This document shows, piece by piece, positions 1 through 64,000 of a DNA stretch of 64,000 bases (the first letter of the stretch is position 1; each line of letters begins with the position of its first letter). Source of the stretch: Thermoplasmatota archaeon (GTDB taxonomy: Archaea > Thermoplasmatota > Thermoplasmata > Thermoplasmatales > Thermoplasmataceae). The translations under genes were made by a program, and so were the position numbers. The stretch lies in assembly GCA_023379825.1 (NCBI GenBank), contig JAMCPQ010000005.1, positions 1 through 64,000 of the forward strand, given 5' to 3'. The notes beneath the pieces are model-generated. The model saw only the letters and a list, made by a program, of their open reading frames with translations, was not told the origin of the DNA and searched no databases.

Positions 1-152
1 TTTCTGATATTTTTGAAAACAATATCCGACTTATCAGCTCCCCGTCATTGCTATGTATTTCGGAAATTATGCGGGGTTCTTTTCATGATTATGATCCATG
101 GGGAATATTTGCCTCAAAAATGTTAATAGCTGATTTCATTTATTTAAGACGA

Positions 153-1313
153 ATGGAAAACAGGGGACTGAACTATCAGACCACAAGGTATACAGGAATG
201 GACCCTTACAGGGAATTCCCAATATCCATAGGTGAGTGGAGATCCGCTGCAAGAACAAGGATGCCGGAAGAGGCATGGGGATATCTGGAAGGCGGAGCCG
301 GGTCGGAATCCACCATGAACGGAAACATTGAAGCATTTTCAAAGTGGAAACTCAGGCCAAGATATCTAAAAGACGTGAGCGAAAGGGATATTTCGGCCAG
401 GTATCTTGGGAGAAAGGAGTCGACCCCATTTATACTTGCACCCATCGGAGTAATGTCCATCATAAGCAGAAGCGGGGAGGTAGCTGCGGCAAGAGCAGCA
501 GGGAAGTTTGGCATACCATTTGTGCTGAGCACTGTATCTTCCAGTAGCATCGAAGAGGTAGCCTCAAAGGCTGAATCAACGGAAAAATGGTTTCAGATCT
601 ATCCTGGAAAAGATGTAGAGATCGTAAAGAGCATGATCAGAAGAGCTGAGAATGCAGGATACAGCACGCTTGTTGTAACTGTTGATACAACCATGCTAGG
701 GTGGCGTGAACGTGACCTGAAGAATGAGTACCTACCATTTCTGAAGGGAGAAGGTATCGCAAATTATCTTACCGATGAGGTCTCCCTTTCCCGTCTGCAG
801 CATAAACCGGAACAGGACATGAACGAGGCGGTTCTGAAGTTCCTCTCTGTATATGTGAACCCATCCTTCTCCTGGTCTGATCTGAGGGAGATCATACGGT
901 TCACCAGACTTCCCGTTGTATTGAAGGGGATTTCGCATCCTGATGATGTTGCAACAGCTGTGGAATCAGGAGTGAAGGGGATAGTAGTATCCAACCATGG
1001 TGGAAGGCAGGTTGATGGGGCGGTTTCCACGATTGACTCCCTTGCAGCAATCACTGATGTGGGACCGGTTGGAGCCGATATTTTTCTGGATAGTGGAATC
1101 AGGCATGCTTCCGATGCAATGAAAGCAATTGCCCTTGGTGCCAGGGCAGTTCTCATAGGAAGACCTTATGCCTATGCCCTTGCAGTGGGAGGGGAAAGGG
1201 CTGTCGAGGCCTACCTGAACCAGCTGACAGCAGAGATGGATCTCCAGATGGGCCTGGCCGGTTTCAGGTCTCTTGACGAACTGGACAGGGAGGCAGTCCT
1301 AAGAACGGATTGA
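153..1313 (+). CDS. FMN-dependent alpha-hydroxy-acid oxidase (lactate 2-monooxygenase-like)
   Basis: A flavoprotein of the glycolate oxidase / lactate monooxygenase family, which oxidises 2-hydroxy acids on FMN in a TIM barrel. The family signature SNHGGRQ, containing the catalytic His, lies near residue 281 and is followed by the phosphate-binding end of the barrel (LDSGIRHASD, GARAVLIGRPY). The N terminus (NYQTTRYTG, then EAWGYLEGGAGSE) resembles lactate 2-monooxygenases, which favours the ATG at 153 over the in-frame ATG at 48. A further ATG at 198 would remove that conserved segment. It stands alone, with a UbiA gene convergent downstream. The substrate is not determined; lactate or another short 2-hydroxy acid is the family default. 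The 152 bases before it hold no gene that I can support. Confidence 0.85.
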   Translation: MENRGLNYQTTRYTGMDPYREFPISIGEWRSAARTRMPEEAWGYLEGGAGSESTMNGNIEAFSKWKLRPRYLKDVSERDISARYLGRKESTPFILAPIGVMSIISRSGEVAAARAAGKFGIPFVLSTVSSSSIEEVASKAESTEKWFQIYPGKDVEIVKSMIRRAENAGYSTLVVTVDTTMLGWRERDLKNEYLPFLKGEGIANYLTDEVSLSRLQHKPEQDMNEAVLKFLSVYVNPSFSWSDLREIIRFTRLPVVLKGISHPDDVATAVESGVKGIVVSNHGGRQVDGAVSTIDSLAAITDVGPVGADIFLDSGIRHASDAMKAIALGARAVLIGRPYAYALAVGGERAVEAYLNQLTAEMDLQMGLAGFRSLDELDREAVLRTD

Positions 1314-1399
1314 ACCTAATTTTCCTAAACAAGAAAATTAACATTGGCACTCCAGGCCATCAATAATGGTGAATCATAAGTAACTTCACATGAATTTTT

Positions 1400-2305
1400 T
1401 TAAATTAGGACAAGCCCAATCAGTGATATCATTACACTTGCAAAGGCACAGGTCCCGATGACGGTTTCGATCCTTGTGAGGTCTTTGATCGCTGTTAAAT
1501 AGATGGCTATAAACATTGTGAGAAGAAGAGGAATCAGGAGAAAAAGTAAAAGAGGTCTGCCAAGTGAAATGATAAAAATCACACCGAAGGCTGTGCTGAT
1601 AACCCACATAAGGCGCAGAATAAGCATGCTTCCAGCAGTTCCTGCAACAGTTGCCACAGTTCTGATACCGGAATCTCTGTCCCATGTGTAATCCCTGATG
1701 TTTCCTGAGAAAATCACAGTGGGAAAGGCAAGGCTGCCCTGCAATATCAGGAGTACTGACCCAGAGCCTAATGTTCCTGATGTGGAATATATCTCAATAA
1801 GCGAAAGTGCTATGAAACTGATTGAAACTGCTGCTTCCCCAAGACCCCTGTACTTTAACCTGAAAGGATCACCTGTATACCCGTAAGAAATAAGGGCACC
1901 AAGCGGCAGGATCAAAAGAATCAATAAATTATGGATTGAAACGGAGATCACTATGAGTATTATTGCCAGAGCAGTGATAAGAAGTATGCCGTATTCAAGA
2001 AGTTTTTCTGGCTTGAGCGACATATCAAAAACGGGATGCTTCCTGTACTTTGTATTAGGGGCCCCGGGAGCATCAATTCCATTCCTGACATCAAAGAAGT
2101 CATCAAAGAGGTTGGTTGCTGCGGCAATGATAATTACCGAAACAGAGAAAAGCAATGTCTCCACAATATTGGGAGCTCCTCCGTTCCTCAAGGATATGAG
2201 CACTCCTGAAAGCACAAATGGTATCATGAGGTAAAGTGGAGGAGTCATCAGCCCACGGGAAGAGGCCCGGGCTACCTTTATTCCCTCGTTTAATCCATTC
2301 CTCAA
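1400..2305 (-). CDS. UbiA-family prenyltransferase (MenA-like)
   Basis: An integral-membrane prenyltransferase with about eight or nine hydrophobic segments. Both Asp-rich motifs that bind the Mg-diphosphate of the prenyl donor are present: NLFDDFFD at residues 65-72 and NIRDYTWDRD at 202-211. The second motif and the GAPNTKYRKHPV segment resemble 1,4-dihydroxy-2-naphthoate prenyltransferase (MenA), so a role in menaquinone or thermoplasmaquinone synthesis is plausible. The same fold also includes the archaeal lipid enzyme DGGGP synthase, so the substrate is uncertain. Convergent with the hydroxy-acid oxidase. Upstream, the Gfo/Idh gene runs in the same direction and ends 44 nt before this start, so the two may be co-transcribed. 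Confidence 0.85.
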   Translation of the reverse strand: MRNGLNEGIKVARASSRGLMTPPLYLMIPFVLSGVLISLRNGGAPNIVETLLFSVSVIIIAAATNLFDDFFDVRNGIDAPGAPNTKYRKHPVFDMSLKPEKLLEYGILLITALAIILIVISVSIHNLLILLILPLGALISYGYTGDPFRLKYRGLGEAAVSISFIALSLIEIYSTSGTLGSGSVLLILQGSLAFPTVIFSGNIRDYTWDRDSGIRTVATVAGTAGSMLILRLMWVISTAFGVIFIISLGRPLLLFLLIPLLLTMFIAIYLTAIKDLTRIETVIGTCAFASVMISLIGLVLI

Positions 2306-2348
2306 CTGAGATCATTTCCGTTTAAGTTAACAGTGAAGGAAAAGAAAA

Positions 2349-3329
2349 TCAGTCAATGTTCATGAAACGGGCATTTTTCTGGGAATCCATTGCTGCATTC
2401 ACTATTTTAACTACGGCAGCACCATCCTCACCAGTTGCTATTATCTCCTCCCTGCCCTCGCATTTCCTGACGAAAGAGAGGATCTCCTCCTGATACATGT
2501 TAAGGCTGGAATACTGTTTTATAAGCATGCCTTCTGCACCAGTAAGTTTGCAGTCGACTGTGGTTCCGAAAAGGCCCGAAGCAATTACAGTGTTGCCTGT
2601 TCCTGCAATGATCAGATCATTTCTGGGATTCTTCATTGACCTGGAGGAAACAATGTTTGCAATTGTCCCATTGTAGTCAGCCATCAGGGCAAATGTATCC
2701 TCAACTACAGAGTCTTCAGGTTTTTTCATGCATGAGACAGTATGCGGATGCTTTCCAAGAATGAAATTAACAGTGTCAATAACGTGAACTCCAGTACCCA
2801 TGACTGAGCCTCCCCCAACCTTTGCAGGGTCATCCCACCATTCCCTGTCTGGCTCTCTGGCCTGACCCCCGGAGTAGCCTCCCCAGGTGCCAGCCACATA
2901 GGTGACCTGCCCTAGTGAATTATTCTGGATCATCTCTCTGAGCTCACGAACTGCAGGATGGAACCTCATATGAAAACCAACAGAAAGTGTAAGTTTGCTT
3001 TCCCTGGCCATTGAAACAAGACTTTCAGCATCGCTGGATGAAAGTGTCATCTGTTTTTCAAGAAGGACATTTTTTCCTCTCTTCAGGCACATCATGGCCT
3101 GCTGGTAATGGAGGAAATTGGGGGAAGCTATGTAAACTGATTCAAAGTCGCCATCTCTGAAAAGCTTTTCCAGATCAGTGAAAGGTTCCGCGCTGTATTT
3201 TCCAGATTCTCTTGCGGCCTTATCATGGTTCCTGCTGTACACTGCAGTTATCCTGTTGCCGGAGGATGCTATGGCCGGCATAACTCTATTAATTGCATGA
3301 TTCCCGAGCCCAATTATTGCGAATTTCAT
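2349..3329 (-). CDS. Gfo/Idh/MocA-family NAD(P)-dependent oxidoreductase
   Basis: Starts with a dinucleotide-binding Rossmann fold (MKFAIIGLGNHA) and keeps the family catalytic-lysine segment (EKQMTL, Lys92). The C-terminal alpha/beta domain includes GTGVHVIDTVN, with the His/Asp pair typical of sugar dehydrogenases. Family members oxidise or reduce sugars, inositols or sugar-nucleotides; nothing here names the substrate. The start is placed at the second Met (3329), because MDSI in front of MKFAIIG (from 3341) is not part of the fold. About 325 residues is normal for the family. It ends 44 nt before the UbiA gene. Confidence 0.85.
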   Translation of the reverse strand: MKFAIIGLGNHAINRVMPAIASSGNRITAVYSRNHDKAARESGKYSAEPFTDLEKLFRDGDFESVYIASPNFLHYQQAMMCLKRGKNVLLEKQMTLSSSDAESLVSMARESKLTLSVGFHMRFHPAVRELREMIQNNSLGQVTYVAGTWGGYSGGQAREPDREWWDDPAKVGGGSVMGTGVHVIDTVNFILGKHPHTVSCMKKPEDSVVEDTFALMADYNGTIANIVSSRSMKNPRNDLIIAGTGNTVIASGLFGTTVDCKLTGAEGMLIKQYSSLNMYQEEILSFVRKCEGREEIIATGEDGAAVVKIVNAAMDSQKNARFMNID

Positions 3330-3398
3330 GATGGAATCCATGTCATCTCGGTTCTAATGCTTTTTCATTGGAATATTATATGGATGAAATCTACGGGC

Positions 3399-4001
3399 TT
3401 ATGGGGGTTCCAAAGTTGCAGTTCCCATATTCATTCTGACAAGAAGGTCAGCTTCAGGCACAGAATATCCATGGGAGACGATCATCAGGTCTAACCCGTT
3501 CTTTTTTGAAAATTCTCTCAGGAAGGACATAACATCCCTCCCATCGGACAGATTTGAAATGACTTCGTCCAGAAGCAGAACCTCCTTTCCAGACAGGAGT
3601 GCGGTGGCAATTGCAACTCTCATTCGCTGCCCCTGGCTGAGTTGTGACATCCTCTTTCCAAGGGGTATCATGAGGCCTTCAGTAACCTCAGAAACAGCTG
3701 ATCTGTCAAATCTGGTGGTGTCTATCCCATAGACTATATGCCTGTCTGAGGTCATTGACATGAAGTAAGAGTTCTGAGATGCATAAACGATGGATCTCCT
3801 TTCCGGAGGGTAAAAGGAGACATCCCTTCCATTAACAATTACCCTGGAACCCTGGCAGGATGCAAGGCCTGCAATGCATCGCAGGAGAAACGTCTTTCCG
3901 GATCCATTTTCTCCGGTCACATTTATTATACCGGCTGCCCTGAATCTGGCATTCAATTTGAATCCTCCTGTTTCAGCAATTATGTCAATATCAATGGTCA
4001 T
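3399..4001 (-). CDS. ABC transporter ATP-binding protein, molybdate/tungstate type
   Basis: ATPase of the three-gene transporter. Walker A GENGSGKT at residues 30-37, Q-loop Gln76, signature LSQGQ at 121-125, Walker B LLLDE ending at Asp145-Glu146 and switch His177 are all present, so it should be active. At 200 residues it is short: it stops soon after the H-loop and lacks the C-terminal regulatory (MOP/TOBE) domain found in ModC and CysA. Its start overlaps the permease stop by 4 nt, implying translational coupling. Substrate assignment follows from the neighbouring binding protein and the Tfx-like regulator. Confidence 0.85.
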   Translation of the reverse strand: MTIDIDIIAETGGFKLNARFRAAGIINVTGENGSGKTFLLRCIAGLASCQGSRVIVNGRDVSFYPPERRSIVYASQNSYFMSMTSDRHIVYGIDTTRFDRSAVSEVTEGLMIPLGKRMSQLSQGQRMRVAIATALLSGKEVLLLDEVISNLSDGRDVMSFLREFSKKNGLDLMIVSHGYSVPEADLLVRMNMGTATLEPP

Positions 4002-4798
4002 GCCCTGATCACTTTTTCTGTAATGGTTCTTCCACGGCTGAGGAATTTCACCGCAAGAAGCACAGCAACCGATATAACAATGAGTATTGCGGACGCGGTT
4101 ATGGCTGGCCCAGGGCCATAGTATCCATAATACTGGTAAATCAGGACGGAGGCAGTTTCTGTGCCACTGAACAGACCTCCGGATATATAGAACACAAGTA
4201 TTGCCACGGAGCCAAATTCACTGATTGCCCTGCTCATTGAAGTCAGTGATGCTGACAGAAGGCCTCTGGCGTTGGAGGGGATGAGAAGTCCGTACAGTAT
4301 GGCTGATCTTCCCTTTCCCAGAGTTGAGGCAAACTGCTCAGGCTCTCTGTTAAGTGAAGTAAACAGGGATTGTGCCGACCTGATATATATGGGGGCAGAT
4401 ATGAATGAAAGTACAAGTACCAGACCAAATAGTGAATCGTAAAGCCCAAGGCCATGTTCTGTCAGAAATCTTCCGAAAGGTGTGATGGGGCTTCCAAGGA
4501 TGAGGAATGCTATTCCAACAATGGGGTGGGGAATAGAGGCAGGTATGTCTGAAATAGCTTCAGCCATCCTTCCGGAACTTCTGGAAAGAACGTATGAAAG
4601 GGGAGTGAATATAACAAATACAAGAAGTGCAGACAGCGCTGCAGAAAAAAGTGTCAGGGCTATGGAGTGGAAAACAGCAGGGGAATAGCCCTGAGGGCTT
4701 CTGTAAACAACAAACCCGAAGTAGAGAACAAGAGCAATAGGCAGAAGTATAAGGAGAAGTGAAATGAGTGACCATATTCCTATGGCATCACCCCTCAT
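3998..4798 (-). CDS. ABC transporter permease, molybdate/tungstate (CysT/ModB) type
   Basis: A polytopic membrane protein with about six predicted helices. The cytoplasmic coupling loop EPEQFASTLGKGRSAIL, which contacts the ATPase in this importer class, is followed by a segment (SNARGLLSASLTSMSRAISEFG) typical of ModB, WtpB and CysT permeases. The order is binding protein, permease, ATPase, with 14 nt to the upstream gene and a 4-nt overlap with the downstream one, so the three form one operon. Length (266 aa) is normal. Whether the cargo is molybdate, tungstate or sulfate cannot be read from the permease alone. Confidence 0.85.
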   Translation of the reverse strand: MRGDAIGIWSLISLLLILLPIALVLYFGFVVYRSPQGYSPAVFHSIALTLFSAALSALLVFVIFTPLSYVLSRSSGRMAEAISDIPASIPHPIVGIAFLILGSPITPFGRFLTEHGLGLYDSLFGLVLVLSFISAPIYIRSAQSLFTSLNREPEQFASTLGKGRSAILYGLLIPSNARGLLSASLTSMSRAISEFGSVAILVFYISGGLFSGTETASVLIYQYYGYYGPGPAITASAILIVISVAVLLAVKFLSRGRTITEKVIRA

Positions 4799-4812
4799 CC
4801 AGGATGTTTTGT

Positions 4813-5835
4813 TCAGATAGGACCACCTTCAGAGATATCTCCATTAGCAACCATATCTGAGATGAATTGCGGAGGTCTTGTTGAATTGAACAATATTCCA
4901 TGTGAAAGAGGTTTCAATCCGTAGGGAGATAGAAGTGAACTGTGTGTTATCACGAATGTGGTAAAGTTCTCAGCTATTCCCTGATATGGCTCCCCCGAAG
5001 GATTGGAAATGAAAAGATAAATAGGCTTTCCAGTGAAGATTGCACCGGAATAGTTAAGGGAGAACCCGGAATAAAATGAAGCCAGGCTTGTATTCCCCAG
5101 TCCTGTATAACTGGAAAGATTGACATAGCCAATGTTTTTGGCAATGGCTGCAGACTTGTAGATAAACAGGAACTGAATATTGCCACTAACTAGAGGTGAT
5201 ACAAGTTCAGCAGCACTGGATGCTGTTCTGTTTCCATTGTTTGAGATAAGCCTGTCCATGTAGTAAGACTGATTATTTGCAAATAGCTTGCCAGCTATTT
5301 CAAGACTGATCCATGCTCTGTACCCAGCTGGGTCTGAAAGTGGATCAGATATTCCAACCTTCACCTTCCCGGAAGTCAGCAGGGTGTAGCCGGCATTCAG
5401 AAGAGTGGTGTTGTTTGTCGCATAACCAGTTCTGAGATCTGAAATTATCTGGTTCTCTGTTGGAGTTGAAACCGAAGCTGGCGCATAAGCCAGGGCCATG
5501 TGATCCGACGCAAATGCAACAGCCCAGCCTGAATAATGTGACCCAAGGTAACTCTGGTTGTATGAGGAAAGTGAAACACTGATGAAGTTTGTTGAGGTCT
5601 CACCCTGCCCTATTTCCCTGGCCATATCGAATGAACCACCTGATTTGACAGGCAGATGTGGTGTACCGGTTCTGTTCTGAAAGGCACTCAGCAATGTGTT
5701 GCTCTCCTGAAGGTATGCATCTGCTGAGAACACTGAAATTTCAGGTTCTGGTTTTAAGGATGAAACGAAATGGATACCAAGACCAATTGCAATCATAACC
5801 AGAGCCACAGCAATGGCGAGGACTTTCCTGTTCAT
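4813..5835 (-). CDS. Extracellular oxyanion-binding protein (ModA/WtpA-like) of the ABC importer
   Basis: The N terminus carries one hydrophobic helix (about residues 5-25) with no lipobox Cys, so the protein is probably anchored by an uncleaved signal segment. The mature part begins ISVFSADAYLQES and has a GGS element near residue 67, a layout seen in periplasmic molybdate/tungstate-binding proteins. It is rather divergent: the usual SAD segment is replaced. Several Asn-X-Ser/Thr sequons suggest an outside location. It is the first gene of the operon. A TATA-like stretch (about 5853-5864) lies 25 nt before the ATG, and inverted repeats shared with the divergent regulator lie just beyond it. 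Confidence 0.75.
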   Translation of the reverse strand: MNRKVLAIAVALVMIAIGLGIHFVSSLKPEPEISVFSADAYLQESNTLLSAFQNRTGTPHLPVKSGGSFDMAREIGQGETSTNFISVSLSSYNQSYLGSHYSGWAVAFASDHMALAYAPASVSTPTENQIISDLRTGYATNNTTLLNAGYTLLTSGKVKVGISDPLSDPAGYRAWISLEIAGKLFANNQSYYMDRLISNNGNRTASSAAELVSPLVSGNIQFLFIYKSAAIAKNIGYVNLSSYTGLGNTSLASFYSGFSLNYSGAIFTGKPIYLFISNPSGEPYQGIAENFTTFVITHSSLLSPYGLKPLSHGILFNSTRPPQFISDMVANGDISEGGPI

Positions 5836-5867
5836 ATAACCGGATAAATGATGAATATTTTAAAGTG

Positions 5868-5889
5868 TTTAATTCAATGTAGAATTAAA
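5868..5889. promoter_or_regulatory. Inverted repeat in the divergent transporter/regulator promoter region
   Basis: TTTAATTC, 6 nt, GAATTAAA: a perfect 8-bp inverted repeat. It lies just upstream of the TATA-like box of the binding-protein gene, and its right half overlaps the AT-rich stretch that would be the TATA box of the regulator gene. Position and symmetry fit an operator controlling both directions; the binding protein is inferred to be the adjacent Tfx-like factor. Confidence 0.45.
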
Positions 5890-5900
5890 TGAAAATGTTT

Positions 5901-5912
5901 ACATACGTATGT
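5901..5912. promoter_or_regulatory. 12-bp perfect palindrome over the regulator start codon
   Basis: ACATACGTATGT is fully self-complementary and contains the ATG (5909-5911) of the Tfx-like gene. A site here is well placed for autoregulation by blocking transcription or early elongation. Inference from symmetry and position only. Confidence 0.4.
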
Positions 5913-6328
5913 TAAATGCACTCAGGATGCGAACCCTATTCACTGAAAGGCAGCTGGAAATTAACCGCCTTTTGCGGGAGGGGATATCTCGAGCTGAAAT
6001 AGCATCAAGGCTTGGAATAACTGTTCAGGATGTAAGCATAACTGAACGAAGATTCAGAGAAAATCTTGAGAAGGCAGTGAACACAGTAAATCTTGCAAAG
6101 AACCTTTCAGTGGTATCGTCCATTTCACTTGCATCTGGAACACACATTCTCGATGCAAGCAAGATGATAATGAACTATGCTGACTCAGAAGGTATTAAGT
6201 TAAAGGACAACACACTGTCAGTAGTTTCAGGCCTGAGAGGATATCTAGGCTCTGATCTGAAGAATGGAAGGATGAAGCGGGACGTTGAAGTTCTCATACT
6301 TCCGGATGGGGGATTGAGATATCTCTAG
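5909..6328 (+). CDS. Tfx-family DNA-binding transcriptional regulator
   Basis: The N-terminal helix-turn-helix ([26 protein letters not shown], followed by an [13 protein letters not shown] recognition/dimer segment) matches the Tfx family. Its founding member binds next to the promoter of a molybdenum-dependent formylmethanofuran dehydrogenase operon in Methanothermobacter. The C-terminal half, about 70 residues, is a small alpha/beta effector-like domain. It is divergent from a molybdate/tungstate-type ABC operon, which supports a role in metal-oxyanion-dependent control. Start 5909 lies about 25 nt after an AT-rich box (5884-5890), fitting a leaderless mRNA; an internal ATG at 5927 is the alternative. 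Its 3' end overlaps the convergent coaA by 4 nt. Confidence 0.75.
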
Positions 6329-7287
6329 ATCCTCCTCATATAGACATTTGTTACTGAATGGTCAGCAGCCTTCTTCAGAATAAGATCTGCGTGGTATTTT
6401 GTCGGTTCAATATTCTCCCTCAGGTTAACACCATTGATTCTGTCCCAGATCTCCGATGCAGTCCGCTTTGCCTCTTCAACATCAAGGTCACCGTATTTCC
6501 TGAAGAATGAATTTGGATCTCTGAATGCTGTCTCCCTGAAGACAAGAAACCTGTCTATGTACCACTGCTTTATGTCCTGCTCAAGCGCGTCCACATATAT
6601 GGAAAAATCAAAGAAATCCGACACCAGGAGCTCAGGTGCGATAACTGATCTTGGAATGGTATGCCTTGTCTGAAGGACATTCAATCCTTCGAGTATGAGT
6701 ATATCAGGCTTGTCAACCATTTCATATCTGCCTGGAACTATATCATAGATCAGGTGAGAATAAACAGGAATCTTAATTTCTGGCTTTCCAGACTTGATGT
6801 CATACAGGAATCTTATGAGAGCCCTGAGATCATAGCTTTCTGGAAATCCTTTTCTTTCCATGATACCTTTTTCCCTGAGAATTGAATTGGGGTAAAGAAA
6901 CCCGTCAGTGGCAACAAGGTCTACCTTTGGCCTTTCAGGCCAGCGGGAAAGCAATGTCTTCAGCAACCTTCCTGTGGTGCTTTTTCCAACAGCAACGCTC
7001 CCTGCTATCCCTATAACGTAAGGTACTCTGTCCACATCTTCGCTGAGGAAAGTCTTTCTTGCCCTGAAGAGTTGAGAGGATGCATCAAAATAAAGCTTCA
7101 ATAGCCTTGAGATTGCAAGATATACCTCTTCTACCTCAACAGAAGAGACCATCTCGTTTATTCCCCTTATGATTTTCAATTCGTCTTCAGAGATGGTCAT
7201 CGGGGTTGAATTCCTGAGCCTGCTCCATTCTGTTCTATTGAAGGCCACATAAGGGGACGCTCCATTTCTGTTTAGGTTGCTGAACAT
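6325..7287 (-). CDS. coaA: Type I (bacterial-type) pantothenate kinase
   Basis: Phosphorylates pantothenate, the first step of CoA synthesis. The sequence follows E. coli CoaA block by block: [10 protein letters not shown]-loop, [38 protein letters not shown] and a DFSIYVDA segment. Most archaea instead use pantoate kinase plus phosphopantothenate synthetase; a CoaA-type enzyme is known in the related Picrophilus, so this is a lineage trait, probably of bacterial origin. A TATA-like box at 7322-7331 puts the transcription start near 7300, after the upstream in-frame ATG at 7311. I therefore start at 7287 (MFSNLNRNG). Confidence 0.93.
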
Positions 7288-7321
7288 ATTTAGGACCAGA
7301 TGAGGCACCAATATTGAATTG

Positions 7322-7331
7322 CTTTAATATG
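7322..7331 (-). promoter_or_regulatory. TATA-like promoter of coaA
   Basis: Read on the minus strand this is an ATATTAAAG-like box. A start of transcription about 25 nt downstream falls near 7300, which excludes the ATG at 7311 and supports the one at 7287. Confidence 0.45.
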
Positions 7332-7409
7332 CTTATTATTCACCCCAATAAGGGCGAATTAATGGCCCATAAGAGAAAATCCATTATCCAATCAGGTGAA
7401 TGATTATGA

Positions 7410-7492
7410 CGCTGGGAGGGAGATTCGAACTCCCGAGCTACGAGAGCACAGGCTTTCCAGACCTGCGCCTTACCGGGCTAGGCTATCCCAGC
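7410..7492 (-). tRNA. tRNA-Ser(GGA)
   Basis: Class II tRNA. Acceptor stem GCTGGGA (7486-7492) pairs with TCCCAGC (7411-7417). The anticodon stem CAGGT/GCCTG encloses the loop CTGGAAA with anticodon GGA. There is a long variable arm (GCTCTCGTAGCTC) and a T arm GGGAG-TTCGAAT-CTCCC. The discriminator is G and the CCA end is not encoded. No intron is needed to fold it. Confidence 0.95.
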
Positions 7493-7620
7493 TTTCCTTT
7501 CTTAATTGTTTGGAATTATATAACTGTTCTATGGCCCGCATCATCTCTTAATTCTTATGCCGCATCCTCTGGATATTCAGGTTCAGATTATATTATAATC
7601 ATCATGAACATGAATGAAAC

Positions 7621-8469
7621 ATGTTCAGCAATGATCTGTTGAAAGGGAAAACTGTCCTTATCACAGGCGGAGGCACAGGTATAGGGAGGGAAATGGCCTT
7701 GCGTTTCTCGGAACTAGGTGCCTCCATATGTATTCTTGGAAGGAGAGAAAATGTACTGAAGGAGACCTGCAGTAAAATCAGGGAGAATAAAAGACCTGCC
7801 TTTTACCACGTATGTGATGTCCGATCCCCGGAGGAGATCTCATCCTCTCTGGATTTTTTCATAGAAAATGCCGGAATGCCTGACATTCTGGTCAACAATG
7901 CTGCGGGAAACTTTGTAAGTCCAACTGAACTGCTTTCTCCACATGCAGTTGATTCAGTACTTGGCATAGTTCTCCATGGAACGATATACATGACTCTTGA
8001 TCTTGGGAAGAGATGGATAAAGGCATCCCATAAGGGTGTTGTCCTGGACATTGTTACAACTTATTCATGGACAGGCTCTGCATTCGTCGTCCCCTCTGCA
8101 GCTGCAAAGGCAGGTGTTCTGGCTCTAGTAAGGTCACTTGCAGTAGAATGGGCCCATTATGGAATAAGGCATGTTGCGATTGCCCCCGGGCCATTCCCGA
8201 CAGAGGCTACCAGGAAGAACCTTTTCCCTATACCTGAGGTGGAGGAAATGTTATCGGAGCGAGTTCCCCTGGGAAGGGTCGGGAAAATGGAGGAGATAAC
8301 CAACCTTGCTGCATTCCTGATTTCAGATGGTGCTTCATTCATAAATGGTGAGGTGGTCACAATAGATGGAGGCGAATGGCTCAAGGGGGCTGGAGAGTTC
8401 AGCGGTCTGCTTGCACTTTCAAAGGAACAGTGGCAAACCATTAGGGAGATTTCCAGAAAGAAGAGTTGA
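7621..8469 (+). CDS. SDR oxidoreductase of the 2,4-dienoyl-CoA reductase type
   Basis: NAD(P)-binding TGGGTGIG at residues 15-22 and NNAAGNF near 92. The usual SDR YxxxK is absent; instead Tyr148 and Lys163 are 15 residues apart (TTYSWTG, then PSAAAK), the arrangement of mitochondrial 2,4-dienoyl-CoA reductase. The C-terminal SKEQWQTI segment also matches that subfamily. It should reduce a conjugated enoyl-CoA with NADPH, so a role in unsaturated fatty-acyl or aryl-acyl CoA breakdown is likely. It stands alone between two tRNA-Ser genes on the other strand. A TATA-like run at about 7588-7599 lies 25-30 nt before the ATG, consistent with a leaderless mRNA. Confidence 0.85.
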   Translation: MFSNDLLKGKTVLITGGGTGIGREMALRFSELGASICILGRRENVLKETCSKIRENKRPAFYHVCDVRSPEEISSSLDFFIENAGMPDILVNNAAGNFVSPTELLSPHAVDSVLGIVLHGTIYMTLDLGKRWIKASHKGVVLDIVTTYSWTGSAFVVPSAAAKAGVLALVRSLAVEWAHYGIRHVAIAPGPFPTEATRKNLFPIPEVEEMLSERVPLGRVGKMEEITNLAAFLISDGASFINGEVVTIDGGEWLKGAGEFSGLLALSKEQWQTIREISRKKS

Positions 8470-8509
8470 ACGAACTCGAACCATTGTCACTTTGATCAGA
8501 TCTGTGGAA

Positions 8510-8593
8510 CGCCGGGGGGGAGATTCGAACTCCCGAGCGAACAAGCGCAATAGATCTCGAGTCTATCGCCTTACCGGGCTAGGCTACCCCGAC
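8510..8593 (-). tRNA. tRNA-Ser(CGA)
   Basis: Class II tRNA. Acceptor GTCGGGG (8587-8593) pairs with CCCCGGC (8511-8517) through one G-T wobble. The anticodon stem ATAGA/TCTAT encloses loop CTCGAGA, anticodon CGA. It has a long variable arm and T arm GGGAG-TTCGAAT-CTCCC. The D arm is identical to that of the tRNA-Ser(GGA) 1 kb away. The CCA end is not encoded. Confidence 0.95.
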
Positions 8594-8672
8594 ACTGGTG
8601 CTCCCAGATGCTTCAGTTTAAAATAAATGATCTCATGAGAGGTTTCAAGGGATCCGGCAATCACGCCTGGAA

Positions 8673-9089
8673 CTAATTTTTAATTCTGTTATGTTCCTTC
8701 ATCATGCAGCGATCCATTACCACCATCATTCCATTCTGTTTTGCAAGATCAGCGGCATCAGAGTTCACGACACCTTCCTGCAGCCAGAGAACCTTCGGTG
8801 ATCTGGAAAGAGAATCTCTCACTATATCCAGAGCTGCTTCCGGTTTTCTGAACACATCCACGACATCCACCTTAATATGATCGGGAATGGAGGAAACAGA
8901 AGGGTAAGATTCGATCCCCTCCCATGTCTTAATTGCAGGATTCACTGGTATTATTCGGTATCCGTGGGACATCAGGTACTTTGCAACCCTGTAGCTGTCG
9001 CGGTCACTCTTATCTGATAAACCAACTACGGCAATATTCCTGTAATTTTTCAGAATTTCTGGAATGTGGGATTCATCGTATCCGGACAT
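8673..9089 (-). CDS. CoA-binding domain protein (YccU-like)
   Basis: A single Rossmann-like CoA-binding domain of 138 residues: NIAVVGLSDKSDRDSYRVAKYL at the nucleotide end, IIPVNP in the second strand, and WLQEGVVN near residue 102, all characteristic of the YccU/YmgB type of small CoA-binding proteins. It lacks the ligase domain of acyl-CoA synthetases, and its physiological role is unknown. It is divergent from the transcription factor S gene; its start is about 100 nt from that of TFS, so the two promoters share this gap. Confidence 0.8.
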   Translation of the reverse strand: MSGYDESHIPEILKNYRNIAVVGLSDKSDRDSYRVAKYLMSHGYRIIPVNPAIKTWEGIESYPSVSSIPDHIKVDVVDVFRKPEAALDIVRDSLSRSPKVLWLQEGVVNSDAADLAKQNGMMVVMDRCMMKEHNRIKN

Positions 9090-9190
9090 GATTTCCCATG
9101 AATCTTATGTTAAAAACGTTTATGTTTCTTAACACAGGGATAGGCGGAAATACGTCACAGTTAAATAGCTTCTCAAAATACAATATCTCA

Positions 9191-9499
9191 ATGTTTTGCC
9201 CCAAATGCGGTTCACTCATGACAAGTACCTCCGGAAGACAGGTATGTCCAAATTGTGGCTACACCAAATCTTCAAGCTCCGGTTCCGATTCGAAAATTGT
9301 TACTAAGGGCAGTGAGAAGGAGATCATAATCATAAGGGAGGAGAAGCAGACAGAGCCTCTGGATTCGGATGCTGTCTGTCCGAAATGCCACGAGCAGGGT
9401 GCCTATTATCTCCTGAAGCAAACCAGATCAGCGGATGAACCGGAGACGAAGTTCTACACATGTTCACACTGCGGTCACAGATGGAGAGACTATGCCTGA
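9191..9499 (+). CDS. tfs: Transcription factor S (TFS), RNA polymerase cleavage factor
   Basis: The N-terminal zinc ribbon (CPKCG, CPNCG) and C-terminal TFIIS-type ribbon (CPKCHEQGA, CSHCGH) flank a linker of about 40 residues. The C-terminal hairpin carries RSADEPET, whose acidic Asp-Glu pair stimulates transcript cleavage by stalled RNA polymerase. The frame is open upstream to 9098, but homology begins at MFCPKCG. A TATA-like AGTTAAATAG at about 9159-9168 sits 26 nt before that ATG, so 9191 (102 aa) is the start. SRP54 follows 43 nt downstream with its own TATA-like box. Confidence 0.95.
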   Translation: MFCPKCGSLMTSTSGRQVCPNCGYTKSSSSGSDSKIVTKGSEKEIIIIREEKQTEPLDSDAVCPKCHEQGAYYLLKQTRSADEPETKFYTCSHCGHRWRDYA

Positions 9500-9542
9500 A
9501 TTCAATAGAAAAGGCTTAAAAGAGCTGTTTCATTCTTAACCC

Positions 9543-10922
9543 ATGGTTCTGGAAGGTCTTTCAAGTTCTCTGAGGGAAACACTTAGAAAGATATCAGGTT
9601 CAACTTACATTGACAGGGATACAATAAAGGATGTTGTGAAGGATGTACAGAGGGCGCTTCTCAAATCTGACGTGAATGTAAAGCTGGTTCTGGACCTCTC
9701 ATCAAGGCTTGAAAAACGAGCCTCTGAGGAGAAACCTCCAGCTGGAATGACAGCCCAGGATTATATGATCAAGATCATTTATGAGGAACTCCTTGGAATA
9801 CTTGGCGAACCATCCTCCCTTAAGATTGAGCCACAGACCATAATGCTTGTTGGTCTCTACGGCCAGGGGAAGACCACATCCGCCGGTAAACTGGCTAAGT
9901 TCTTTCACAGGAAAGGCCTTAATGTAGGTCTGATAGCAGCTGATATCCACAGGCCCGGAGCATATGATCAGCTTGAACAGATTGCCAGGTCAATAAATGT
10001 TCCATTCTACGGGGAGAGAGGAAACCGAGACCCTGAAAAGATAATAAAGCATGGTATGGAAAAATTGGCTGATATGCAGGTAAAGATCATAGATACCAGC
10101 GGAAGGGACTCTCTAAATGATGATCTCATAAAGGAGATCAGGGGAATCAAGGAGCGGTTCAAACCTGATGAGGTTCTTCTCGTCATGGATGCCACAGTAG
10201 GCCAGCAGGCGGGGAACCAGGCCAGAACACTCAATGAAGCAACTGGTATCACAGGTGTTATCATCACAAAAATGGACGGTACTGGTAAGGGTGGAGGTGC
10301 ACTGAGTGCTGTGGCCCAGATACATTCTCCCGTATACTTCATTGGAACAGGTGAACACCTGGATGATCTTGAGATATTCAATCCCAAGAAGTTCCTCTCA
10401 AGATTGCTGGGCCTTGGTGATCTTGAAACACTGATGGAGGCTTTCAAGGATACTCAGATCACGGAGGAACAGGCAGAGGAATCCATGAACAAACTCATGT
10501 CCGGAAAGTTCAACCTGAAAGACATGTACGAGATCTGGGAAAAATTCGCACAGCCTGGCCTTATGAGAAAAATGTTTGATGCCCTCCCTCTAACAAAAAT
10601 ACCCGGCGCATCAAAGATAGGTGACCAGGATATCGAGACAGCACAGAATAAACTTCAGAATTACCGCTACATAATGGATTCCATGACATTCAGGGAGCTG
10701 GAGGAACCGGATATAATCAACTCCAAGAGGATATCCAGAATTTCAAAGGGTTCAGGCAGATCGGAGGAGGAGATAAGGAGCCTTCTAAGGGAGTTCAAGG
10801 CCATGAAGAAGAATGTGAAAGCAATGAAAGGAAACAGAGGCTTCAAGAAACTGCTGAAGAACCAGATAAGGGGAGGGAACTTCAGCCTGGACAATATTCC
10901 GGAATTCAGCGAGAATCAGTGA
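9543..10922 (+). CDS. srp54: Signal recognition particle GTPase SRP54
   Basis: Targets membrane and secreted proteins by binding signal sequences and SRP RNA. An N domain (about 1-85) is followed by the G domain with G1 GLYGQGKTT, ADIHRPGA, DTSGRDSL, TKMDGTGKGGGA and a closing GTGEHLDDLE. The Met-rich M domain (from about 300) contains the RNA-binding helix-turn-helix (INSKRISRISKGSGRSEEE). Length 459 aa is normal. A TATA-like GCTTAAAAG (about 9510-9518) lies about 25 nt before the ATG. The last 17 nt overlap a convergent flavoprotein gene. Confidence 0.97.
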   Translation: MVLEGLSSSLRETLRKISGSTYIDRDTIKDVVKDVQRALLKSDVNVKLVLDLSSRLEKRASEEKPPAGMTAQDYMIKIIYEELLGILGEPSSLKIEPQTIMLVGLYGQGKTTSAGKLAKFFHRKGLNVGLIAADIHRPGAYDQLEQIARSINVPFYGERGNRDPEKIIKHGMEKLADMQVKIIDTSGRDSLNDDLIKEIRGIKERFKPDEVLLVMDATVGQQAGNQARTLNEATGITGVIITKMDGTGKGGGALSAVAQIHSPVYFIGTGEHLDDLEIFNPKKFLSRLLGLGDLETLMEAFKDTQITEEQAEESMNKLMSGKFNLKDMYEIWEKFAQPGLMRKMFDALPLTKIPGASKIGDQDIETAQNKLQNYRYIMDSMTFRELEEPDIINSKRISRISKGSGRSEEEIRSLLREFKAMKKNVKAMKGNRGFKKLLKNQIRGGNFSLDNIPEFSENQ

Positions 10923-11985
10923 GCAGAGGCTCTATAGGACATTTACTGTTGAAGAAAAGTTCATTGATGGAAATGGAATGGAATTCTGTATCGGCCATTA
11001 TCTCCTGAATTGCCAGAAGTCTGTCTCCATGGAGTCCTCTCAATTTTCTCCAGAAATCGGCGTTTTTCCGGTAGTCCCTTTCAATTTTTTTCATACTTTC
11101 TGAATAGATTTCCATGGCACTGGCGGAACTGCTGGAGTCGAGCCCAGCAGTGATTGCATCGGCCGCCATCTCTGATGTCAGCGCTGCATAATGTAAGCCG
11201 TTGAGAAAAGCTGGATCCTGGCCAATAGCTCTTGAGCCTATGTTTATCTGTCCATCTGAGCATGGAAGGGGATCGTAAAGAATCAGAGCATCCATCCTGT
11301 GGCCAGTGAGCCATCCTCCATGCATGGCCTTCATGTCATGCACCTCAATAACAGCAGTTCTGAAACCGTTTCCCTGCGAAAGATCCTGCACATAACTTCC
11401 GCCACCCATACCAAGGGAAATATAAGATTGATAATCTTCATTTGAGAATTTCCTGCCTGAAAACATTTGGGTGCAAATGCAGTTGCCACTCCTGTAACTT
11501 AAGTCGGGTCCATCAGCCCTGACAAGAATACTGGCCTCTATCACATCATTTTCACCGCCAAAGAATTTAGCTCTGAAACCATTTTTCACTGCTCTTACAG
11601 AATCAAGCCTTTTCCGGATGCTTAGATCACAGCCTGAAAGTGCCGCAAGCGATGCCATCTCTTTGTCAAGTTTGTCTCTGTCAACAGTGCAGTCCATACC
11701 GCCAGGATTCACTGAAGAATGCATAAGCAAAGGTGTTCTGCCAGATTTCGGAGTCACAAAAGAGAGTTCTATTTTATCAATTCTGTTGAGGTTTGCTCTG
11801 TCCGAATCTATGAGGAATTTTTCACTAACAAGGGAGGAATTTGTCCCCTCTCCGGAATAAAGGGGTACTCCAATCTCCTGCCTGGGGTCGAATATGGCCG
11901 TTTTAAATCCTCTCCCGGAAAGGAGCCTTCCAAGATAGGAACCGGAAGGGCCAGCCCCATAGATAAGGACATCGTAATCTGACAT
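10906..11985 (-). CDS. FAD-dependent oxidoreductase, geranylgeranyl reductase family
   Basis: An N-terminal FAD/NAD-binding fold (YDVLIYGAGPSGSYLG, then AIFDPRQEIG) and a mid-chain ADGPDLSYRS segment place it in the geranylgeranyl reductase / PHBH-like flavoprotein group. Unlike the true lipid reductase 1.5 kb downstream, I do not see the GYGW-FP substrate motif, and it is shorter (359 aa). It may act on another isoprenoid, such as quinone side chains, or on an unrelated substrate. It is convergent with srp54 and divergent from the CoA-transferase gene, with 82 nt between their starts. Confidence 0.7.
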   Translation of the reverse strand: MSDYDVLIYGAGPSGSYLGRLLSGRGFKTAIFDPRQEIGVPLYSGEGTNSSLVSEKFLIDSDRANLNRIDKIELSFVTPKSGRTPLLMHSSVNPGGMDCTVDRDKLDKEMASLAALSGCDLSIRKRLDSVRAVKNGFRAKFFGGENDVIEASILVRADGPDLSYRSGNCICTQMFSGRKFSNEDYQSYISLGMGGGSYVQDLSQGNGFRTAVIEVHDMKAMHGGWLTGHRMDALILYDPLPCSDGQINIGSRAIGQDPAFLNGLHYAALTSEMAADAITAGLDSSSSASAMEIYSESMKKIERDYRKNADFWRKLRGLHGDRLLAIQEIMADTEFHSISINELFFNSKCPIEPLLTDSR

Positions 11986-12040
11986 CGAATCATGAGCCCT
12001 GGCAGGTGATTAAAACTTTTTCCCGATTTTTAAAGCAACA

Positions 12041-12049
12041 ATATATATT
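12041..12049 (+). promoter_or_regulatory. TATA box of the CoA-transferase gene
   Basis: ATATATATT, centred about 24 nt before the ATG at 12068, the spacing expected for a leaderless archaeal transcript. Confidence 0.55.
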
Positions 12050-12067
12050 GGTACAGGTTAACTTACA

Positions 12068-13339
12068 ATGGCAGTTGCACAGGATGAAGATCTGTTGGAT
12101 ACATTTCGGAAATCAAGAAGAATTTATGTCCATGGGGCCCCATGTACACCATCTTCACTTCTTGATGTAATTGCTTCAATGGCCGGAGATTCTTTCTGTC
12201 CTGATATATATCACATTGAGATATCGCCCTCTCAGGACTATCTGAATGCTGTGCAGGAGCACAGGATCAGGGATCATTCACTATTTGTGGGCCAGAATAT
12301 GAGAAATGCAGTGGAATCAGGAGGAACCGAATACATGCCAGTATTCCTTTCTGAAATACCGTGGATGGTCAGAAATGTAATAAGGCCTGATCTCACAATT
12401 GTTGGTCTCTCAACTGCAGATTCACAGGGTTATCACTCTCTGGGACCAAACGTGCTGGAAATGAGGGCTGCTATGGAAACATCCGGGGCAGTGGTGGGTG
12501 AAATTAACAGCGGCATTCCAAGGACTTTTGGAAGCAATCTGGTCAGGAGATCAGATCTCATATTTACGGTGGAGAATGATTCGGGTATACCTGAATATCC
12601 TCGGAAGAATGCGGATAAAGTTGACAGGGAAATAGGGGAAAAAGTGTCAGAACTTGTTGAGAATGGTGCAACGATACAGGCAGGTATCGGTAATGTATCC
12701 GACTGTGTGATGGAGTCCCTTGATGGTCATCAGAACCTTGGAATACACACAGAACTTTTCTCAAATGGCATGCACAGGCTTTCCGAATCCGGGGCTGTCA
12801 ACAACAGTCTGAAAACCATAGACAGAGGAAGGTCTGTGGCAACATTTGCAAAAGGGTCTTCTGAATTATACAGGTTCTTAAATGATAACCCCTCCGTACT
12901 TTTCATGGACGTGGACTATACAAATGACACTTCAGTTATCAGGAAAAATTACAGGATGACAAGCATCAATACCTGTCTTTCAATGGACATAACAGGACAG
13001 GTAAATGCAGAGTCCATTGGAACACGGATAATATCCGGCGTGGGTGGGCAGATGGACTTTGTGAGAGGAGCTTCGCTTTCCCCTGGTGGAAAGTCAATAT
13101 TTGCCATCCGTTCCAGGACAGAGAAGGGTATACCAAAGATAGTGCCATTTCTCGAGCCTGGTTCAGGGGTAACCACCACTAGGAATCATGTGCAGTATGT
13201 TGTTACGGAAAACGGCTCCGTGAACCTGCATGGTCTCAGCATAAGAGAGAGGGCAAAGGCTCTGATCTCCATTGCACATCCTGATGACAGAGACCCCCTG
13301 GAGAAGTTTGCCCGTGAGCACATACCCTCATTCCGCTAG
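12068..13339 (+). CDS. Acetyl-CoA hydrolase / CoA-transferase family protein
   Basis: Moves CoA between carboxylic acids (acetate, succinate or 4-hydroxybutyrate type) or hydrolyses acyl-CoA through a glutamyl-CoA intermediate. Seen are EINSGIPRTFG, the glycine loop QAGIGNVSDCVMESL, and the C-terminal SGVGGQMDFVRGA segment next to NAESIG, all diagnostic of the Cat1/4-hydroxybutyrate CoA-transferase family. Length 423 aa is standard. A clear TATA box precedes it. Family membership is firm but the acid partner is unknown; acetate or succinate metabolism is the usual role. Confidence 0.85.
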   Translation: MAVAQDEDLLDTFRKSRRIYVHGAPCTPSSLLDVIASMAGDSFCPDIYHIEISPSQDYLNAVQEHRIRDHSLFVGQNMRNAVESGGTEYMPVFLSEIPWMVRNVIRPDLTIVGLSTADSQGYHSLGPNVLEMRAAMETSGAVVGEINSGIPRTFGSNLVRRSDLIFTVENDSGIPEYPRKNADKVDREIGEKVSELVENGATIQAGIGNVSDCVMESLDGHQNLGIHTELFSNGMHRLSESGAVNNSLKTIDRGRSVATFAKGSSELYRFLNDNPSVLFMDVDYTNDTSVIRKNYRMTSINTCLSMDITGQVNAESIGTRIISGVGGQMDFVRGASLSPGGKSIFAIRSRTEKGIPKIVPFLEPGSGVTTTRNHVQYVVTENGSVNLHGLSIRERAKALISIAHPDDRDPLEKFAREHIPSFR

Positions 13340-13433
13340 CCAGTGCAGTATTCAATTGAAATATACATATTCGTACATCATAATTTTGGGAAATTTTATA
13401 TCCGCCGCCTCATTCAGAGCCCAGTAGATCTTC

Positions 13434-14879
13434 ATGAGTAATGGAACAGACTATGATGTTATTGTTGCAGGATCCGGTCTGGCCGGATCACTTGCAGCAA
13501 CCACTGCAGCCCGAGCTGGAAAAAATGTCCTTCTTCTGGACAGAAACCCGGAGCCGGAGGTTGGGAAAAAGACTACCTGGGGCTGGGTTTGCGGAGATGC
13601 AGTGGCAGGTTCGCATATCAATTTCGTACAGAACAGGCTTAAGGTGAAATTTGGCCAGCCGGAGCTGGACAGAAGAGTGGACGGTGTTTATGCCGTATCC
13701 CCGGATCTCAAGACAAGATTTCTTTTTGATGGTCTTGGGTACACGCTTGACAGGCCAGAATTCGAGGCGAAGTTGCTTCAGCTGGCAAAACAGGCAGGAG
13801 CAACCTACATGAATGATTTTGAGGTCACGGGCCCCATAATCCAGGAGAACAGGGTCGTTGGAATAAGGGGAAAAGAGGGAAAGAAGGAGGAGAAGGAATA
13901 CAGGGCTAAAGTTGTGATAGATGCTCTGGGGATTTCAACTGTGATAAGGAGAAATCTCCCTGAAAACATTTTTGTTGAGAGGAAGATCGACATAGACGAC
14001 ATAGAGTCCACTGGCCGTTACATATACGAGTTTGAAAAGGATCACGACGATCTCAATTACTACGACCCTGACAATGCACTGATACACCTGAACAATGAAC
14101 TTGCACCAGGCGGTTACGGCTGGGTCTTCCCCAAAAGCGGAAACAAGGTAAACATTGGACTTGGAGTTCAGAAGAAAAGCCTGGAGATCAGGAACAAAAA
14201 GATGGGCAGGACAGACAACCTTCAGTCTCTCATAGATAATTATGTGAAATGGAACCCGGTTCTGAAGAACACCAGAGTCTGGAACAAAAACAACAATGGA
14301 AAGGGAAACTGGTCGGTCCCTGTCAGGAGGCAGATGGAGAGCCTTGTTTTTGACGGATACATGGGTGCAGGGGACAGCATGGTTATGCCCAATCCAATAA
14401 GTGCCGGGGGAATAGGGCCGGCCCTGATTTCAGGTGTACTGGCAGGAGAGAACGCAGCAAGAGCCATAGATAACAACGACACATCCGTAGCAGGACTGTG
14501 GCAGTACAATCTTGACTTCAATGAAGCCTATGGAAACAGAACTGCTGGAATGGAGATTTTCAGAATATATCTGCAGTCCCTTAACAACGATATTCTGAAC
14601 TATGGAATGAGGACATTTCTCACAACAAAGGAAGCCTCAGATATTACACTGGGACTTGTTCCTGAGCTGAGCCTTGCCTCAAAATTCAGAATGGTGCTGA
14701 AGGGTGCCAGAAACATAAGTGCGTTCTCGAATCTTGTATATGTAATGGGAAAGATGAAAACCCTCAACGCGGTATATGCGTCCTACCCCAAATCTCCAAA
14801 GGAATTCCCGGAATTCAAGAAGACAGTTGTGAGCAATATAGAGGAGGCAAAGGAAAAGTTCAAACCTAATCCTGTCTGA
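13434..14879 (+). CDS. Digeranylgeranylglycerophospholipid reductase
   Basis: Saturates the isoprenoid chains of archaeal membrane lipids using FAD. It has the FAD-binding GSGLAGS (residues 13-19), TTWGWVCGDAV near residue 46 with the conserved Cys, and the lipid-reductase motif GGYGWVFP in mid-chain, followed by GAGDSMVMPNP. The protein closely resembles the structurally characterised Thermoplasma acidophilum enzyme, with about 80 extra residues compared with the shorter methanogen forms. It has an AT-rich promoter box (about 13391-13400). Convergent with the endonuclease III gene; their ends overlap by 14 nt. Confidence 0.92.
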   Translation: MSNGTDYDVIVAGSGLAGSLAATTAARAGKNVLLLDRNPEPEVGKKTTWGWVCGDAVAGSHINFVQNRLKVKFGQPELDRRVDGVYAVSPDLKTRFLFDGLGYTLDRPEFEAKLLQLAKQAGATYMNDFEVTGPIIQENRVVGIRGKEGKKEEKEYRAKVVIDALGISTVIRRNLPENIFVERKIDIDDIESTGRYIYEFEKDHDDLNYYDPDNALIHLNNELAPGGYGWVFPKSGNKVNIGLGVQKKSLEIRNKKMGRTDNLQSLIDNYVKWNPVLKNTRVWNKNNNGKGNWSVPVRRQMESLVFDGYMGAGDSMVMPNPISAGGIGPALISGVLAGENAARAIDNNDTSVAGLWQYNLDFNEAYGNRTAGMEIFRIYLQSLNNDILNYGMRTFLTTKEASDITLGLVPELSLASKFRMVLKGARNISAFSNLVYVMGKMKTLNAVYASYPKSPKEFPEFKKTVVSNIEEAKEKFKPNPV

Positions 14880-15516
14880 TCTTTGAATAATATCTGCAAT
14901 GAGCATTAATTGAACACTCATTGCATCTTGGTCCAACTGGCCTGCATATTTTTTTCCCGAATTCAACCATCATGGGGTTGAAACCAACCCATTTTTCCTT
15001 CGGGATTATCTTCTTCAGCTGCTCCTCGGTTGCTTCCGGATCCTTTGAATTAGCCCAGCCGATCCTGTTTGAAACCCTGTGAACATGTGTGTCTACTGCT
15101 ATGGCAGGAATTCCGAACGAATCTGCCAGTACGACAGATGCGGTTTTTCTTCCAACACCCGGAATTGTCATAAGGTCTTCCAATCTGTCAGGAACCTTTC
15201 CACCAAATTTCTCCTCTATTATGCGGGCAGCCTCGATAACACGCTTGGCCTTTACCGTCATAAATCCCACATTACCGATGAGGCTCAGGACATCCTCATA
15301 TTTGGCCTTTGAAAGATGGACCGAATCACCGTACCTATTGAAAAGGTTCCTTGCAGCAGCATCTGTGACCTCATCTCTTGTCCTGTGGCTCATTATGGTG
15401 GTAATTAGCACCCAGAAGGGATCATGAAATTCAAAGTGATGTGGCGGAGCCTGGCTCTGTATGCTGGAAAGCATTTCCAGTATCTCATCCTCTTTCCATC
15501 TGTTCCGCTCAGACAT
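14866..15516 (-). CDS. nth: Endonuclease III, DNA glycosylase/AP lyase
   Basis: Base-excision repair enzyme that removes oxidised pyrimidines. The helix-hairpin-helix TIPGVGRKTAS carries the catalytic Lys, and the Gly/Pro loop ends in the catalytic Asp (AVDTHVHRV). The C terminus ends in a [4Fe-4S] cluster site with spacing C-X6-C-X2-C-X5-C (CRPVGPRCNEC, then C). Length 216 aa is standard. Its start overlaps the carB stop by 8 nt, so it is probably the last gene of a carA-carB-nth transcript. Confidence 0.95.
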   Translation of the reverse strand: MSERNRWKEDEILEMLSSIQSQAPPHHFEFHDPFWVLITTIMSHRTRDEVTDAAARNLFNRYGDSVHLSKAKYEDVLSLIGNVGFMTVKAKRVIEAARIIEEKFGGKVPDRLEDLMTIPGVGRKTASVVLADSFGIPAIAVDTHVHRVSNRIGWANSKDPEATEEQLKKIIPKEKWVGFNPMMVEFGKKICRPVGPRCNECSINAHCRYYSKIRQD

Positions 15517-18500
15517 ATTTCCCCATCTCCCTGAAATTGAGCTCCGGTTTTGACACCATGCTGGAAACTATTGCTCCGGCCAGTCTCAAGTTTGTGGCAA
15601 GAAGGCAGTTGCTCCTGATGGAAAGTCTCCTTATCTCATTTCCGTCTCTCAGAGATCCTCTTCTGCTTTCAGGTGTGTTTATAACGATCCCAACTTTTCC
15701 TCCCCGTATTATCTCATCTACTCTTGGGGATCGCATATCCTCAATCTTAAACACCTCACGTGCCGGAATTCCGCTGCTTGTAAGATAGTTCCAGGTACCC
15801 GGTGTTGCGTATATCTGAAACCCGGATCGGTGAAGGAGCTCTGCAAGTTCCCGGGCATTGGACTTGTCGGAGTCACGCACAGATATAAGTACAGAGTTCC
15901 TTTCAGACTGATTTCTCCTTGCTGAAAGCGTGGACTTTAAAAGTGCCTCTTCAATTGTGGAACCACAGAACATGGATTCTCCGGTGGATTTCATCTCAGG
16001 TCCAAGGACAGTATCAAGATCCAGAAACCTGTTGAACGGGAATGATGGAACCTTTGCAAAAACATTCTTCACCTGCCCATGCTCTGCCTTGATGTTCTGT
16101 CCAAGCATAAGCGATATGCCAGAGGATATCCAGTCACGACCTGTGGCTTTACAGACGAATGGCAGAGACCTGCTCGATCTTGCGTTCAGCTCGATCACAA
16201 ATATTTCGTCGTTCCTGATGGCAATCTGAAGATTAGAAAAACCAAGGAGGTTGAACTCCGAAGATAATTTCTCACAGATTTCAAGTATTCTATTAAACAG
16301 TGATCTGTCAGGGAAATCAGGGGTGAGAAGCATGGTCGCATCACCTGAGTGGGTTCCCGCCTCCTCTATGTGCCTGCATATTCCGCATATTGATACGTTT
16401 TCCCCGGATGATATGAAATCCACATCAATCTCTGTGGCATCTGTGATATATCTGCTGACAAGCACAGAAGATCCGGGCCTGGCACTTATGATCTCTGAAA
16501 TGTTGGAAACAAGGTCTTCAGCAGTGTATACGATGTCCATTGCCCTTCCGCCAATTACGAAACTGCTTCTGGCAATGGCAGGCAGGAATCCCTCCTCCGA
16601 GATCAGTTCGGCTTCTGCAATGCTCTTTACCACTCTGTATTCAGGCTGTTTGACTCCCATTTTCCTGAGTGCTTCAGAGAACATGTCTCTATTCTCTATT
16701 CTATCAACCGATTCAGGCGAGGTACCAAGGAAAATGGATGGCCCGAATATGGATGAAAGCTGGGAGATAAGATTCTGTCCTGTCTGCCCTGAGAACTGCA
16801 CTATGACCCTGCAGGGCCACTCTCTCCTTATTATGTTGGAGATGTATTCCACTGTCAGGGGTTCAAAGAAGAGAAGGTCGCTAATATCGAAATCGGTGGA
16901 AACAGTCTCTGGGTTGCTGTTTACCATTATTGCCCTGTACCCCCTCTTTCTGAGATCCATGACCGCCTTCACGGCAGAATAGTCAAATTCCAGTCCCTGT
17001 GCTATTCTGTTAGGCCCTGATCCTATTATAAGGATACTTTCTCTGGTGTCAGTTCTTGCAAATTCGTCCTCCAACTCATATGTGGAATACAGGTATGGAG
17101 TTCTTGCAGGAAATTCTCCAGAACAGGTATCGATTGATTTGTATACAGGCAGAATCCCCATCTGGAATCTCTTACGTGTCAATGCATCCTCGCTGATCCC
17201 GGAAAATGCAGATATGGCCAGGTCCGATATTCCGGTGGACTTCAGCTGCTGGATGTTTTCAGGCATCTCCCCATATGTTATTCCAGACAGGAGTTCAGTT
17301 ATGTTCCTGATCTTTTCGATGAAATACTCAGGATAGCCACACATTCCTGAAACTAGTGGTGCAGTCCACCCTCTCAGGAGGGCTTCAAATATTGCAAAAA
17401 GCCTCTGATCAGAGGGATCCTTCAGAAGTCTCTCAAGAGTCTGATCATCAACAGGCATCCTGATCCTCCTTGAATCCTGGTTTTCCAGGGATGAAATGGC
17501 CTTCATAAGGGCCTCTTCAAAAGTTCGCCCTATGCCCATTACCTCCCCTATGGATTTCATCTGAACTCCTATCTTCCTTGAAACCGGGAGTTTGTCAAAA
17601 GGCCACCTGGGAATCTTCACAGTAACATAATCAAGGGATGGCTCAAATGCGGCATACGTGTTTCCAGTGATGGGGTTGATGATCTCATTGAGGTTGTAGC
17701 CAACAGAAATTTTCGCGGATATTCTTGCTATGGGATAACCGGAGGCCTTTGAGGCCAGTGCTGATGACCTGGAAGTACGGGGGTTAACCTCAACTACATA
17801 GTATTTCCCGGCGGCTGAATCAAGTGCGAACTGAATGTTGCACGCACCGAGGATGCCTATGCTTGATATGACATGTATAGCGCTGTCCCGCAGCATATGG
17901 TACTCAATATCGCTAAGCGTCTGGGAGGGGGTAACAACAATACTCTCTCCTGTATGGACACCCATGGGGTCAAGATTCTCCATGTTGCACACAATGATGC
18001 AGTTCCCTGCATTATCCCTGACAACTTCATATTCCAGTTCCTTCAGACCTTCCAGAGACTTTTCTATCTCCAGAGTCTGGTCAGGGTATATCCTGAAGTA
18101 TTCTTCACACAGGGAATTCAGTTCCTCCTGGTTCCTGACTATGGTTCCTCCAAGTCCGCCAAGGGAGAATGATGTTCTCACAATGATGGGATAGAAATCT
18201 ATTTCCGGAACAAGTTTCTGATAAGTTTCAGCTGAAAGTCGAAGAGACGGGGCTACAGGTTCGCATATCTGCTCCATAAGTTCATGGAATTTCTCTCTGT
18301 CTTCAGCAACCTGAATGCTTGGAACATCTGTTCCAATTATTCTTATTCTGTGTTTTTTCAGTATACCCATCTTTTCCAGAGTGATTGCAAGGTTCAATGC
18401 TGTCTGTCCGCCCATGGTAGCCAGTATGGCGTCAATGTGCTCCTCTTCAATTATCCTTTCAACAACCTCGGGTATTATGGGTTCAATGTATATCCTGTCG

Positions 18501-18682
18501 GCTATATTCTGGTCGGTCTGTATAGTGGCAGGATTATTGTTCAGAAGAACTGTTCTGATTCCCTCCTCACGCAGAGAAAGGCAGGCCTGGGAACCGGCAT
18601 AATCGAATTCAGCTGCCTGCCCTATGACCACAGCTCCTGATCCGATAACAAGCACCGCTCTGATCCATGGAAGAAGTGGCAT
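15509..18682 (-). CDS. carB: Carbamoyl-phosphate synthase large subunit
   Basis: Makes carbamoyl phosphate from bicarbonate, ammonia and two ATP for arginine and pyrimidine synthesis. The tandem architecture is intact: first ATP-grasp half (GQAAEFDYAGSQAC near residue 20, MGGQTALN), an oligomerisation region, second half (GSGPNRIAQGLEFDYS, QFSGQTGQN) and a C-terminal MGS-like allosteric domain (from about 935). Length 1057 aa is normal. The start codon overlaps the carA stop by 1 nt. In the first motif Ala-Val replaces the usual Pro-Ile after GSG. Confidence 0.97.
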   Translation of the reverse strand: MPLLPWIRAVLVIGSGAVVIGQAAEFDYAGSQACLSLREEGIRTVLLNNNPATIQTDQNIADRIYIEPIIPEVVERIIEEEHIDAILATMGGQTALNLAITLEKMGILKKHRIRIIGTDVPSIQVAEDREKFHELMEQICEPVAPSLRLSAETYQKLVPEIDFYPIIVRTSFSLGGLGGTIVRNQEELNSLCEEYFRIYPDQTLEIEKSLEGLKELEYEVVRDNAGNCIIVCNMENLDPMGVHTGESIVVTPSQTLSDIEYHMLRDSAIHVISSIGILGACNIQFALDSAAGKYYVVEVNPRTSRSSALASKASGYPIARISAKISVGYNLNEIINPITGNTYAAFEPSLDYVTVKIPRWPFDKLPVSRKIGVQMKSIGEVMGIGRTFEEALMKAISSLENQDSRRIRMPVDDQTLERLLKDPSDQRLFAIFEALLRGWTAPLVSGMCGYPEYFIEKIRNITELLSGITYGEMPENIQQLKSTGISDLAISAFSGISEDALTRKRFQMGILPVYKSIDTCSGEFPARTPYLYSTYELEDEFARTDTRESILIIGSGPNRIAQGLEFDYSAVKAVMDLRKRGYRAIMVNSNPETVSTDFDISDLLFFEPLTVEYISNIIRREWPCRVIVQFSGQTGQNLISQLSSIFGPSIFLGTSPESVDRIENRDMFSEALRKMGVKQPEYRVVKSIAEAELISEEGFLPAIARSSFVIGGRAMDIVYTAEDLVSNISEIISARPGSSVLVSRYITDATEIDVDFISSGENVSICGICRHIEEAGTHSGDATMLLTPDFPDRSLFNRILEICEKLSSEFNLLGFSNLQIAIRNDEIFVIELNARSSRSLPFVCKATGRDWISSGISLMLGQNIKAEHGQVKNVFAKVPSFPFNRFLDLDTVLGPEMKSTGESMFCGSTIEEALLKSTLSARRNQSERNSVLISVRDSDKSNARELAELLHRSGFQIYATPGTWNYLTSSGIPAREVFKIEDMRSPRVDEIIRGGKVGIVINTPESRRGSLRDGNEIRRLSIRSNCLLATNLRLAGAIVSSMVSKPELNFREMGKYV

Positions 18683-19776
18683 CAGGCTTCACCCATTGCT
18701 CTTCTAATCTCAGAGAAGAATCCTTTTGAGTCATGTGGTCCCGGGGAGGCTTCCGGGTGATACTGTACAGAATAAATGCCAAGATTCCTGTTTTCGATTC
18801 TTTCCACTGTAAGATCGTTGACGTCTCTCTGGACAATCTCAAGTCCAGTCCCTGAAAGGGATGGTTCATCAAGCGCATAACCATGGTTGTGCGTTGTGAT
18901 CAGAATGTTTCTGCCATCTGAGACTGCATGGTTTGAGCCTCTGTGTCCAAACTTCATCTTCAGTGTTTTTCCACCCATGGCAAGGCCTATCAACTGGTGC
19001 CCAAGGCAAACCCCGAAGATGGGCTTCTTTCCAGCCATCTCTCTGATGAATCTGCGGACAGGTTCCAGTGAGGGGTGTGCTGGGTCGCCGGGCCCGTTTG
19101 AAATGAAAATCAGAGAATAATCGTAACCTATTTTCGAAAGATCAGATTTCGGAGATGTAACTATGAGGGAAGAGAATTTCAGCATCTCTTCCTTGATGCT
19201 GTTCTTTGATCCAACGTCAATGTAGAGGATAGTGCCATCTCCATTTCCCTTTATACGGGTATTTGATGAAGGTGATACAAGCGAGACAACGTCCTGAGCC
19301 ATTGGATCAGGAAATTCTCTGCTCAGAGACTTTTCACTGCTGATCCACCCCCGCATTACCCCTTTCTCTCTGAGCTTCCTGACAAGGGCCCTTGTGTCCA
19401 CCATATCAATGCCGGGAACAGAACTGTCAGAGAGAAGATCATTGAATTCCTCCCAGTCCTCCCCGCCTGGGAGAATGGCGTGGGCATCACGCGTGACCAG
19501 ACCGGAGACCATTATGCCAGAGGACTCCATTCTGCTCTTTTTTATGCTGTAATTGGCAACGGTCGGGCTGGCAAATACGAGTATCTGATTTTTGTAGGAA
19601 GGATCAGTTAAGGATTCCAGGTATCCGGTCATGGAAGTGGTGAATACAACCTCACCATAGCCATCTATCTCGGATCCAAAGGAAACACCATCAAAAACTG
19701 ATCCATCCTCAAGGATGAGGAATGATTTTTTTCTAGGTTTCCCGCCATAATTCAATTTAAACCTAGAAGGAGTCAT
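18682..19776 (-). CDS. carA: Carbamoyl-phosphate synthase small (glutaminase) subunit
   Basis: Hydrolyses glutamine and delivers ammonia to CarB. The N-terminal CPSase domain (FLILEDGSVFDG, TSMTGYLESLTDPSY) is followed by a class I glutamine amidotransferase domain with nucleophile Cys in GVCLGHQL, the FGHRGSNH segment and the C-terminal catalytic HPE (QYHPEASPGPHD). Length 364 aa. An AT-rich box lies directly upstream on the minus strand (about 19787-19800), so transcription probably starts here and runs through carB and nth. Confidence 0.97.
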   Translation of the reverse strand: MTPSRFKLNYGGKPRKKSFLILEDGSVFDGVSFGSEIDGYGEVVFTTSMTGYLESLTDPSYKNQILVFASPTVANYSIKKSRMESSGIMVSGLVTRDAHAILPGGEDWEEFNDLLSDSSVPGIDMVDTRALVRKLREKGVMRGWISSEKSLSREFPDPMAQDVVSLVSPSSNTRIKGNGDGTILYIDVGSKNSIKEEMLKFSSLIVTSPKSDLSKIGYDYSLIFISNGPGDPAHPSLEPVRRFIREMAGKKPIFGVCLGHQLIGLAMGGKTLKMKFGHRGSNHAVSDGRNILITTHNHGYALDEPSLSGTGLEIVQRDVNDLTVERIENRNLGIYSVQYHPEASPGPHDSKGFFSEIRRAMGEA

Positions 19777-19803
19777 AGTAAGGGATAATAAAAAAAGATC
19801 GTT

Positions 19804-20460
19804 TCATCTGAAATATTCATGGCATAGTCCTGTGGTTCCCCTGAATATGATCTTCCCATCATTAAGGCTGAATTTTGGCAGAAATACCTCACCCCCTGCC
19901 TCAATAAACTTTACAAAGGCATTCCCGAATTCAGGATCTGTTAGAAAATTAGGGGAAAAGCAGTCAGCATTGTGGCTGAATATGAGCACAATCAGTGCCG
20001 ATTTCCTGCCACTTCCAAGTACTTCGGTGAGAAGTTTGAGATGATGAGTTCCCCTTGTGGTTGGAGCATCTGGAAACACTGCCATTCCTCCCGAGAGCAT
20101 TGAGCACCCCTTAACCTCAATGTAAGTATCATCAAGCCTGAAATCTATCCTGCTCCCGTCAAGTGGGACCTCCTTCTCTGTGCGTTCCGGCAGGAACATT
20201 GATGCAATCCTGTTATGGAATCTTGCATCGGTGAGGATCCAGTCTCCATCTCTGAATGCCGCCGTGATAGAGTACTTTGTCCTGATGCCAGGGGAGTCCC
20301 TGAAAATTACTCTGTTTCCCGTGTATATGAGATCCTTCAGTCTGCCCGGGTCATGAAGGTGGCACTGATACTCTTCATCTCTGTGTTTCACAGTAACAAG
20401 AAATCTGTTCTCCCTTCTCAGGACGGTACCTTCATAATGGCTTTCGGCGGTGGACATCAT
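19804..20460 (-). CDS. sfsA: SfsA family protein
   Basis: SfsA has an OB-fold N terminus and a PD-(D/E)XK nuclease-like C-terminal domain. Its name comes from a maltose-metabolism phenotype in E. coli and its biochemical role is unsettled. Seen here: HLHDPGRLKDLIYTGN, TDARFHNRIA, the nuclease-like core DFRLDDTYIEVKGCS, and FPDAPTTRGTHHL, the family hallmark. The start at 20460 is chosen because the open frame before it (from 20496) has no homology. Close downstream of a divergent DsrE-like gene; carA starts about 30 nt beyond its 3' end. Confidence 0.9.
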   Translation of the reverse strand: MMSTAESHYEGTVLRRENRFLVTVKHRDEEYQCHLHDPGRLKDLIYTGNRVIFRDSPGIRTKYSITAAFRDGDWILTDARFHNRIASMFLPERTEKEVPLDGSRIDFRLDDTYIEVKGCSMLSGGMAVFPDAPTTRGTHHLKLLTEVLGSGRKSALIVLIFSHNADCFSPNFLTDPEFGNAFVKFIEAGGEVFLPKFSLNDGKIIFRGTTGLCHEYFR

Positions 20461-20551
20461 GACGGTACCTGAAGCAGGGAAATTAAGATTCAACAATCAT
20501 CAGAGATTAGGAATTTCAATAAAAATATAACTCAGAAAGAAATTGGTATGC

Positions 20552-20893
20552 ATGGCAGAGAACATATTAGTCATAATATCAAGCGGAGAGGAAGCTCCGG
20601 GCAAAGCAATGACCGGAATGAGATTCGCCTACAATGCTGCAAAGAACAAGTGGCTCAACGACGTCAGGATAATACTTTTCGGGCCGTCTGAGAAGCTGGC
20701 AACAACGAACCAGGAATTTGCATCGATGCTTAAGGATGCAATCAGGGATGGAATTATTCCAAACGCCTGCTCCGGAGTTGCAACTAAGGAAAACATCACT
20801 GACAAACTTCTTTCCCTGGGTCTATCTGTGGACCCAATAGGGCCCATAGTTTCTTCATATGTGAAGAAAGGTTACGAGGTCATAACTTTCTGA
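20552..20893 (+). CDS. DsrE-like small protein
   Basis: A single alpha/beta domain of 113 residues (MAENILVIISSGEEAP, then a helix and VRIILFGPSEKL), as in the DsrE/YchN family of small oligomeric proteins. The mid-chain Cys (NACSG, near residue 70) is at the place where several family members carry a reactive cysteine for sulfur transfer. The upstream in-frame TTG at 20543 is less likely than the ATG at 20552. Function unknown; sulfur relay is possible but not shown. Confidence 0.65.
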   Translation: MAENILVIISSGEEAPGKAMTGMRFAYNAAKNKWLNDVRIILFGPSEKLATTNQEFASMLKDAIRDGIIPNACSGVATKENITDKLLSLGLSVDPIGPIVSSYVKKGYEVITF

Positions 20894-20910
20894 AGCTCAG
20901 GAATGCCGGA

Positions 20911-22098
20911 CTATTTTCCGGTAATTCCAAGTTTTTTCCCTGCCGATTCAAATGCCTCAACCGTCCTGTTTATGTCGTCAGCAGAATGAACAGCAGATGG
21001 CATCAGCCTGATTCTTGCAGTACCTCTGGCAACAGTTGGAAACACAATGGGTGATGCAAATATGTCGTTTTCCCTGTAGAGTTCCTCGCTTAGCAACAGT
21101 GTTTTCTTCTCGTCCCCTACAATGACAGGAGTTATTGGCGTCTTTGAGTTACCAAGATTGAAGCCCGCATTCAAAAGACCCTTCTTGAGTTTTTCAGAAT
21201 TGCTCCATAATTTTCTGAGAAGAGAATCATCCTTCTCCATAATCTCAATGGATTTCATGACAGCAGCTGTATCTGCAGGGTTCAGGGCACTGCTGAAAAG
21301 AAATGGCCGTGCCTTACGTTTCAGGAGTTCTATCAAATCTGCATTGCCGGCTACGAAACCTCCCATGGAACCAACAGCTTTTGAGAATGTGCCCATCTCC
21401 ACATCCACCCTCCCGGAAAGTTTGAAATGGTCGCATATTCCTCTTCCATGGTCTCCGAGAACCCCTTCCCCATGTGCATCATCAACATAAGTCATGGAAT
21501 CATGTCTCTCTGCAATTTCCACTATTTCCTTGAGAGGTGCAATATCGCCGTCCATACTGAATACTCCATCCGTAATTATGAGGCTTCTCCTGCCGCTCTT
21601 TCTCTTTTCAGCCATGACCTTTTCCAGGTCTTCCATGTCCATATGTTTGAACACTGCTCTGGATGCTGAGCTGAGTCTCACTCCGTCTATGATGCTGGCA
21701 TGGTTGAGTTCTTCACTGAAAACAATATCCTCCTTTCCAACCAGTGCAGGAATTGTTCCTGAATTTGCAAGGAGTCCGCCCTGATATACAAGGGATGATT
21801 CCATATGCTTGAATCTGGCCACCTTTTCTTCCAGTCTGGCATGCAGTTCATTAGTTCCAGCAATGGATCTCACAGCACCTGCACCAACTCCAAATTCATC
21901 TATCGCTTCCTTTGCTGCCTTCCTGACCTCCGGATTGTTTGCGAGGCCCAGATAATTATTGCTGCACATATTGAGCTTCATCTTTCCATCTATCTTTATC
22001 CAGGCCCCCTGGGAACTCTCAATTATCCTTATGGGTACAAATCTACCACTGTCTTTCAGTTCCCTGATTTCATCCTTTACCCATTCAAGAGAAGTCAT
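20911..22098 (-). CDS. kbl: Glycine C-acetyltransferase (2-amino-3-ketobutyrate CoA ligase)
   Basis: PLP enzyme of the alpha-oxoamine synthase group, which joins glycine and an acyl-CoA or runs the reverse cleavage. It has CSNNYLGLANNP, GAGAVRSIAGTNELHARLE, the aspartate of DDAHGEGVLG and the PLP-lysine segment TFSKAVGSMGG. The start at 22098 (MTSLEW) removes ten non-homologous residues. The usual partner threonine dehydrogenase is not in the window. 8-Amino-7-oxononanoate synthase is the main alternative, since the two are hard to separate by eye, and no biotin genes are adjacent. Confidence 0.85.
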   Translation of the reverse strand: MTSLEWVKDEIRELKDSGRFVPIRIIESSQGAWIKIDGKMKLNMCSNNYLGLANNPEVRKAAKEAIDEFGVGAGAVRSIAGTNELHARLEEKVARFKHMESSLVYQGGLLANSGTIPALVGKEDIVFSEELNHASIIDGVRLSSASRAVFKHMDMEDLEKVMAEKRKSGRRSLIITDGVFSMDGDIAPLKEIVEIAERHDSMTYVDDAHGEGVLGDHGRGICDHFKLSGRVDVEMGTFSKAVGSMGGFVAGNADLIELLKRKARPFLFSSALNPADTAAVMKSIEIMEKDDSLLRKLWSNSEKLKKGLLNAGFNLGNSKTPITPVIVGDEKKTLLLSEELYRENDIFASPIVFPTVARGTARIRLMPSAVHSADDINRTVEAFESAGKKLGITGK

Positions 22099-22248
22099 AC
22101 TATCATAACAGCATGCAAATAAGGGCATATCTATTTTGGCGAAGTGATATCTTCAATTGTGGAGGAAAATTTTTAACGACCGGGAATGCAGTGTTTATGC
22201 TGAATTCCTTAAATAACTGCTACATATTTACCACTTCTCAGTGGCCTT

Positions 22249-23190
22249 ATGGAAAGAATTGTTATAGCATTTGGCGGAAATGCACTTCTCAGGAAGGGCG
22301 ATGACCAGACTTTTGAGACTCAGGCAGACAGGGCAGAACAGGCATTTCAGAAACTTGCAAAGGTGATTGAGGACAATGAGGTTGTCATATCCCACGGAAA
22401 TGGCCCTCAGGTGGGTTCAATACTGCTTCAGAACGAATCCGCTGTCAGAACGGTAAAGCCTATGCCTCTCCATGCCTGTGGGGCCATGTCTCAGGGTCTG
22501 ATTGGTGAGATGCTCTCCAATGGCTGGGACAGGGTAAGGTTCAGACTAGGAATCTCCAAGGAACCGTCTGTACTGATGACCAGGTCAGTTGTTGATCCAG
22601 ATGATCCTGCTTTCAGCAATCCCACAAAACCTATTGGGCCATATTACTCCAGTGATGAATCTGCAAGGCTCCAGAGACTGAAAGGCTGGAAGATGAGGGA
22701 GGAACCTGGAAAGGGATTCAGGAGGCTTGTACCGTCACCGATTCCAGTGGATATAGTGGAAAGGAACCAGATAGTCTCACTCCTAAGGGAAGGCTTTCTT
22801 CCAGTGGCCTCCGGGGGCGGTGGGATTCCCGTCATAAAGACACCTGCAGGATATACGGGGGTAGATGCCGTAATAGACAAGGATCTGGCTTCTTCTCTGC
22901 TTGCCAGCATAGTGGAGGCAACCACATTCATAATACTGACAGATGTGGAGGGGGCAAAACGGAACTTCGGCATGGAAAACGAGGAGCTTATTGGAAAGGT
23001 TACTGCTGAAAGGTTACAGAGGGATCTTGACCAGGGTCAGTTTGCAAGCGGCAGCATGGGTCCCAAGGTCCGGGCGGCTCTGGAATTCATCAAAAGAGGT
23101 GGAAAGAAAGCCATAATTGGCTCTCTGGATAATGCCACAAAGGTGGCAGAAGGAAAATCAGGAACTATAATTGAAGCAGGTTCATTGTGA
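22249..23190 (+). CDS. arcC: Carbamate kinase
   Basis: Interconverts carbamoyl phosphate plus ADP with carbamate plus ATP. Seen are the amino-acid-kinase N terminus IVIAFGGNALLRKGD, SHGNGPQVG, ASGGGGIPV, the inserted subdomain around SPIPVDIVE and the C-terminal GSMGPKVRAALEF. Length 313 aa is typical. No arginine deiminase or ornithine carbamoyltransferase lies nearby, so it may recycle or balance carbamoyl phosphate made by CarAB 4 kb away. A TATA-like box lies about 25 nt before the ATG. Confidence 0.93.
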   Translation: MERIVIAFGGNALLRKGDDQTFETQADRAEQAFQKLAKVIEDNEVVISHGNGPQVGSILLQNESAVRTVKPMPLHACGAMSQGLIGEMLSNGWDRVRFRLGISKEPSVLMTRSVVDPDDPAFSNPTKPIGPYYSSDESARLQRLKGWKMREEPGKGFRRLVPSPIPVDIVERNQIVSLLREGFLPVASGGGGIPVIKTPAGYTGVDAVIDKDLASSLLASIVEATTFIILTDVEGAKRNFGMENEELIGKVTAERLQRDLDQGQFASGSMGPKVRAALEFIKRGGKKAIIGSLDNATKVAEGKSGTIIEAGSL

Positions 23191-23838
23191 TTCCGGAGGC
23201 TTACTGAAAGTATGATCCTCCTGAACAATTCTTCCAGCCTTTCGAAATTCATCAAGAATATGTGAAAGGAGTGATGAGTCTATATTGAGATTGAACTGAT
23301 CCTTCAGTTCATTCTCGATCTGGGTGAATGTCATTCTGCCCTTCAGGACTCTGGAAAGAAGGTTATCCAGATCCTCATACACATTCCACGGGAATATGAA
23401 CCAGGCCCAGTTCTTCTCATCAACTATCTCTGAGAAGAAATCCGGAATAAATGATGATCTTGTTATGTGAAGCATAGTGACTGTCCTTACCTCTGCCGGT
23501 TTCTGCTTCATGATAAAGTCGTAAGCAAGTTTCATGCTCTGACCGGTATCAGTTATGTCATCCACAATAAGGACTCTCTTCCCCTCTATGTTCAGATTTC
23601 CAGGATCCTTAAGAACAGCCTTTCCACTTGCTGTTGCTGTTATTCCCCAGTGTTCAGTCTTCACTGAAATCAGGTCCTTTATCCAGAGCATGTCTGCCAG
23701 AACTCTTGCGGGGACAAGGCCACCTCTTGCAAGGGCTATGATCATGTCTGGTCTGTAACTGTTTGAAACCTTTTCCCGTATATTTTCACACCATTTGTCT
23801 ATCTGTTCCCAGGATACCAGTCTGGCTCTAAAATCCAT
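23182..23838 (-). CDS. Purine phosphoribosyltransferase-like protein
   Basis: The PRPP-binding motif VLIVDDITDTGQS in mid-chain and the N-terminal ALARGGLVPARVLADML identify a type I phosphoribosyltransferase, close to archaeal hypoxanthine/xanthine-guanine PRTs. The C-terminal 70 residues (FTQIENEL, HILDEFRKAGRIVQE) form a small extra helical, winged-helix-like domain absent from the shortest PRTs, and the protein is long for the family at 218 aa. It could be purine salvage or a PRT-based regulator. Its 3' end overlaps that of arcC by 9 nt. Confidence 0.8.
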   Translation of the reverse strand: MDFRARLVSWEQIDKWCENIREKVSNSYRPDMIIALARGGLVPARVLADMLWIKDLISVKTEHWGITATASGKAVLKDPGNLNIEGKRVLIVDDITDTGQSMKLAYDFIMKQKPAEVRTVTMLHITRSSFIPDFFSEIVDEKNWAWFIFPWNVYEDLDNLLSRVLKGRMTFTQIENELKDQFNLNIDSSLLSHILDEFRKAGRIVQEDHTFSKPPESQ

Positions 23839-23952
23839 GAAATATTACCCGCACCTTATCACGCTTTGCAATATAAAAAAATGCGGAAAATCCGTGAGTT
23901 AATAAGAATTATTTTTGTAAACAATTTTATAGTGCGATTACCATACTTGATC

Positions 23953-24783
23953 ATGTCTACTATTGATTATGTATTCATATTCATAGGAATAGTCATACTC
24001 TTGATTTTACTGAGTGGACTACACATCCTGAAGGAATGGGAGAGAGGAGCTGTATTCACTCTTGGGAGGTTTACCCAGATGAAAGGTCCTGGCATTGTTT
24101 ATGTTTATCCTTTTATTTCAAAGCTGAATCCCATAATATCAACCAGAATACAGGCAGTTTCCTTCAAAACAGAAAGCACATTCACAAAAGATAACGTTCC
24201 AATAAATGTGGATGCCGTTATGTATTTCCAGGTTATAGATCCACAGAAATCAGTTCTTAACGTGGAAAATTTCGGGGTTGCAACAAACTATTCAGCTCAG
24301 ACCACACTGAGAGAGGTGCTGGGAAAATCATCATTTGATGAAATCCTGTCCGAAAGAGAGAAGATCGGCGAGGCAGCAAGGGAGATCATTGATGAGAAGA
24401 CAGAGCACTGGGGTATTAAGGTCTCATCTGTCGAGATAAGGGATGTGATTGTTCCGAATGCTCTCCAGGAGGCAATGTCAAGGCAGGCATCTGCTGAAAG
24501 AGAAAGAAGATCCAGAGTTACGTTGGCCCTCGCAGAGGTCGAGGCCGCTCAGAAGATGGTCGAGGCCGCAGATCAGTATACCACAAACCCAACAGCATTC
24601 CAGCTGAGATGGCTTAACATACTTTATGAAATCGGTCTCGAGGGCAAAGGAACACTGATGATGGTTCCGGTACAGACACCAACTGCCGGTTCCGTGGAAC
24701 CAATGACTGTCATGGGTCTGGATGAGGTTGCCAAAAACATAAAGGAGATGACTAGGGCATCACAACAGAAGCAGCAAAGCTGA
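23953..24783 (+). CDS. SPFH/stomatin-like membrane protein
   Basis: One N-terminal membrane helix (about residues 4-26) is followed by the SPFH/band-7 domain: KEWERGAVFTLGRF, GPGIVYVYPF, the coiled AEVEAAQKMVEAADQY and the C-terminal oligomerisation end. Stomatins form large membrane rings and often act with an NfeD protease partner; no NfeD is adjacent here. The frame is open upstream to 23866, but a TATA-like TTTTATAG (about 23925-23932) about 25 nt before the ATG at 23953 sets the start (276 aa). The 3' end overlaps the ksgA 3' end by 32 nt. Confidence 0.9.
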   Translation: MSTIDYVFIFIGIVILLILLSGLHILKEWERGAVFTLGRFTQMKGPGIVYVYPFISKLNPIISTRIQAVSFKTESTFTKDNVPINVDAVMYFQVIDPQKSVLNVENFGVATNYSAQTTLREVLGKSSFDEILSEREKIGEAAREIIDEKTEHWGIKVSSVEIRDVIVPNALQEAMSRQASAERERRSRVTLALAEVEAAQKMVEAADQYTTNPTAFQLRWLNILYEIGLEGKGTLMMVPVQTPTAGSVEPMTVMGLDEVAKNIKEMTRASQQKQQS

Positions 24784-25498
24784 AGATCTCCTCAGGAGAT
24801 AGATCTTCAACCCTTTTTTCATAAATCTCCTGTGGTGCTTTTTTATAAATGGTCCCTATTTTTTTCCGCCTGTGAGAGAAGAGCATCTTTACAACTTCCT
24901 CAACCGCTTTCAGTTCAGATTCGTCATGCAGGTTAAGGGGTGAAAGCGTCACAATTGCTGAATCAACCTCAGGAACAGGGGAGAAACAGTTTCTTGGAAC
25001 TCTTCTTTCAATCCTGGCCTCATACCTGAGTTGAGTACTTACAGATAATCTGGAATAATCACTGGTTCCCTTCCCGGCAACCATCCTCTTAGCAAATTCT
25101 GCCTGTACCATAAGAATGCATTTACGGAATTTGAATCTGCCCAGGGAGAACAGAATGGGTGAGGAGATACTGTACGGGATGTTACCGAAAATTGCATCCA
25201 CATCCATCGGGTCCATCTTCAGAATATCTCCCTTGATCAGATGCAACTGCCCAAGGGCAACCTCATCTCTGAAATTCTCTTCAAGGTACTGTACAAATCT
25301 GTGGTCGGACTCTACCGCTGTAACATGGGCCCCTGACTGAAGCAGGAACTTTGTCAGAGATCCTTCCCCGGGGCCTATCTCCAGAATTTCCCCACCTTCA
25401 CTGGTATCAAAAAGTGAAGCCTCGTACATGGCCATGTTCCTGTCCTTAAGGAACACCTGCCCATACTTTCTGTATTTCCCGTTTTCAGAATATTTCAT
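24752..25498 (-). CDS. ksgA: 16S rRNA dimethyladenosine transferase
   Basis: Dimethylates two adjacent adenosines near the 3' end of 16S rRNA in a late step of small-subunit assembly. It has YGQVFLKDRN, SAM-binding ILEIGPGEGSLT, the VTAVESD acidic residue, GDILKM and the catalytic NIPYSISSP. Length 248 aa fits archaeal Dim1/KsgA. It overlaps the DUF655 gene by 4 nt (translational coupling) and ends the minus-strand informational block. The family often sits next to DUF655 in archaea. Confidence 0.96.
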   Translation of the reverse strand: MKYSENGKYRKYGQVFLKDRNMAMYEASLFDTSEGGEILEIGPGEGSLTKFLLQSGAHVTAVESDHRFVQYLEENFRDEVALGQLHLIKGDILKMDPMDVDAIFGNIPYSISSPILFSLGRFKFRKCILMVQAEFAKRMVAGKGTSDYSRLSVSTQLRYEARIERRVPRNCFSPVPEVDSAIVTLSPLNLHDESELKAVEEVVKMLFSHRRKKIGTIYKKAPQEIYEKRVEDLSPEEIFSFAASVVMP

Positions 25499-26043
25499 CT
25501 GGCAACAAACAGCTTGTATTTCTCATTTCTCTCCTGAAGCTCCTCAACTATCCTGTTAGCAATCATCTTCTGGGGATGATGGACAGTCTTTATTCTTTCG
25601 GATACTTCATCAAGTGATGTGAATGGTTTCTTCTTCCTCTCCTCTATGACTGACCACATACTCTTGTTCCCAAGTCCCGGAAGAAGCTCCAGAGAATGCA
25701 TCCTTGTGTTTATGGATTCAGCCTTGTTGAAAAACTCCACGAAAAATGGCTCCCGCTTTCTTACTATTCCCTCCAGTATGAATGGGAGTTCATTCATTGC
25801 AGCATTTGTCAGTTCAGAATAAGGAATACGTCTCTTTACAGAGAGAACCTTATCTCTCTTCTGCTGATCCTTGCCTATGTAAACCCTGTCCCCAATTGCA
25901 ATGACAGCGTTTGGTTTTGGAATAAGTTCCAGAAGCTTGAACTCCATTTCGCCTACAGCTAATGCCAGGGACGATTTGTGATAACTTTTATCATTTGCCC
26001 TCCCCTGAGGCAAATAATCCAGAATATAGGCGAATTCTTCCAA
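25495..26043 (-). CDS. DUF655 family nucleic-acid-binding protein
   Basis: Archaeal DUF655: an OB-like N-terminal part (residues 1-80, AYILDYLPQGR, IGDRVYIGKD) followed by a helix-hairpin-helix region (LELLPGLGNKSMWSVIEERKK). It is regularly encoded between rpo4 and ksgA in archaea, which suggests RNA binding in rRNA processing or ribosome assembly, but no activity has been assigned that I know of. Starts 14 nt after rpo4 and overlaps ksgA by 4 nt. Confidence 0.88.
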   Translation of the reverse strand: MEEFAYILDYLPQGRANDKSYHKSSLALAVGEMEFKLLELIPKPNAVIAIGDRVYIGKDQQKRDKVLSVKRRIPYSELTNAAMNELPFILEGIVRKREPFFVEFFNKAESINTRMHSLELLPGLGNKSMWSVIEERKKKPFTSLDEVSERIKTVHHPQKMIANRIVEELQERNEKYKLFVAR

Positions 26044-26056
26044 GTCCTGACCTCAT

Positions 26057-26362
26057 TCAGTCTTCAGAGAAAAGGGAGATAAGGTTATTTAATTCTTCCT
26101 CACTGAGAAGAACACTGTACGAGGATAGAATGCTCGTAACTTCTTCCTTGCTCTTCGGGGCTATATCCACGAGCTTTGTAGCCACCTTCTCGCTTAACTT
26201 GAATGTCTTCATAAGCTCGGTTTTGGCTTTCTTTGCTTCGGAGCCTTTCATCTTCATAAGGTGCTCGACATATGAAAGGTTCTCGCCCTCTATTTCAGTA
26301 TACTCGCTCTTCTTAGAGAGCATATCGTAAGCTTCAGGGATGGAAACGTACCTGGTTTTCAT
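26057..26362 (-). CDS. rpo4: DNA-directed RNA polymerase subunit Rpo4 (RpoF)
   Basis: The Rpb4 homologue that pairs with Rpo7 in the stalk of archaeal RNA polymerase. It is a small all-helical HRDC-like protein of 101 aa, with YVSIPEAYDML at the start, the GENLSYVEHL tip and KLVDIAPKSKEEVTSILSSY in the helical bundle. The first base of its ATG is shared with the last base of the L21e stop. The order L21e-rpo4-DUF655-ksgA is conserved in many archaea. Confidence 0.92.
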   Translation of the reverse strand: MKTRYVSIPEAYDMLSKKSEYTEIEGENLSYVEHLMKMKGSEAKKAKTELMKTFKLSEKVATKLVDIAPKSKEEVTSILSSYSVLLSEEELNNLISLFSED

Positions 26363-26661
26363 CAGACACCATCAATCTTTTTCAGATGAACAGGTCCCGC
26401 AAGTATCATTTTCTCCTTTCCGCCAACTTTCACCTTAACCATATAACAGGATCCCTGAGCTCTTACTACCCTTCCAGTAAGTCCCTGAAATCCGTGGTGT
26501 GGCATTCCGGAATGTACTGATGGCTCTATTGATATGGCAGCCAGATCACCCTCACTGAATTTCTTTAAGAACTCGTTAACTTTAGGCATGCCCTTATCGG
26601 AAGCCCTCTTGGTCATTTTCATTCTGGAGCCCGCTCTTGGGCCATGTGACATCTTTACCAT
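26362..26661 (-). CDS. rpl21e: Large-subunit ribosomal protein L21e
   Basis: The basic N terminus MVKMSHGPRAGSRMKM and the SH3-like core (HHGFQGLTGRVVRAQGSCYMVKV, then KMILAGPVHLKKI) identify L21e. Length 99 aa is standard. It abuts Pus10 upstream with no gap and shares one base with rpo4 downstream. It is the only ribosomal protein in the window besides L37ae. Confidence 0.96.
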   Translation of the reverse strand: MVKMSHGPRAGSRMKMTKRASDKGMPKVNEFLKKFSEGDLAAISIEPSVHSGMPHHGFQGLTGRVVRAQGSCYMVKVKVGGKEKMILAGPVHLKKIDGV

Positions 26662-27825
26662 TTATTCACCGTCTCTGTGTATCCAGATCACATCAAGCTC
26701 CAGCACCTTAAGTTCCTCACCATAAAGGCTGGACAGACTAGGCTGTGTCCTCCCACCATCACCGTGTATCAGTTCTTTGATATACGTACCTGCCTCTGCC
26801 TTTATCTCAAGTACCGCCTCATTCCCCGACACGCTTTCAGGTTGGCAGCTCAATACCTGTCTCTTCCTGACGAGATCCGACCTGCTACCAGTCACTCTTA
26901 ATGGTGTCCTCTGATAAATATCTTTTCCAGTTAAATTTAAGGCTGCTTTTCTGAATCTTTCAGAGTCTATCGGCTCAGAAGATGCGACCTTTGCTCTGTA
27001 TGACTTGTTATGGTTGGAGTTCTTTATTCTAACTACTTCTCTTTTATCTGAATATCTCAGATCAGATACCTGAATGGAATCAGATGACGTATTTATGGTT
27101 TTGAGAAGATCACCAAGGTCTATTCTCCTGATCCTGGGGTTAACCGATTCTATTACAAACTCCCTTCCATTTCCCAGCATTCTAACATCCACATCTTCTC
27201 TGCCTGATCCATGCAGGTGAAACTCCTCTCCCGAAGTCAGGTTGTTGAGGACCATTCCAATCTGTGTCTCAACAGAGTTGTCTTCACCGCTCCTGTGAAT
27301 CCATCTTGTCTGGGGTATGCCTCTCTTCAACTTTCTGTAAATCCCATAGATATAAAGTGGCTTGACCTGAATTCTGAATGAAGAATATGAAAAGTCAAAG
27401 TTCACAGTAATATCTGGATCATCGAAAGAGACCTCCTTTCCTGTTTTATCCTGAAATGCTTTTCCAAGTTCCCGGTTCAGTTCTTTCTTCAGCTTCTCGT
27501 AATCTGTTTTCAGGATTTCCGAAATTGATTCTTCAATCTCCTCCTGCTCTGAGGTAACTGAGGAGCCCACAAGGAAGGTCTCAAATTCCCTCTGCCCGAT
27601 CTGAGGAATAAGTGCATCGCAGAGTTCATCAATCCGTTCGAGTATGCCATGGCAGAGAGAACATTCATCACTCTGCCCAAGTGATATCTGATGAGTGAGG
27701 CCCCTTTCTGATATAATGGAAAATGCAGCTTTAACGCGTTCTTCGTTACTTACAGATGGATCCTTTATTCCGGATAGTCTTGAAAAACAATGACTGCAGA
27801 GGCTCAGACTTTCGGTATTTTGCAT
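26662..27825 (-). CDS. pus10: tRNA pseudouridine synthase Pus10
   Basis: Makes pseudouridine 54 (and 55) in the T loop of archaeal tRNAs. The N-terminal THUMP-related part starts with a CSHC pair, with a second CSLCHG pair near residue 57, together a zinc site. The C-terminal catalytic domain holds RTPLRVTGSRSDLVRKRQV and GTYIKELIHGDGGRTQPS, the family signature; the catalytic Asp should lie in the HGSGREDVDVRMLGNGREF region. Length 387 aa. Both the Rpo12 gene upstream and the L21e gene downstream are close enough for one transcript. Confidence 0.93.
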   Translation of the reverse strand: MQNTESLSLCSHCFSRLSGIKDPSVSNEERVKAAFSIISERGLTHQISLGQSDECSLCHGILERIDELCDALIPQIGQREFETFLVGSSVTSEQEEIEESISEILKTDYEKLKKELNRELGKAFQDKTGKEVSFDDPDITVNFDFSYSSFRIQVKPLYIYGIYRKLKRGIPQTRWIHRSGEDNSVETQIGMVLNNLTSGEEFHLHGSGREDVDVRMLGNGREFVIESVNPRIRRIDLGDLLKTINTSSDSIQVSDLRYSDKREVVRIKNSNHNKSYRAKVASSEPIDSERFRKAALNLTGKDIYQRTPLRVTGSRSDLVRKRQVLSCQPESVSGNEAVLEIKAEAGTYIKELIHGDGGRTQPSLSSLYGEELKVLELDVIWIHRDGE

Positions 27826-27843
27826 AAAAAAGGAGGAGAATTA

Positions 27844-27975
27844 TTATCTCGGGATTATGACCTTTTCAATGCTTGGCCTTTCCTTGACAAAAACTCTTGA
27901 ACCGCATTCACACTCTATCTCAGCGGTTCCGAATGATTTCTCAAGTGGCCTGGCGCATCTTATGCACTTATACAT
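27844..27975 (-). CDS. rpo12: DNA-directed RNA polymerase subunit Rpo12 (RpoP)
   Basis: A tiny zinc-ribbon subunit (43 aa): [10 protein letters not shown] and CECGSRVF supply the metal ligands, and the C-terminal VIIPR tail is typical. The longer open frame (from 28041) runs into L37ae in another phase and has no homology, so the ATG at 27975 is used; it overlaps the L37ae end by 8 nt. L37ae followed by RpoP is a conserved archaeal pair. Confidence 0.92.
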
Positions 27976-28231
27976 CTGTGCTCTCTGCCCCCTTGACAAG
28001 CGACGCAACTGATGTCTCAGGCAGATATGCTCCACCTGCAAATTTATATCCGCAGTGCCTGCATCTCCATATTCCAGTGGCCACCCTCTTCACCTTCTCC
28101 TGTTTACATGAGGGGCAAGCGTATGTTGCAGACTTCTGCTTGTAAATCTCATTCCATGCCTTTCTGACAGTAACCCCGTACCTTGGGCCAAATCTGCCAG
28201 AAGCTCCTACCTTTACGGTTCTCTTGGACAT
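27968..28231 (-). CDS. rpl37ae: Large-subunit ribosomal protein L37ae
   Basis: A zinc-ribbon ribosomal protein: [18 protein letters not shown] at the N terminus, then CPSC and [13 protein letters not shown] with the four metal cysteines in C-X2-C-X14-C-X2-C arrangement. Length 87 aa is normal. It lies 5 nt after the rrp42 gene in the exosome cluster, a conserved archaeal arrangement that links RNA decay, translation and transcription genes. Confidence 0.95.
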
Positions 28232-28236
28232 CTATA

Positions 28237-29019
28237 TCACTTGAAATATTTCTCCCTGATAGCTTTACCCAGATTGCTGGACATATTAATAGCCTTTCTA
28301 ATTTCCTCCATGGAGAATTCACCAACATCCCCCTTCTGCATGGCCCTTATATGTCCATCCTCTGTTGTGCTTACAGTTATCCTTGCTGACGAGAGCTGTT
28401 CTTCTTCCAGGTCAGGGTCTGCTACCAGAGTGTCTCCTATTTTAACCATTGTTACTGCAACAGGAGTATTCCTTATGGGTAGCGGGAAGTCCTTTCCACC
28501 CTCCTTCGATCCCGGAACAATGGTACTCTTCAGTGCTGCAAGAACACCGAGAGTGCATGCATCTATCAGGTTCCCGTCAAAGTCAATGACATCTATATCA
28601 ACAAATACTATCCAAACCTTCTTTGCCGGCTCTATGACGAGGCTCTCAATATCAATCATTTTGCTCTCTCTGATGCCTCTGTCAACAACCCTTGCAATTT
28701 CTATGGATGTGTCATTGGGTGGTCCCGCCTCAAATGTGGGGAATGCCATTGGCAGAAGTTCAACATTTGTTGTCAGCACTCCCTGATTGGGTGTGTCTGG
28801 AAATGGTTCTCCTGCCTCAACCTTAATTCCGGCAACTACCTTTGTTTTTCCAAGGCATACCATTGCAGAACCGGGGGATCTGGGCACATAGTTTGGTGTA
28901 ATGGATATTTCCCTGTATTCATCAGGTTTTCTGCCGTCTCCCCTTTTTCCCTCCTTCAACCTTCTGAGAATAAAGTCTCTCTTTATTTCTGAGAGTATTC
29001 CCGCCTCATCTCTCGGCAT
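28237..29019 (-). CDS. rrp42: Exosome subunit Rrp42
   Basis: The non-catalytic RNase PH-like subunit that alternates with Rrp41 in the hexameric exosome ring. GDGRKPDEYREI, LGKTKVVAGIKVE and LLPMAFPTFEAGPPND are typical of Rrp42, while the phosphate-binding arginines and the catalytic Asp of Rrp41 are not in place. Length 260 aa. Its ATG overlaps the rrp41 stop by 1 nt. Confidence 0.96.
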   Translation of the reverse strand: MPRDEAGILSEIKRDFILRRLKEGKRGDGRKPDEYREISITPNYVPRSPGSAMVCLGKTKVVAGIKVEAGEPFPDTPNQGVLTTNVELLPMAFPTFEAGPPNDTSIEIARVVDRGIRESKMIDIESLVIEPAKKVWIVFVDIDVIDFDGNLIDACTLGVLAALKSTIVPGSKEGGKDFPLPIRNTPVAVTMVKIGDTLVADPDLEEEQLSSARITVSTTEDGHIRAMQKGDVGEFSMEEIRKAINMSSNLGKAIREKYFK

Positions 29020-29762
29020 TATTCACCACTCCTTTCAAGGGCTATAGCCTTGTATTTTCCTGCAAGTGCATCCCTCTGAATCTTGTGTATCTTCTTCGTT
29101 GCCTCCAGTATCATGGACGAGGCTTTTTCGAACTCTTCAACTGAGAGGTCTCCATCCATCTGAAGGAGAACTACGTTTCCACTTTTTGGAAGAACTGCCA
29201 TTGGAAGGTCCGCCTGGCCGAAATTATCCTCCTCCTTGGAAAGATCCAGAACAACCTGGCCCTCAACTTTTCCAGCTGTGCATCCTACAACCATATCTTT
29301 CATTGGTATTCCTGCTGCAGCCAGAGCCACGGAAGATGCAGTAAGTCCTGCAATCCTTGTTCCCGCGTCGGCCTGCAGGACCTCGATGTATACATCTATC
29401 TCTGCTCTCGGGAACTGGTTAACCATTACTGCGCTGGAAAGGGCTTCAGAGATAACCTTTGATATCTCCATGGATCTTCTGTCCGGTCCCGGTCTCTTTC
29501 TCTCATCCACAGAGAATGCTGCCATATTGTATCTGGCCTTGACCACTGCCTTGTCTATATCCTGTGTATGCTTAGGAAATGCTTCCCTGGGGCCATATAC
29601 CGCAACAAGTATCTTGTTCCCTCCCCATTCAATGTATGCGGAACCGTCTGCTCTTGCTAGCACATCCGTCTCTATCTTCATCGGTCTCAGTTCATCCGCT
29701 GAGCGCCCATCGAGCCTGAGACCATCCTCGTTTATGAGTTTAATATCACTCGCTGTTCCCAA
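29019..29762 (-). CDS. rrp41: Exosome catalytic subunit Rrp41
   Basis: Phosphorolytic 3'-5' exoribonuclease. [12 protein letters not shown] at the N terminus, the phosphate-binding Arg pair in [23 protein letters not shown], and the acidic active-site segment [15 protein letters not shown] with the catalytic Asp are all intact. Length 247 aa. Rrp4 upstream overlaps it by 17 nt, and its own stop overlaps the rrp42 start by 1 nt, so the three exosome genes are tightly coupled. Confidence 0.97.
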
Positions 29763-30435
29763 CTATTTCACCTTTTTTCTCTTCAAGATATTTCTGCATC
29801 CTGTCCGTAAGACCTGTTGTGTGTGCCTCCTCCTCAACCATCCTGATGGCGGAAATTGCCACCATGACGTTCTCGGGGGCTCCATCGATCCATATAAGTC
29901 CATTCTGCCCAACCACTATCCTTGTTGAAGTGGCGTCCTTTATCATGTTAACCATCGATCCCCCTTTACCTATGATACGGGGAATCTTTGGGGCCGCTAT
30001 GCTTGTGATATGGCCACCCTCCATCTTTCTTAGCCCAACATCCTTGAGGGTAACCCAGCTTTCCCTGATCTCGTTAACTGACATTATTTTGGCATAGACA
30101 TAGTCTCCAACACCCAGGAACCTCTTAAGGTCTCCAGGATTTACTCTCCAGGGGGTGTCATTGATATGTAAAAGGGTGTTGTATGCAGAGTTAATATCTA
30201 TAACCCACATGGATGGGCCCACATCTATTATCTTTCCTATTACTTTGTCTCCCCGTCTCGGCATATAAATTCCGGAAAAAGGGACAACATCAAGGAACTG
30301 CTCTGATACCTGCACGGTACCGAAGTAACAGGACGAATAGGTGCCGTCACTGTTTCTGTATGTTCCATTCCTTGGCTTCGTTCCTTCGGCCTGAACAATG
30401 TCGCCGGGAAATACTATTTCTCTTGTTTTAACCAT
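29746..30435 (-). CDS. rrp4: Exosome cap subunit Rrp4
   Basis: The RNA-binding cap of the archaeal exosome: N-terminal domain with [18 protein letters not shown], an S1 domain ([14 protein letters not shown]), and a KH domain with [11 protein letters not shown]. The open frame extends to an ATG at 30471, but SD-like GGTGA sits 4 nt before the ATG at 30435 and the family start is near [12 protein letters not shown], so 30435 is preferred; 30471 would add 12 residues. It is first in the exosome group, preceded by an unusually long leader (see 30436-30543). Confidence 0.93.
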
Positions 30436-30543
30436 ATGTTCACCGATTGCTTCCCGATGGGGAACTAACATGAGGCTTTTACCCGAATCCGGGATATCAT
30501 GCCTAGTTGCCCTGTACCTCTAAATGTGAATTCCTTTACTGGA
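30436..30543 (-). promoter_or_regulatory. Long hairpin-containing leader of the exosome operon
   Basis: A TATA-like AATATATATT (30563-30573, minus strand) predicts transcription from about 30543, leaving about 108 nt before the rrp4 ATG. Two perfect small hairpins lie inside: CCCG/CGGG around a tetraloop (30482-30493) and TTCCC/GGGAA around a tetraloop (30451-30464). Neighbouring genes mostly have short or absent leaders. Whether it is regulatory is inference. Confidence 0.35.
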
Positions 30544-30659
30544 TATTCACTTTATCTTACGGGAATATATATTGTTGTTTCTACTACATGTCAATTTGTC
30601 TTATTATTGATTGCTCTCAGGGAAATATAGAACTATAGCCACATCCGCAAAACCAATCA

Positions 30660-31355
30660 TCACTGTTTGACAATCCTGATTTCAACGTCATCCTTACCCT
30701 TTCTGCCCAGGGAGCTCATTATCTCTCCTGTAAGTCCGGATGGGACCTCCAGAAGCCCTATCCATGCTCCGTCCTTACCCCACTCTTCCCTGACAAGGTA
30801 ACCCATCCGGACAATATCTCCATATACCTTCCCATAGGCATCGCCTGTTAATTTAACTGCAAGTTTGGTTCTCTCAAACCGTATAGGAAGTATGGGTTTG
30901 ATCGCCTTCAAAACTACCTGAATCTGATCTCCTGCAGACTTGAAGGGGTCAATGTGTATCTTTGCATCCTCCATTGCCTGTGCAATTCTGGCTGGAGGAT
31001 GAGGGGCATTCGTCTGAGGGTTTATGGACTCTCTAGCTATGATCTCAATTATCTGCTTCTTCTTTCTTTCAAGCATCTTGTGACGCTGTTCTGTGGTCAG
31101 CTGTATCTGACCTTTACGCACTATCTCTATGGCTATCTGGGATACGTCTGTAGTCTTGAATACCTCCTTGAGGGATTCCTCACCTGCTTTTTCCCCTTTC
31201 CTGGCATCCTTGTATATCTCGTCAAGAGCCAGATCCGCGCTGAGATCTATTTTTCCCTCTCTTATGTGATCCGTTGCATCCGGGTCAACAAGTATCTCGA
31301 AACGATGACCATGTGATTCAAGCTTTGCCACTATGGCATCTTCAAGCTGAACCAT
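30660..31355 (-). CDS. sdo1: Ribosome maturation protein Sdo1 (SBDS)
   Basis: Archaeal SBDS, which helps release the anti-association factor aIF6 from the large ribosomal subunit. Three domains are visible: N-terminal FYSH domain (VDPDATDHIREGKIDLS), central helical domain (LTTEQRHKMLERKKKQIIEIIARESINPQT) and a ferredoxin-like C-terminal domain (IKPILPIRFERTKLAV). Length 231 aa is standard. It lies between psmA and the exosome genes, as in many archaea, with its own leader gap of about 100 nt on the psmA side. Confidence 0.96.
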   Translation of the reverse strand: MVQLEDAIVAKLESHGHRFEILVDPDATDHIREGKIDLSADLALDEIYKDARKGEKAGEESLKEVFKTTDVSQIAIEIVRKGQIQLTTEQRHKMLERKKKQIIEIIARESINPQTNAPHPPARIAQAMEDAKIHIDPFKSAGDQIQVVLKAIKPILPIRFERTKLAVKLTGDAYGKVYGDIVRMGYLVREEWGKDGAWIGLLEVPSGLTGEIMSSLGRKGKDDVEIRIVKQ

Positions 31356-31459
31356 AAGGGGTCATAATTATGGAGTATTTAAAATTATAAAAAATGGAAT
31401 GCATGAAATGTGGAATCTACGTATATGGGATGATTAAACTATGTAAGAAAAAAATTGGG

Positions 31460-32164
31460 TTATTTGGAAAGTTTCTCAACTTCTTCCTTTGAATAAAGCC
31501 TGAACTTGCTTCCCTCAACTATGGTGGCTACCTCTGGGCTTCTGAACTCTCCATTTTCCTCACTTGCTGACTTCAGGGACTTAATTGCCATTTTAACTGC
31601 ATCAGTCTCGCTTATATCCTCATTATATTCCTTTTCCAGAAATGCTGTAACCTGATCCCTGAGCGCGCCAATCGCCACAGCTTTATATTCGTTAATTGTA
31701 CCTGCTGGATCACAGTCAAAGAGCCTGGGCCCTATACTGTCAACTCCGGCAAAAATCATAGATACACCGTATGGTCTTACACCTCCATACTGAGTATACT
31801 GCTGCATCTGGTCAGCAGACCTCTTAACGAGGTTTTCAATATTCACCAGTGACCCATAGGTTATTTTTTCCTGCTGTGCAGCTACTCTGCTGTAATCAAC
31901 GAGCACCCTTGCATCAGCCACAAGACCCGACGTCACTGTTGCGACATAATCATCAATCAGCTGGATTTTTTCCATTGAATTCTGCTCAACAAGTCTGCTT
32001 CTTACCTTCTTGTCTGAGATCAGGGCAACTCCATTCTTGAATTTGATTCCAAGAGCAGTGGAGCCTTTTTTAACAGCCTCTCTTGCATATTCTACCTGAA
32101 ACAGTCTACCATCCGGGGAAAATACTGTGATTGCTCTATCATAAGCCATCTGGCCTTGTTGCAT
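31460..32164 (-). CDS. psmA: 20S proteasome alpha subunit
   Basis: Forms the outer rings of the 20S proteasome. The N terminus [19 protein letters not shown] (gate and alpha signature), [19 protein letters not shown] and [12 protein letters not shown] match the Thermoplasma acidophilum alpha subunit almost word for word, strong support for a Thermoplasmata origin. Length 234 aa. SD-like GGTGA lies 7 nt before the start (32171-32175) and a TATA-like box about 35-40 nt before it. Confidence 0.98.
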
Positions 32165-32198
32165 ATATATTCACCTTGGGCTTCCATAGTCTACACGT

Positions 32199-32207
32199 AT
32201 TATAAAC
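32199..32207 (-). promoter_or_regulatory. TATA-like promoter of psmA
   Basis: Minus-strand TTTATAATA. With about 25 nt to the transcription start, the transcript would have a short leader containing the GGTGA Shine-Dalgarno sequence. Confidence 0.45.
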
Positions 32208-32270
32208 CTTTTCTCAACCAGTGCTTCTATAATAGTTTAGAGGGTTGATGGATAGTACTGTTCCCTATTT

Positions 32271-33173
32271 ATGATCATTCGGAAAGCGAAACTGTATAGT
32301 AAGGAACTTATTCTTCCTGATGCAGAAATGAAATTTTTTGATGGGTTTATAATCATTGACAATCATATGCATCTCCGGGAGGAGGGAAGGCTTTTAGAGG
32401 CAGTCAGAAGATTCACAAAGCTTGGCGGAAATGCAATCAACCTTGTGAATCTTCCTGATTACAGCGTGCCAGCAGCTGGATATTACGAGAAGATATATGG
32501 CAGGACTTTGAGAATTGCAGATAAGGTAAGAAATGAACTCAAAATTCCAGTTATTGTTACTCTGGGGCCATATCCTCTTGATTTTTTTCATTTTCAGAAA
32601 AATTCCATAGATGGACTTGAAGCTATGAGAACTGGCCTTTATCTGGCGGAAAAACTTATAAAAGAATCAAAGGCCAATGCTATAGGAGAGATTGGAAGAC
32701 CCCACTTTGAGTATTCTCCTGACAGATCCGATGAATTCAATTCCATGCTTGCAGAAGCTTTCAAAATATGCGCCAGTAACGGTGTTCCTGCAATTCTTCA
32801 TACAGAAGACCTTAGCAAAGAGGCTTATGATAAACTCGAAGAAACTGCTAAATCATCCCGCATGGATCCTGCAAGAGTAGTGAAACACCATGCCCTCGCA
32901 TCGGATATCAATTATAAGAATTCCATAACACTTTCATTGCTGGCAACAAGGCAGAACACAAGAGATATTAGAGAATGCAAAAGAAGACTGTTTCTGGAGA
33001 CTGATTATGTTGATGACCCATCTTCCTGGAAGGTCATTCCACCGGAATCAGTTCCGAAAAGGGCCATATTCATAAGGGAAAGCATGGAAAACTGGCAGGA
33101 ATTATTTTCAAACCTCTTCAGAGATACTCCTATTAAGGTCTACGGTGAAGAAAGTTTCAGGCAACTTATCTGA
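32271..33173 (+). CDS. TatD-related metal-dependent hydrolase
   Basis: A TIM-barrel hydrolase related to TatD nucleases. The first strand DNHMHLREE carries the N-terminal His-X-His metal ligands, IGEIGRPHFEYS the third-strand Glu and His, and ILHTEDL and KHHALA the later His ligands. TatD proteins are 3'-5' DNA/RNA exonucleases, but this archaeal branch is uncharacterised. Start choice between 32271 and 32328 is unsure; the first is kept. A TATA-like TATAATAG lies at 32228-32235. Confidence 0.75.
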   Translation: MIIRKAKLYSKELILPDAEMKFFDGFIIIDNHMHLREEGRLLEAVRRFTKLGGNAINLVNLPDYSVPAAGYYEKIYGRTLRIADKVRNELKIPVIVTLGPYPLDFFHFQKNSIDGLEAMRTGLYLAEKLIKESKANAIGEIGRPHFEYSPDRSDEFNSMLAEAFKICASNGVPAILHTEDLSKEAYDKLEETAKSSRMDPARVVKHHALASDINYKNSITLSLLATRQNTRDIRECKRRLFLETDYVDDPSSWKVIPPESVPKRAIFIRESMENWQELFSNLFRDTPIKVYGEESFRQLI

Positions 33174-33226
33174 CCCATAAGAGGTCCTGAGCCAGAATTA
33201 AATATATTCACATGTTATCTAAAGGC

Positions 33227-33892
33227 ATGAATCTCAGCCCAACTCAGATAGATAAGGTATCAGAGGAACTCCGATCATTCCTCCGGGCTGAAGCAAGGAC
33301 AAAGAAGATCAGAAAGATGGAACCTGCCTTCTATAGAAATATTGTGTCTGCTCTTGAAACTCTTACGCAGGAATCCGAGAGTCATCTTAAGGAGAGGAAT
33401 ATCAGTTCATACATCAGAATAAAGGAGAGAATGGACGAGATTGAACGTGATTTCAAGGCACTTTTCCAGCGCAGATTTGAAAAAATCGCCTCGCTTTCTG
33501 TTTATGATCTTGACTCTGAACTTATGTCATCCCTCACCCCTGAAGAAAAGGACTTCATAGTGGTTCTACACAATCTTATTCAGGATCAATACAAAGTACT
33601 TTTGCAGAGAGAGAAAAGGGAAGAGCCCAGAGCAATTATACAGGATAATGTTTCAGAGGAAAAATCTCCAGAATATGCAAAGAAAACAGAACCAGAGGTT
33701 GAGTCGGTTGCAGAACCTTCAGAGGAAAATATTCCGGAAGAGTATGTTCTTATAATGATAAAGGGTGACCAGCCTCCCATAGCACAACCCGACAGGGATT
33801 ACTTCCTGCATGATCAGGACCTTGTATACCTGCCATCTTCATTTGCAGAACTGCTTTTAAAAAGAGGTGCCGGGGTAAGAATAAATATTTGA
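33227..33892 (+). CDS. gins51: DNA replication factor GINS (Gins51 type)
   Basis: Part of the CMG-like replicative helicase with MCM and Cdc45/RecJ. The helical A domain (residues 1-110, including FYRNIVSALETL and RIKERMDEIERDF) precedes a Glu-rich linker (about 128-170) and a small beta B domain at the C terminus (EEYVLIMIKGDQPPIAQPDRDY, then VYLPSSFAELLLKRGAGV), the A-then-B order of archaeal Gins51. A TATA-like TAAATATAT (33199-33207) about 25 nt upstream favours the ATG at 33227 over the one at 33212. Confidence 0.88.
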   Translation: MNLSPTQIDKVSEELRSFLRAEARTKKIRKMEPAFYRNIVSALETLTQESESHLKERNISSYIRIKERMDEIERDFKALFQRRFEKIASLSVYDLDSELMSSLTPEEKDFIVVLHNLIQDQYKVLLQREKREEPRAIIQDNVSEEKSPEYAKKTEPEVESVAEPSEENIPEEYVLIMIKGDQPPIAQPDRDYFLHDQDLVYLPSSFAELLLKRGAGVRINI

Positions 33893-33900
33893 AGAAAGAT

Positions 33901-35718
33901 TTATTTCTTTCTTCTTGTGTAAACAATTGCAGAGCCTGCCACAAGGACAACAATTACTGCTGCTATTATTCCCAGGTCAAGGTAGGAAAGGTTTCCCGGA
34001 AGTGAAGAAACCGGTCCTTCTGGAGTGGATGAAACAGTCACGTTATGGGTACTGAAGTGTGGAATATGAACAATCACCAGATATCCACCATTTTCGGGTA
34101 CTGCAGCATAGTATGCATTCACGCTGCTTGAAACATTAAGTGCGGCTCCTGCTCCGCTCAACTGTGTTGCCAGCTTTCCGTCAAAGTATACATAGATCTT
34201 TCCGGTTGATGTGAGGAAGGAACTGTTTACAAAGATTGCAATATTGGTTCCAAGATGCTGTGTTGAGCTGACGATCATGGACACTTTTCCGGAGCCAGCC
34301 GAAGTGACATTAATCCTCAGTGAATTATTGAAGAATGTACTGAAGTTAACGGCTCCCTTACCCATGTTCTCTATGGAAAGTTCGGCAGCAATCCTGCCAT
34401 GCTCTATAGCATACTCAAGTGGTGCAACATCTGCTGAAGAAATTTTCTGCAGTCCCGGAGGTGCCACAAAAGTTATATGTGCCACGGAAGAACTGTTTGC
34501 ATTTACCTCAATCACATGGGTCGTGTTGTTGTATGATGAACCGTTCGCTCCTCCTATATAGAGGAAACCTCTCAATCCATGTCCATGAATAAGATAGGCA
34601 GTGGAAGAAGCCTGTACATTTTCATTTAAGTCAAGCGTCTCATTCATGAACACACTGCTGTTTGAGCTGGCCACTGAAGCATTCATCGAGGTTTCTGTAC
34701 CTGCTGAAAGGTGCAGTTCCGTAACATTGAAACCAGCTGCAAGAGCAAACTTCATGGTACCGTTGTTCAGCAGAGCTCCCGTGTTCAGAGTCGGATTATT
34801 ATGCATTACAAGCACATATGTGGAGTTCGCATAGAGGAATAAACTGCCTAGTATACTGTAATTGCCATCATTGAAAACAGGAAGGTATTTTGAAGATCCA
34901 AGGCTTCCATTCCCTGAAGCACTTATTTCATTGAATATTCTTAGATTCCCGTAAGAGTTAGCAGTGAAGTTTCTAACTACGCCAGTTGTACTGTTGAAAT
35001 TGAAACCTACAAATGTTCCATTTACAAGTCCTGTAGTCTTATCATATGTGAATTTATGGTCGTTTCTCTCCATTATCCTATGAAGTATCTCCCTCATTCC
35101 CTCATGAGTCACAAACGCTGAAATCAGAACTCCATTTGTGAATGAACCGAATTTCAGCATTGTCGAAGAAGGAGTCACTGATAGCTGAGAACCGGTTGCT
35201 GCAACGCTTCCATCGGTGAGGAAATAACCCTGGAATGCGGAATTGTTTATCCTGTATACTGTCCAGGTATTGTCCATGAAAGAGAACATACCGAAGGATT
35301 TGAGTTCAATTCTTGAAGAAGATACCATTTTTGTAGCAGTCCCGTTGATGTTTATCTGCATTCCCTCAGATCCGGTAGAGGTCTCAGTGGTCATTACTGT
35401 CAGAAGGTTTGAGTTTCCAGCAGATTCCACTGTTGCATTAGCTGTGGAAAATATTCTATCTGCAGAGACACCTGATGTACTGACTGCACCGCTTATATTC
35501 CTGCCCTGTACTGAGAGCATGCTTGCGAACATATACGAATTCCCATCCTTGGTGTATGTAAGGTTCTGCAATGAGTTATTTCCTGCTACGGTAAAGCTGA
35601 AATTTCCAAGAGTCTGCACTGACATGCCTGAGTGGCCTAAAGAAGAATCAGCAAGGCTAATGGAGCTTCCCGCAACCAGAATTACCATTGCTACTGAAAT
35701 CAATATTTTTGAATTCAT
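33901..35718 (-). CDS. Large secreted, C-terminally anchored surface protein
   Basis: A 605-residue protein of unrecognised family. It has an N-terminal signal peptide (ILISVAMVILVAGSSISLA), a long Ser/Thr/Asn-rich beta-type ectodomain with many Asn-X-Ser/Thr sequons, and a single C-terminal membrane helix (DLGIIAAVIVVLVAGSAIVY) followed by TRRKK. The layout fits an anchored, N-glycosylated cell-surface protein. No cysteine pairs or catalytic motif stand out. Its promoter box is probably TATTTAAATA about 28 nt before the ATG. A surface-layer or adhesion role is possible but only inferred. Confidence 0.7.
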   Translation of the reverse strand: MNSKILISVAMVILVAGSSISLADSSLGHSGMSVQTLGNFSFTVAGNNSLQNLTYTKDGNSYMFASMLSVQGRNISGAVSTSGVSADRIFSTANATVESAGNSNLLTVMTTETSTGSEGMQININGTATKMVSSSRIELKSFGMFSFMDNTWTVYRINNSAFQGYFLTDGSVAATGSQLSVTPSSTMLKFGSFTNGVLISAFVTHEGMREILHRIMERNDHKFTYDKTTGLVNGTFVGFNFNSTTGVVRNFTANSYGNLRIFNEISASGNGSLGSSKYLPVFNDGNYSILGSLFLYANSTYVLVMHNNPTLNTGALLNNGTMKFALAAGFNVTELHLSAGTETSMNASVASSNSSVFMNETLDLNENVQASSTAYLIHGHGLRGFLYIGGANGSSYNNTTHVIEVNANSSSVAHITFVAPPGLQKISSADVAPLEYAIEHGRIAAELSIENMGKGAVNFSTFFNNSLRINVTSAGSGKVSMIVSSTQHLGTNIAIFVNSSFLTSTGKIYVYFDGKLATQLSGAGAALNVSSSVNAYYAAVPENGGYLVIVHIPHFSTHNVTVSSTPEGPVSSLPGNLSYLDLGIIAAVIVVLVAGSAIVYTRRKK

Positions 35719-35835
35719 TTCACCCCTGTTTTCCTTTTCAGCTATTTAAATATTATGGTACTAAATTCAAGGTTCGTCTCCTGAGAATGTTGCATTTCAT
35801 TGCATTATGTGAATTTTCCTTTACAGCGTGAAAGA

Positions 35836-35849
35836 TATAAATATATATT
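35836..35849 (+). promoter_or_regulatory. TATA box of the RNase P RNA gene
   Basis: ATAAATATATATTA, centred about 24 nt upstream of the P1 helix of the RNA, as expected for a strong archaeal RNA promoter. Confidence 0.6.
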
Positions 35850-35865
35850 ATCCATAGACCCGTCA

Positions 35866-36164
35866 GAGAAAAGCTTCCGGGCAACCGACGCCTAATAAGG
35901 TGAGGAAAGTCCCCTCTCCTCAGGTGGAATCCAACCGTCGCAAGCCGGTACTTTGAGAAAAGTGGTAAAGGGACGAGAAATAAACAGACCGGGTAAAAGG
36001 ATGAACCAGTTTGGAGACGTTCCCCGGATACTGATGGGAACCCTTCCTGGATGGAGAAAGTCTAAACGGACCCGTTGATGCCACCGGTAGGGTCGGGTAA
36101 GACGAACAGTTGAATGTTGCCAGCCGAAAGGTTAACAGAAAGGGGCTTACGGGAGGCATTTCTC
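35866..36164 (+). ncRNA. rnpB: RNase P RNA
   Basis: The catalytic RNA of tRNA 5' maturation. Conserved blocks are clear: GAGGAAAGTCC (CR-I) near 35900 and the 3' ACAGAAAGGGGCTTACGG (CR-V) near 36136. The ends form a long P1 helix: GAGAAA-GCTTCC at 35866-35878 pairs with GGGAGGC-TTTCTC at 36151-36164, with one A-A mismatch. Length is about 300 nt. A U-rich run (about 36178-36187) right after could end transcription. Exact ends are inferred from P1 and may extend a few bases (CGTCA just before). Confidence 0.92.
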
Positions 36165-36177
36165 AAAAATTTCGCCC

Positions 36178-36187
36178 ATATTTTTTT
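36178..36187 (+). terminator. U-rich terminator after RNase P RNA
   Basis: A run of T residues 14 nt beyond the P1 helix; archaeal RNA polymerase terminates at such oligo-T tracts without a hairpin. Confidence 0.4.
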
Positions 36188-36246
36188 AGTATTTATCGGG
36201 AAGTTGTTTTTCAGGTAAAGATTTACATACTCAGGGTTCATGCTTG

Positions 36247-36362
36247 TTGTGCCTCTAGAAAGATAAGGGCAATTTGAAGGAGGCTTATCAGGCTACATTT
36301 TGATGGAGTAGAGCACCATCGTGAATCTGGTCTGAAAACCAAGAATTGCCGGGAGTGTCTGC
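36247..36362 (+). promoter_or_regulatory. Structured 5' leader or small RNA before a Cys-rich small protein
   Basis: A TATA-like ATTTACA (36221-36227) predicts a start near 36250, about 110 nt before the ATG at 36363. Possible helices are: 251-254/290-293 with 262-267/284-289 (GCCT...GATAAG/CTTATC...AGGC); 268-274/344-350 (GGCAATT/AATTGCC, 7 bp); 302-306/316-320 (GATGG/CCATC); 328-331/338-341 (TGGT/ACCA). The first two sets cannot form together except as a pseudoknot. The Shine-Dalgarno-like GGGAG (351-355) directly follows the 7-bp helix. No known RNA family was recognised. Confidence 0.45.
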
Positions 36363-36554
36363 ATGCCTCAGAAAATTTGTGAAGTCCCATCCTGCGGAAA
36401 AGATAGTTTCAAAACGGTTCCGGGAGATCTTGCCAAGAAAGTCTTCCCTGCTGCTGACATAAAGAACAAAATGCATCTCTGCAAGGAACATTATAAGGAA
36501 TATAAAAAAGGTACTAAAGAGGAAAGGGAACTGAGAAGAATGGACTGGGATTGA
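36363..36554 (+). CDS. Small Cys/His protein, putative zinc binder
   Basis: A 63-residue protein with ICEVPSC near the N terminus and LCKEHYKEYKKG near residue 43, giving a C-X4-C plus C-X2-H ligand set, followed by a highly charged C terminus. This looks like a small zinc-binding protein, but I do not recognise the family. It has an SD-like GGGAG 7 nt before the ATG. The GT2 gene follows after 9 nt and is probably co-transcribed. The tail KKGTKEERELRRMDWD may bind nucleic acid or protein. Confidence 0.6.
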   Translation: MPQKICEVPSCGKDSFKTVPGDLAKKVFPAADIKNKMHLCKEHYKEYKKGTKEERELRRMDWD

Positions 36555-36563
36555 GGATAGCCA

Positions 36564-37361
36564 ATGCTGTCCGGAACTGGAATATCCATAGTTTCAACAG
36601 TAAGAAACGAAGAAAGTCATATAATGGATTTTCTGAATTCAGTATCCGGTCTATCTCAGCCTTACGAACTTATTATTGTTGATTCGGAAAGTTCGGATCG
36701 AACAGGGGATTTAATTAACTCATATAGCGGAATTCCTCAGCTTAAATATATTCGGAAAAATTGTTCAAGGGGCGAAGGAAGAAATATCGGGGCATCTCTT
36801 GCGAAATATGATTATCTCCTGTTTCTGGATGGGGACTGTGAGTTCTCAAAGGACCTGCTGGATTCATTCAGGAGGATTTTGTCCGGAGACTACCAGGTGG
36901 TCGCAGGTCTTACAGAACTTTCAGGAAGCCCAAAGTTCTCCAGGCTCAAGCGTGTGCCTCTTTACGTCGGTGGCTTTGAGGTAACTTCTCCTTCTTCAAA
37001 TCTCTGCTATTCCAGAAAATTATTCAACAGTCTTGGCGGTTTCAATCAGGAATTAGTGACTGCTGAGGATATTGATCTTAACATAAGGGCCATGAGATCA
37101 GGAGCGAAGGCAACAACCTGCCGTGACTGCGTTGTACGGGCGTTCACCCGAAATAATACATGGTCTTTCCTGAGCCAGGCATTCTGGAACGGATATGGAA
37201 GGGGTCAGTTAAGAATAATGTACAAGGATTCCTGGAGTGACATAACCAGAGGTGAGAGATTTGGGAGCGGTTTCACCTTTACAAACATTCTGAGGCTTTC
37301 TTGGGCATTTTTCGGGTATGTATATGCGCTGATTAAAAGGGGGAAATATCCTCATAAGTAG
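36564..37361 (+). CDS. Family 2 glycosyltransferase
   Basis: An inverting GT-A enzyme: ISIVSTVRNEESHI, LIIVDSESSDRTGD, RGEGRNIGASLAKYDYLLFLDGDCE with the DGD metal/nucleotide motif, and TAEDIDLNIRA supplying the later acidic residue. The C terminus is basic with one weak hydrophobic stretch. It probably adds sugars to a lipid or protein glycan; the neighbouring surface protein is rich in N-glycosylation sequons, but no link is shown. It lies 9 nt after the small Cys-rich gene. Confidence 0.85.
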   Translation: MLSGTGISIVSTVRNEESHIMDFLNSVSGLSQPYELIIVDSESSDRTGDLINSYSGIPQLKYIRKNCSRGEGRNIGASLAKYDYLLFLDGDCEFSKDLLDSFRRILSGDYQVVAGLTELSGSPKFSRLKRVPLYVGGFEVTSPSSNLCYSRKLFNSLGGFNQELVTAEDIDLNIRAMRSGAKATTCRDCVVRAFTRNNTWSFLSQAFWNGYGRGQLRIMYKDSWSDITRGERFGSGFTFTNILRLSWAFFGYVYALIKRGKYPHK

Positions 37362-37415
37362 TCTTTGATGATTTCAGTGTCTTACTGTGAAATGTTATAA
37401 TCATAAGAGAGCATA

Positions 37416-38981
37416 ATGGGCAGAATGACCAGGGACGATCTCTATGGTGGAATAAGGAGATCTGAAATTTCAGTTCTTTTCAAGCTATATCCGGTATTCA
37501 GGCGATACCTGAAGGACAGGGAAAGGTCGAAAAAAGATGAAGAGAAGACCTGGGATTACAGGAGGGAAAGGAATGGTGAGCGGGCTGTTCAGACTTTCAT
37601 TGATCTGGGCCCGACATTCATAAAGCTGGGTCAGGTTCTCTCAGCAAGGCCGGATCTGCTTCCAACTGAGTACATAAAGGCATTCGAAAAACTTCAGGAT
37701 CAGGTTGAACCTGCCCCTTTCGAGCAGGTTCTCCCAATTCTCAGGGAGAATGTTAAGGATTTCGACAGTGTATTCGAGGATTTTCAGAAGGAGGCTATAT
37801 TTGGTGCATCATTAGGACAGGTTCATGTGGCAACTTACAAGGGAAGGAAAGTTGCAGTCAAGGTCAACAGACCAAATGTTGAAATCCGCCTCAAAAGAGA
37901 TCTGATGGTTATTGATCGCCTTCTGTCGCTGGCAAAAGGCAGGATAGAAAATTTTCTCTACATAAGTGTTTCCAATGTCATCAATGATTTCAAGTACAGA
38001 ATTTTCGATGAACTTGATTATACCAAGGAGATCAGAAATGCAGAAAAAATCAGAAAGAATATTGGATCCCGGGAAAACATCATAATTCCTGAAGCTTACA
38101 GAGAGATATCCGGGAAGAAAGTCCTTGTACTTGATTATGTGGATGGAATAAAGATCACAGATACTGAGAAACTTAAGGAAGCGGGCCTGGACCTGAAGGA
38201 CCTTGCCTTCAGGGTCGATCTTCTCTTTATGCGGATGCTCCTGAGGGATGACATATTTCATGCGGACCCTCATCCAGGAAATATATCTGTGACTCCACAG
38301 GGATCAATAATACTGTACGATTTTGGAATGATAGGTAATCTGGATGAGAAGACAAGATTCTCTCTTCTTTCCCTCTACGATGGATTGGTAAATACAGATC
38401 CAGATCAGATAATGGACGCACTTGTGGAGATGAAAGCTCTCTCTCCGGCCGCTAACAGGGCAATAATGCGCCGAACAATGGAAATGGCCATAGCAGGAAT
38501 GCAGGGAAAGAATCCTGAGGAGAGCGAGATTCGTGAACTCCTGGAGATTGCCAATGGAGTAATTTTCGAATTTCCATTTAGATTGCCAAGGGCACTTGTG
38601 CTCTACATGAGAATGTCCTCTCTTTTGGAGGGTGTGTGCTTAAAGCTCGACCCGGAATTCAAGTTCGTAAAGGTGCTCAGGCAGCTTCTGTATCAGGAGG
38701 GATTACTGGATGAACTATACAGGAAGCAGATTCAGAACTTTGTAAGGAAATCCATTATTTCCATTGAAAGAGGCCTGGACGTGCTTCCCATGCTTAAGAG
38801 GAGGCTCGAGGATCCTGAACCAATACCCAAAAAATCAGATGTTAAGACCCCAGCTTCACTGTTTCTTGGTTTCGTACTTATAGCATCAATTATGGAAATG
38901 AAAAATCTTTCATGGTTTTTCTATCCTATTGTGGCATTTGATTTGATAGGATTTGCACTGGTGTTGTTGAGGAGAAAATAA
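37416..38981 (+). CDS. ABC1/AarF/UbiB-family atypical kinase
   Basis: A UbiB/ADCK-type protein kinase-like ATPase linked in other organisms to quinone synthesis. The KxGQ motif FIKLGQVLSARPDLLP, the A-rich loop GASLGQVHVAT replacing the usual P-loop, the VAVKVNRP lysine, DDIFHADPHPGNISV catalytic loop and LYDFGMIG metal motif are all visible. A C-terminal hydrophobic hairpin (about residues 488-518) anchors it to the membrane. With the MenA-like UbiA gene elsewhere in the window, a role in quinone synthesis is plausible. The 521 aa length is normal. Confidence 0.92.
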   Translation: MGRMTRDDLYGGIRRSEISVLFKLYPVFRRYLKDRERSKKDEEKTWDYRRERNGERAVQTFIDLGPTFIKLGQVLSARPDLLPTEYIKAFEKLQDQVEPAPFEQVLPILRENVKDFDSVFEDFQKEAIFGASLGQVHVATYKGRKVAVKVNRPNVEIRLKRDLMVIDRLLSLAKGRIENFLYISVSNVINDFKYRIFDELDYTKEIRNAEKIRKNIGSRENIIIPEAYREISGKKVLVLDYVDGIKITDTEKLKEAGLDLKDLAFRVDLLFMRMLLRDDIFHADPHPGNISVTPQGSIILYDFGMIGNLDEKTRFSLLSLYDGLVNTDPDQIMDALVEMKALSPAANRAIMRRTMEMAIAGMQGKNPEESEIRELLEIANGVIFEFPFRLPRALVLYMRMSSLLEGVCLKLDPEFKFVKVLRQLLYQEGLLDELYRKQIQNFVRKSIISIERGLDVLPMLKRRLEDPEPIPKKSDVKTPASLFLGFVLIASIMEMKNLSWFFYPIVAFDLIGFALVLLRRK

Positions 38982-38983
38982 AC

Positions 38984-39364
38984 TCACTCAACTTTGATTG
39001 TCTTGACACCCGATGCCGGGATAGTCACTGTAAGCACACCATTTGTGTACTTTGCTGAGAAATTCAGGTCGGGATTTGTCTCAAAGGGAAGGTGTAGCAC
39101 CTTGTTAACCCTTTCAGGTCTCTGGTCCATGAACACTGTTCCCTTAACATCTGTCTCTCTTTCTGCATTTATTGTCAGTGTTCTCCTGTTTATTCTAACA
39201 TTTATATCCTTCTTGTCGAAGCCAGGCATATCTGCTTCAACAATAAGGTCTCCACCCTTTTCATACATAGTTACAGGGGGGTAAAGATAGGTCATTATCT
39301 CCTTTGATCTTTCGTTAATATTCTTCATGATTTCCCCTGAGAAATACCTTAATGGATTGTACAT
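38984..39364 (-). CDS. hsp20: Small heat-shock protein Hsp20
   Basis: An alpha-crystallin chaperone: a short N-terminal arm (MYNPLRYFSGEIMKNINERSK), then the beta-sandwich with LIVEADMPGFDKKDINVRI, LTINAERE and the C-terminal VLTVTIPAS plus a short tail. The start at 39364 is chosen over the ATG at 39373 because the Thermoplasma Hsp20 N terminus begins MY-P and because a TATA-like box (39391-39400) places the transcript start near 39371. The C-terminal I-X-I motif (IKV) is present. Convergent with the AarF/UbiB gene, 2 nt apart. Confidence 0.93.
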   Translation of the reverse strand: MYNPLRYFSGEIMKNINERSKEIMTYLYPPVTMYEKGGDLIVEADMPGFDKKDINVRINRRTLTINAERETDVKGTVFMDQRPERVNKVLHLPFETNPDLNFSAKYTNGVLTVTIPASGVKTIKVE

Positions 39365-39471
39365 ATCTATCATATAACAATTGTTTCAGATTATTTAAAT
39401 TTGAGCTTGTCTGTTTTTCATGGTACTATTTTGAAAGATTAGAAAGAAAAACTGTTTTTCCAAGGAACAGT

Positions 39472-40020
39472 ATGTACTTGTCTGAATTTTCAATAAGATT
39501 GTTTATATATGCTTCTCATTTCTCACCACTGTTGCCGGCCATAAAGATAAGGGAGGATCTGGAAAGCCTATACAAACTGAAAACTTTGATGATAATTGCG
39601 TTCATCATAACTTTTCTCCTTGAAAACAAATACATAAAATTCCTTGAGGACCCTGCCCTCACAAGCAGATTTGTGTTATTCTTCCAGGATTCAAATCTCC
39701 TTACGCTCTACGGAACGCTAATAGGTTTGCTTCTTACGGCCTATTCCATGATAGTTGCAATAATGCCTCTGTTCTCAACTGAGAGCCTTCAAAAGCCAAT
39801 ATTCAATCAGATAAACAGGTTATTTGTTTTCACAATTCTTGACGGGACTCTGCTGCTCATACTGTATTTCACAAACGGTTTGATTCCTTATTCGAACACA
39901 GGTCTCTTTCTTGATTCGGAGATATTTTTCTTCCTTTGCCTGCTTATTGGGCTTATATTCTGCGTTCTGACTCTATCCGATCTCTTCAGAATCGTCAGAA
40001 AAAGAGGAGCAAGGAGATAG
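39472..40020 (+). CDS. Four-helix membrane protein of unknown function
   Basis: No family recognised. The product has about four predicted membrane helices (around TLMIIAFIITFLL, NLLTLYGTLIGLLLTAYSMIVAI, LFVFTILDGTLLLILYF and EIFFFLCLLIGLIFCVLTL) separated by short charged loops and a basic C terminus (RKRGARR). The ATG at 39472 is used; the frame is open from 39352, but that part overlaps the Hsp20 promoter region. Convergent with trpB2, 1 nt apart. Confidence 0.55.
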   Translation: MYLSEFSIRLFIYASHFSPLLPAIKIREDLESLYKLKTLMIIAFIITFLLENKYIKFLEDPALTSRFVLFFQDSNLLTLYGTLIGLLLTAYSMIVAIMPLFSTESLQKPIFNQINRLFVFTILDGTLLLILYFTNGLIPYSNTGLFLDSEIFFFLCLLIGLIFCVLTLSDLFRIVRKRGARR

Positions 40021-40021
40021 G

Positions 40022-41386
40022 TTATTTCACGTATTCCGGTATCCTTATCTCTCCTGGTTCCCAGTCCTGAAGTTTCCCAGAGTTATATTCCTGATATGCG
40101 GAAAGATCAAGAATTCCATGTCCGCAGTTATTGAATATGATGACCTTCTTCTCTCCTGTCTTTTTGCATCTCAGTGCCTCGTCCATCGCATATCTAAGGC
40201 CATGAGCTGACTCCGGGGCAGGGAAAATTCCTTCAGTTCTGGCAAAAAGTTCTGCAGCTTCAAAAATCTTATTCTGAGTATATGACACGGATCTGACAAA
40301 ACCCTTGTTTATGAGCATTGACAGACTGGGGGCCTTTCCATGATATCTCAGCCCTCCTGCATGAATGGGAGGATTGGCAAAATTATGCCCCACTGTATAC
40401 ATTTTGACCAGAGGTGTCAGTTCCGAGGTGTCAGCGAAATCATAGGTGAACTGTCCTCTGGTTGTGGAGGGAACAGCTGCAGATTCGACTGCAACAAATT
40501 CTGTTTCCCCCTTTTTCCTGAGGCTTCTGGAAAGTATAGGATAAATGAATCCGGAATAGTTTGAACCTCCACCAATTGCACCGGTCATGAGATCCGGCTC
40601 GATATCAATCATTTCAAGCTGTTTTTCAAGCTCCAGACCAATTATTGTCTGATGTGCCAGAGCGTAATTGAAGGAAGAAGCCAGCAGGTACCTTGCATTA
40701 TCATTTGAGAGAACGTCCTCCACTGCCTCGCTAATTGCAATGCCAAGAGAACCTGGGTGTTCAGGGTCACTTTCCAGGTATTTACTGCCGATCTTAGTGT
40801 TTCTGCTCGGAGACTCCAGGACCTCGGATCCATAGGTTTCCATCATGATCTTTCTGCCAGGCTTCTGTCTAGAGCTCACTCTGACCATATAAATTCTGGA
40901 CTTCATTCCAAACAGGGAACATGACATTGCCAATGCGGAGCCCCATTGACCCGCGCCTGTTTCGGACACAGCAAGTTCTATTCCCTGTTTCATGGCATAA
41001 TAGGTCTGCGGCAATGCCGTATTTGGTTTCATGCTGCCAACAGGGGAGACATGTTCACCTTTGAAAAAGATCATTGCCGGTGTTTTCAGATACTCCTCAA
41101 ACCTCCTGGCCCTGATGAGTGGGGTGGGTCTGGGAAGCCTTCTGTATGCATCCAGAACTTCTTCTGGAATATCGAAATATCTGTCCTCAGAGAACTGCTG
41201 CTTTACAATTTCCTTTGGAAAGAGCCTTTCCATGTCGCTTTTCTTAACGGGCTCCATGGTCTTCGGATCTAGCATGGGTGCAAGTTTCTCCGGAAGATCA
41301 GGAACTATATTGTACCATCTCCTGGGAATGTCCTCAGGATCAAGGTTTGCACCATAATTCAGGTCAGAATATCCCTTTGCTGTCAT
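40022..41386 (-). CDS. trpB2: Tryptophan synthase beta-like TrpB2
   Basis: A PLP enzyme of the long TrpB2 branch (454 aa; TrpB1 is about 400). PLP-lysine motif GSMKPNTA, SETGAGQWGSALA, YMVRVSSRQKPGR and the phosphate-loop IGGGSNYSGF are typical. No trpA or other trp gene is in the window; orphan TrpB2 copies are thought to salvage indole or to make tryptophan from serine and indole without TrpA. The C-terminal PAPESAHGL, NNCGHG and DLSAY segments match the family. Confidence 0.92.
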   Translation of the reverse strand: MTAKGYSDLNYGANLDPEDIPRRWYNIVPDLPEKLAPMLDPKTMEPVKKSDMERLFPKEIVKQQFSEDRYFDIPEEVLDAYRRLPRPTPLIRARRFEEYLKTPAMIFFKGEHVSPVGSMKPNTALPQTYYAMKQGIELAVSETGAGQWGSALAMSCSLFGMKSRIYMVRVSSRQKPGRKIMMETYGSEVLESPSRNTKIGSKYLESDPEHPGSLGIAISEAVEDVLSNDNARYLLASSFNYALAHQTIIGLELEKQLEMIDIEPDLMTGAIGGGSNYSGFIYPILSRSLRKKGETEFVAVESAAVPSTTRGQFTYDFADTSELTPLVKMYTVGHNFANPPIHAGGLRYHGKAPSLSMLINKGFVRSVSYTQNKIFEAAELFARTEGIFPAPESAHGLRYAMDEALRCKKTGEKKVIIFNNCGHGILDLSAYQEYNSGKLQDWEPGEIRIPEYVK

Positions 41387-41464
41387 TAAATCAACACCAG
41401 TGTAATTATATTATCATTAATGTACTTTTCCCAATGAAAAACAATTTAAAAATGAAATGAAAAG

Positions 41465-42829
41465 TCAGGGTTCAAGCCCGAATTCCCTGATTTTCCGCTC
41501 CTTCTCCCTGTTCAGGGTTTCCCTGTCCACCAGAGACCTGTCAACCCTGTATTCCTTCTGGGGAGCCCAGACAAGGAATATGGCAATGAAAATTACAGAT
41601 ATTATGATCCATCCCTGGCTAATTGAGAAAAGCCCCAGAATGAGCGGGAAAATGAATGCCCCCCCTCCTGTACCGAAACCTTCAAAGTAGGATGAAGCTG
41701 CTCCAACCAGCTGCACACCGTATCTGTCTCCAAGAAGCGCAAATACAGGACCAGCTATCAGGAATGGTATTCCAGTGCTTATGGTTATGGCGTAAATATA
41801 GACTATGGAAATCGGATGAATGAATGTTGACAGAGCTACAAGAGAGAAGGATACTGCTGCTCCACCCAATCCTATCTTCATGAATATCACCCTCTTTCTG
41901 AGCCTGTCACTTAAAGGTCCGAATATCAGGATAAGTATTCCCTGAACCACACCCCAGACTGTTCCGAGGATTTCAATCTGCCCTCCGTTAAGGCCCTGAA
42001 GCTTTGGAAGAACCTGCTGAAGATAGAATCCAGATATTATATTTGCACCGCCGATCACCACAAATCCGGCAAGAATTGCCAGAGCCATCCATCTGTACCT
42101 GAAGAGAGACTTCGCAACCTCAGATACCTTCATGTTTTTGGCAGGCGGAACATCTCCCCAGTCTATCAATGGAAGGCCAACCATGGGGCCGTAGGGCTTT
42201 GCCATAAAGAATGTGAGGACACCAGCTATTATTCCAAGTATTCCCACGATCAGTGCCCACATCGCCCAGCCATGTGTTATGGAAATGTCTATGCCGGCCA
42301 GCAGGTCCAGTGATATTGCCCAGCTGTATACTGCTATGAACACTCCAAGGTACCTGGACCTTTTTTCAATAGGGAACCATAGCTGCACTGTCTTGACTAT
42401 GCCTGACCATGCAGCCCCGTTGAACACCCCCTCAAGTACCCTGAGAGCAATCATTTCCGGAAAACTTGTAACATACTGGAAAAGGAAAGTGGTTATCCCC
42501 GCTATTATGAGGCCAATGGTCACAACTCTGTTTGGCCTGAATCGATCATTGAGGTGGCCCCACATGAAGTTAGTGACAATGAAAGCTGCCCCAAACGATG
42601 ATATCAGGAGTCCGACATCGAAGGTTGAAAGCGAAAACTGTTTCTGAATGAAGCTGTCAACAGATGGCACCCAGTACCAGATTAGCGCGTATGTGAAGGA
42701 GGCAATGATACTCCACGTTACAATAATCTTCTGCTGTCTGCTCAGTATCTTTCTCTCATTCTGATTAAGATCGGCAAAAGCTTTCGTCTCGTACCTCTGT
42801 GTGCCCTGCTTCATAGTATCATAATCCAT
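41465..42829 (-). CDS. Major facilitator superfamily transporter
   Basis: About 12 predicted membrane helices with the MFS motif A between helices 2 and 3 (GHLNDRFRPNRV) and its repeat in the second half (GPLSDRLRKRVIF). Length 454 aa with a polar N-terminal arm of about 35 residues. Substrate unknown; metabolite:proton symport of organic acids is the common role. It is divergent from the cyclophilin gene, and the 240-nt gap holds an inverted repeat. Given the catabolic region beginning about 6 kb further on, uptake of its substrate is a reasonable but untested idea. Confidence 0.85.
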   Translation of the reverse strand: MDYDTMKQGTQRYETKAFADLNQNERKILSRQQKIIVTWSIIASFTYALIWYWVPSVDSFIQKQFSLSTFDVGLLISSFGAAFIVTNFMWGHLNDRFRPNRVVTIGLIIAGITTFLFQYVTSFPEMIALRVLEGVFNGAAWSGIVKTVQLWFPIEKRSRYLGVFIAVYSWAISLDLLAGIDISITHGWAMWALIVGILGIIAGVLTFFMAKPYGPMVGLPLIDWGDVPPAKNMKVSEVAKSLFRYRWMALAILAGFVVIGGANIISGFYLQQVLPKLQGLNGGQIEILGTVWGVVQGILILIFGPLSDRLRKRVIFMKIGLGGAAVSFSLVALSTFIHPISIVYIYAITISTGIPFLIAGPVFALLGDRYGVQLVGAASSYFEGFGTGGGAFIFPLILGLFSISQGWIIISVIFIAIFLVWAPQKEYRVDRSLVDRETLNREKERKIREFGLEP

Positions 42830-42923
42830 TGAGACTATACCTCCGGCAATCTATGTCAGCTTTGGATTCCCTGAAATATTCTCTTGCACCGTACTGGCTG
42901 TCTAATTCCCATCTCCAAACATT

Positions 42924-42939
42924 ATTATTCGACAATAAT
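42924..42939. promoter_or_regulatory. Inverted repeat in the MFS / cyclophilin divergent region
   Basis: ATTATT, 4 nt (CGAC), AATAAT, with a further ATTATT copy nearby at 42943-42948. It sits about 95 nt upstream of the MFS start. AT-rich repeats arise easily by chance here, so this is only a candidate operator. Confidence 0.2.
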
Positions 42940-43070
42940 GTCATTATTCCTCCAATGGTGAGATATATCTAACATATAAATGTTAACCTTCAACTCAGGT
43001 GACCATTCAATCAAATATGTTTTAAAATAGGAATATTTAGGTAATCCTGCACAATGAACTAAAGAAAATC

Positions 43071-43529
43071 ATGACTGAAGTAACTCTTGAAACTACAGAG
43101 GGAAAGATAACAATAGAGCTCTTTGAGAAAGAAATGCCGGTAACAGCAGGCAATTTTAGAAAACTTGTTGAGAAAGGATTCTACAATAATGTGATTTTTC
43201 ACCGTGTAATTCCGGATTTCATGATTCAGGGCGGGGATCCCACGGGCACAGGTATGGGTGGACCAGGGTACACAATAAAAGATGAATTCACTAAGAATAA
43301 CAGAAATGACCGCGGAACCATTTCCATGGCAAATGCTGGTCCAAACACAGGTGGAAGCCAGTTTTTTATAAATGTTGTTAATAACAATTTCCTTGACAGG
43401 AAGCATCCTGTTTTTGGAAAGGTAAAGGAAGGAATGGAGGTGGCAGACAGAATAAGCAAAACCAAGAGAGACAGGAATGACAGGCCCCTAAAGGAGGTAA
43501 GAATCCTGAAGGCCTACATTTCCAGTTAA
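43071..43529 (+). CDS. Peptidyl-prolyl cis-trans isomerase (cyclophilin)
   Basis: A cyclophilin-fold folding catalyst. The core motif [30 protein letters not shown], then [15 protein letters not shown] with the proline-binding residues, and [14 protein letters not shown] are complete. Length 152 aa with no signal peptide, so cytosolic. A weak AT-rich box precedes the ATG. Active-site Arg, Phe and Gln residues are in place, so activity is expected. Confidence 0.95.
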
Positions 43530-43532
43530 GCC

Positions 43533-44525
43533 TTACATTTCCCTCCTCAACTTTCTCTCTCTTGAGCTAAGATGTGCATCGGACACAATGGTTATGACTG
43601 CCCTTCCAGTAAGCTGAATGCTTCCTATTATGAACAGTATTACGCCATCAATCTCATTCATACGTGGAAGGAATTCTATGCTGCCAACAAGGAATTCAAG
43701 ACCAAGGGTAAAGTCGTTTCCTATACCAAGCCAGTGATAGAAAGACCTGAGTGTTCTGCTCCTTTTCTGAGATGATTTCTTGATTGTCAGGGATTCTGAG
43801 ATATTTTTATCCAGGAGCATTTCGCTTCTTCTGGCAAGCATCTTAAGGAAAAGACCTGAATTCATCACTTCCTCCAGACCTTCAATATCTTCGTCCTTCC
43901 AGTTTTTCTGTACCTCCTGAAGTATAGAGAAAGAATCCGTTCCGTAGAATCCTTCATTCAGTATTTCAACCAGATCTACAAACCACCTTCTGCTTAGATA
44001 CTTCTCCATTTCCCTACCATCAAGGTCGATCCTGCTCACATTTTCTCTGCTGAACTGGTTAAACTCTTCGCTCTCAAGGAAAGGGTCAGATGAGCATAAA
44101 GCAATAAGAGGGGACTCCTGTATCATTTTCCCGATCCTTGTATTCCTGAGAACAAGTATACCGATTATGGCCTTTGAGAAACCGTAATTCAAACTCAATG
44201 AGAGCGTGATCTCCTCTGCAAGTTTATCGGACTGAAGAATTTCTATGATCCTTGAGAATAGCAACTTCCTTCCATTTTCATCAGGAAGAACAGAGAATAT
44301 GCCATAAACCTGAAATCTATCAAGGTCCCCGTTGCTCACTGTTATTCCATAACCTTTAATGATGGATTTTACCTGTTCTTTCCTGAAACCGGTAACTTCT
44401 TCTATGAATTTATAGACCGCAGACCATCTGAATCCTATTATTGACTGGCTGTTCACAAGCAGCCTTAAAATATACAGTACATTGTTTTCCTGTTCCTTTG
44501 TGTTTCCCAGACCATCAGATCCCAT
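43533..44525 (-). CDS. Uncharacterised protein with C-terminal YrhK-like membrane hairpin
   Basis: The N-terminal 240 residues are mixed helix with no recognised family. The last 70 residues (GNDFTLGLEFLVGSIEFLP, then GVILFIIGSIQLTGRAVITI) resemble the YrhK membrane hairpin domain, two short helices joined by a small loop. The N-terminal region includes a possible helix-turn-helix-like segment (RWSAVYKFIEEVTGFRKEQVKSI), but I would not call a DNA-binding function. Length 330 aa. Convergent with the cyclophilin gene, 3 nt apart. Confidence 0.5.
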   Translation of the reverse strand: MGSDGLGNTKEQENNVLYILRLLVNSQSIIGFRWSAVYKFIEEVTGFRKEQVKSIIKGYGITVSNGDLDRFQVYGIFSVLPDENGRKLLFSRIIEILQSDKLAEEITLSLSLNYGFSKAIIGILVLRNTRIGKMIQESPLIALCSSDPFLESEEFNQFSRENVSRIDLDGREMEKYLSRRWFVDLVEILNEGFYGTDSFSILQEVQKNWKDEDIEGLEEVMNSGLFLKMLARRSEMLLDKNISESLTIKKSSQKRSRTLRSFYHWLGIGNDFTLGLEFLVGSIEFLPRMNEIDGVILFIIGSIQLTGRAVITIVSDAHLSSRERKLRREM

Positions 44526-44749
44526 TATGAATTATCACACAAAGAATACGGAATTATGTTTTATTATTCTTTTCCCGAATCAGGCCAATCCGGAACCTAA
44601 AGGTGTATCTGGCCATTAGTTAAAATTTGAGTAATAAGGACTTCCTCATTATTTTATGAAATAGTTTGCATGAAGTAGATATTTATTTAGAACTACCTAG
44701 GCCTCTGGACTTAACTAATCTGCTTATTTTAGAGTAAGTATTATATAGA

Positions 44750-46174
44750 ATGGCATTCTATAGCACGCTAATGAGTAGCATTGAACTCAAACAGGGAGTA
44801 CTGAACAGAGGTGAAACACTCTTTCAGGGAATTGCAGCTTCTGCACCGGCAGGTGCTGCAGTTGCGACAATGACCGGAGCTGCTGGATATGCCCTTGGAG
44901 CTTTACCACTGTCCGCGCTGATAGCTTTCTTCGTTGTAGTGCTTAACGCTTACATCATAAAGAGAATATCTTCCAGGATGGCTGGTGCCGGCGGTTATTA
45001 TGACTACACTAAGGTGGCATTTGGACCGGTTGTCGGGGCATTCACTGGATGGATGTACATTCTTTATCAGATTTTTGCAATGGCTTTCATTGCCCTGAGC
45101 ATATCGGTATTTGTCCCGGCATTGCTATCCGAGGTATTTGGAATAAACATACCATCCTATACATGGCTCCCCCTTCTGGCGGGTACAATGCTATTTGGAT
45201 ATTTTGTCTCAGTTGTGGGAATAAAACAGTCTCTGAAGTATGCCATGGTTATGGGAACCATGGAAATACTGGTTGTCATAGCAATAGGCCTTGCAATAGT
45301 ACTTGAGCATCCTGCCATAAACACGGTACAGGTGTTCACGCCGAAATTCGCATCAGGTGGAATTAGTGGAGTGATGCTCGGTGTTCTTTTCATGTACACT
45401 TCATTCTCCGGATTCGGGACCATGACTCCACTGGGGGAGGAGGCCAAGAATGGGAAGAAGATGGTTGGCAATACAATAGTCATTTCCGCACTCATACTGG
45501 GAGTATTCTTCGTATTTGCAGCCTATGCTTTCACTGTTGGATGGGGTCCACTGAATATGTCCACGTACGCAACAAACCTTGTCCCTGGTATAATACTGAC
45601 GAAGAGTGACCTAGGACTTATAGGGGCCATAATAATAACTGTGTTCTATATAAACAGCATACTGACCGATATAGCAGTGTTCTTCAACAGCTCCTCTAGA
45701 GTTTCTATGGCACTGGCCAGAAACAATATCCTTCCAAGTGCAATGTCGCGTATACACCACAAACACCAGACACCTCATGTTTCTGCCGCTGTTATGGGGA
45801 TCGGGGCTTTCCTGATTGCTGCTGTAGGAACGGTCGCACTTGGAGGTGGAGGTTTCAACATATTCCTTGTGACGGGAATAGTTTCAACATTACCTGCACT
45901 GCTTGTACACGCAATAGCAAACGCTGCTCTTCCTGCCCTCAACAAGCGGGAAACAAGGAAATGGGGTGCTCTGAACCTACTGCTCCCAATTGTAGCAATA
46001 GTTATACTGGGGTTCGTTTTCTACGGGACATTCATATCAATAAGCTCGACTGTGATCATAGGTTCAGTGATTTTCCTGGTCTGGGTTGTGGTCGGTATAG
46101 TTTTGTCTTTTGCAAGGAAGAAGAGTTACGTCCTGGACAAGAAGTACGAAGGGCTTGTGGGAGGGCAGGAATAA
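44750..46174 (+). CDS. APC-family amino acid permease
   Basis: About 12 membrane helices with the APC fold: the unwound first helix region APAGAAVATMTGAAGYALGALP, the following MAGAGGYYDYTKVAFGP loop, and SGFGTMTPLGEEAKN in the sixth helix are typical of amino-acid/polyamine/organocation transporters. Length 474 aa. The ligand (amino acid or similar) cannot be read. It precedes the F1 peptidase gene by 60 nt on the same strand, so peptide breakdown and amino acid transport may be linked. Confidence 0.88.
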   Translation: MAFYSTLMSSIELKQGVLNRGETLFQGIAASAPAGAAVATMTGAAGYALGALPLSALIAFFVVVLNAYIIKRISSRMAGAGGYYDYTKVAFGPVVGAFTGWMYILYQIFAMAFIALSISVFVPALLSEVFGINIPSYTWLPLLAGTMLFGYFVSVVGIKQSLKYAMVMGTMEILVVIAIGLAIVLEHPAINTVQVFTPKFASGGISGVMLGVLFMYTSFSGFGTMTPLGEEAKNGKKMVGNTIVISALILGVFFVFAAYAFTVGWGPLNMSTYATNLVPGIILTKSDLGLIGAIIITVFYINSILTDIAVFFNSSSRVSMALARNNILPSAMSRIHHKHQTPHVSAAVMGIGAFLIAAVGTVALGGGGFNIFLVTGIVSTLPALLVHAIANAALPALNKRETRKWGALNLLLPIVAIVILGFVFYGTFISISSTVIIGSVIFLVWVVVGIVLSFARKKSYVLDKKYEGLVGGQE

Positions 46175-46216
46175 ACCCACAAACAATATTTAAATTCCAC
46201 AGGTATGGGCTAATGA

Positions 46217-48048
<1,832 letters not shown>

Positions 48049-48254
48049 TTATTCTCCTGTCACAGAATTATAATCCCCTAATAATCTTAATTGAAAATGT
48101 GAATGTTATTGTGTTAAATCATTAACTGTTTACGCTTCAATTTTTAAAATGAAATCCATTTTCTATACAAACAATGTAATGCAATATTCGTGGAGGAATT
48201 AACTTCAAAACAAGAAAACATTTTAAGCTGAAAATGGTATGGAAAACAGATAAC

Positions 48255-49709
48255 ATGAAAACAGAACAATACAGTCTCCGCTCATTCATAGAGAAGATAG
48301 ATTCAAGGGGGCTCCTGCGAAAGGTATCCGGGGCTGACTGGAACCTGGAGATTGGAGCACTTACCGATGCCAACGCAAAGATGAAAAAGTACACTCTCCT
48401 GTTTGATGACATTACAGGTTATCCGTCAGGAATGAGGGTGCTCACCGGTTCTCTGCTTGATGCCAACAGAGTTGCAGAAGCCCTTGGAATGTCAGGAAAT
48501 TTTGACGATATGGCCCTCACGTCTGAAATACGAAAAAGGTTGAGCCAGACTTCCTCCAGGCAGTCATCATTTGATCCGGAGTTTGTTTCTGATTCCCCAT
48601 TATTCGAGACCACTATGAAGGGTGATGAAGTAGATGTTACAAAAATACCTGTCCCAAAGTGGTTCAGCGAGGATGGTGGAAGATATATCGGAACAATGGA
48701 TGCAGTGATCACAAGGGATCCCGACAACGGTTGGGTAAATGTGGGTACTTACAGAATAATGGTGAAGGACAGAAATCACCTTGCTATTCTTATGGAAGCT
48801 TCAAGACATGGAAGAAACCATGTTGAGAGGTGGTTAAGGAAGGAGGGGAGAGTCCCAATTGCGGCATCATTCGGACACAATCCTGGCCTGAACCTGTTTT
48901 CCGCAAATGAGGTACCGGAAGGTGTATCCGAATACAACTATCTTGGTGCTGTCAGGGGAGAACCGGTAAAGGTTGTGAGAGGGCCAGTCACCGGTCTTCC
49001 TATCCCTGCCGATTCAGAGATAGCAATTGAGGGTTACATAGATTCAGAGATGACAGACGAAGGCCCACTTGGCGAGTTTATGGGCTACTATGCCGGAGGA
49101 AAGATGAGGAATCCGGTACTGCACATAGAGGCTCTGTATATGAGAAAGGACCCCATACTCCTGGGTACCTGTGCAGGGAAACCCCCATACGACTATTCAT
49201 ACTTCAGGTGCCCAATCAGGGCCTCTCTAATATGGAACACACTTGAAAGTGCCGGTATTTCAGGAGTAAAAGGGGTATGGTGCCATGAGGAAGGTTATTC
49301 CAGAGCGTTCACCGTAGTTTCAATCAGGCAGATGTTCGGAGGACATGCTGTGATGGCAGGACATGTTGCATCGCAGTGCAGGCCTGGGGCTGTTTCTGGA
49401 AGATACACTGTGGTGGTCGATGAGGATATCGATCCTTCCAATATTCATGATGTTATATGGGCTATGTGTAGCAGGAACGACCCTGCCACGGGCATCGACA
49501 TAATCAGAAGCACAATGGGAACCCCGCTTGATCCGATCTCCGTCCATACTGAGGGAAAGGATATTCTTGAATACACAAGTTCAAGGGCCATCATAATGGC
49601 AGTAAAGCCCATGGAGAAGATCATTAAAGGCACCTTCCCTGAGGTGGTAAGGGCAGATAGGGAGACTGATTCAAAGGTAAGGGTAAAGTTTCAGGAGATC
49701 CTGAAATGA
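48255..49709 (+). CDS. UbiD-family prenyl-FMN decarboxylase, active-site residues complete
   Basis: Reversible (de)carboxylation of aromatic or alpha,beta-unsaturated acids on prenylated FMN. All three catalytic residues are present by motif alignment: Arg167 in NVGTYRIM, Glu269 and Glu274 in DEGPLGEFMGYY, equivalent to Arg173, Glu277 and Glu282 of Fdc1. The start at 48255 is preferred over 48234 because the TATA-like CATTTTAAGC (about 48218-48227) puts the transcript start near 48248. Length 484 aa. It is the one UbiD of the three here with a standard active site. Confidence 0.9.
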   Translation: MKTEQYSLRSFIEKIDSRGLLRKVSGADWNLEIGALTDANAKMKKYTLLFDDITGYPSGMRVLTGSLLDANRVAEALGMSGNFDDMALTSEIRKRLSQTSSRQSSFDPEFVSDSPLFETTMKGDEVDVTKIPVPKWFSEDGGRYIGTMDAVITRDPDNGWVNVGTYRIMVKDRNHLAILMEASRHGRNHVERWLRKEGRVPIAASFGHNPGLNLFSANEVPEGVSEYNYLGAVRGEPVKVVRGPVTGLPIPADSEIAIEGYIDSEMTDEGPLGEFMGYYAGGKMRNPVLHIEALYMRKDPILLGTCAGKPPYDYSYFRCPIRASLIWNTLESAGISGVKGVWCHEEGYSRAFTVVSIRQMFGGHAVMAGHVASQCRPGAVSGRYTVVVDEDIDPSNIHDVIWAMCSRNDPATGIDIIRSTMGTPLDPISVHTEGKDILEYTSSRAIIMAVKPMEKIIKGTFPEVVRADRETDSKVRVKFQEILK

Positions 49710-49743
49710 TCTCAATTTAAACTTACGAAGGAGAATTTGATAT

Positions 49744-49760
49744 ATTTTCAGAATGAAAAT
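49744..49760. promoter_or_regulatory. Inverted repeat upstream of the second UbiD gene
   Basis: ATTTTCA, 3 nt, TGAAAAT: a perfect 7-bp inverted repeat 90 nt before the UbiD ATG and about 35 nt after the previous stop. A candidate operator only. Confidence 0.3.
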
Positions 49761-49849
49761 AATCTCATTTATAATTTTATATAACTATTTCTAACCATGA
49801 AGATTACATTTTCAGGTTAATGTTTATTTGCTGCTTAGGATAAGGATGT

Positions 49850-51451
49850 ATGGTGTTTCATGATCTGAGGGATTACCTCAAAGAGCTGGATAAGAAAGGA
49901 TTGCTTAGAACTGTCGATCGGCCTACGAAGATAGAAACTGAGCTGATGCCTCTTGTCAGAGTGCAGTTCAGGGGAATGCCGGAATCACAGAGAACAGGCT
50001 TTCTCTTCACAAATGTCCATAATTCAAAGGGAAGGAAATTCGATGCAAGAGTTTGCACCGCTGTTCTTTCAAGTTCCATGGATATTTATGCAACTGGGAT
50101 GGAGTGCAAACCTGATGAGGTTCCTGATCGCTTCACATTCGGAATAAGTCATCCCATTGAACCAAAGCTGGTAGGCAGCGGAAAATGCCAGGAGGTTGTA
50201 ATAAGCGGTGAGGATTTGGAGAAGCATGGCCTTATGGATATCCCATTTCCAGTCGAGATTCCCGGTTACAGCTGCCAGGTAAGAACCACAACTGCATTCG
50301 TTACAAAAGATCCGGAAACAGGCGTGCAGAATGCAGGTACCTATTCTGGGCAGGTATTCGGACCAAGGAAGATTCTGTGGGAAATACACAGAGGAAGCCA
50401 CGGGTTCACCCATCTCAAGAAAGCTGCAGAAAGGGGTAAGACCATGGATGCAGCGATTGTTATTGGCGGTCCCCCCTACGTTCAGTATACGGCAGCAGCC
50501 AAGGTTCCTTACGGAATGGATGAGTTCGCTGTGGCAGGAGGGATAGCCGGTGAGCCCATAGAAGTTGTACGATGCAAAACAGTCGATCTGGTAGTGCCGG
50601 CAACAGCGGAATACATAATTGAAGGCAGGGTCTCTGTAGAGGACTTCGAACAGCAGACCCCATTCGGGGAATACACAGGTTATGTTGCAGCAGATGTGGA
50701 AAGTCAGTGGTGCCCTGTGATGGAAGTGACAGCTGTGACTCACAGGAAGGACAGTCCAATATTTCAGACAATCATTAGCCAGATGCCTCCAAGTGAAAGC
50801 AGCAAACTCAGGCAGGTTGCATATGGAAGTGCTTTCACAAAGTTTCTGAAAGATGACTGCGGCCTTCCTGGAATAAGGAAAGTGGCTTTTCATGAATCAA
50901 GCGGAAGCTGGCAGTACTGTGTCATACAGCTGAAGAAAACCGGCCCTACGGATGCAATGAGAGCTCTTGTCTGTGCATCAGGATATGCCTCAGACATTGG
51001 AAAGGTGATAATTGCAGTGGATGAGGACATAGATCCCTTTGACCCTGATTCTGTCAACTGGGCTTTGAGTTTCAGGATGCAGCCTCACAGGGACATTCAG
51101 ATAATTAGGGGAAAGTCTGCCCATCTTGATCCGTCGGCGGCGAATCCTGGTGAGGAAACTGGGCCAAAGGGCTATCTCGAGAGCTCTGCGCTTCTCCTTG
51201 ATGCAACGAGAAAGACAGACTATCCACCAACTTCACTTCCGAAGCGCGAGTACATGGAGAATGCACTCAAGATATGGAAGGAACTTGGATTTCCTGAGCC
51301 TGTAATGAAGAACCCGTGGTACGGATATGATCTGGAAAAATGGACAAGCGAGTATGACAGGTACTCAAAGATGGTACTCCATGGAGATCATTTTCAGATA
51401 GGTAAGGAGCTGGAAAAGAAAAGGATAAAAATGAATATACTGGAGAAGTAA
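49850..51451 (+). CDS. UbiD-family protein lacking the standard Arg and first Glu of the active site
   Basis: Full-length UbiD fold (533 aa): N-terminal domain, prFMN-binding region (MPPSESSKLRQVAYGS, VDEDIDPFDPDSVNWAL) and C-terminal hairpin. Where active UbiD enzymes read GTYR, this has GTYS (Ser166); where they read EGPFGE, it has QTPFGE (Gln269 to Glu274). So the residues equivalent to Fdc1 Arg173 and Glu277 are lost while Glu282 is kept. It is closely similar to the UbiD at 57586. A TATA-like ATGTTTATTTG (49819-49829) lies about 25 nt upstream. It may use a different chemistry, or be a non-decarboxylating paralogue. Confidence 0.9.
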   Translation: MVFHDLRDYLKELDKKGLLRTVDRPTKIETELMPLVRVQFRGMPESQRTGFLFTNVHNSKGRKFDARVCTAVLSSSMDIYATGMECKPDEVPDRFTFGISHPIEPKLVGSGKCQEVVISGEDLEKHGLMDIPFPVEIPGYSCQVRTTTAFVTKDPETGVQNAGTYSGQVFGPRKILWEIHRGSHGFTHLKKAAERGKTMDAAIVIGGPPYVQYTAAAKVPYGMDEFAVAGGIAGEPIEVVRCKTVDLVVPATAEYIIEGRVSVEDFEQQTPFGEYTGYVAADVESQWCPVMEVTAVTHRKDSPIFQTIISQMPPSESSKLRQVAYGSAFTKFLKDDCGLPGIRKVAFHESSGSWQYCVIQLKKTGPTDAMRALVCASGYASDIGKVIIAVDEDIDPFDPDSVNWALSFRMQPHRDIQIIRGKSAHLDPSAANPGEETGPKGYLESSALLLDATRKTDYPPTSLPKREYMENALKIWKELGFPEPVMKNPWYGYDLEKWTSEYDRYSKMVLHGDHFQIGKELEKKRIKMNILEK

Positions 51452-51452
51452 T

Positions 51453-52082
51453 TCAGTACTTCTCCATATATTCAATGACCCGGCTCATTGGCGAAACTTC
51501 CCCAAAATTTTCATGAAAGTTCTTCAGGAAAGGAACGTGCATATCAATATACGGTGTACTGACACACTCCTCAACAATCACGGTCTCGTAGTCATTCATG
51601 AACAGTTGCCTGGCAGTAGAGTCCACACAGAGATTTGTCTGCGTTCCAGTAACGAAAACACGTTCCACACCAAGCGTTCTAAGAATCACAGGCAGATCCG
51701 TTCCCAGCATGGCGTCATATCTGTGTTTCACAACCACCGGTTCACCGGGAAGAGGTTTCAGGCCATCAACAATTTCTGTCCCATATGATCCGGAAGCACA
51801 AATCCCGGGAGCATTGGATTTCCCTCTATTTCTTGATTTCCATACGGAAGAGTCGGTAAACTTTTCATGCACAGTTCGGGTATACACGACAGGTATCCCT
51901 TTTTTCCTGGCTTTTCCAATCAAAATGCCTATTCTGTCAACCGTTGCCTTTACAGGTGACAGGTCAATGCCACTTCGCGCCAGATAACCATCGTCTGATA
52001 CGAAGTCAACCTGCATGTCGATCACAAGAAGCGCGCTTCCTGCTTTTTTCCATGAATTTTTTGCAGTGAACATCCGGATCAC
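51453..52082 (-). CDS. Isochorismatase-fold cysteine hydrolase
   Basis: A small hydrolase with the Asp-Lys-Cys triad: Asp in LLVIDMQVDFV, Lys in VVVKHRYDAM and Cys in TQTNLCVDST. Family members cleave amides such as nicotinamide, maleamate, ureidoacrylate or carbamoyl-sarcosine. Length 209 aa. It starts 3 nt after the aldolase stop, so the two are one operon. The substrate is unknown; an amide from ring opening would fit the surroundings. Convergent with the UbiD gene, 1 nt apart. Confidence 0.88.
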   Translation of the reverse strand: MIRMFTAKNSWKKAGSALLVIDMQVDFVSDDGYLARSGIDLSPVKATVDRIGILIGKARKKGIPVVYTRTVHEKFTDSSVWKSRNRGKSNAPGICASGSYGTEIVDGLKPLPGEPVVVKHRYDAMLGTDLPVILRTLGVERVFVTGTQTNLCVDSTARQLFMNDYETVIVEECVSTPYIDMHVPFLKNFHENFGEVSPMSRVIEYMEKY

Positions 52083-52085
52083 GAC

Positions 52086-52802
52086 TCAAAGAACTGTGCC
52101 CCTTTTCTCCACTCTTGTAAGGAAATATCCCCAGTCTGATTCCTGGAGTTCCTCTCTTATCTCAGCTGATTCACTTCGCTCTATATCCTCAAGCGGGAAC
52201 TCCAAAAATTTACCAATTGCCCTGAGATAATAGCTTTTGCGGGCGGCACGTTCAAGCGCAGCAGCTCTCGTTACGACTTCTTCAATGCTTCTTCCAACCA
52301 TGAAAACCCCGTGACCTCTATGCAGCAGAACATCCTTACTTCCAAGAAGATCCGCCATCTCCTCACCCATCTTTTCTGTATTCACGAATAATGGCAGGCC
52401 TGAATATACGGCGATGCCCTCTGTGAAGAGAAATGAATCTCTTGAGGAAAACAACATGTCTTCCCCGGACATTCCAATCAGATTACTGTAGAATGCGTGC
52501 ATATGGAGTGCAGCTTTCAACTCCGGCCTTCGTCTGAACATGGCGGAGTAGAAGTAGAATTCGTGCATCGATTCGGGATATCTTCCCTCAATTACTTTTC
52601 CGTCGTAATCTATTGTTACTATATCAGAGGCTGTGCAGTCCGCAATGGATCTCTGATAATCATGCAGATGGCCGGGTATGAGAATCCTGTTGTCAGAAAT
52701 CTTGTAGACAACATGCCCTCTCCCAAGTTCTGTCAGGTTCTCATTAACGAGGATTCTGTTGGCCATTGCCAGCTTCTGTTTAAGGCCTTCATAATTTTCC
52801 AT
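52086..52802 (-). CDS. Class II aldolase/adducin family protein
   Basis: A zinc-dependent aldolase-like protein. HMHAFYSNL provides the His-X-His metal ligands and LLHRGHGVFMVG the third His region, with the C-terminal helical end (AAALERAARKSYYLR). Family members cleave or form C-C bonds of sugar phosphates or decarboxylate/aldol-cleave short acids, so a late step in ring-cleavage product breakdown is conceivable. Length 238 aa. A TATA-like box (52821-52833) 25 nt upstream suggests it starts its own two-gene operon with the isochorismatase. Confidence 0.82.
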   Translation of the reverse strand: MENYEGLKQKLAMANRILVNENLTELGRGHVVYKISDNRILIPGHLHDYQRSIADCTASDIVTIDYDGKVIEGRYPESMHEFYFYSAMFRRRPELKAALHMHAFYSNLIGMSGEDMLFSSRDSFLFTEGIAVYSGLPLFVNTEKMGEEMADLLGSKDVLLHRGHGVFMVGRSIEEVVTRAAALERAARKSYYLRAIGKFLEFPLEDIERSESAEIREELQESDWGYFLTRVEKRGTVL

Positions 52803-52820
52803 AATGTCAATAGGACTTTT

Positions 52821-52833
52821 GTTTTAATATAGT
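52821..52833 (-). promoter_or_regulatory. TATA-like promoter of the aldolase-isochorismatase pair
   Basis: Minus-strand ACTATATTAAAAC, centred about 25 nt before the aldolase ATG at 52802, fits a leaderless transcript. Confidence 0.5.
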
Positions 52834-52896
52834 TTATCAATAGAATACCATTAGCGAATAAAAAGTAAATATAAATGCCAGCAATATTAACAAATC

Positions 52897-53571
52897 TCAA
52901 TGATTACTTCTATTCAGTATACCTGCTATCTCACTTGAAGAGAGGACATATGCATACTTCAGATCCAGATCGAAGAGTGTTACTTCATGAGATATTTTTG
53001 ATCTGTCCGCCACACATTCTTGAGGAATTGCCACAGTGTAGTTGTAGGAAAAAGCATCCAGTGCAGTTGCCCTGACACATCCAGAGGTAACCATTCCAGT
53101 AAGAACTATCCCTGTGACATGGAGATAATTCAGCATAGAGATCAGGGGAGTTCCAAAGAAAGCACTGGGTTTGGATTTTTCAATCACCGGTTCTCCCTTT
53201 AAAGGGGCAATTTCGCTGTAAATTGTGTTGTAATCCGTCCTCTGGTCAGCTGGAACAGGCTCACTCTTGTTGTTCCAGGTTCCACGATGAATTCTGTATA
53301 CATCCTGGTCAGAAGTCATGTCTCTTGTATAGATGACAGGCAGCTTTTTCCGCCTGAACAAATCAAGCATTTTTTTTATATTAGCTGAGCATGGAATTCC
53401 GGTTTTACTGAATCCTGTTCGGAACCTATCCATCACAAAGCCATTGGTCATGTCCACGATGAGCAGAGCTGGATTTTTTCCAAGATCCGGTTCTGCACTT
53501 CCATTAGGGCTTCTGTATTTTCCAAGCAGATTCTCTCTGTCCTCCAATGGGATAACATCCGGTATGTACAT
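52897..53571 (-). CDS. Second isochorismatase-fold cysteine hydrolase
   Basis: Divergent paralogue of the hydrolase at 51453. Asp in ALLIVDMTNGFV, Lys in PVIEKSKPSAF and Cys in MVTSGCVRAT give the complete triad. The N-terminal extension (about 30 residues, IPLEDRENLLGKYRSPNG) and the GTPLISMLNYLHVTGI segment resemble N-carbamoylsarcosine amidase and maleamate amidohydrolase more than nicotinamidase. Length 224 aa. It lies between the cupin and the aldolase. A TATA-like tract near 53596 may serve it separately from the upstream genes. Confidence 0.85.
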   Translation of the reverse strand: MYIPDVIPLEDRENLLGKYRSPNGSAEPDLGKNPALLIVDMTNGFVMDRFRTGFSKTGIPCSANIKKMLDLFRRKKLPVIYTRDMTSDQDVYRIHRGTWNNKSEPVPADQRTDYNTIYSEIAPLKGEPVIEKSKPSAFFGTPLISMLNYLHVTGIVLTGMVTSGCVRATALDAFSYNYTVAIPQECVADRSKISHEVTLFDLDLKYAYVLSSSEIAGILNRSNH

Positions 53572-53641
53572 ATTAGCAGTAAATGTTAAAAATAGATAAA
53601 GAAATCCATTTTGCTTAACATTAAAAAATAGAATACGGTAA

Positions 53642-53989
53642 TTACTTAATTCTGTACCTTACCTCAAAGGTTCTGCACCCCTTCCTGGAAATCCATGGTC
53701 CGTGCGGCATTCCGGGCGGCCTACATGCATACATTCCTGCGGTGAAACTCTTTCCTAGGGTGGTATCAAAGAATTCACCTTCTATGATGTATACTTCTTC
53801 CCAGAAGTCATGTCTCTGGACACCATTCGGGGTTGTGTCAGTCCCGGGTTCGAATATAAGGATCCTGGTAGCCACTCCAGTCTCAGGGTCGCTGGAAAGA
53901 ATCCTTTCATTCAATCCCTTCACAGTTCCTGCGCATGGTGTTGCCTTAACGCTGTTCACATCAAAAAATTCCATCTCTTTTTTAGGCAT
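53642..53989 (-). CDS. Cupin-domain protein (ChrR-cupin-like)
   Basis: A single beta-barrel cupin of 115 residues starting at MPKKEMEFF (53989; the upstream ATG at 54010 is less likely). The metal motif is QRHDFWEEVYIIEGEF with a His and a Glu, and the second motif PPGMPHGPW supplies another His; the C-terminal GCRTFEVRYR tail resembles ChrR-type cupins. Some cupins are metal dioxygenases or isomerases, so it could process a hydroxylated intermediate, but I cannot assign an activity. It lies 40 nt after the HpaB gene. Confidence 0.75.
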   Translation of the reverse strand: MPKKEMEFFDVNSVKATPCAGTVKGLNERILSSDPETGVATRILIFEPGTDTTPNGVQRHDFWEEVYIIEGEFFDTTLGKSFTAGMYACRPPGMPHGPWISRKGCRTFEVRYRIK

Positions 53990-54029
53990 TCTATCTCTCC
54001 TCCATTTCAATTCTGGTTAAATGTTCATC

Positions 54030-55478
54030 CTATATGGAAGTGTGAAGATCGTATTCCTGCATGAATCTCTCAACATCAGCCATTGCAGAGTTATAGTCAA
54101 AGTTCCTGTAGGCGTACATTCTAGAGACGTAAGGAGCACCGGCATAGAACATCTCGTACTGCAGGTGCCTGCCTGCAAATTCAGAACCAATAATATCCCA
54201 TACCAGTCTGAAGAGTTTGATCCTTGAGACTGTATCAGCTGAGGATGATCCGACGTATCTCTCCATGTCCTCTCTTGTTTCCGGATTTTCTATTTCCATG
54301 AAGGTGGAAGGGAGCTGTAATACACCAGCCCCCGATAGCTCCTTAAGTATGCCTACAGCTCTGGGATATATCTCAGCCTGAAGACCCATTGGCCCGTAAA
54401 GATATCTGGGATTGGGCACAAATGCCCCGTATTCCCTCTTCGATCCGGATGCCTCAGATGCAATGCACATACCCTCAACCATAGATGATATGGAGGCAAG
54501 TTCACCGAGACGCTCCAGAACTCCCTGAATTCTGTCTGTTCCATTCATCTTTGCAACTTTTGCTGCCAGTCCTGCGATGAAACGCAGTTTAACTGCAAGC
54601 CTGATCTGTGCCTGGTTGTTTCCATAAATATGTGCTGGTGTCTCAAAGAACTGTGCCTGCAGTAGCTTAACATCCCTGAATACAAAAACGTCACTCCAGG
54701 GTATGAAAACATCATCAAAAACCACAATGGCATCGCTTTCATCAAACCTGGTGGACATTGGATAGTCAAAAACACTTGTTCTGTAAAAACCATACGGTGG
54801 CCTGCAATAAAGTTTCAAGCCTCTTGCACCTATCGGGACAACAAAGGATAGGGCGTAATTTTCATCCCCCTCCCCCAGTGGTGGTATACAACTCACGAAG
54901 AGTTCATCTGCCACCGCTGCACCTGTTCCAAGCATCTGAGACCCCCTGACCACTATCCCGTCCTGTCTCTCCTCAACCAGAGATACCTGGATATGTGAAT
55001 CAGGAAGTTCATGGGCTTTTTTTGATCTGTCAACCTGAGGAGGAATTATGGAGTAAGACAGATAAATATCACTGTCCACAAGTCTCCTGTAGTGCCTTAT
55101 GACGTTCTCACTGAATGGCTTTGCTCCTCTGTCAAAGACTGCTGGATTTGACGCAAAGCCTGCGAAAAAAGATCCAACATGGTCAGGGCTCCTTCCCACG
55201 AATCCCATGGACATTTCCGCCCATTTAGCTATGGCCTGATGCCTCTCGTTTAGACCGTTCAGGTCATGTGGAATCATAAAGGTCCTGTTGCCAGTTGTAC
55301 CCCATGGTGTTTTGAATTGCATCTGATTTTTTGGATCCGAAGAATAATCATACATCTTTTTCAGTGTATCTATTATCCCTTTGAAATAAGGGGATTTAGT
55401 GACATCTGTTACAACTTCACCATTGATGTATACCTTTCTATTTCCGAGGGAATTCTCATAATCAGATCCTGTTCTCAT
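54030..55478 (-). CDS. HpaB-type flavin-dependent aromatic hydroxylase
   Basis: Oxygenase component of a two-component monooxygenase of the 4-hydroxyphenylacetate 3-hydroxylase family (acyl-CoA dehydrogenase fold), which uses reduced flavin from a separate reductase to hydroxylate a phenol or similar ring. Seen: SPYFKGIIDTLKKMYDY, AIAKWAEMSMGFVGRSPDHV, the substrate loop SMGFVGRSPD, VFDDVFIPWSDVF and SRMYAYRNFDYNSA near the end. Length 482 aa is standard. The reductase gene lies upstream in the same operon. The native substrate is unknown. HpaB-fold enzymes also include 4-hydroxybutyryl-CoA dehydratase and pyrrole-carboxylate monooxygenase, but no 4Fe-4S site is visible here. Confidence 0.85.
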   Translation of the reverse strand: MRTGSDYENSLGNRKVYINGEVVTDVTKSPYFKGIIDTLKKMYDYSSDPKNQMQFKTPWGTTGNRTFMIPHDLNGLNERHQAIAKWAEMSMGFVGRSPDHVGSFFAGFASNPAVFDRGAKPFSENVIRHYRRLVDSDIYLSYSIIPPQVDRSKKAHELPDSHIQVSLVEERQDGIVVRGSQMLGTGAAVADELFVSCIPPLGEGDENYALSFVVPIGARGLKLYCRPPYGFYRTSVFDYPMSTRFDESDAIVVFDDVFIPWSDVFVFRDVKLLQAQFFETPAHIYGNNQAQIRLAVKLRFIAGLAAKVAKMNGTDRIQGVLERLGELASISSMVEGMCIASEASGSKREYGAFVPNPRYLYGPMGLQAEIYPRAVGILKELSGAGVLQLPSTFMEIENPETREDMERYVGSSSADTVSRIKLFRLVWDIIGSEFAGRHLQYEMFYAGAPYVSRMYAYRNFDYNSAMADVERFMQEYDLHTSI

Positions 55479-56155
55479 TTATCCTCAACCTCGATCCTGT
55501 ACTCCAGATTTACGGAAAAGTTGGAATTATCATGGAACATTGAACCTCTAAAGCCTTCAGAAAATATGAATTTCCCACCTTCAATAGGAACCGTTCCTAG
55601 AAACATAACCAGATTTCGCGGAATTCCCCCATTCTCCTCCTGCAACATAGCGGCAAGTTTCAGAGGCTGAATCAGATCTGTTACCTTTCCCTTCTGGTAT
55701 TGTTTCCAGGCACCACTGCGAAATGTTTCTGATTTGAGTGAAATCTTCTCCCATTCCTTAACAGCATCTTCAAGAGGGAATGCAACATCCGCGATTGGTT
55801 TAGGGCAGGAAGCTTTACTTTCTGCTATGCTCCTTCGCTCAATGTCTCTGTCCGTATGGTCGCTTCCAAGTGTAATATAATAAGAACCTTCTGATATGAG
55901 AAGAACAGGTTCAATTTCGCCTGATGTCATCTTTCCTCTTACTTTGATGATTTTATCCTGCGAAGCTAGTTCAGGTGGAACTCTGTAGAAAGAGGGGACC
56001 TTTTTCGGAACCTCAATTCCCTGGTCCCTCAACTCCTGAAGATGTTTTTCCACATTTTCTCTGTTTGAACCGGTGAATCCTGCAATAAAGAGGTCATAGT
56101 CATTGACAAAAATTGTTTCATTCAGACCGGGGACTTTGAATTTCAGTCTCTTCAT
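55475..56155 (-). CDS. DUF2848 family protein
   Basis: Recognised from FIAGFTGSNRENVEKHLQEL, FYRVPPELASQ, the core TSGEIEPVLL and GSDHTDRDIERRSIAESKASCPKPIADV, and the FLGTVPIEGGKF region, all typical of DUF2848, a family related to fumarylacetoacetate hydrolase-type folds but without known activity. Length 226 aa. It sits between the reductase and HpaB with a 4-nt overlap on HpaB, so it is made with the hydroxylase. A role as hydrolase of a ring-cleavage product is possible; nothing proves it. Confidence 0.8.
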   Translation of the reverse strand: MKRLKFKVPGLNETIFVNDYDLFIAGFTGSNRENVEKHLQELRDQGIEVPKKVPSFYRVPPELASQDKIIKVRGKMTSGEIEPVLLISEGSYYITLGSDHTDRDIERRSIAESKASCPKPIADVAFPLEDAVKEWEKISLKSETFRSGAWKQYQKGKVTDLIQPLKLAAMLQEENGGIPRNLVMFLGTVPIEGGKFIFSEGFRGSMFHDNSNFSVNLEYRIEVEDK

Positions 56156-56159
56156 ATTA

Positions 56160-56645
56160 TCACTTCCCTGTTGTTTCGAATTTTCTCCTGTAATATACCA
56201 TTGAAGTGTTCTGATTGTGTATGATGCCTGCTGTCACCCTGCCGATTATCATGGCATGATCTGCAATGTCCTCCTCCATATAGAGGTCACATTCAATTCT
56301 GCCAATGGAATCTTTGAGATAGGCTATGCCATCTGAAGTAACACCGCGACTGAACTTCAGAAATTTATCTTCGTCTCCATCTCTGGAAAAACCTACTGCT
56401 GCATCTTCCTGATTTCCACTGAGCAGGCTGACAACAAATTTCCTGCTCTTGCCTATTGCATCAAGGGTCCGGCTGCCCTTTATTATGAAAACTGCCACCA
56501 GGGGAGGATTCATGGATACAGTGGTAAATGAGTTCATGGTTGCACCGTAATCCCTGCCATTCAGTGATGTTGAGACGACTGTGACTCCTGTTGGATATCT
56601 CCTCAGCAATTCCCTGTATTCGTCCCCGGAAAATGATTCGCTCAT
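56160..56645 (-). CDS. Flavin reductase (HpaC-like)
   Basis: Provides reduced FMN/FAD to the HpaB oxygenase. RRYPTGVTVVS at the N terminus, MNSFTTVSMNPPLVAVFI with the flavin-contact segment and the C-terminal VYYRRKF are typical of the split-barrel FMN reductases. Length 161 aa. It is the first gene of the operon, with a TATA-like box (56665-56673) about 24 nt upstream and a 7-bp inverted repeat just beyond it. Confidence 0.9.
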   Translation of the reverse strand: MSESFSGDEYRELLRRYPTGVTVVSTSLNGRDYGATMNSFTTVSMNPPLVAVFIIKGSRTLDAIGKSRKFVVSLLSGNQEDAAVGFSRDGDEDKFLKFSRGVTSDGIAYLKDSIGRIECDLYMEEDIADHAMIIGRVTAGIIHNQNTSMVYYRRKFETTGK

Positions 56646-56664
56646 AATGGAGAAATACGGCTCT

Positions 56665-56673
56665 CTATAAATG
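56665..56673 (-). promoter_or_regulatory. TATA box of the flavin reductase / HpaB operon
   Basis: Minus-strand CATTTATAG, centred 24 nt before the ATG at 56645, which fits a leaderless transcript. Confidence 0.5.
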
Positions 56674-56683
56674 TTTTCTTTTT

Positions 56684-56707
56684 CAATTCAAATGATAGTA
56701 TGAATTG
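56684..56707. promoter_or_regulatory. Inverted repeat upstream of the hydroxylase operon promoter
   Basis: CAATTCA, 10 nt, TGAATTG: a perfect 7-bp inverted repeat placed directly upstream of the operon TATA box, where archaeal activators bind. Candidate operator. Confidence 0.35.
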
Positions 56708-56907
56708 GCTTTGTATATCTTATTACCAAATTCAGATTAATAAATAAAGACCTAATGCCTTAGAAGATAAATAAATTTCACAATGCATTTAGAGATCCCG
56801 TCAGAATAGTGGGAATCTATTATTTTTCAATAAAATGACTATTTTTCAGAAATTTCGTTTTTTTAATCATAAAACATGATTTTTATACCAATTTACAATT
56901 TTGATGC

Positions 56908-57480
56908 ATGAACAGAATAAACGATGCTGTTTCCCTGATAGTGGAAAATAATCCGATCCATGCATTGATGGTAAGAAGTGGGGTATGCAACAGCACCAGT
57001 CTTGCCAGAAGAATCAAACCAAGTGTTGATGCAATGCTTGGAAAAGATGTGAAACTGAATTCTATTGTGAAGGCGATCTCAGGCCTGAAGCCGGACGAGG
57101 GCTGGGACAGACAGCTTGAATTTCTAAGGAGTTCAAATCTCACCCTTGAATATAGGCATTCAGAGAGAGAGGGAAATGTTGAAAGCCTGAAACTGGATAA
57201 TTTTGTTCTAGCATACCGGGATATGGGGCACATCAGAATAGTGGAAAGGGATGTGGACCATGGGAATCTGGCATGTATAAGGATCAGGCTCCCTGAAAAC
57301 GCATCAGGTGCACCGGGCCTTTCCCTGTTCATTGTGCAGTATCTCATGATTCAGAGGCATCCTGTGGAGAGAATTTACAGGCTTGGAAGAGAGATCATGC
57401 TTATTTGCAGTACGGAAGAGGCAGAGGTCATTCTGAAGCATCTGAGCAGGCTTATGTTCAGCAAAGAACCGGGCAGCTGA
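56908..57480 (+). CDS. Putative ACT-like regulatory protein
   Basis: A 190-residue protein with no firm family call. The first 60 residues (NNPIHALMVRSGVCNSTSLARRI, then KLNSIVKAISGL) look like a compact helical domain. The last 60 residues (LPENASGAPGLSLFIVQYLMIQRHPVERIYRLGREIMLI, with an EEAEVILKHLSRL helix) resemble an ACT small-molecule-binding domain. Such archaeal proteins have been thought to sense amino acids or related ligands. It is divergent from the hydroxylase operon and 105 nt before the third UbiD gene, so it is a candidate local regulator. Confidence 0.5.
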   Translation: MNRINDAVSLIVENNPIHALMVRSGVCNSTSLARRIKPSVDAMLGKDVKLNSIVKAISGLKPDEGWDRQLEFLRSSNLTLEYRHSEREGNVESLKLDNFVLAYRDMGHIRIVERDVDHGNLACIRIRLPENASGAPGLSLFIVQYLMIQRHPVERIYRLGREIMLICSTEEAEVILKHLSRLMFSKEPGS

Positions 57481-57482
57481 AA

Positions 57483-57502
57483 TAAAGGTAAATTGACCTT
57501 TA
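57483..57502. promoter_or_regulatory. Inverted repeat between regulator-like gene and third UbiD gene
   Basis: TAAAGGT, 6 nt, ACCTTTA: perfect 7-bp repeat, directly after the preceding stop and about 85 nt before the UbiD ATG. It could be an operator; a terminator role is less likely in archaea. Confidence 0.3.
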
Positions 57503-57585
57503 GATATTTCAGGTAAATCATTTAAACCACTTCAACCAATGGATAGAATAAAAAAAACTAAATATCTTGGTTTTCTTAATAAAAA

Positions 57586-59187
57586 ATGGAACATTATTAC
57601 AGAGACCTCAGAGAATACCTTTCAGTTCTGAAGGAAAATGATCTCCTGTACGAGATTGACCGGCCTGTGAAGAAGGAGACGGAGCTAACGGCCATCTCAA
57701 GGTTGCAGTACAGGGGAATGCCGGAGGACAAAAGGAAGGGTTTTATATTCAACAATGTTGAAAGTGTGAGCGGAAGAAAGTATGACATCCCTGTTGCGAC
57801 AGGCATTTATGCCTCCTCCCTCAGGATGTATGCCCTGGGTGTAAAGGCAGAACCCACAAGAGAGTCCATTGTTGGCAAATGGGAGAAGGCACAGCTGAGC
57901 CCTGTGAAAACCAGAATGGTTGAAAGTGCCAGGGTGCAGGACATTGTGATCAAAGGTGACGACCTCGATAAAGATGGAAAGGGGTTGGACTCTCTGCCAA
58001 TACCTGTGGAGCTACCTGGATTCAGCGGCCAGATCAGGACATCAACCCAGATCATTACCAGAGACCCTGAAACTGGTATAAGGAACGTTGGAAATTACTC
58101 GGCTCATCTCTTCGGCAAGAGAAAAATGATGTGGGAAATAAACAGAGGAAACCAGGGCATAATTCACTGGAACAAGTGGAAGAAACTTGGAAAACCAATG
58201 CCTGCTGCAATAGTTGTTGGTGGCCCTCCGTCATATTTCTTTGTGGGAGCAGCTAAAATTCCGTACGGTGTGGACGAGTTTGACATTGCCGGAGGATTCG
58301 CAGGGGAACCCGTGGATATGGTCAAGTGCAAAACAGTGGACATGGAGGCTCCGGCCAATGCAGATATCATAATAGAGGGTCTCATATCCACGGAATACAT
58401 GGAACCGGGAAATGCCTTTGGCGAATACACCGGTTATATGGCAACTGACGTATGGTTGAGGCCGGTTATAGACGTTACAGCAGTAACCATGAGAAAGGAT
58501 CCTGTATTTGTACACATAATGAGCCAGTTTCCCCCAAGTGAAAGCAGCAAGGTCAGGCAGGTTTCTTCTGAAAATGTGTACCTGAAATTCCTGAAATATG
58601 ATGCAAAAGTCCCCGGCATAATAGATGTAGCATGGCATGAAATGAGTCAGGCTCAGTGGTGTGTTATAAAGATAAAGAAACAGAACAAGTCCCACCCATG
58701 GCAGGTTCTCAATATGGCAGCAGCTTACGATCTTAGATGGGGGAAGTTCTTCATAGTTGTGGATGACGACATTGACATCAGATCAATGGATGCTGTGATA
58801 TGGGCACTTGGCTGGAGAGTACAGCCCGCCAGAGATGTCAGGATATTCAGTGGAAAGATGCCGGGTCTTGATCCATCAGCATACAGTCCGGGAGCAAGCC
58901 ATGAAGAGAAAGAATTTCCAGGAGGAGTGGGCAGTTCAGGAATACTGATTGATGCAACAATCAAATATCCCTATCCTCCAACATCACTTCCCAGAAAAGA
59001 ATACATGGAGAATGCGCTCAAAATTTGGAAGGAGCTGAAATTGCCTGAACTGAATCTGGTGGAGCCGTGGTACGGCTATGAACTTGGTTACTGGCCGGAT
59101 GAATTCAGAAAAGACGCAGAGGATATAGTCAGTGGCAATGTATACAAAATAGGTGAGCGCCTGGGCAAACTCCGTCAGAAAGTTTAA
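57586..59187 (+). CDS. UbiD-family protein lacking the standard Arg and first Glu of the active site (second copy)
   Basis: Same length (533 aa) and close paralogue of the UbiD at 49850. The usual GTYR is GNYS (Ser172), and the usual EGPFGE is GNAFGE (Gly275 to Glu280), so the Arg173 and Glu277 equivalents are gone while the Glu282 equivalent remains. A Glu two residues earlier (YMEPG, Glu273) could partly take over. The prFMN-binding segments (FPPSESSKVRQV, DDDIDIRSMDAVIWAL) remain. TATA-like CTAAATATC at 57558-57566 is about 24 nt upstream. A PNPOx-like gene follows after 23 nt, in probable operon. Confidence 0.9.
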   Translation: MEHYYRDLREYLSVLKENDLLYEIDRPVKKETELTAISRLQYRGMPEDKRKGFIFNNVESVSGRKYDIPVATGIYASSLRMYALGVKAEPTRESIVGKWEKAQLSPVKTRMVESARVQDIVIKGDDLDKDGKGLDSLPIPVELPGFSGQIRTSTQIITRDPETGIRNVGNYSAHLFGKRKMMWEINRGNQGIIHWNKWKKLGKPMPAAIVVGGPPSYFFVGAAKIPYGVDEFDIAGGFAGEPVDMVKCKTVDMEAPANADIIIEGLISTEYMEPGNAFGEYTGYMATDVWLRPVIDVTAVTMRKDPVFVHIMSQFPPSESSKVRQVSSENVYLKFLKYDAKVPGIIDVAWHEMSQAQWCVIKIKKQNKSHPWQVLNMAAAYDLRWGKFFIVVDDDIDIRSMDAVIWALGWRVQPARDVRIFSGKMPGLDPSAYSPGASHEEKEFPGGVGSSGILIDATIKYPYPPTSLPRKEYMENALKIWKELKLPELNLVEPWYGYELGYWPDEFRKDAEDIVSGNVYKIGERLGKLRQKV

Positions 59188-59210
59188 CCTGTTAGAAACA
59201 TTGAGTGGCA

Positions 59211-59696
59211 ATGTCTGAATATCTGGGAAAGAAGATTCCGGAGAATATTCTTTCCATAATTTCTCCGGACAAAGAAGATCGCCTTAACAGTGCTGTTTTC
59301 CTGATAACTGTGGACACAGACGGATCTCCGAGGTCTGCATTGCTGTCTCCCTATCAGATATGTTCTGTTTCAGAAGGGGAATTTTTCTTCACAGTTTATA
59401 AAGGCTCTCACACTTCAATGAACCTTGAAGAGAATGGGAAGTCCCTTTTTATTTTCCAGATTGAGGGTGGTGTCACATATGTCCGGTGCATTTCGGAAGT
59501 GATGCCTCAGGAGAGTATAAAAAACTATTTTTCTGATGAAATTCTCTTTCTGGCTTCAGATCTGGAGGTCTCAAGAGACTTTTCTGAAAAGGCAAGAATC
59601 ACATCAGTAACATCATTCGACCAGTCCAGTGTGCAGAAAAACTACACCGAAACATTCAGGCAGATAAGGAATGTGGCAAAAAGCTGGAAGAGCTAG
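59211..59696 (+). CDS. Pyridoxamine 5'-phosphate oxidase-like split-barrel protein
   Basis: A small flavin-binding-type split barrel: NSAVFLITVDTDGSPRSALLSPYQICSV followed by FFFTVYKGSHTSMNL, as in PNPOx-like proteins. Length 161 aa from the ATG at 59211; the GTG two codons earlier (59205) is less likely. It has no recognised substrate and may bind FMN, F420 or heme. Co-transcription with the UbiD gene raises the possibility that it helps handle flavin. Its 3' end overlaps ubiX by 4 nt, convergent. Confidence 0.65.
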   Translation: MSEYLGKKIPENILSIISPDKEDRLNSAVFLITVDTDGSPRSALLSPYQICSVSEGEFFFTVYKGSHTSMNLEENGKSLFIFQIEGGVTYVRCISEVMPQESIKNYFSDEILFLASDLEVSRDFSEKARITSVTSFDQSSVQKNYTETFRQIRNVAKSWKS

Positions 59697-60256
59697 TCCA
59701 CACCCCACTCTAGCCTGTGTTTTGTATCAATCCCCAGCATTCCAAGCACTCTTCCTGCAGTGAGGTCGACCATCCTGGAAAAATCATTAAGCTCAAAGTA
59801 AAGTGGGGGAAGTGGGGGCATTATTATTCCTCCTGCCTCGGTAACCTGAAGCATATTTCTTATGTGTATGAGGTTCAGAGGGGTCTCTCTCGTGAGCAGA
59901 ACCAGCCTTCTCCTCTCTTTCAGGTGCACAGAAGCTGCCCTTGACACCAGATTATTCTCAAATCCGGTAGCAATGCTTGACAGAGTTTTCATTGAACACG
60001 GTGCAACTATCATTCCTGAGGTTTCAAAGGAACCGCTTGCAATTGGAGCTTCAAAATCGTATTCGCCATATGATCGGGTGGCAAGAGATTCAAGTTCAGA
60101 CGGTTTCAGTTTTGTCTCAATTCTAAGGGTTGCTTCTGCACCGGAGGAAACTACAAGATGGGTCTCAATATCAGGAATCTCTCTGCATATCTGCAGCAAC
60201 CTCACTCCATATACTGCCCCGGTTGAGCCGGTAACAGCTATAACAATTCTTCTCAT
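59693..60256 (-). CDS. ubiX: Flavin prenyltransferase UbiX
   Basis: Adds a dimethylallyl group to FMN to make prenyl-FMN, the cofactor of UbiD decarboxylases. The N terminus IVIAVTGSTGAVYGVRLL, VAPCSMKTLSSIATGFENNL and VLLTRETPLNLIHIRNML, PPLPPLYF are diagnostic. Length 187 aa. The single UbiX copy in the window presumably serves all three UbiD proteins, two of which flank it within 10 kb. Convergent with the split-barrel gene. Confidence 0.95.
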   Translation of the reverse strand: MRRIVIAVTGSTGAVYGVRLLQICREIPDIETHLVVSSGAEATLRIETKLKPSELESLATRSYGEYDFEAPIASGSFETSGMIVAPCSMKTLSSIATGFENNLVSRAASVHLKERRRLVLLTRETPLNLIHIRNMLQVTEAGGIIMPPLPPLYFELNDFSRMVDLTAGRVLGMLGIDTKHRLEWGVD

Positions 60257-60364
60257 CGGATCACTTTATTCAACTACCGCTGCAATTGCGTTAAGGTAAT
60301 TAATTATTTTCGGAATTTGCTCCACGAATGGAAACTCAAAAGTAGATATTGGAAATATTCCATT

Positions 60365-61138
60365 ATGGAAACGGGTAATTATACTACAGTGAACGGAATT
60401 AAACTCTATTACGAGAGAAGCGGATCAGGAACTCCTGTTATTTTTCTTCATACGGCAGGCACTGATGGACGGGTGTGGAAGGAATTTGTATCTTTGCTTC
60501 CAGAAGGTATAACAGCAATTGTGCCGGACCTTCCAGGTCATGGTAAATCATGGCCATGGAAGCAGTGGAGAAAGAAGAGAGTGGATGTAAGGTTCTACTC
60601 TCTCTCAATTCTTGAAATGATGGATCAGATTGGAATTGACAGAGCCATACTTGTTGGCTGCTCAATAGGAGCTGACATAGTTCTTGACATCTGTTCCATG
60701 CATCCGGAGAGAGTTATACGTGCCCTGGTGATGGAGGGTGCCGCAAGGACAGAAACATTTGAGGTTGAAACCATAATGAAAACCGAAACTGGAAATGTTG
60801 AAAGAGCCTTTGATTTCTGCGGCTCACTTTCCCATAAAAACAGCATAGAAAACCTGATCTGGATCAGAAGCTCCAATAACAGGGATATTTATATCAACGA
60901 CCTCCTGGCATGGAATTCATTTGACATTTCACACGATATTGACGGCTGCAAAACTGAAATATATCTCCTGAGAGGCTCTGAGGATCCTGTTGTCACAGAG
61001 GATATGCTGATTGCCACTTCCAAATACCTGCCAAACAGCCATATGATCACTATGGAAGGACTGGGACACTATCCGATGCTGGAACGCCCTGACTTATGCT
61101 TGAAAAATATTCAGGGTCTGCTTGAAAAGCAGGCCTAA
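60365..61138 (+). CDS. Alpha/beta-fold hydrolase
   Basis: A serine hydrolase: oxyanion region VIFLHTAGTDGRVW, nucleophile in VGCSIGADI, Asp in RGSEDPVVT and His in GLGHYPMLERP. Length 257 aa from the ATG at 60365. Homology starts there (TVNGIKLYYERSGSGTP), so the open frame back to 60317 is not used. Possible roles include cleavage of a ring-cleavage C-C or amide bond, or lactone or ester hydrolysis. It overlaps the convergent cyclase gene by 4 nt. Confidence 0.85.
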   Translation: METGNYTTVNGIKLYYERSGSGTPVIFLHTAGTDGRVWKEFVSLLPEGITAIVPDLPGHGKSWPWKQWRKKRVDVRFYSLSILEMMDQIGIDRAILVGCSIGADIVLDICSMHPERVIRALVMEGAARTETFEVETIMKTETGNVERAFDFCGSLSHKNSIENLIWIRSSNNRDIYINDLLAWNSFDISHDIDGCKTEIYLLRGSEDPVVTEDMLIATSKYLPNSHMITMEGLGHYPMLERPDLCLKNIQGLLEKQA

Positions 61139-61956
61139 ATAATTGCTACCGGTCTTATTGGTGTTCCGGTGGTACCGCGCATCTTCAGGGGGAGAGCTAT
61201 GAATAGAAACTCATATGTCTTAGCTTTTGCCAGTTCTTCAAGGAAAAGATTCTCCATAATGTAAACGCCGTTCTTTGCTATGAGGTGAAGATGCCCCGGC
61301 TGAATCACTCCTGTTTCTCTGTCCACCTTCCCGGGGACGTCCCAGGCAAGGTTATCAGCTCCCACAGCGAAGCATCTCTCTGAAAGATATTTGCTTACCT
61401 CTCCTGATATGCCAGCGGCATTTCTGTATCTTGAGAAATCATTCCAGTATTTTCCATATCCTGTTCTGACAAGGATAACATCCTCCTTCCCGAATGAGAC
61501 ACCTTCCTTCTTTGCAACCTTCTGGAACTCTTCCAGGCTTACTTCATGGTTTTCCGGAAGAGGATCACCGAGGATTTCGGTACAGTCAATGAGAATACCT
61601 TTCCTTATAATTGGGGGAATTTTTGAAGAATCGTGTTTATTGAATCCCCATGGGGTTTCCACCTCACTGTTGATTGGTGTGCCGTCAAACATCTTCATGT
61701 CATAGGCCTGATGGCAGAGTGCATCAAGGTGCGTACCTGACTGGTCCGTCATTACAATGAGTCCCGAGGAGCTGCTTCTCCTGTTTTGAGGTGAGCTTGA
61801 ATAGTAATTTTCGTGCTGTCTGTAGAGGAAGTATTCCATTGCAGGTTTTACCGGATCAAAAGCAGGCATTCCTGGGAATCTTTCATGTTCCAGATCTATA
61901 ATTCTGGCTTTCCCGGAGATCATTTCAAGAATCTTCAATCCATGGTTTTCCGCCAT
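61135..61956 (-). CDS. Cyclase family hydrolase (kynurenine formamidase-like)
   Basis: A metal-dependent amidase of the cyclase family: the metal motif SGTHLDALCHQ (HxDxxxH) is near residue 93, with GMPAFDPVKP at the start and VLVRTGYGKYW, VGADNLAWDVPG, HLHLIAKNGVYIMENL further on. Known members hydrolyse N-formylkynurenine, isatin or similar amides. Length 273 aa. The start at 61956 is one base after the stop of the upstream cupin (TGAGATG), so the two are coupled. Substrate unknown. Confidence 0.85.
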   Translation of the reverse strand: MAENHGLKILEMISGKARIIDLEHERFPGMPAFDPVKPAMEYFLYRQHENYYSSSPQNRRSSSSGLIVMTDQSGTHLDALCHQAYDMKMFDGTPINSEVETPWGFNKHDSSKIPPIIRKGILIDCTEILGDPLPENHEVSLEEFQKVAKKEGVSFGKEDVILVRTGYGKYWNDFSRYRNAAGISGEVSKYLSERCFAVGADNLAWDVPGKVDRETGVIQPGHLHLIAKNGVYIMENLFLEELAKAKTYEFLFIALPLKMRGTTGTPIRPVAII

Positions 61957-61957
61957 C

Positions 61958-62404
61958 TCAATCCCTCCGCAGATCCGGGTTGACATCAAGTTTAGCCGCT
62001 GATTTTATCTCAATAGCCGTGTAATCTGTCCCCTTTTTAGCTACAACGGTATGAGAAACACCTCTGGGGATGTGTATCATTGTTCCCGGTTTGAGATGGA
62101 ATTCCCCTGTTTCTGTTGTCCAGGTGGCCTCACCTGAAATACAGATAATCACCTCGTCAAAATCCATGTTCCTGTGCCAGAAGGGCATTGGTTCTCTTCT
62201 CTTGGACAGTTCAATCCTTGTTGCTTCGGATGTGAGAAGCTTCATAGTAGGTCCGGAGTCTTTCAGCATGTTTGGCGGGAGAAGGCCACCTGTATCTATA
62301 AAAGAAGTTTTATGGGCTAGTTTCTCAGTGACATTTTTGGGTTCTCTATTAAAGGTAATGTCTATTCCTTCTGAAGTCAGTTTTTCCACTATTTTGTCGG
62401 CCAT
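61958..62404 (-). CDS. Cupin-domain protein upstream of the cyclase
   Basis: A 148-residue single cupin. The metal motif PFWHRNMDFDEVIICISGEA supplies one His (the second His of the usual His-X-His is Asn) and a Glu; the second motif PRGVSHTVV supplies another His. Cupins of this size include 3-hydroxyanthranilate dioxygenase-type enzymes, isomerases and non-catalytic binders; this one lacks the canonical His-X-His, so activity is open. A strong SD (AGGAGGT, 62409-62415 on the minus strand) precedes the ATG, unusual among the leaderless genes here. Confidence 0.75.
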   Translation of the reverse strand: MADKIVEKLTSEGIDITFNREPKNVTEKLAHKTSFIDTGGLLPPNMLKDSGPTMKLLTSEATRIELSKRREPMPFWHRNMDFDEVIICISGEATWTTETGEFHLKPGTMIHIPRGVSHTVVAKKGTDYTAIEIKSAAKLDVNPDLRRD

Positions 62405-62623
62405 GGTAACCTCCTGATAATTGGTTTACTTTAGATAAACATATCTGAAGATAACAATATGTAAAGGTCTATGGAAATTAAGGAGTTTTTATAAATTTAA
62501 ATTTTCATAGAAGATTTCTAAATAAACATATTAAAGAATTTAGTATATTTATATTTGTAAGGCAGAAGCAATAAATATATTGTGAAATCAAAAGAGTTAT
62601 AGTAAAATGATTAATAATGTTCC

Positions 62624-63589
62624 ATGAAAAATATAGATGTCCACTCACATTACCTCCCAGAATCAACCATAAAAGAGTTTGGCGGAACTGTTTCTGGTGG
62701 AAGAAGTGATGGGCTTTACAGAATTGAAGTTCTTAAAAAGGTAATTGCCCCTATGCCTGAAGGATTTTTCCGGCAGGCTCCAAGGATCAGGGAAATGGCA
62801 GATCTTGGGATAGATCACCAGATTCTATCACCAACACATCATCTGTTCTCCTATGATTTACCGGCAGAGAAGGCTCTTAAAATCTGTGTATCACAGAACA
62901 ATGGAATAGCTGAAGTTTGCAGAAATGACCCAATCCACTTCAGTGGAAACGCAACATTGCCCCTTCAGGATTCAAAGTTAACATTAGGTGAGATACAGCG
63001 AATCAGTTCCGACCTGGAATTGTCCGGTGTCGAGTTTGGAACCAACATCGCAGGAAGTAACCTTGATGATGAAGGGCTCTTTCCTGTATATGAGGAACTG
63101 CAGAGCCAGGGACTGCCGGTATTTGTGCACCCAAACGATTTCATGGGAAAAGAGCGGCTCTCCAGATATTACATGGGAATCGTAGTGGGAACAATAGCGG
63201 AAACAACTGTGGCAGTTACAAGCCTCATTATGGGTGGTATTCTGAAGAAATTCCCTAAACTCAGATTCATTTTCTGCCATGGAGGAGGTGCAATTCCGTA
63301 CCAGATTTCCAGAATCAAACAGGGAATAGAGGTCAGGGAGGAGAACGCCGGAAGTGCATCTTTTGACAGTGAAACACTAAGTCATTTACTTTTCGACACT
63401 GTACTCTTTGACAGCAAAGCTATGAATCTTCTCATAGATTCATGGGGAAGGGAAAATGTGGTCTTCGGAACGGACTACCCCTTCAATATGGGAAACTGGA
63501 AATCTCACAATCTGCTTGCGTCTTCAGTCAGCGGAAATATTGACATGATACTGAAGGGGAACGCTGAACGCCTTTACAGAAAGAATTGA
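62624..63589 (+). CDS. ACMSD-type amidohydrolase (decarboxylase family)
   Basis: An amidohydrolase-fold protein of the 2-amino-3-carboxymuconate-semialdehyde decarboxylase / gamma-resorcylate decarboxylase group, which decarboxylates ring-cleavage products or aromatic acids. N-terminal IDVHSHYLPE gives the His-X-His pair, VFVHPNDF a mid-chain His, FCHGGGAIPYQ another, and VFGTDYPFNMG the conserved Asp. Length 321 aa is typical. A TATA-like GAGTTATAGTAA is centred about 26 nt before the ATG. Convergent with the partial hydroxylase gene. Confidence 0.88.
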   Translation: MKNIDVHSHYLPESTIKEFGGTVSGGRSDGLYRIEVLKKVIAPMPEGFFRQAPRIREMADLGIDHQILSPTHHLFSYDLPAEKALKICVSQNNGIAEVCRNDPIHFSGNATLPLQDSKLTLGEIQRISSDLELSGVEFGTNIAGSNLDDEGLFPVYEELQSQGLPVFVHPNDFMGKERLSRYYMGIVVGTIAETTVAVTSLIMGGILKKFPKLRFIFCHGGGAIPYQISRIKQGIEVREENAGSASFDSETLSHLLFDTVLFDSKAMNLLIDSWGRENVVFGTDYPFNMGNWKSHNLLASSVSGNIDMILKGNAERLYRKN

Positions 63590-63689
63590 GTACTTCTCGA
63601 AACTAAATTAGTTAATTTGGCTCAGTTCAGGAAATCCTGAATTTTTATTAAGATCAATGAGCAACTCCTTATATTGATAGGAAACGGGT

Positions 63690-64000
63690 TCAGGATTTCT
63701 TATCATTGTGGCGTTTCTGGGCATCCTGGACGGCGTCCACTATCTGCTGGTATCCTGTGCACATGCAGTAATTTCCATGCAGTTTCTCTCTGATCTCCTC
63801 CCTGCTCAGCTCAGGATATTCTCTGATGAGATGGTGAGTCATCATCAGAAATCCAGAGGTGCAGTAACCGCACTGCATGGCGAAATGTTCTCTGAATGCT
63901 TCCTGTTCTATGCTGAGCTTTCCATCACTTCCCTCCAGAGACTCAACGGTTTCAATGCTCTCCCCATCCACCTGAACTGCCAGGATCTGGCAGGATTTGA
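63690..64000 (-). CDS. Partial [2Fe-2S] small subunit of a molybdenum hydroxylase (5' end beyond window)
   Basis: The frame stays open to the window edge. The C-terminal helical domain has QCGYCTSGFLMM and NYCMCTGYQQIVDAV, the C-X2-C and C-X-C sites of the second cluster. In the part before the first in-frame start, KSC then ILAVQVDG matches the last cysteine region of the plant-type ferredoxin domain. These subunits pair with a FAD subunit and a molybdopterin subunit, for example in carbon monoxide, nicotinate or aldehyde oxidoreductases; the substrate is decided by the large subunit, outside the window. Confidence 0.88.
   Translation of the reverse strand, partial: KSCQILAVQVDGESIETVESLEGSDGKLSIEQEAFREHFAMQCGYCTSGFLMMTHHLIREYPELSREEIREKLHGNYCMCTGYQQIVDAVQDAQKRHNDKKS

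Follow-up and report, generated by a model that had tools for sequence, protein, structure and literature searches.

Paired archaeal UbiD proteins without the arginine and first glutamate of the catalytic network, encoded beside a PhdC-like protein

By current descriptions, enzymes throughout the UbiD family share an Arg–Glu–Glu/Asp network on which catalysis depends, and maturation of the cofactor requires its arginine. In A. niger Fdc1 the network consists of Arg173, Glu277 and Glu282 (PMC5818171). The R173A variant stalls as the prFMN radical and has traces of activity, while variants of Glu277 mature and are weakly active; good activity needs either the intact network or a Glu-to-Asp exchange, and a change of the first Glu disturbs the charge state of the acid (PMC5818171). 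In AnInD, docking brings the carboxylate of the substrate to the corresponding Arg (PMC8988006). PhdC, the protein of structure 9SRG, converts the radical form of prFMN by oxidation into the active iminium and can switch on UbiDs whose own maturation is poor; its BLAST relatives of similar length are reported from Actinomycetota only (PMC13040415). VdcC requires VdcD for its activity (PMC10865409). In the literature searched, which did not include subscription journals, we saw no natural UbiD described that lacks the Arg–Glu pair. A natural subfamily of this kind, kept by selection, would be a direct test of what the network is needed for.

Two UbiD proteins with a replaced Arg–Glu pair

The window analysed here covers 64 kb from the start of a contig of 79.5 kb, which belongs to an archaeal MAG of 1.25 Mb. 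It encodes two UbiD proteins, referred to as types A and B (Table 1), which are 50% identical and whose reading frames run intact from ATG to stop, in agreement with the positions and the full length assigned to them by the first-pass annotation. That annotation had also read serine for the Arg of the GTYR motif in both proteins and glycine or glutamine for the first Glu, with the last Glu kept, and HMMER alignments to HmfF, E. coli UbiD and 7PDA reproduce this exactly to the residue. Ser172 (A) and Ser166 (B) lie on the conserved Arg, Gly275 and Gln269 on the first Glu, and Glu280 and Glu274 on the last Glu of the family motif, with no Arg or Glu at the replaced positions. The resulting motifs are GNYS and GNAFGE in type A, and GTYS with QTPFGE or QPPFGE in type B. 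Hence one or two residues following the first Glu differ as well (EGP has become GNA in A and QTP or QPP in B), which the annotation had not recorded. The third UbiD of the window is canonical, as had been claimed, although its reading frame begins upstream of the start given for it, 48255, which is an in-frame ATG. The claim had leaned on Fdc1, in which the Arg and the first Glu were said to affect both prFMN maturation and catalysis; this holds for the Arg, whose loss stalls maturation, whereas first-Glu variants still mature and lose activity (PMC5818171).

Table 1. Positions of the main features of the cluster in the window
Feature	Position	Strand	Remarks
Canonical UbiD (UbiDc), full R-E-E	48234..49709	+	Motifs GTYR, EGPLGE
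Type-B UbiD	49850..51451	+	533 aa; Ser166 (Arg), Gln269 (first Glu), Glu274 kept
Isochorismatase-family hydrolase, class II aldolase (PhtC-like), second isochorismatase	51453..53571	-	
HpaB-type FADH2-dependent monooxygenase	54030..55478	-	Pfam HpaB_N/HpaB
Flavin reductase (HpaC/StyB-like)	56160..56645	-	NCBIfam matches below cut-offs
Type-A UbiD	57586..59187	+	533 aa; Ser172 (Arg), Gly275 (first Glu), Glu280 kept; EGP to GNA
PhdC-like split-barrel protein, candidate prFMN maturase or carrier	59205..59696	+	163 aa; between type-A UbiD and UbiX; profile, Foldseek, synteny
UbiX flavin prenyltransferase	59693..60256	-	PRK06029/TIGR00421 above cut-off; convergent, overlaps PhdC-like gene
Cyclase and cupin (-), amidohydrolase-2 (+)	61135..63589	-/+	Conserved cluster neighbours

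Both proteins match PF01977 and PF20696 above the cut-off, and type A alone matches PF20695 (N-domain); TIGR00148 is above its cut-off in type B and 0.6 bits below it in type A. Scores against TIGR02723 and TIGR02724, the subunits of phenylphosphate carboxylase, were 100-137 bits, below the cut-offs of 565 and 469. For type A, AlphaFold2 gives a model (pLDDT 83) that has the UbiD fold, with a Foldseek E of 4e-38 to 5M1D, and matches prFMN-bound structures of UbiD, HmfF and Fdc1. It is worst at the active-site loop that follows the acid Glu (residues 282-288, pLDDT <50), so the replacement residues cannot be placed in it. By fold, by domain composition and by the Asn, His and Glu that match ligands of the metal and the prFMN phosphate, A and B are members of the UbiD family, yet they do not carry its R-Xn-E-X4-E/D catalytic motif.

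Distribution and descent of types A and B

Close relatives of A and B are encoded by the Thermoplasmatales archaeon UBA447 (94-95% identical), the uncultured archaeon ASS_A1, whose genome is complete (75-78%), Thermoplasmata YP3.bin51 (75-77%) and Aigarchaeota SKYB10 (64-65%), and both types also occur in G390, another genome from the phylum of this aigarchaeon. Each of the six genomes with members has a single copy of either type, and these genomes belong to two phyla (Thermoplasmatales; Aigarchaeota/Thermoproteota). Members were found in these six only when about 850 genomes, nearly all of the same two phyla, were searched; a broad scan of genome contigs with narrow patterns found four loci, and a search of viral contigs found no relatives of A or B. 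The carriers of the A/B pair seen here are a few acid- or heat-loving archaea.

The replaced Arg is Ser in all 12 members, and the first Glu is Gly in every type A (6/6) and Gln in every type B (6/6). Among the other UbiDs examined, a mostly archaeal set in which two of the 59 entries are the same locus fetched twice, Arg and Glu are both present in 59/59, the closest canonical sisters included, and the pattern in A and B is therefore not chance. We further compared the 30 columns that are conserved in at least 90% of canonical UbiDs. Those altered are 172, 275, 276, 277 (in A only) and, in part, 260, where four type-A proteins have Asp for Glu. Asn167, His194 and Glu231, which match the metal and prFMN-phosphate ligands of Fdc1 and PA0254, and the acid Glu280 are present in 12/12; the position of the ligand His is variable in other UbiDs. 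A misalignment in which Glu273 would be the true first Glu was considered and ruled out, since this residue is separate in the canonical sisters (EPEGPFGE) and absent in type A of G390. Ten more columns are invariant in A and B and rare in canonical UbiDs, Arg151 and Lys322 (12/12) among them, and these two may compensate for the lost pair.

In the tree, A and B form one clade (99/98) within which each type is itself a clade (A 100/100, B 100/99). Because this joint clade is monophyletic with the canonical sisters outside, the Arg–Glu pair was most simply lost once, on the stem of A and B before the two were duplicated. The first-pass annotation had stressed that two proteins lost both residues; the joint loss stands, but as one ancestral event rather than two independent ones. 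The serine codon differs synonymously among members (TCG, TCT, TCC and TCA), and comparisons of close species give a dN of about 0.03 against a saturated dS, which argues that the serine is kept by selection. Decay of the two genes is ruled out by the same observations together with the intact reading frames. The suggestion that the two proteins have not decayed but may differ in chemistry or substrate is thus supported, with purifying selection, a probable single loss on the stem and the other conserved columns intact all on its side.

The gene cluster and its PhdC-like protein

In the window and its relatives, A and B are clustered with one or two canonical UbiDs, UbiX, the HpaB-type monooxygenase and its flavin reductase, two isochorismatases, a PhtC-like class II aldolase, cupins, a cyclase and an amidohydrolase, as well as DUF2848, xanthine-dehydrogenase-type genes and MFS transporters. 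UbiX is part of the cluster in the window, UBA447, ASS_A1, YP3.bin51, the aigarchaeon and G390, and relatives of UbiDc, 58-59% identical, are present in both Thermoproteota genomes that have A and B. The HpaB, aldolase, isochorismatase, cyclase, amidohydrolase and xanthine-dehydrogenase-type genes suggest a pathway for the breakdown of an aromatic or N-heteroaromatic acid, and no ring-cleavage enzyme was identified in the cluster. A fourth, canonical UbiD lies about 4 kb past the window (67756-69219 of the contig, C5 of genome G000; 7757-9220 of locus L058), beside xanthine-dehydrogenase-type genes, and is also found in ASS_A1. Two open reading frames of the region are without a family match: one of 475 aa near the cluster (L058 11218-12645, contig position about 71217-72644) has no match in Pfam or NCBIfam, and one of 190 aa upstream of type A (56908-57480 of the window) has none in Pfam and was seen again, of all loci compared, in that of UBA447 alone. 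Near A and B of G390, subunits of a Rieske ring-hydroxylating dioxygenase (L054 729-2580) are encoded where the Thermoplasmatales have HpaB.

The gene between type A and UbiX encodes a protein related to PhdC. Single sequences match PhdC with E values of 0.003-0.005, and a profile built from four orthologues finds its best PDB match in PhdC (9SRG; PMC13040415; E=2.8e-8). Foldseek searches with the AlphaFold2 model (pLDDT 88) likewise place PhdC at ranks 1-8 in the PDB, with a best E of 7.9e-9 and a TM of about 0.7, so that fold and sequence both relate the two proteins. The catalytic glutamates of PhdC are less well represented: Glu47 is Gln in 9/10 PhdC-like proteins and Glu in that of the aigarchaeon, and there is no invariant Glu around the region of Glu136. 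For this reason we regard catalysis as a maturase as doubtful, and a role as carrier or chaperone as just as likely.

The order type A, PhdC-like, UbiX is shared by the window genome, UBA447, ASS_A1, YP3.bin51 and the aigarchaeon, and in G390 it is canonical UbiD, PhdC-like, UbiX. The PhdC-like gene thus lies beside UbiX in all of these, as it does in G016, G032 and G004, but not in G013 and G029; among its carriers are five relatives in which no A/B UbiD is complete, and in two of these UbiX does not adjoin it. Among 61 relatives it is found in 3/3 genomes with A and B and in 5/58 of the others (p = 0.0016, with relatedness ignored). In G032 (contig C13, L083 4740-6308) a 100-aa C-terminal remnant of a type-A UbiD stands directly before the PhdC-like and UbiX genes, and is a relic of the same module of type A, PhdC-like protein and UbiX. 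In G004, a MAG that is 76% complete, the PhdC-like and UbiX genes are convergent and overlapping (L086 4902-5975), and no UbiD was found. In G029 (L085 153-638) and G013 (L087 4827-5405) the PhdC-like gene, without UbiX, adjoins an open reading frame resembling a pyridine-nucleotide-disulfide-type oxidoreductase. What these sequence comparisons add to the first-pass annotation is an apparently single, ancestral and conserved loss, a paired A/B subfamily, and a putative PhdC-like partner.

A possible mechanism and its relation to known systems

Given the roles of the network in Fdc1 and AnInD, A and B should struggle to mature prFMN and to hold a carboxylate in the usual way. They nevertheless probably work as prFMN enzymes with a changed pocket, and we favour a model in which both still bind prFMN and the retained Glu280 or Glu274 would serve as acid-base towards a substrate acid that is aromatic or heteroaromatic, in a pocket remodelled without the Arg–Glu pair by which other UbiDs hold the carboxylate of the substrate and tune the acid. 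Binding of the carboxylate or the substrate would have moved to other residues, of which the new and invariant Arg151 and Lys322 are candidates. A and B would act as a pair, either as a heteromer or in two steps. Maturation of prFMN would be assisted by the PhdC-like protein, as we infer from the stalled cofactor oxidation that follows loss of the Arg in Fdc1. We give this model as a whole an even chance. That these parts add up to a two-protein prFMN enzyme without the Arg–Glu pair, in which the carboxylate is held differently and maturation has been moved to a separate PhdC-type protein, is a more specific proposal that we consider unlikely. As only Glu-to-Asp changes retained good activity in Fdc1, A and B may also be without any UbiD-type activity.

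The alternative that survives best, though we judge it rather improbable, is that A and B are partly or wholly non-catalytic subunits of a heteromeric carboxylase or decarboxylase, comparable to VdcCD or phenylphosphate carboxylase, with the chemistry done by the canonical UbiD of the cluster. The joint presence of A and B in every genome with members, the canonical UbiDc in all six, the conservation of multi-UbiD clusters, the moderate NCBIfam scores for phenylphosphate carboxylase subunits and the inactivity of VdcC without VdcD all fit such a complex. Pseudo-subunits, however, usually lose their cofactor and acid residues, and Asn167, His194, Glu231 and Glu280 are all retained here; moreover, homologues of UbiDc also occur in genomes without A and B. 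It is likewise improbable, in our estimate, that A and B are ordinary UbiD decarboxylases of unchanged chemistry in which nearby residues such as Arg151, Lys322 or Glu273 have taken over the roles of the Arg and Glu. Besides the invariance of the first two, the alignment puts Lys322 no more than two residues from the His by which HmfF selects its substrate, and Glu273 precedes the lost Glu by two residues; yet the canonical sisters have Glu273 as well and type A of G390 lacks it, and position 151, next to a Thr that is conserved, may face away from the pocket. Finally, a different prFMN reaction with no net release of CO2, or the use of plain FMN, would fit the loss, in every member, of the residue by which substrate carboxylate and CO2 are held, and the disturbed charge state of the acid after a first-Glu change in Fdc1 (PMC5818171), but is most improbable in a context of acid catabolism with UbiX adjoining and genes typical of aromatic degradation.

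If A and B are prFMN enzymes with a remodelled pocket, as we favour, they would be a natural test case of how UbiDs that do not self-mature obtain active prFMN. The PhdC-like protein, a candidate maturase, resembles the prFMN maturase PhdC of Mycolicibacterium fortuitum (and YclD) in fold, in size and in its place beside UbiX and UbiD, and PhdC is its best sequence match in the PDB. It differs from PhdC in being 17-19% identical and in the catalytic glutamates described above. Such a protein is now pointed to in archaea, while the PhdC study reports BLAST relatives of similar length from Actinomycetota only (PMC13040415); the gene is absent from the two bacterial sister plasmids tested.

The canonical sisters (from Rhizobiaceae plasmids, Paraburkholderia caribensis and the aigarchaeon; L039-L044 and L056) are 38-48% identical to A and B and share with them a C-terminal extension of about 70 residues that is common only to these nearest relatives, and the neighbours of the bacterial ones include xanthine-dehydrogenase-type genes and UbiX. 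Unlike A and B, they occur singly and have GTYR and EPEGPFGE intact. One of them, on a Phyllobacterium zundukense plasmid (L042 9845-11599), is in pieces in different frames. Compared with the UbiD family at large (PF01977/TIGR00148; E. coli UbiD, HmfF, Fdc1 and 7PDA), A and B are alike in domains, fold, prFMN and metal ligands, acid Glu and adjoining UbiX, but in every member two residues of the R-E-E/D network, the Arg and the first Glu, are replaced, and positions 276-277 are altered too (277 in A only). The R173A and E277Q variants of Fdc1 are changed at the same two positions; these are single mutants made in the laboratory with little or no activity, whereas the changes in A and B are natural, combined and conserved in two archaeal phyla.
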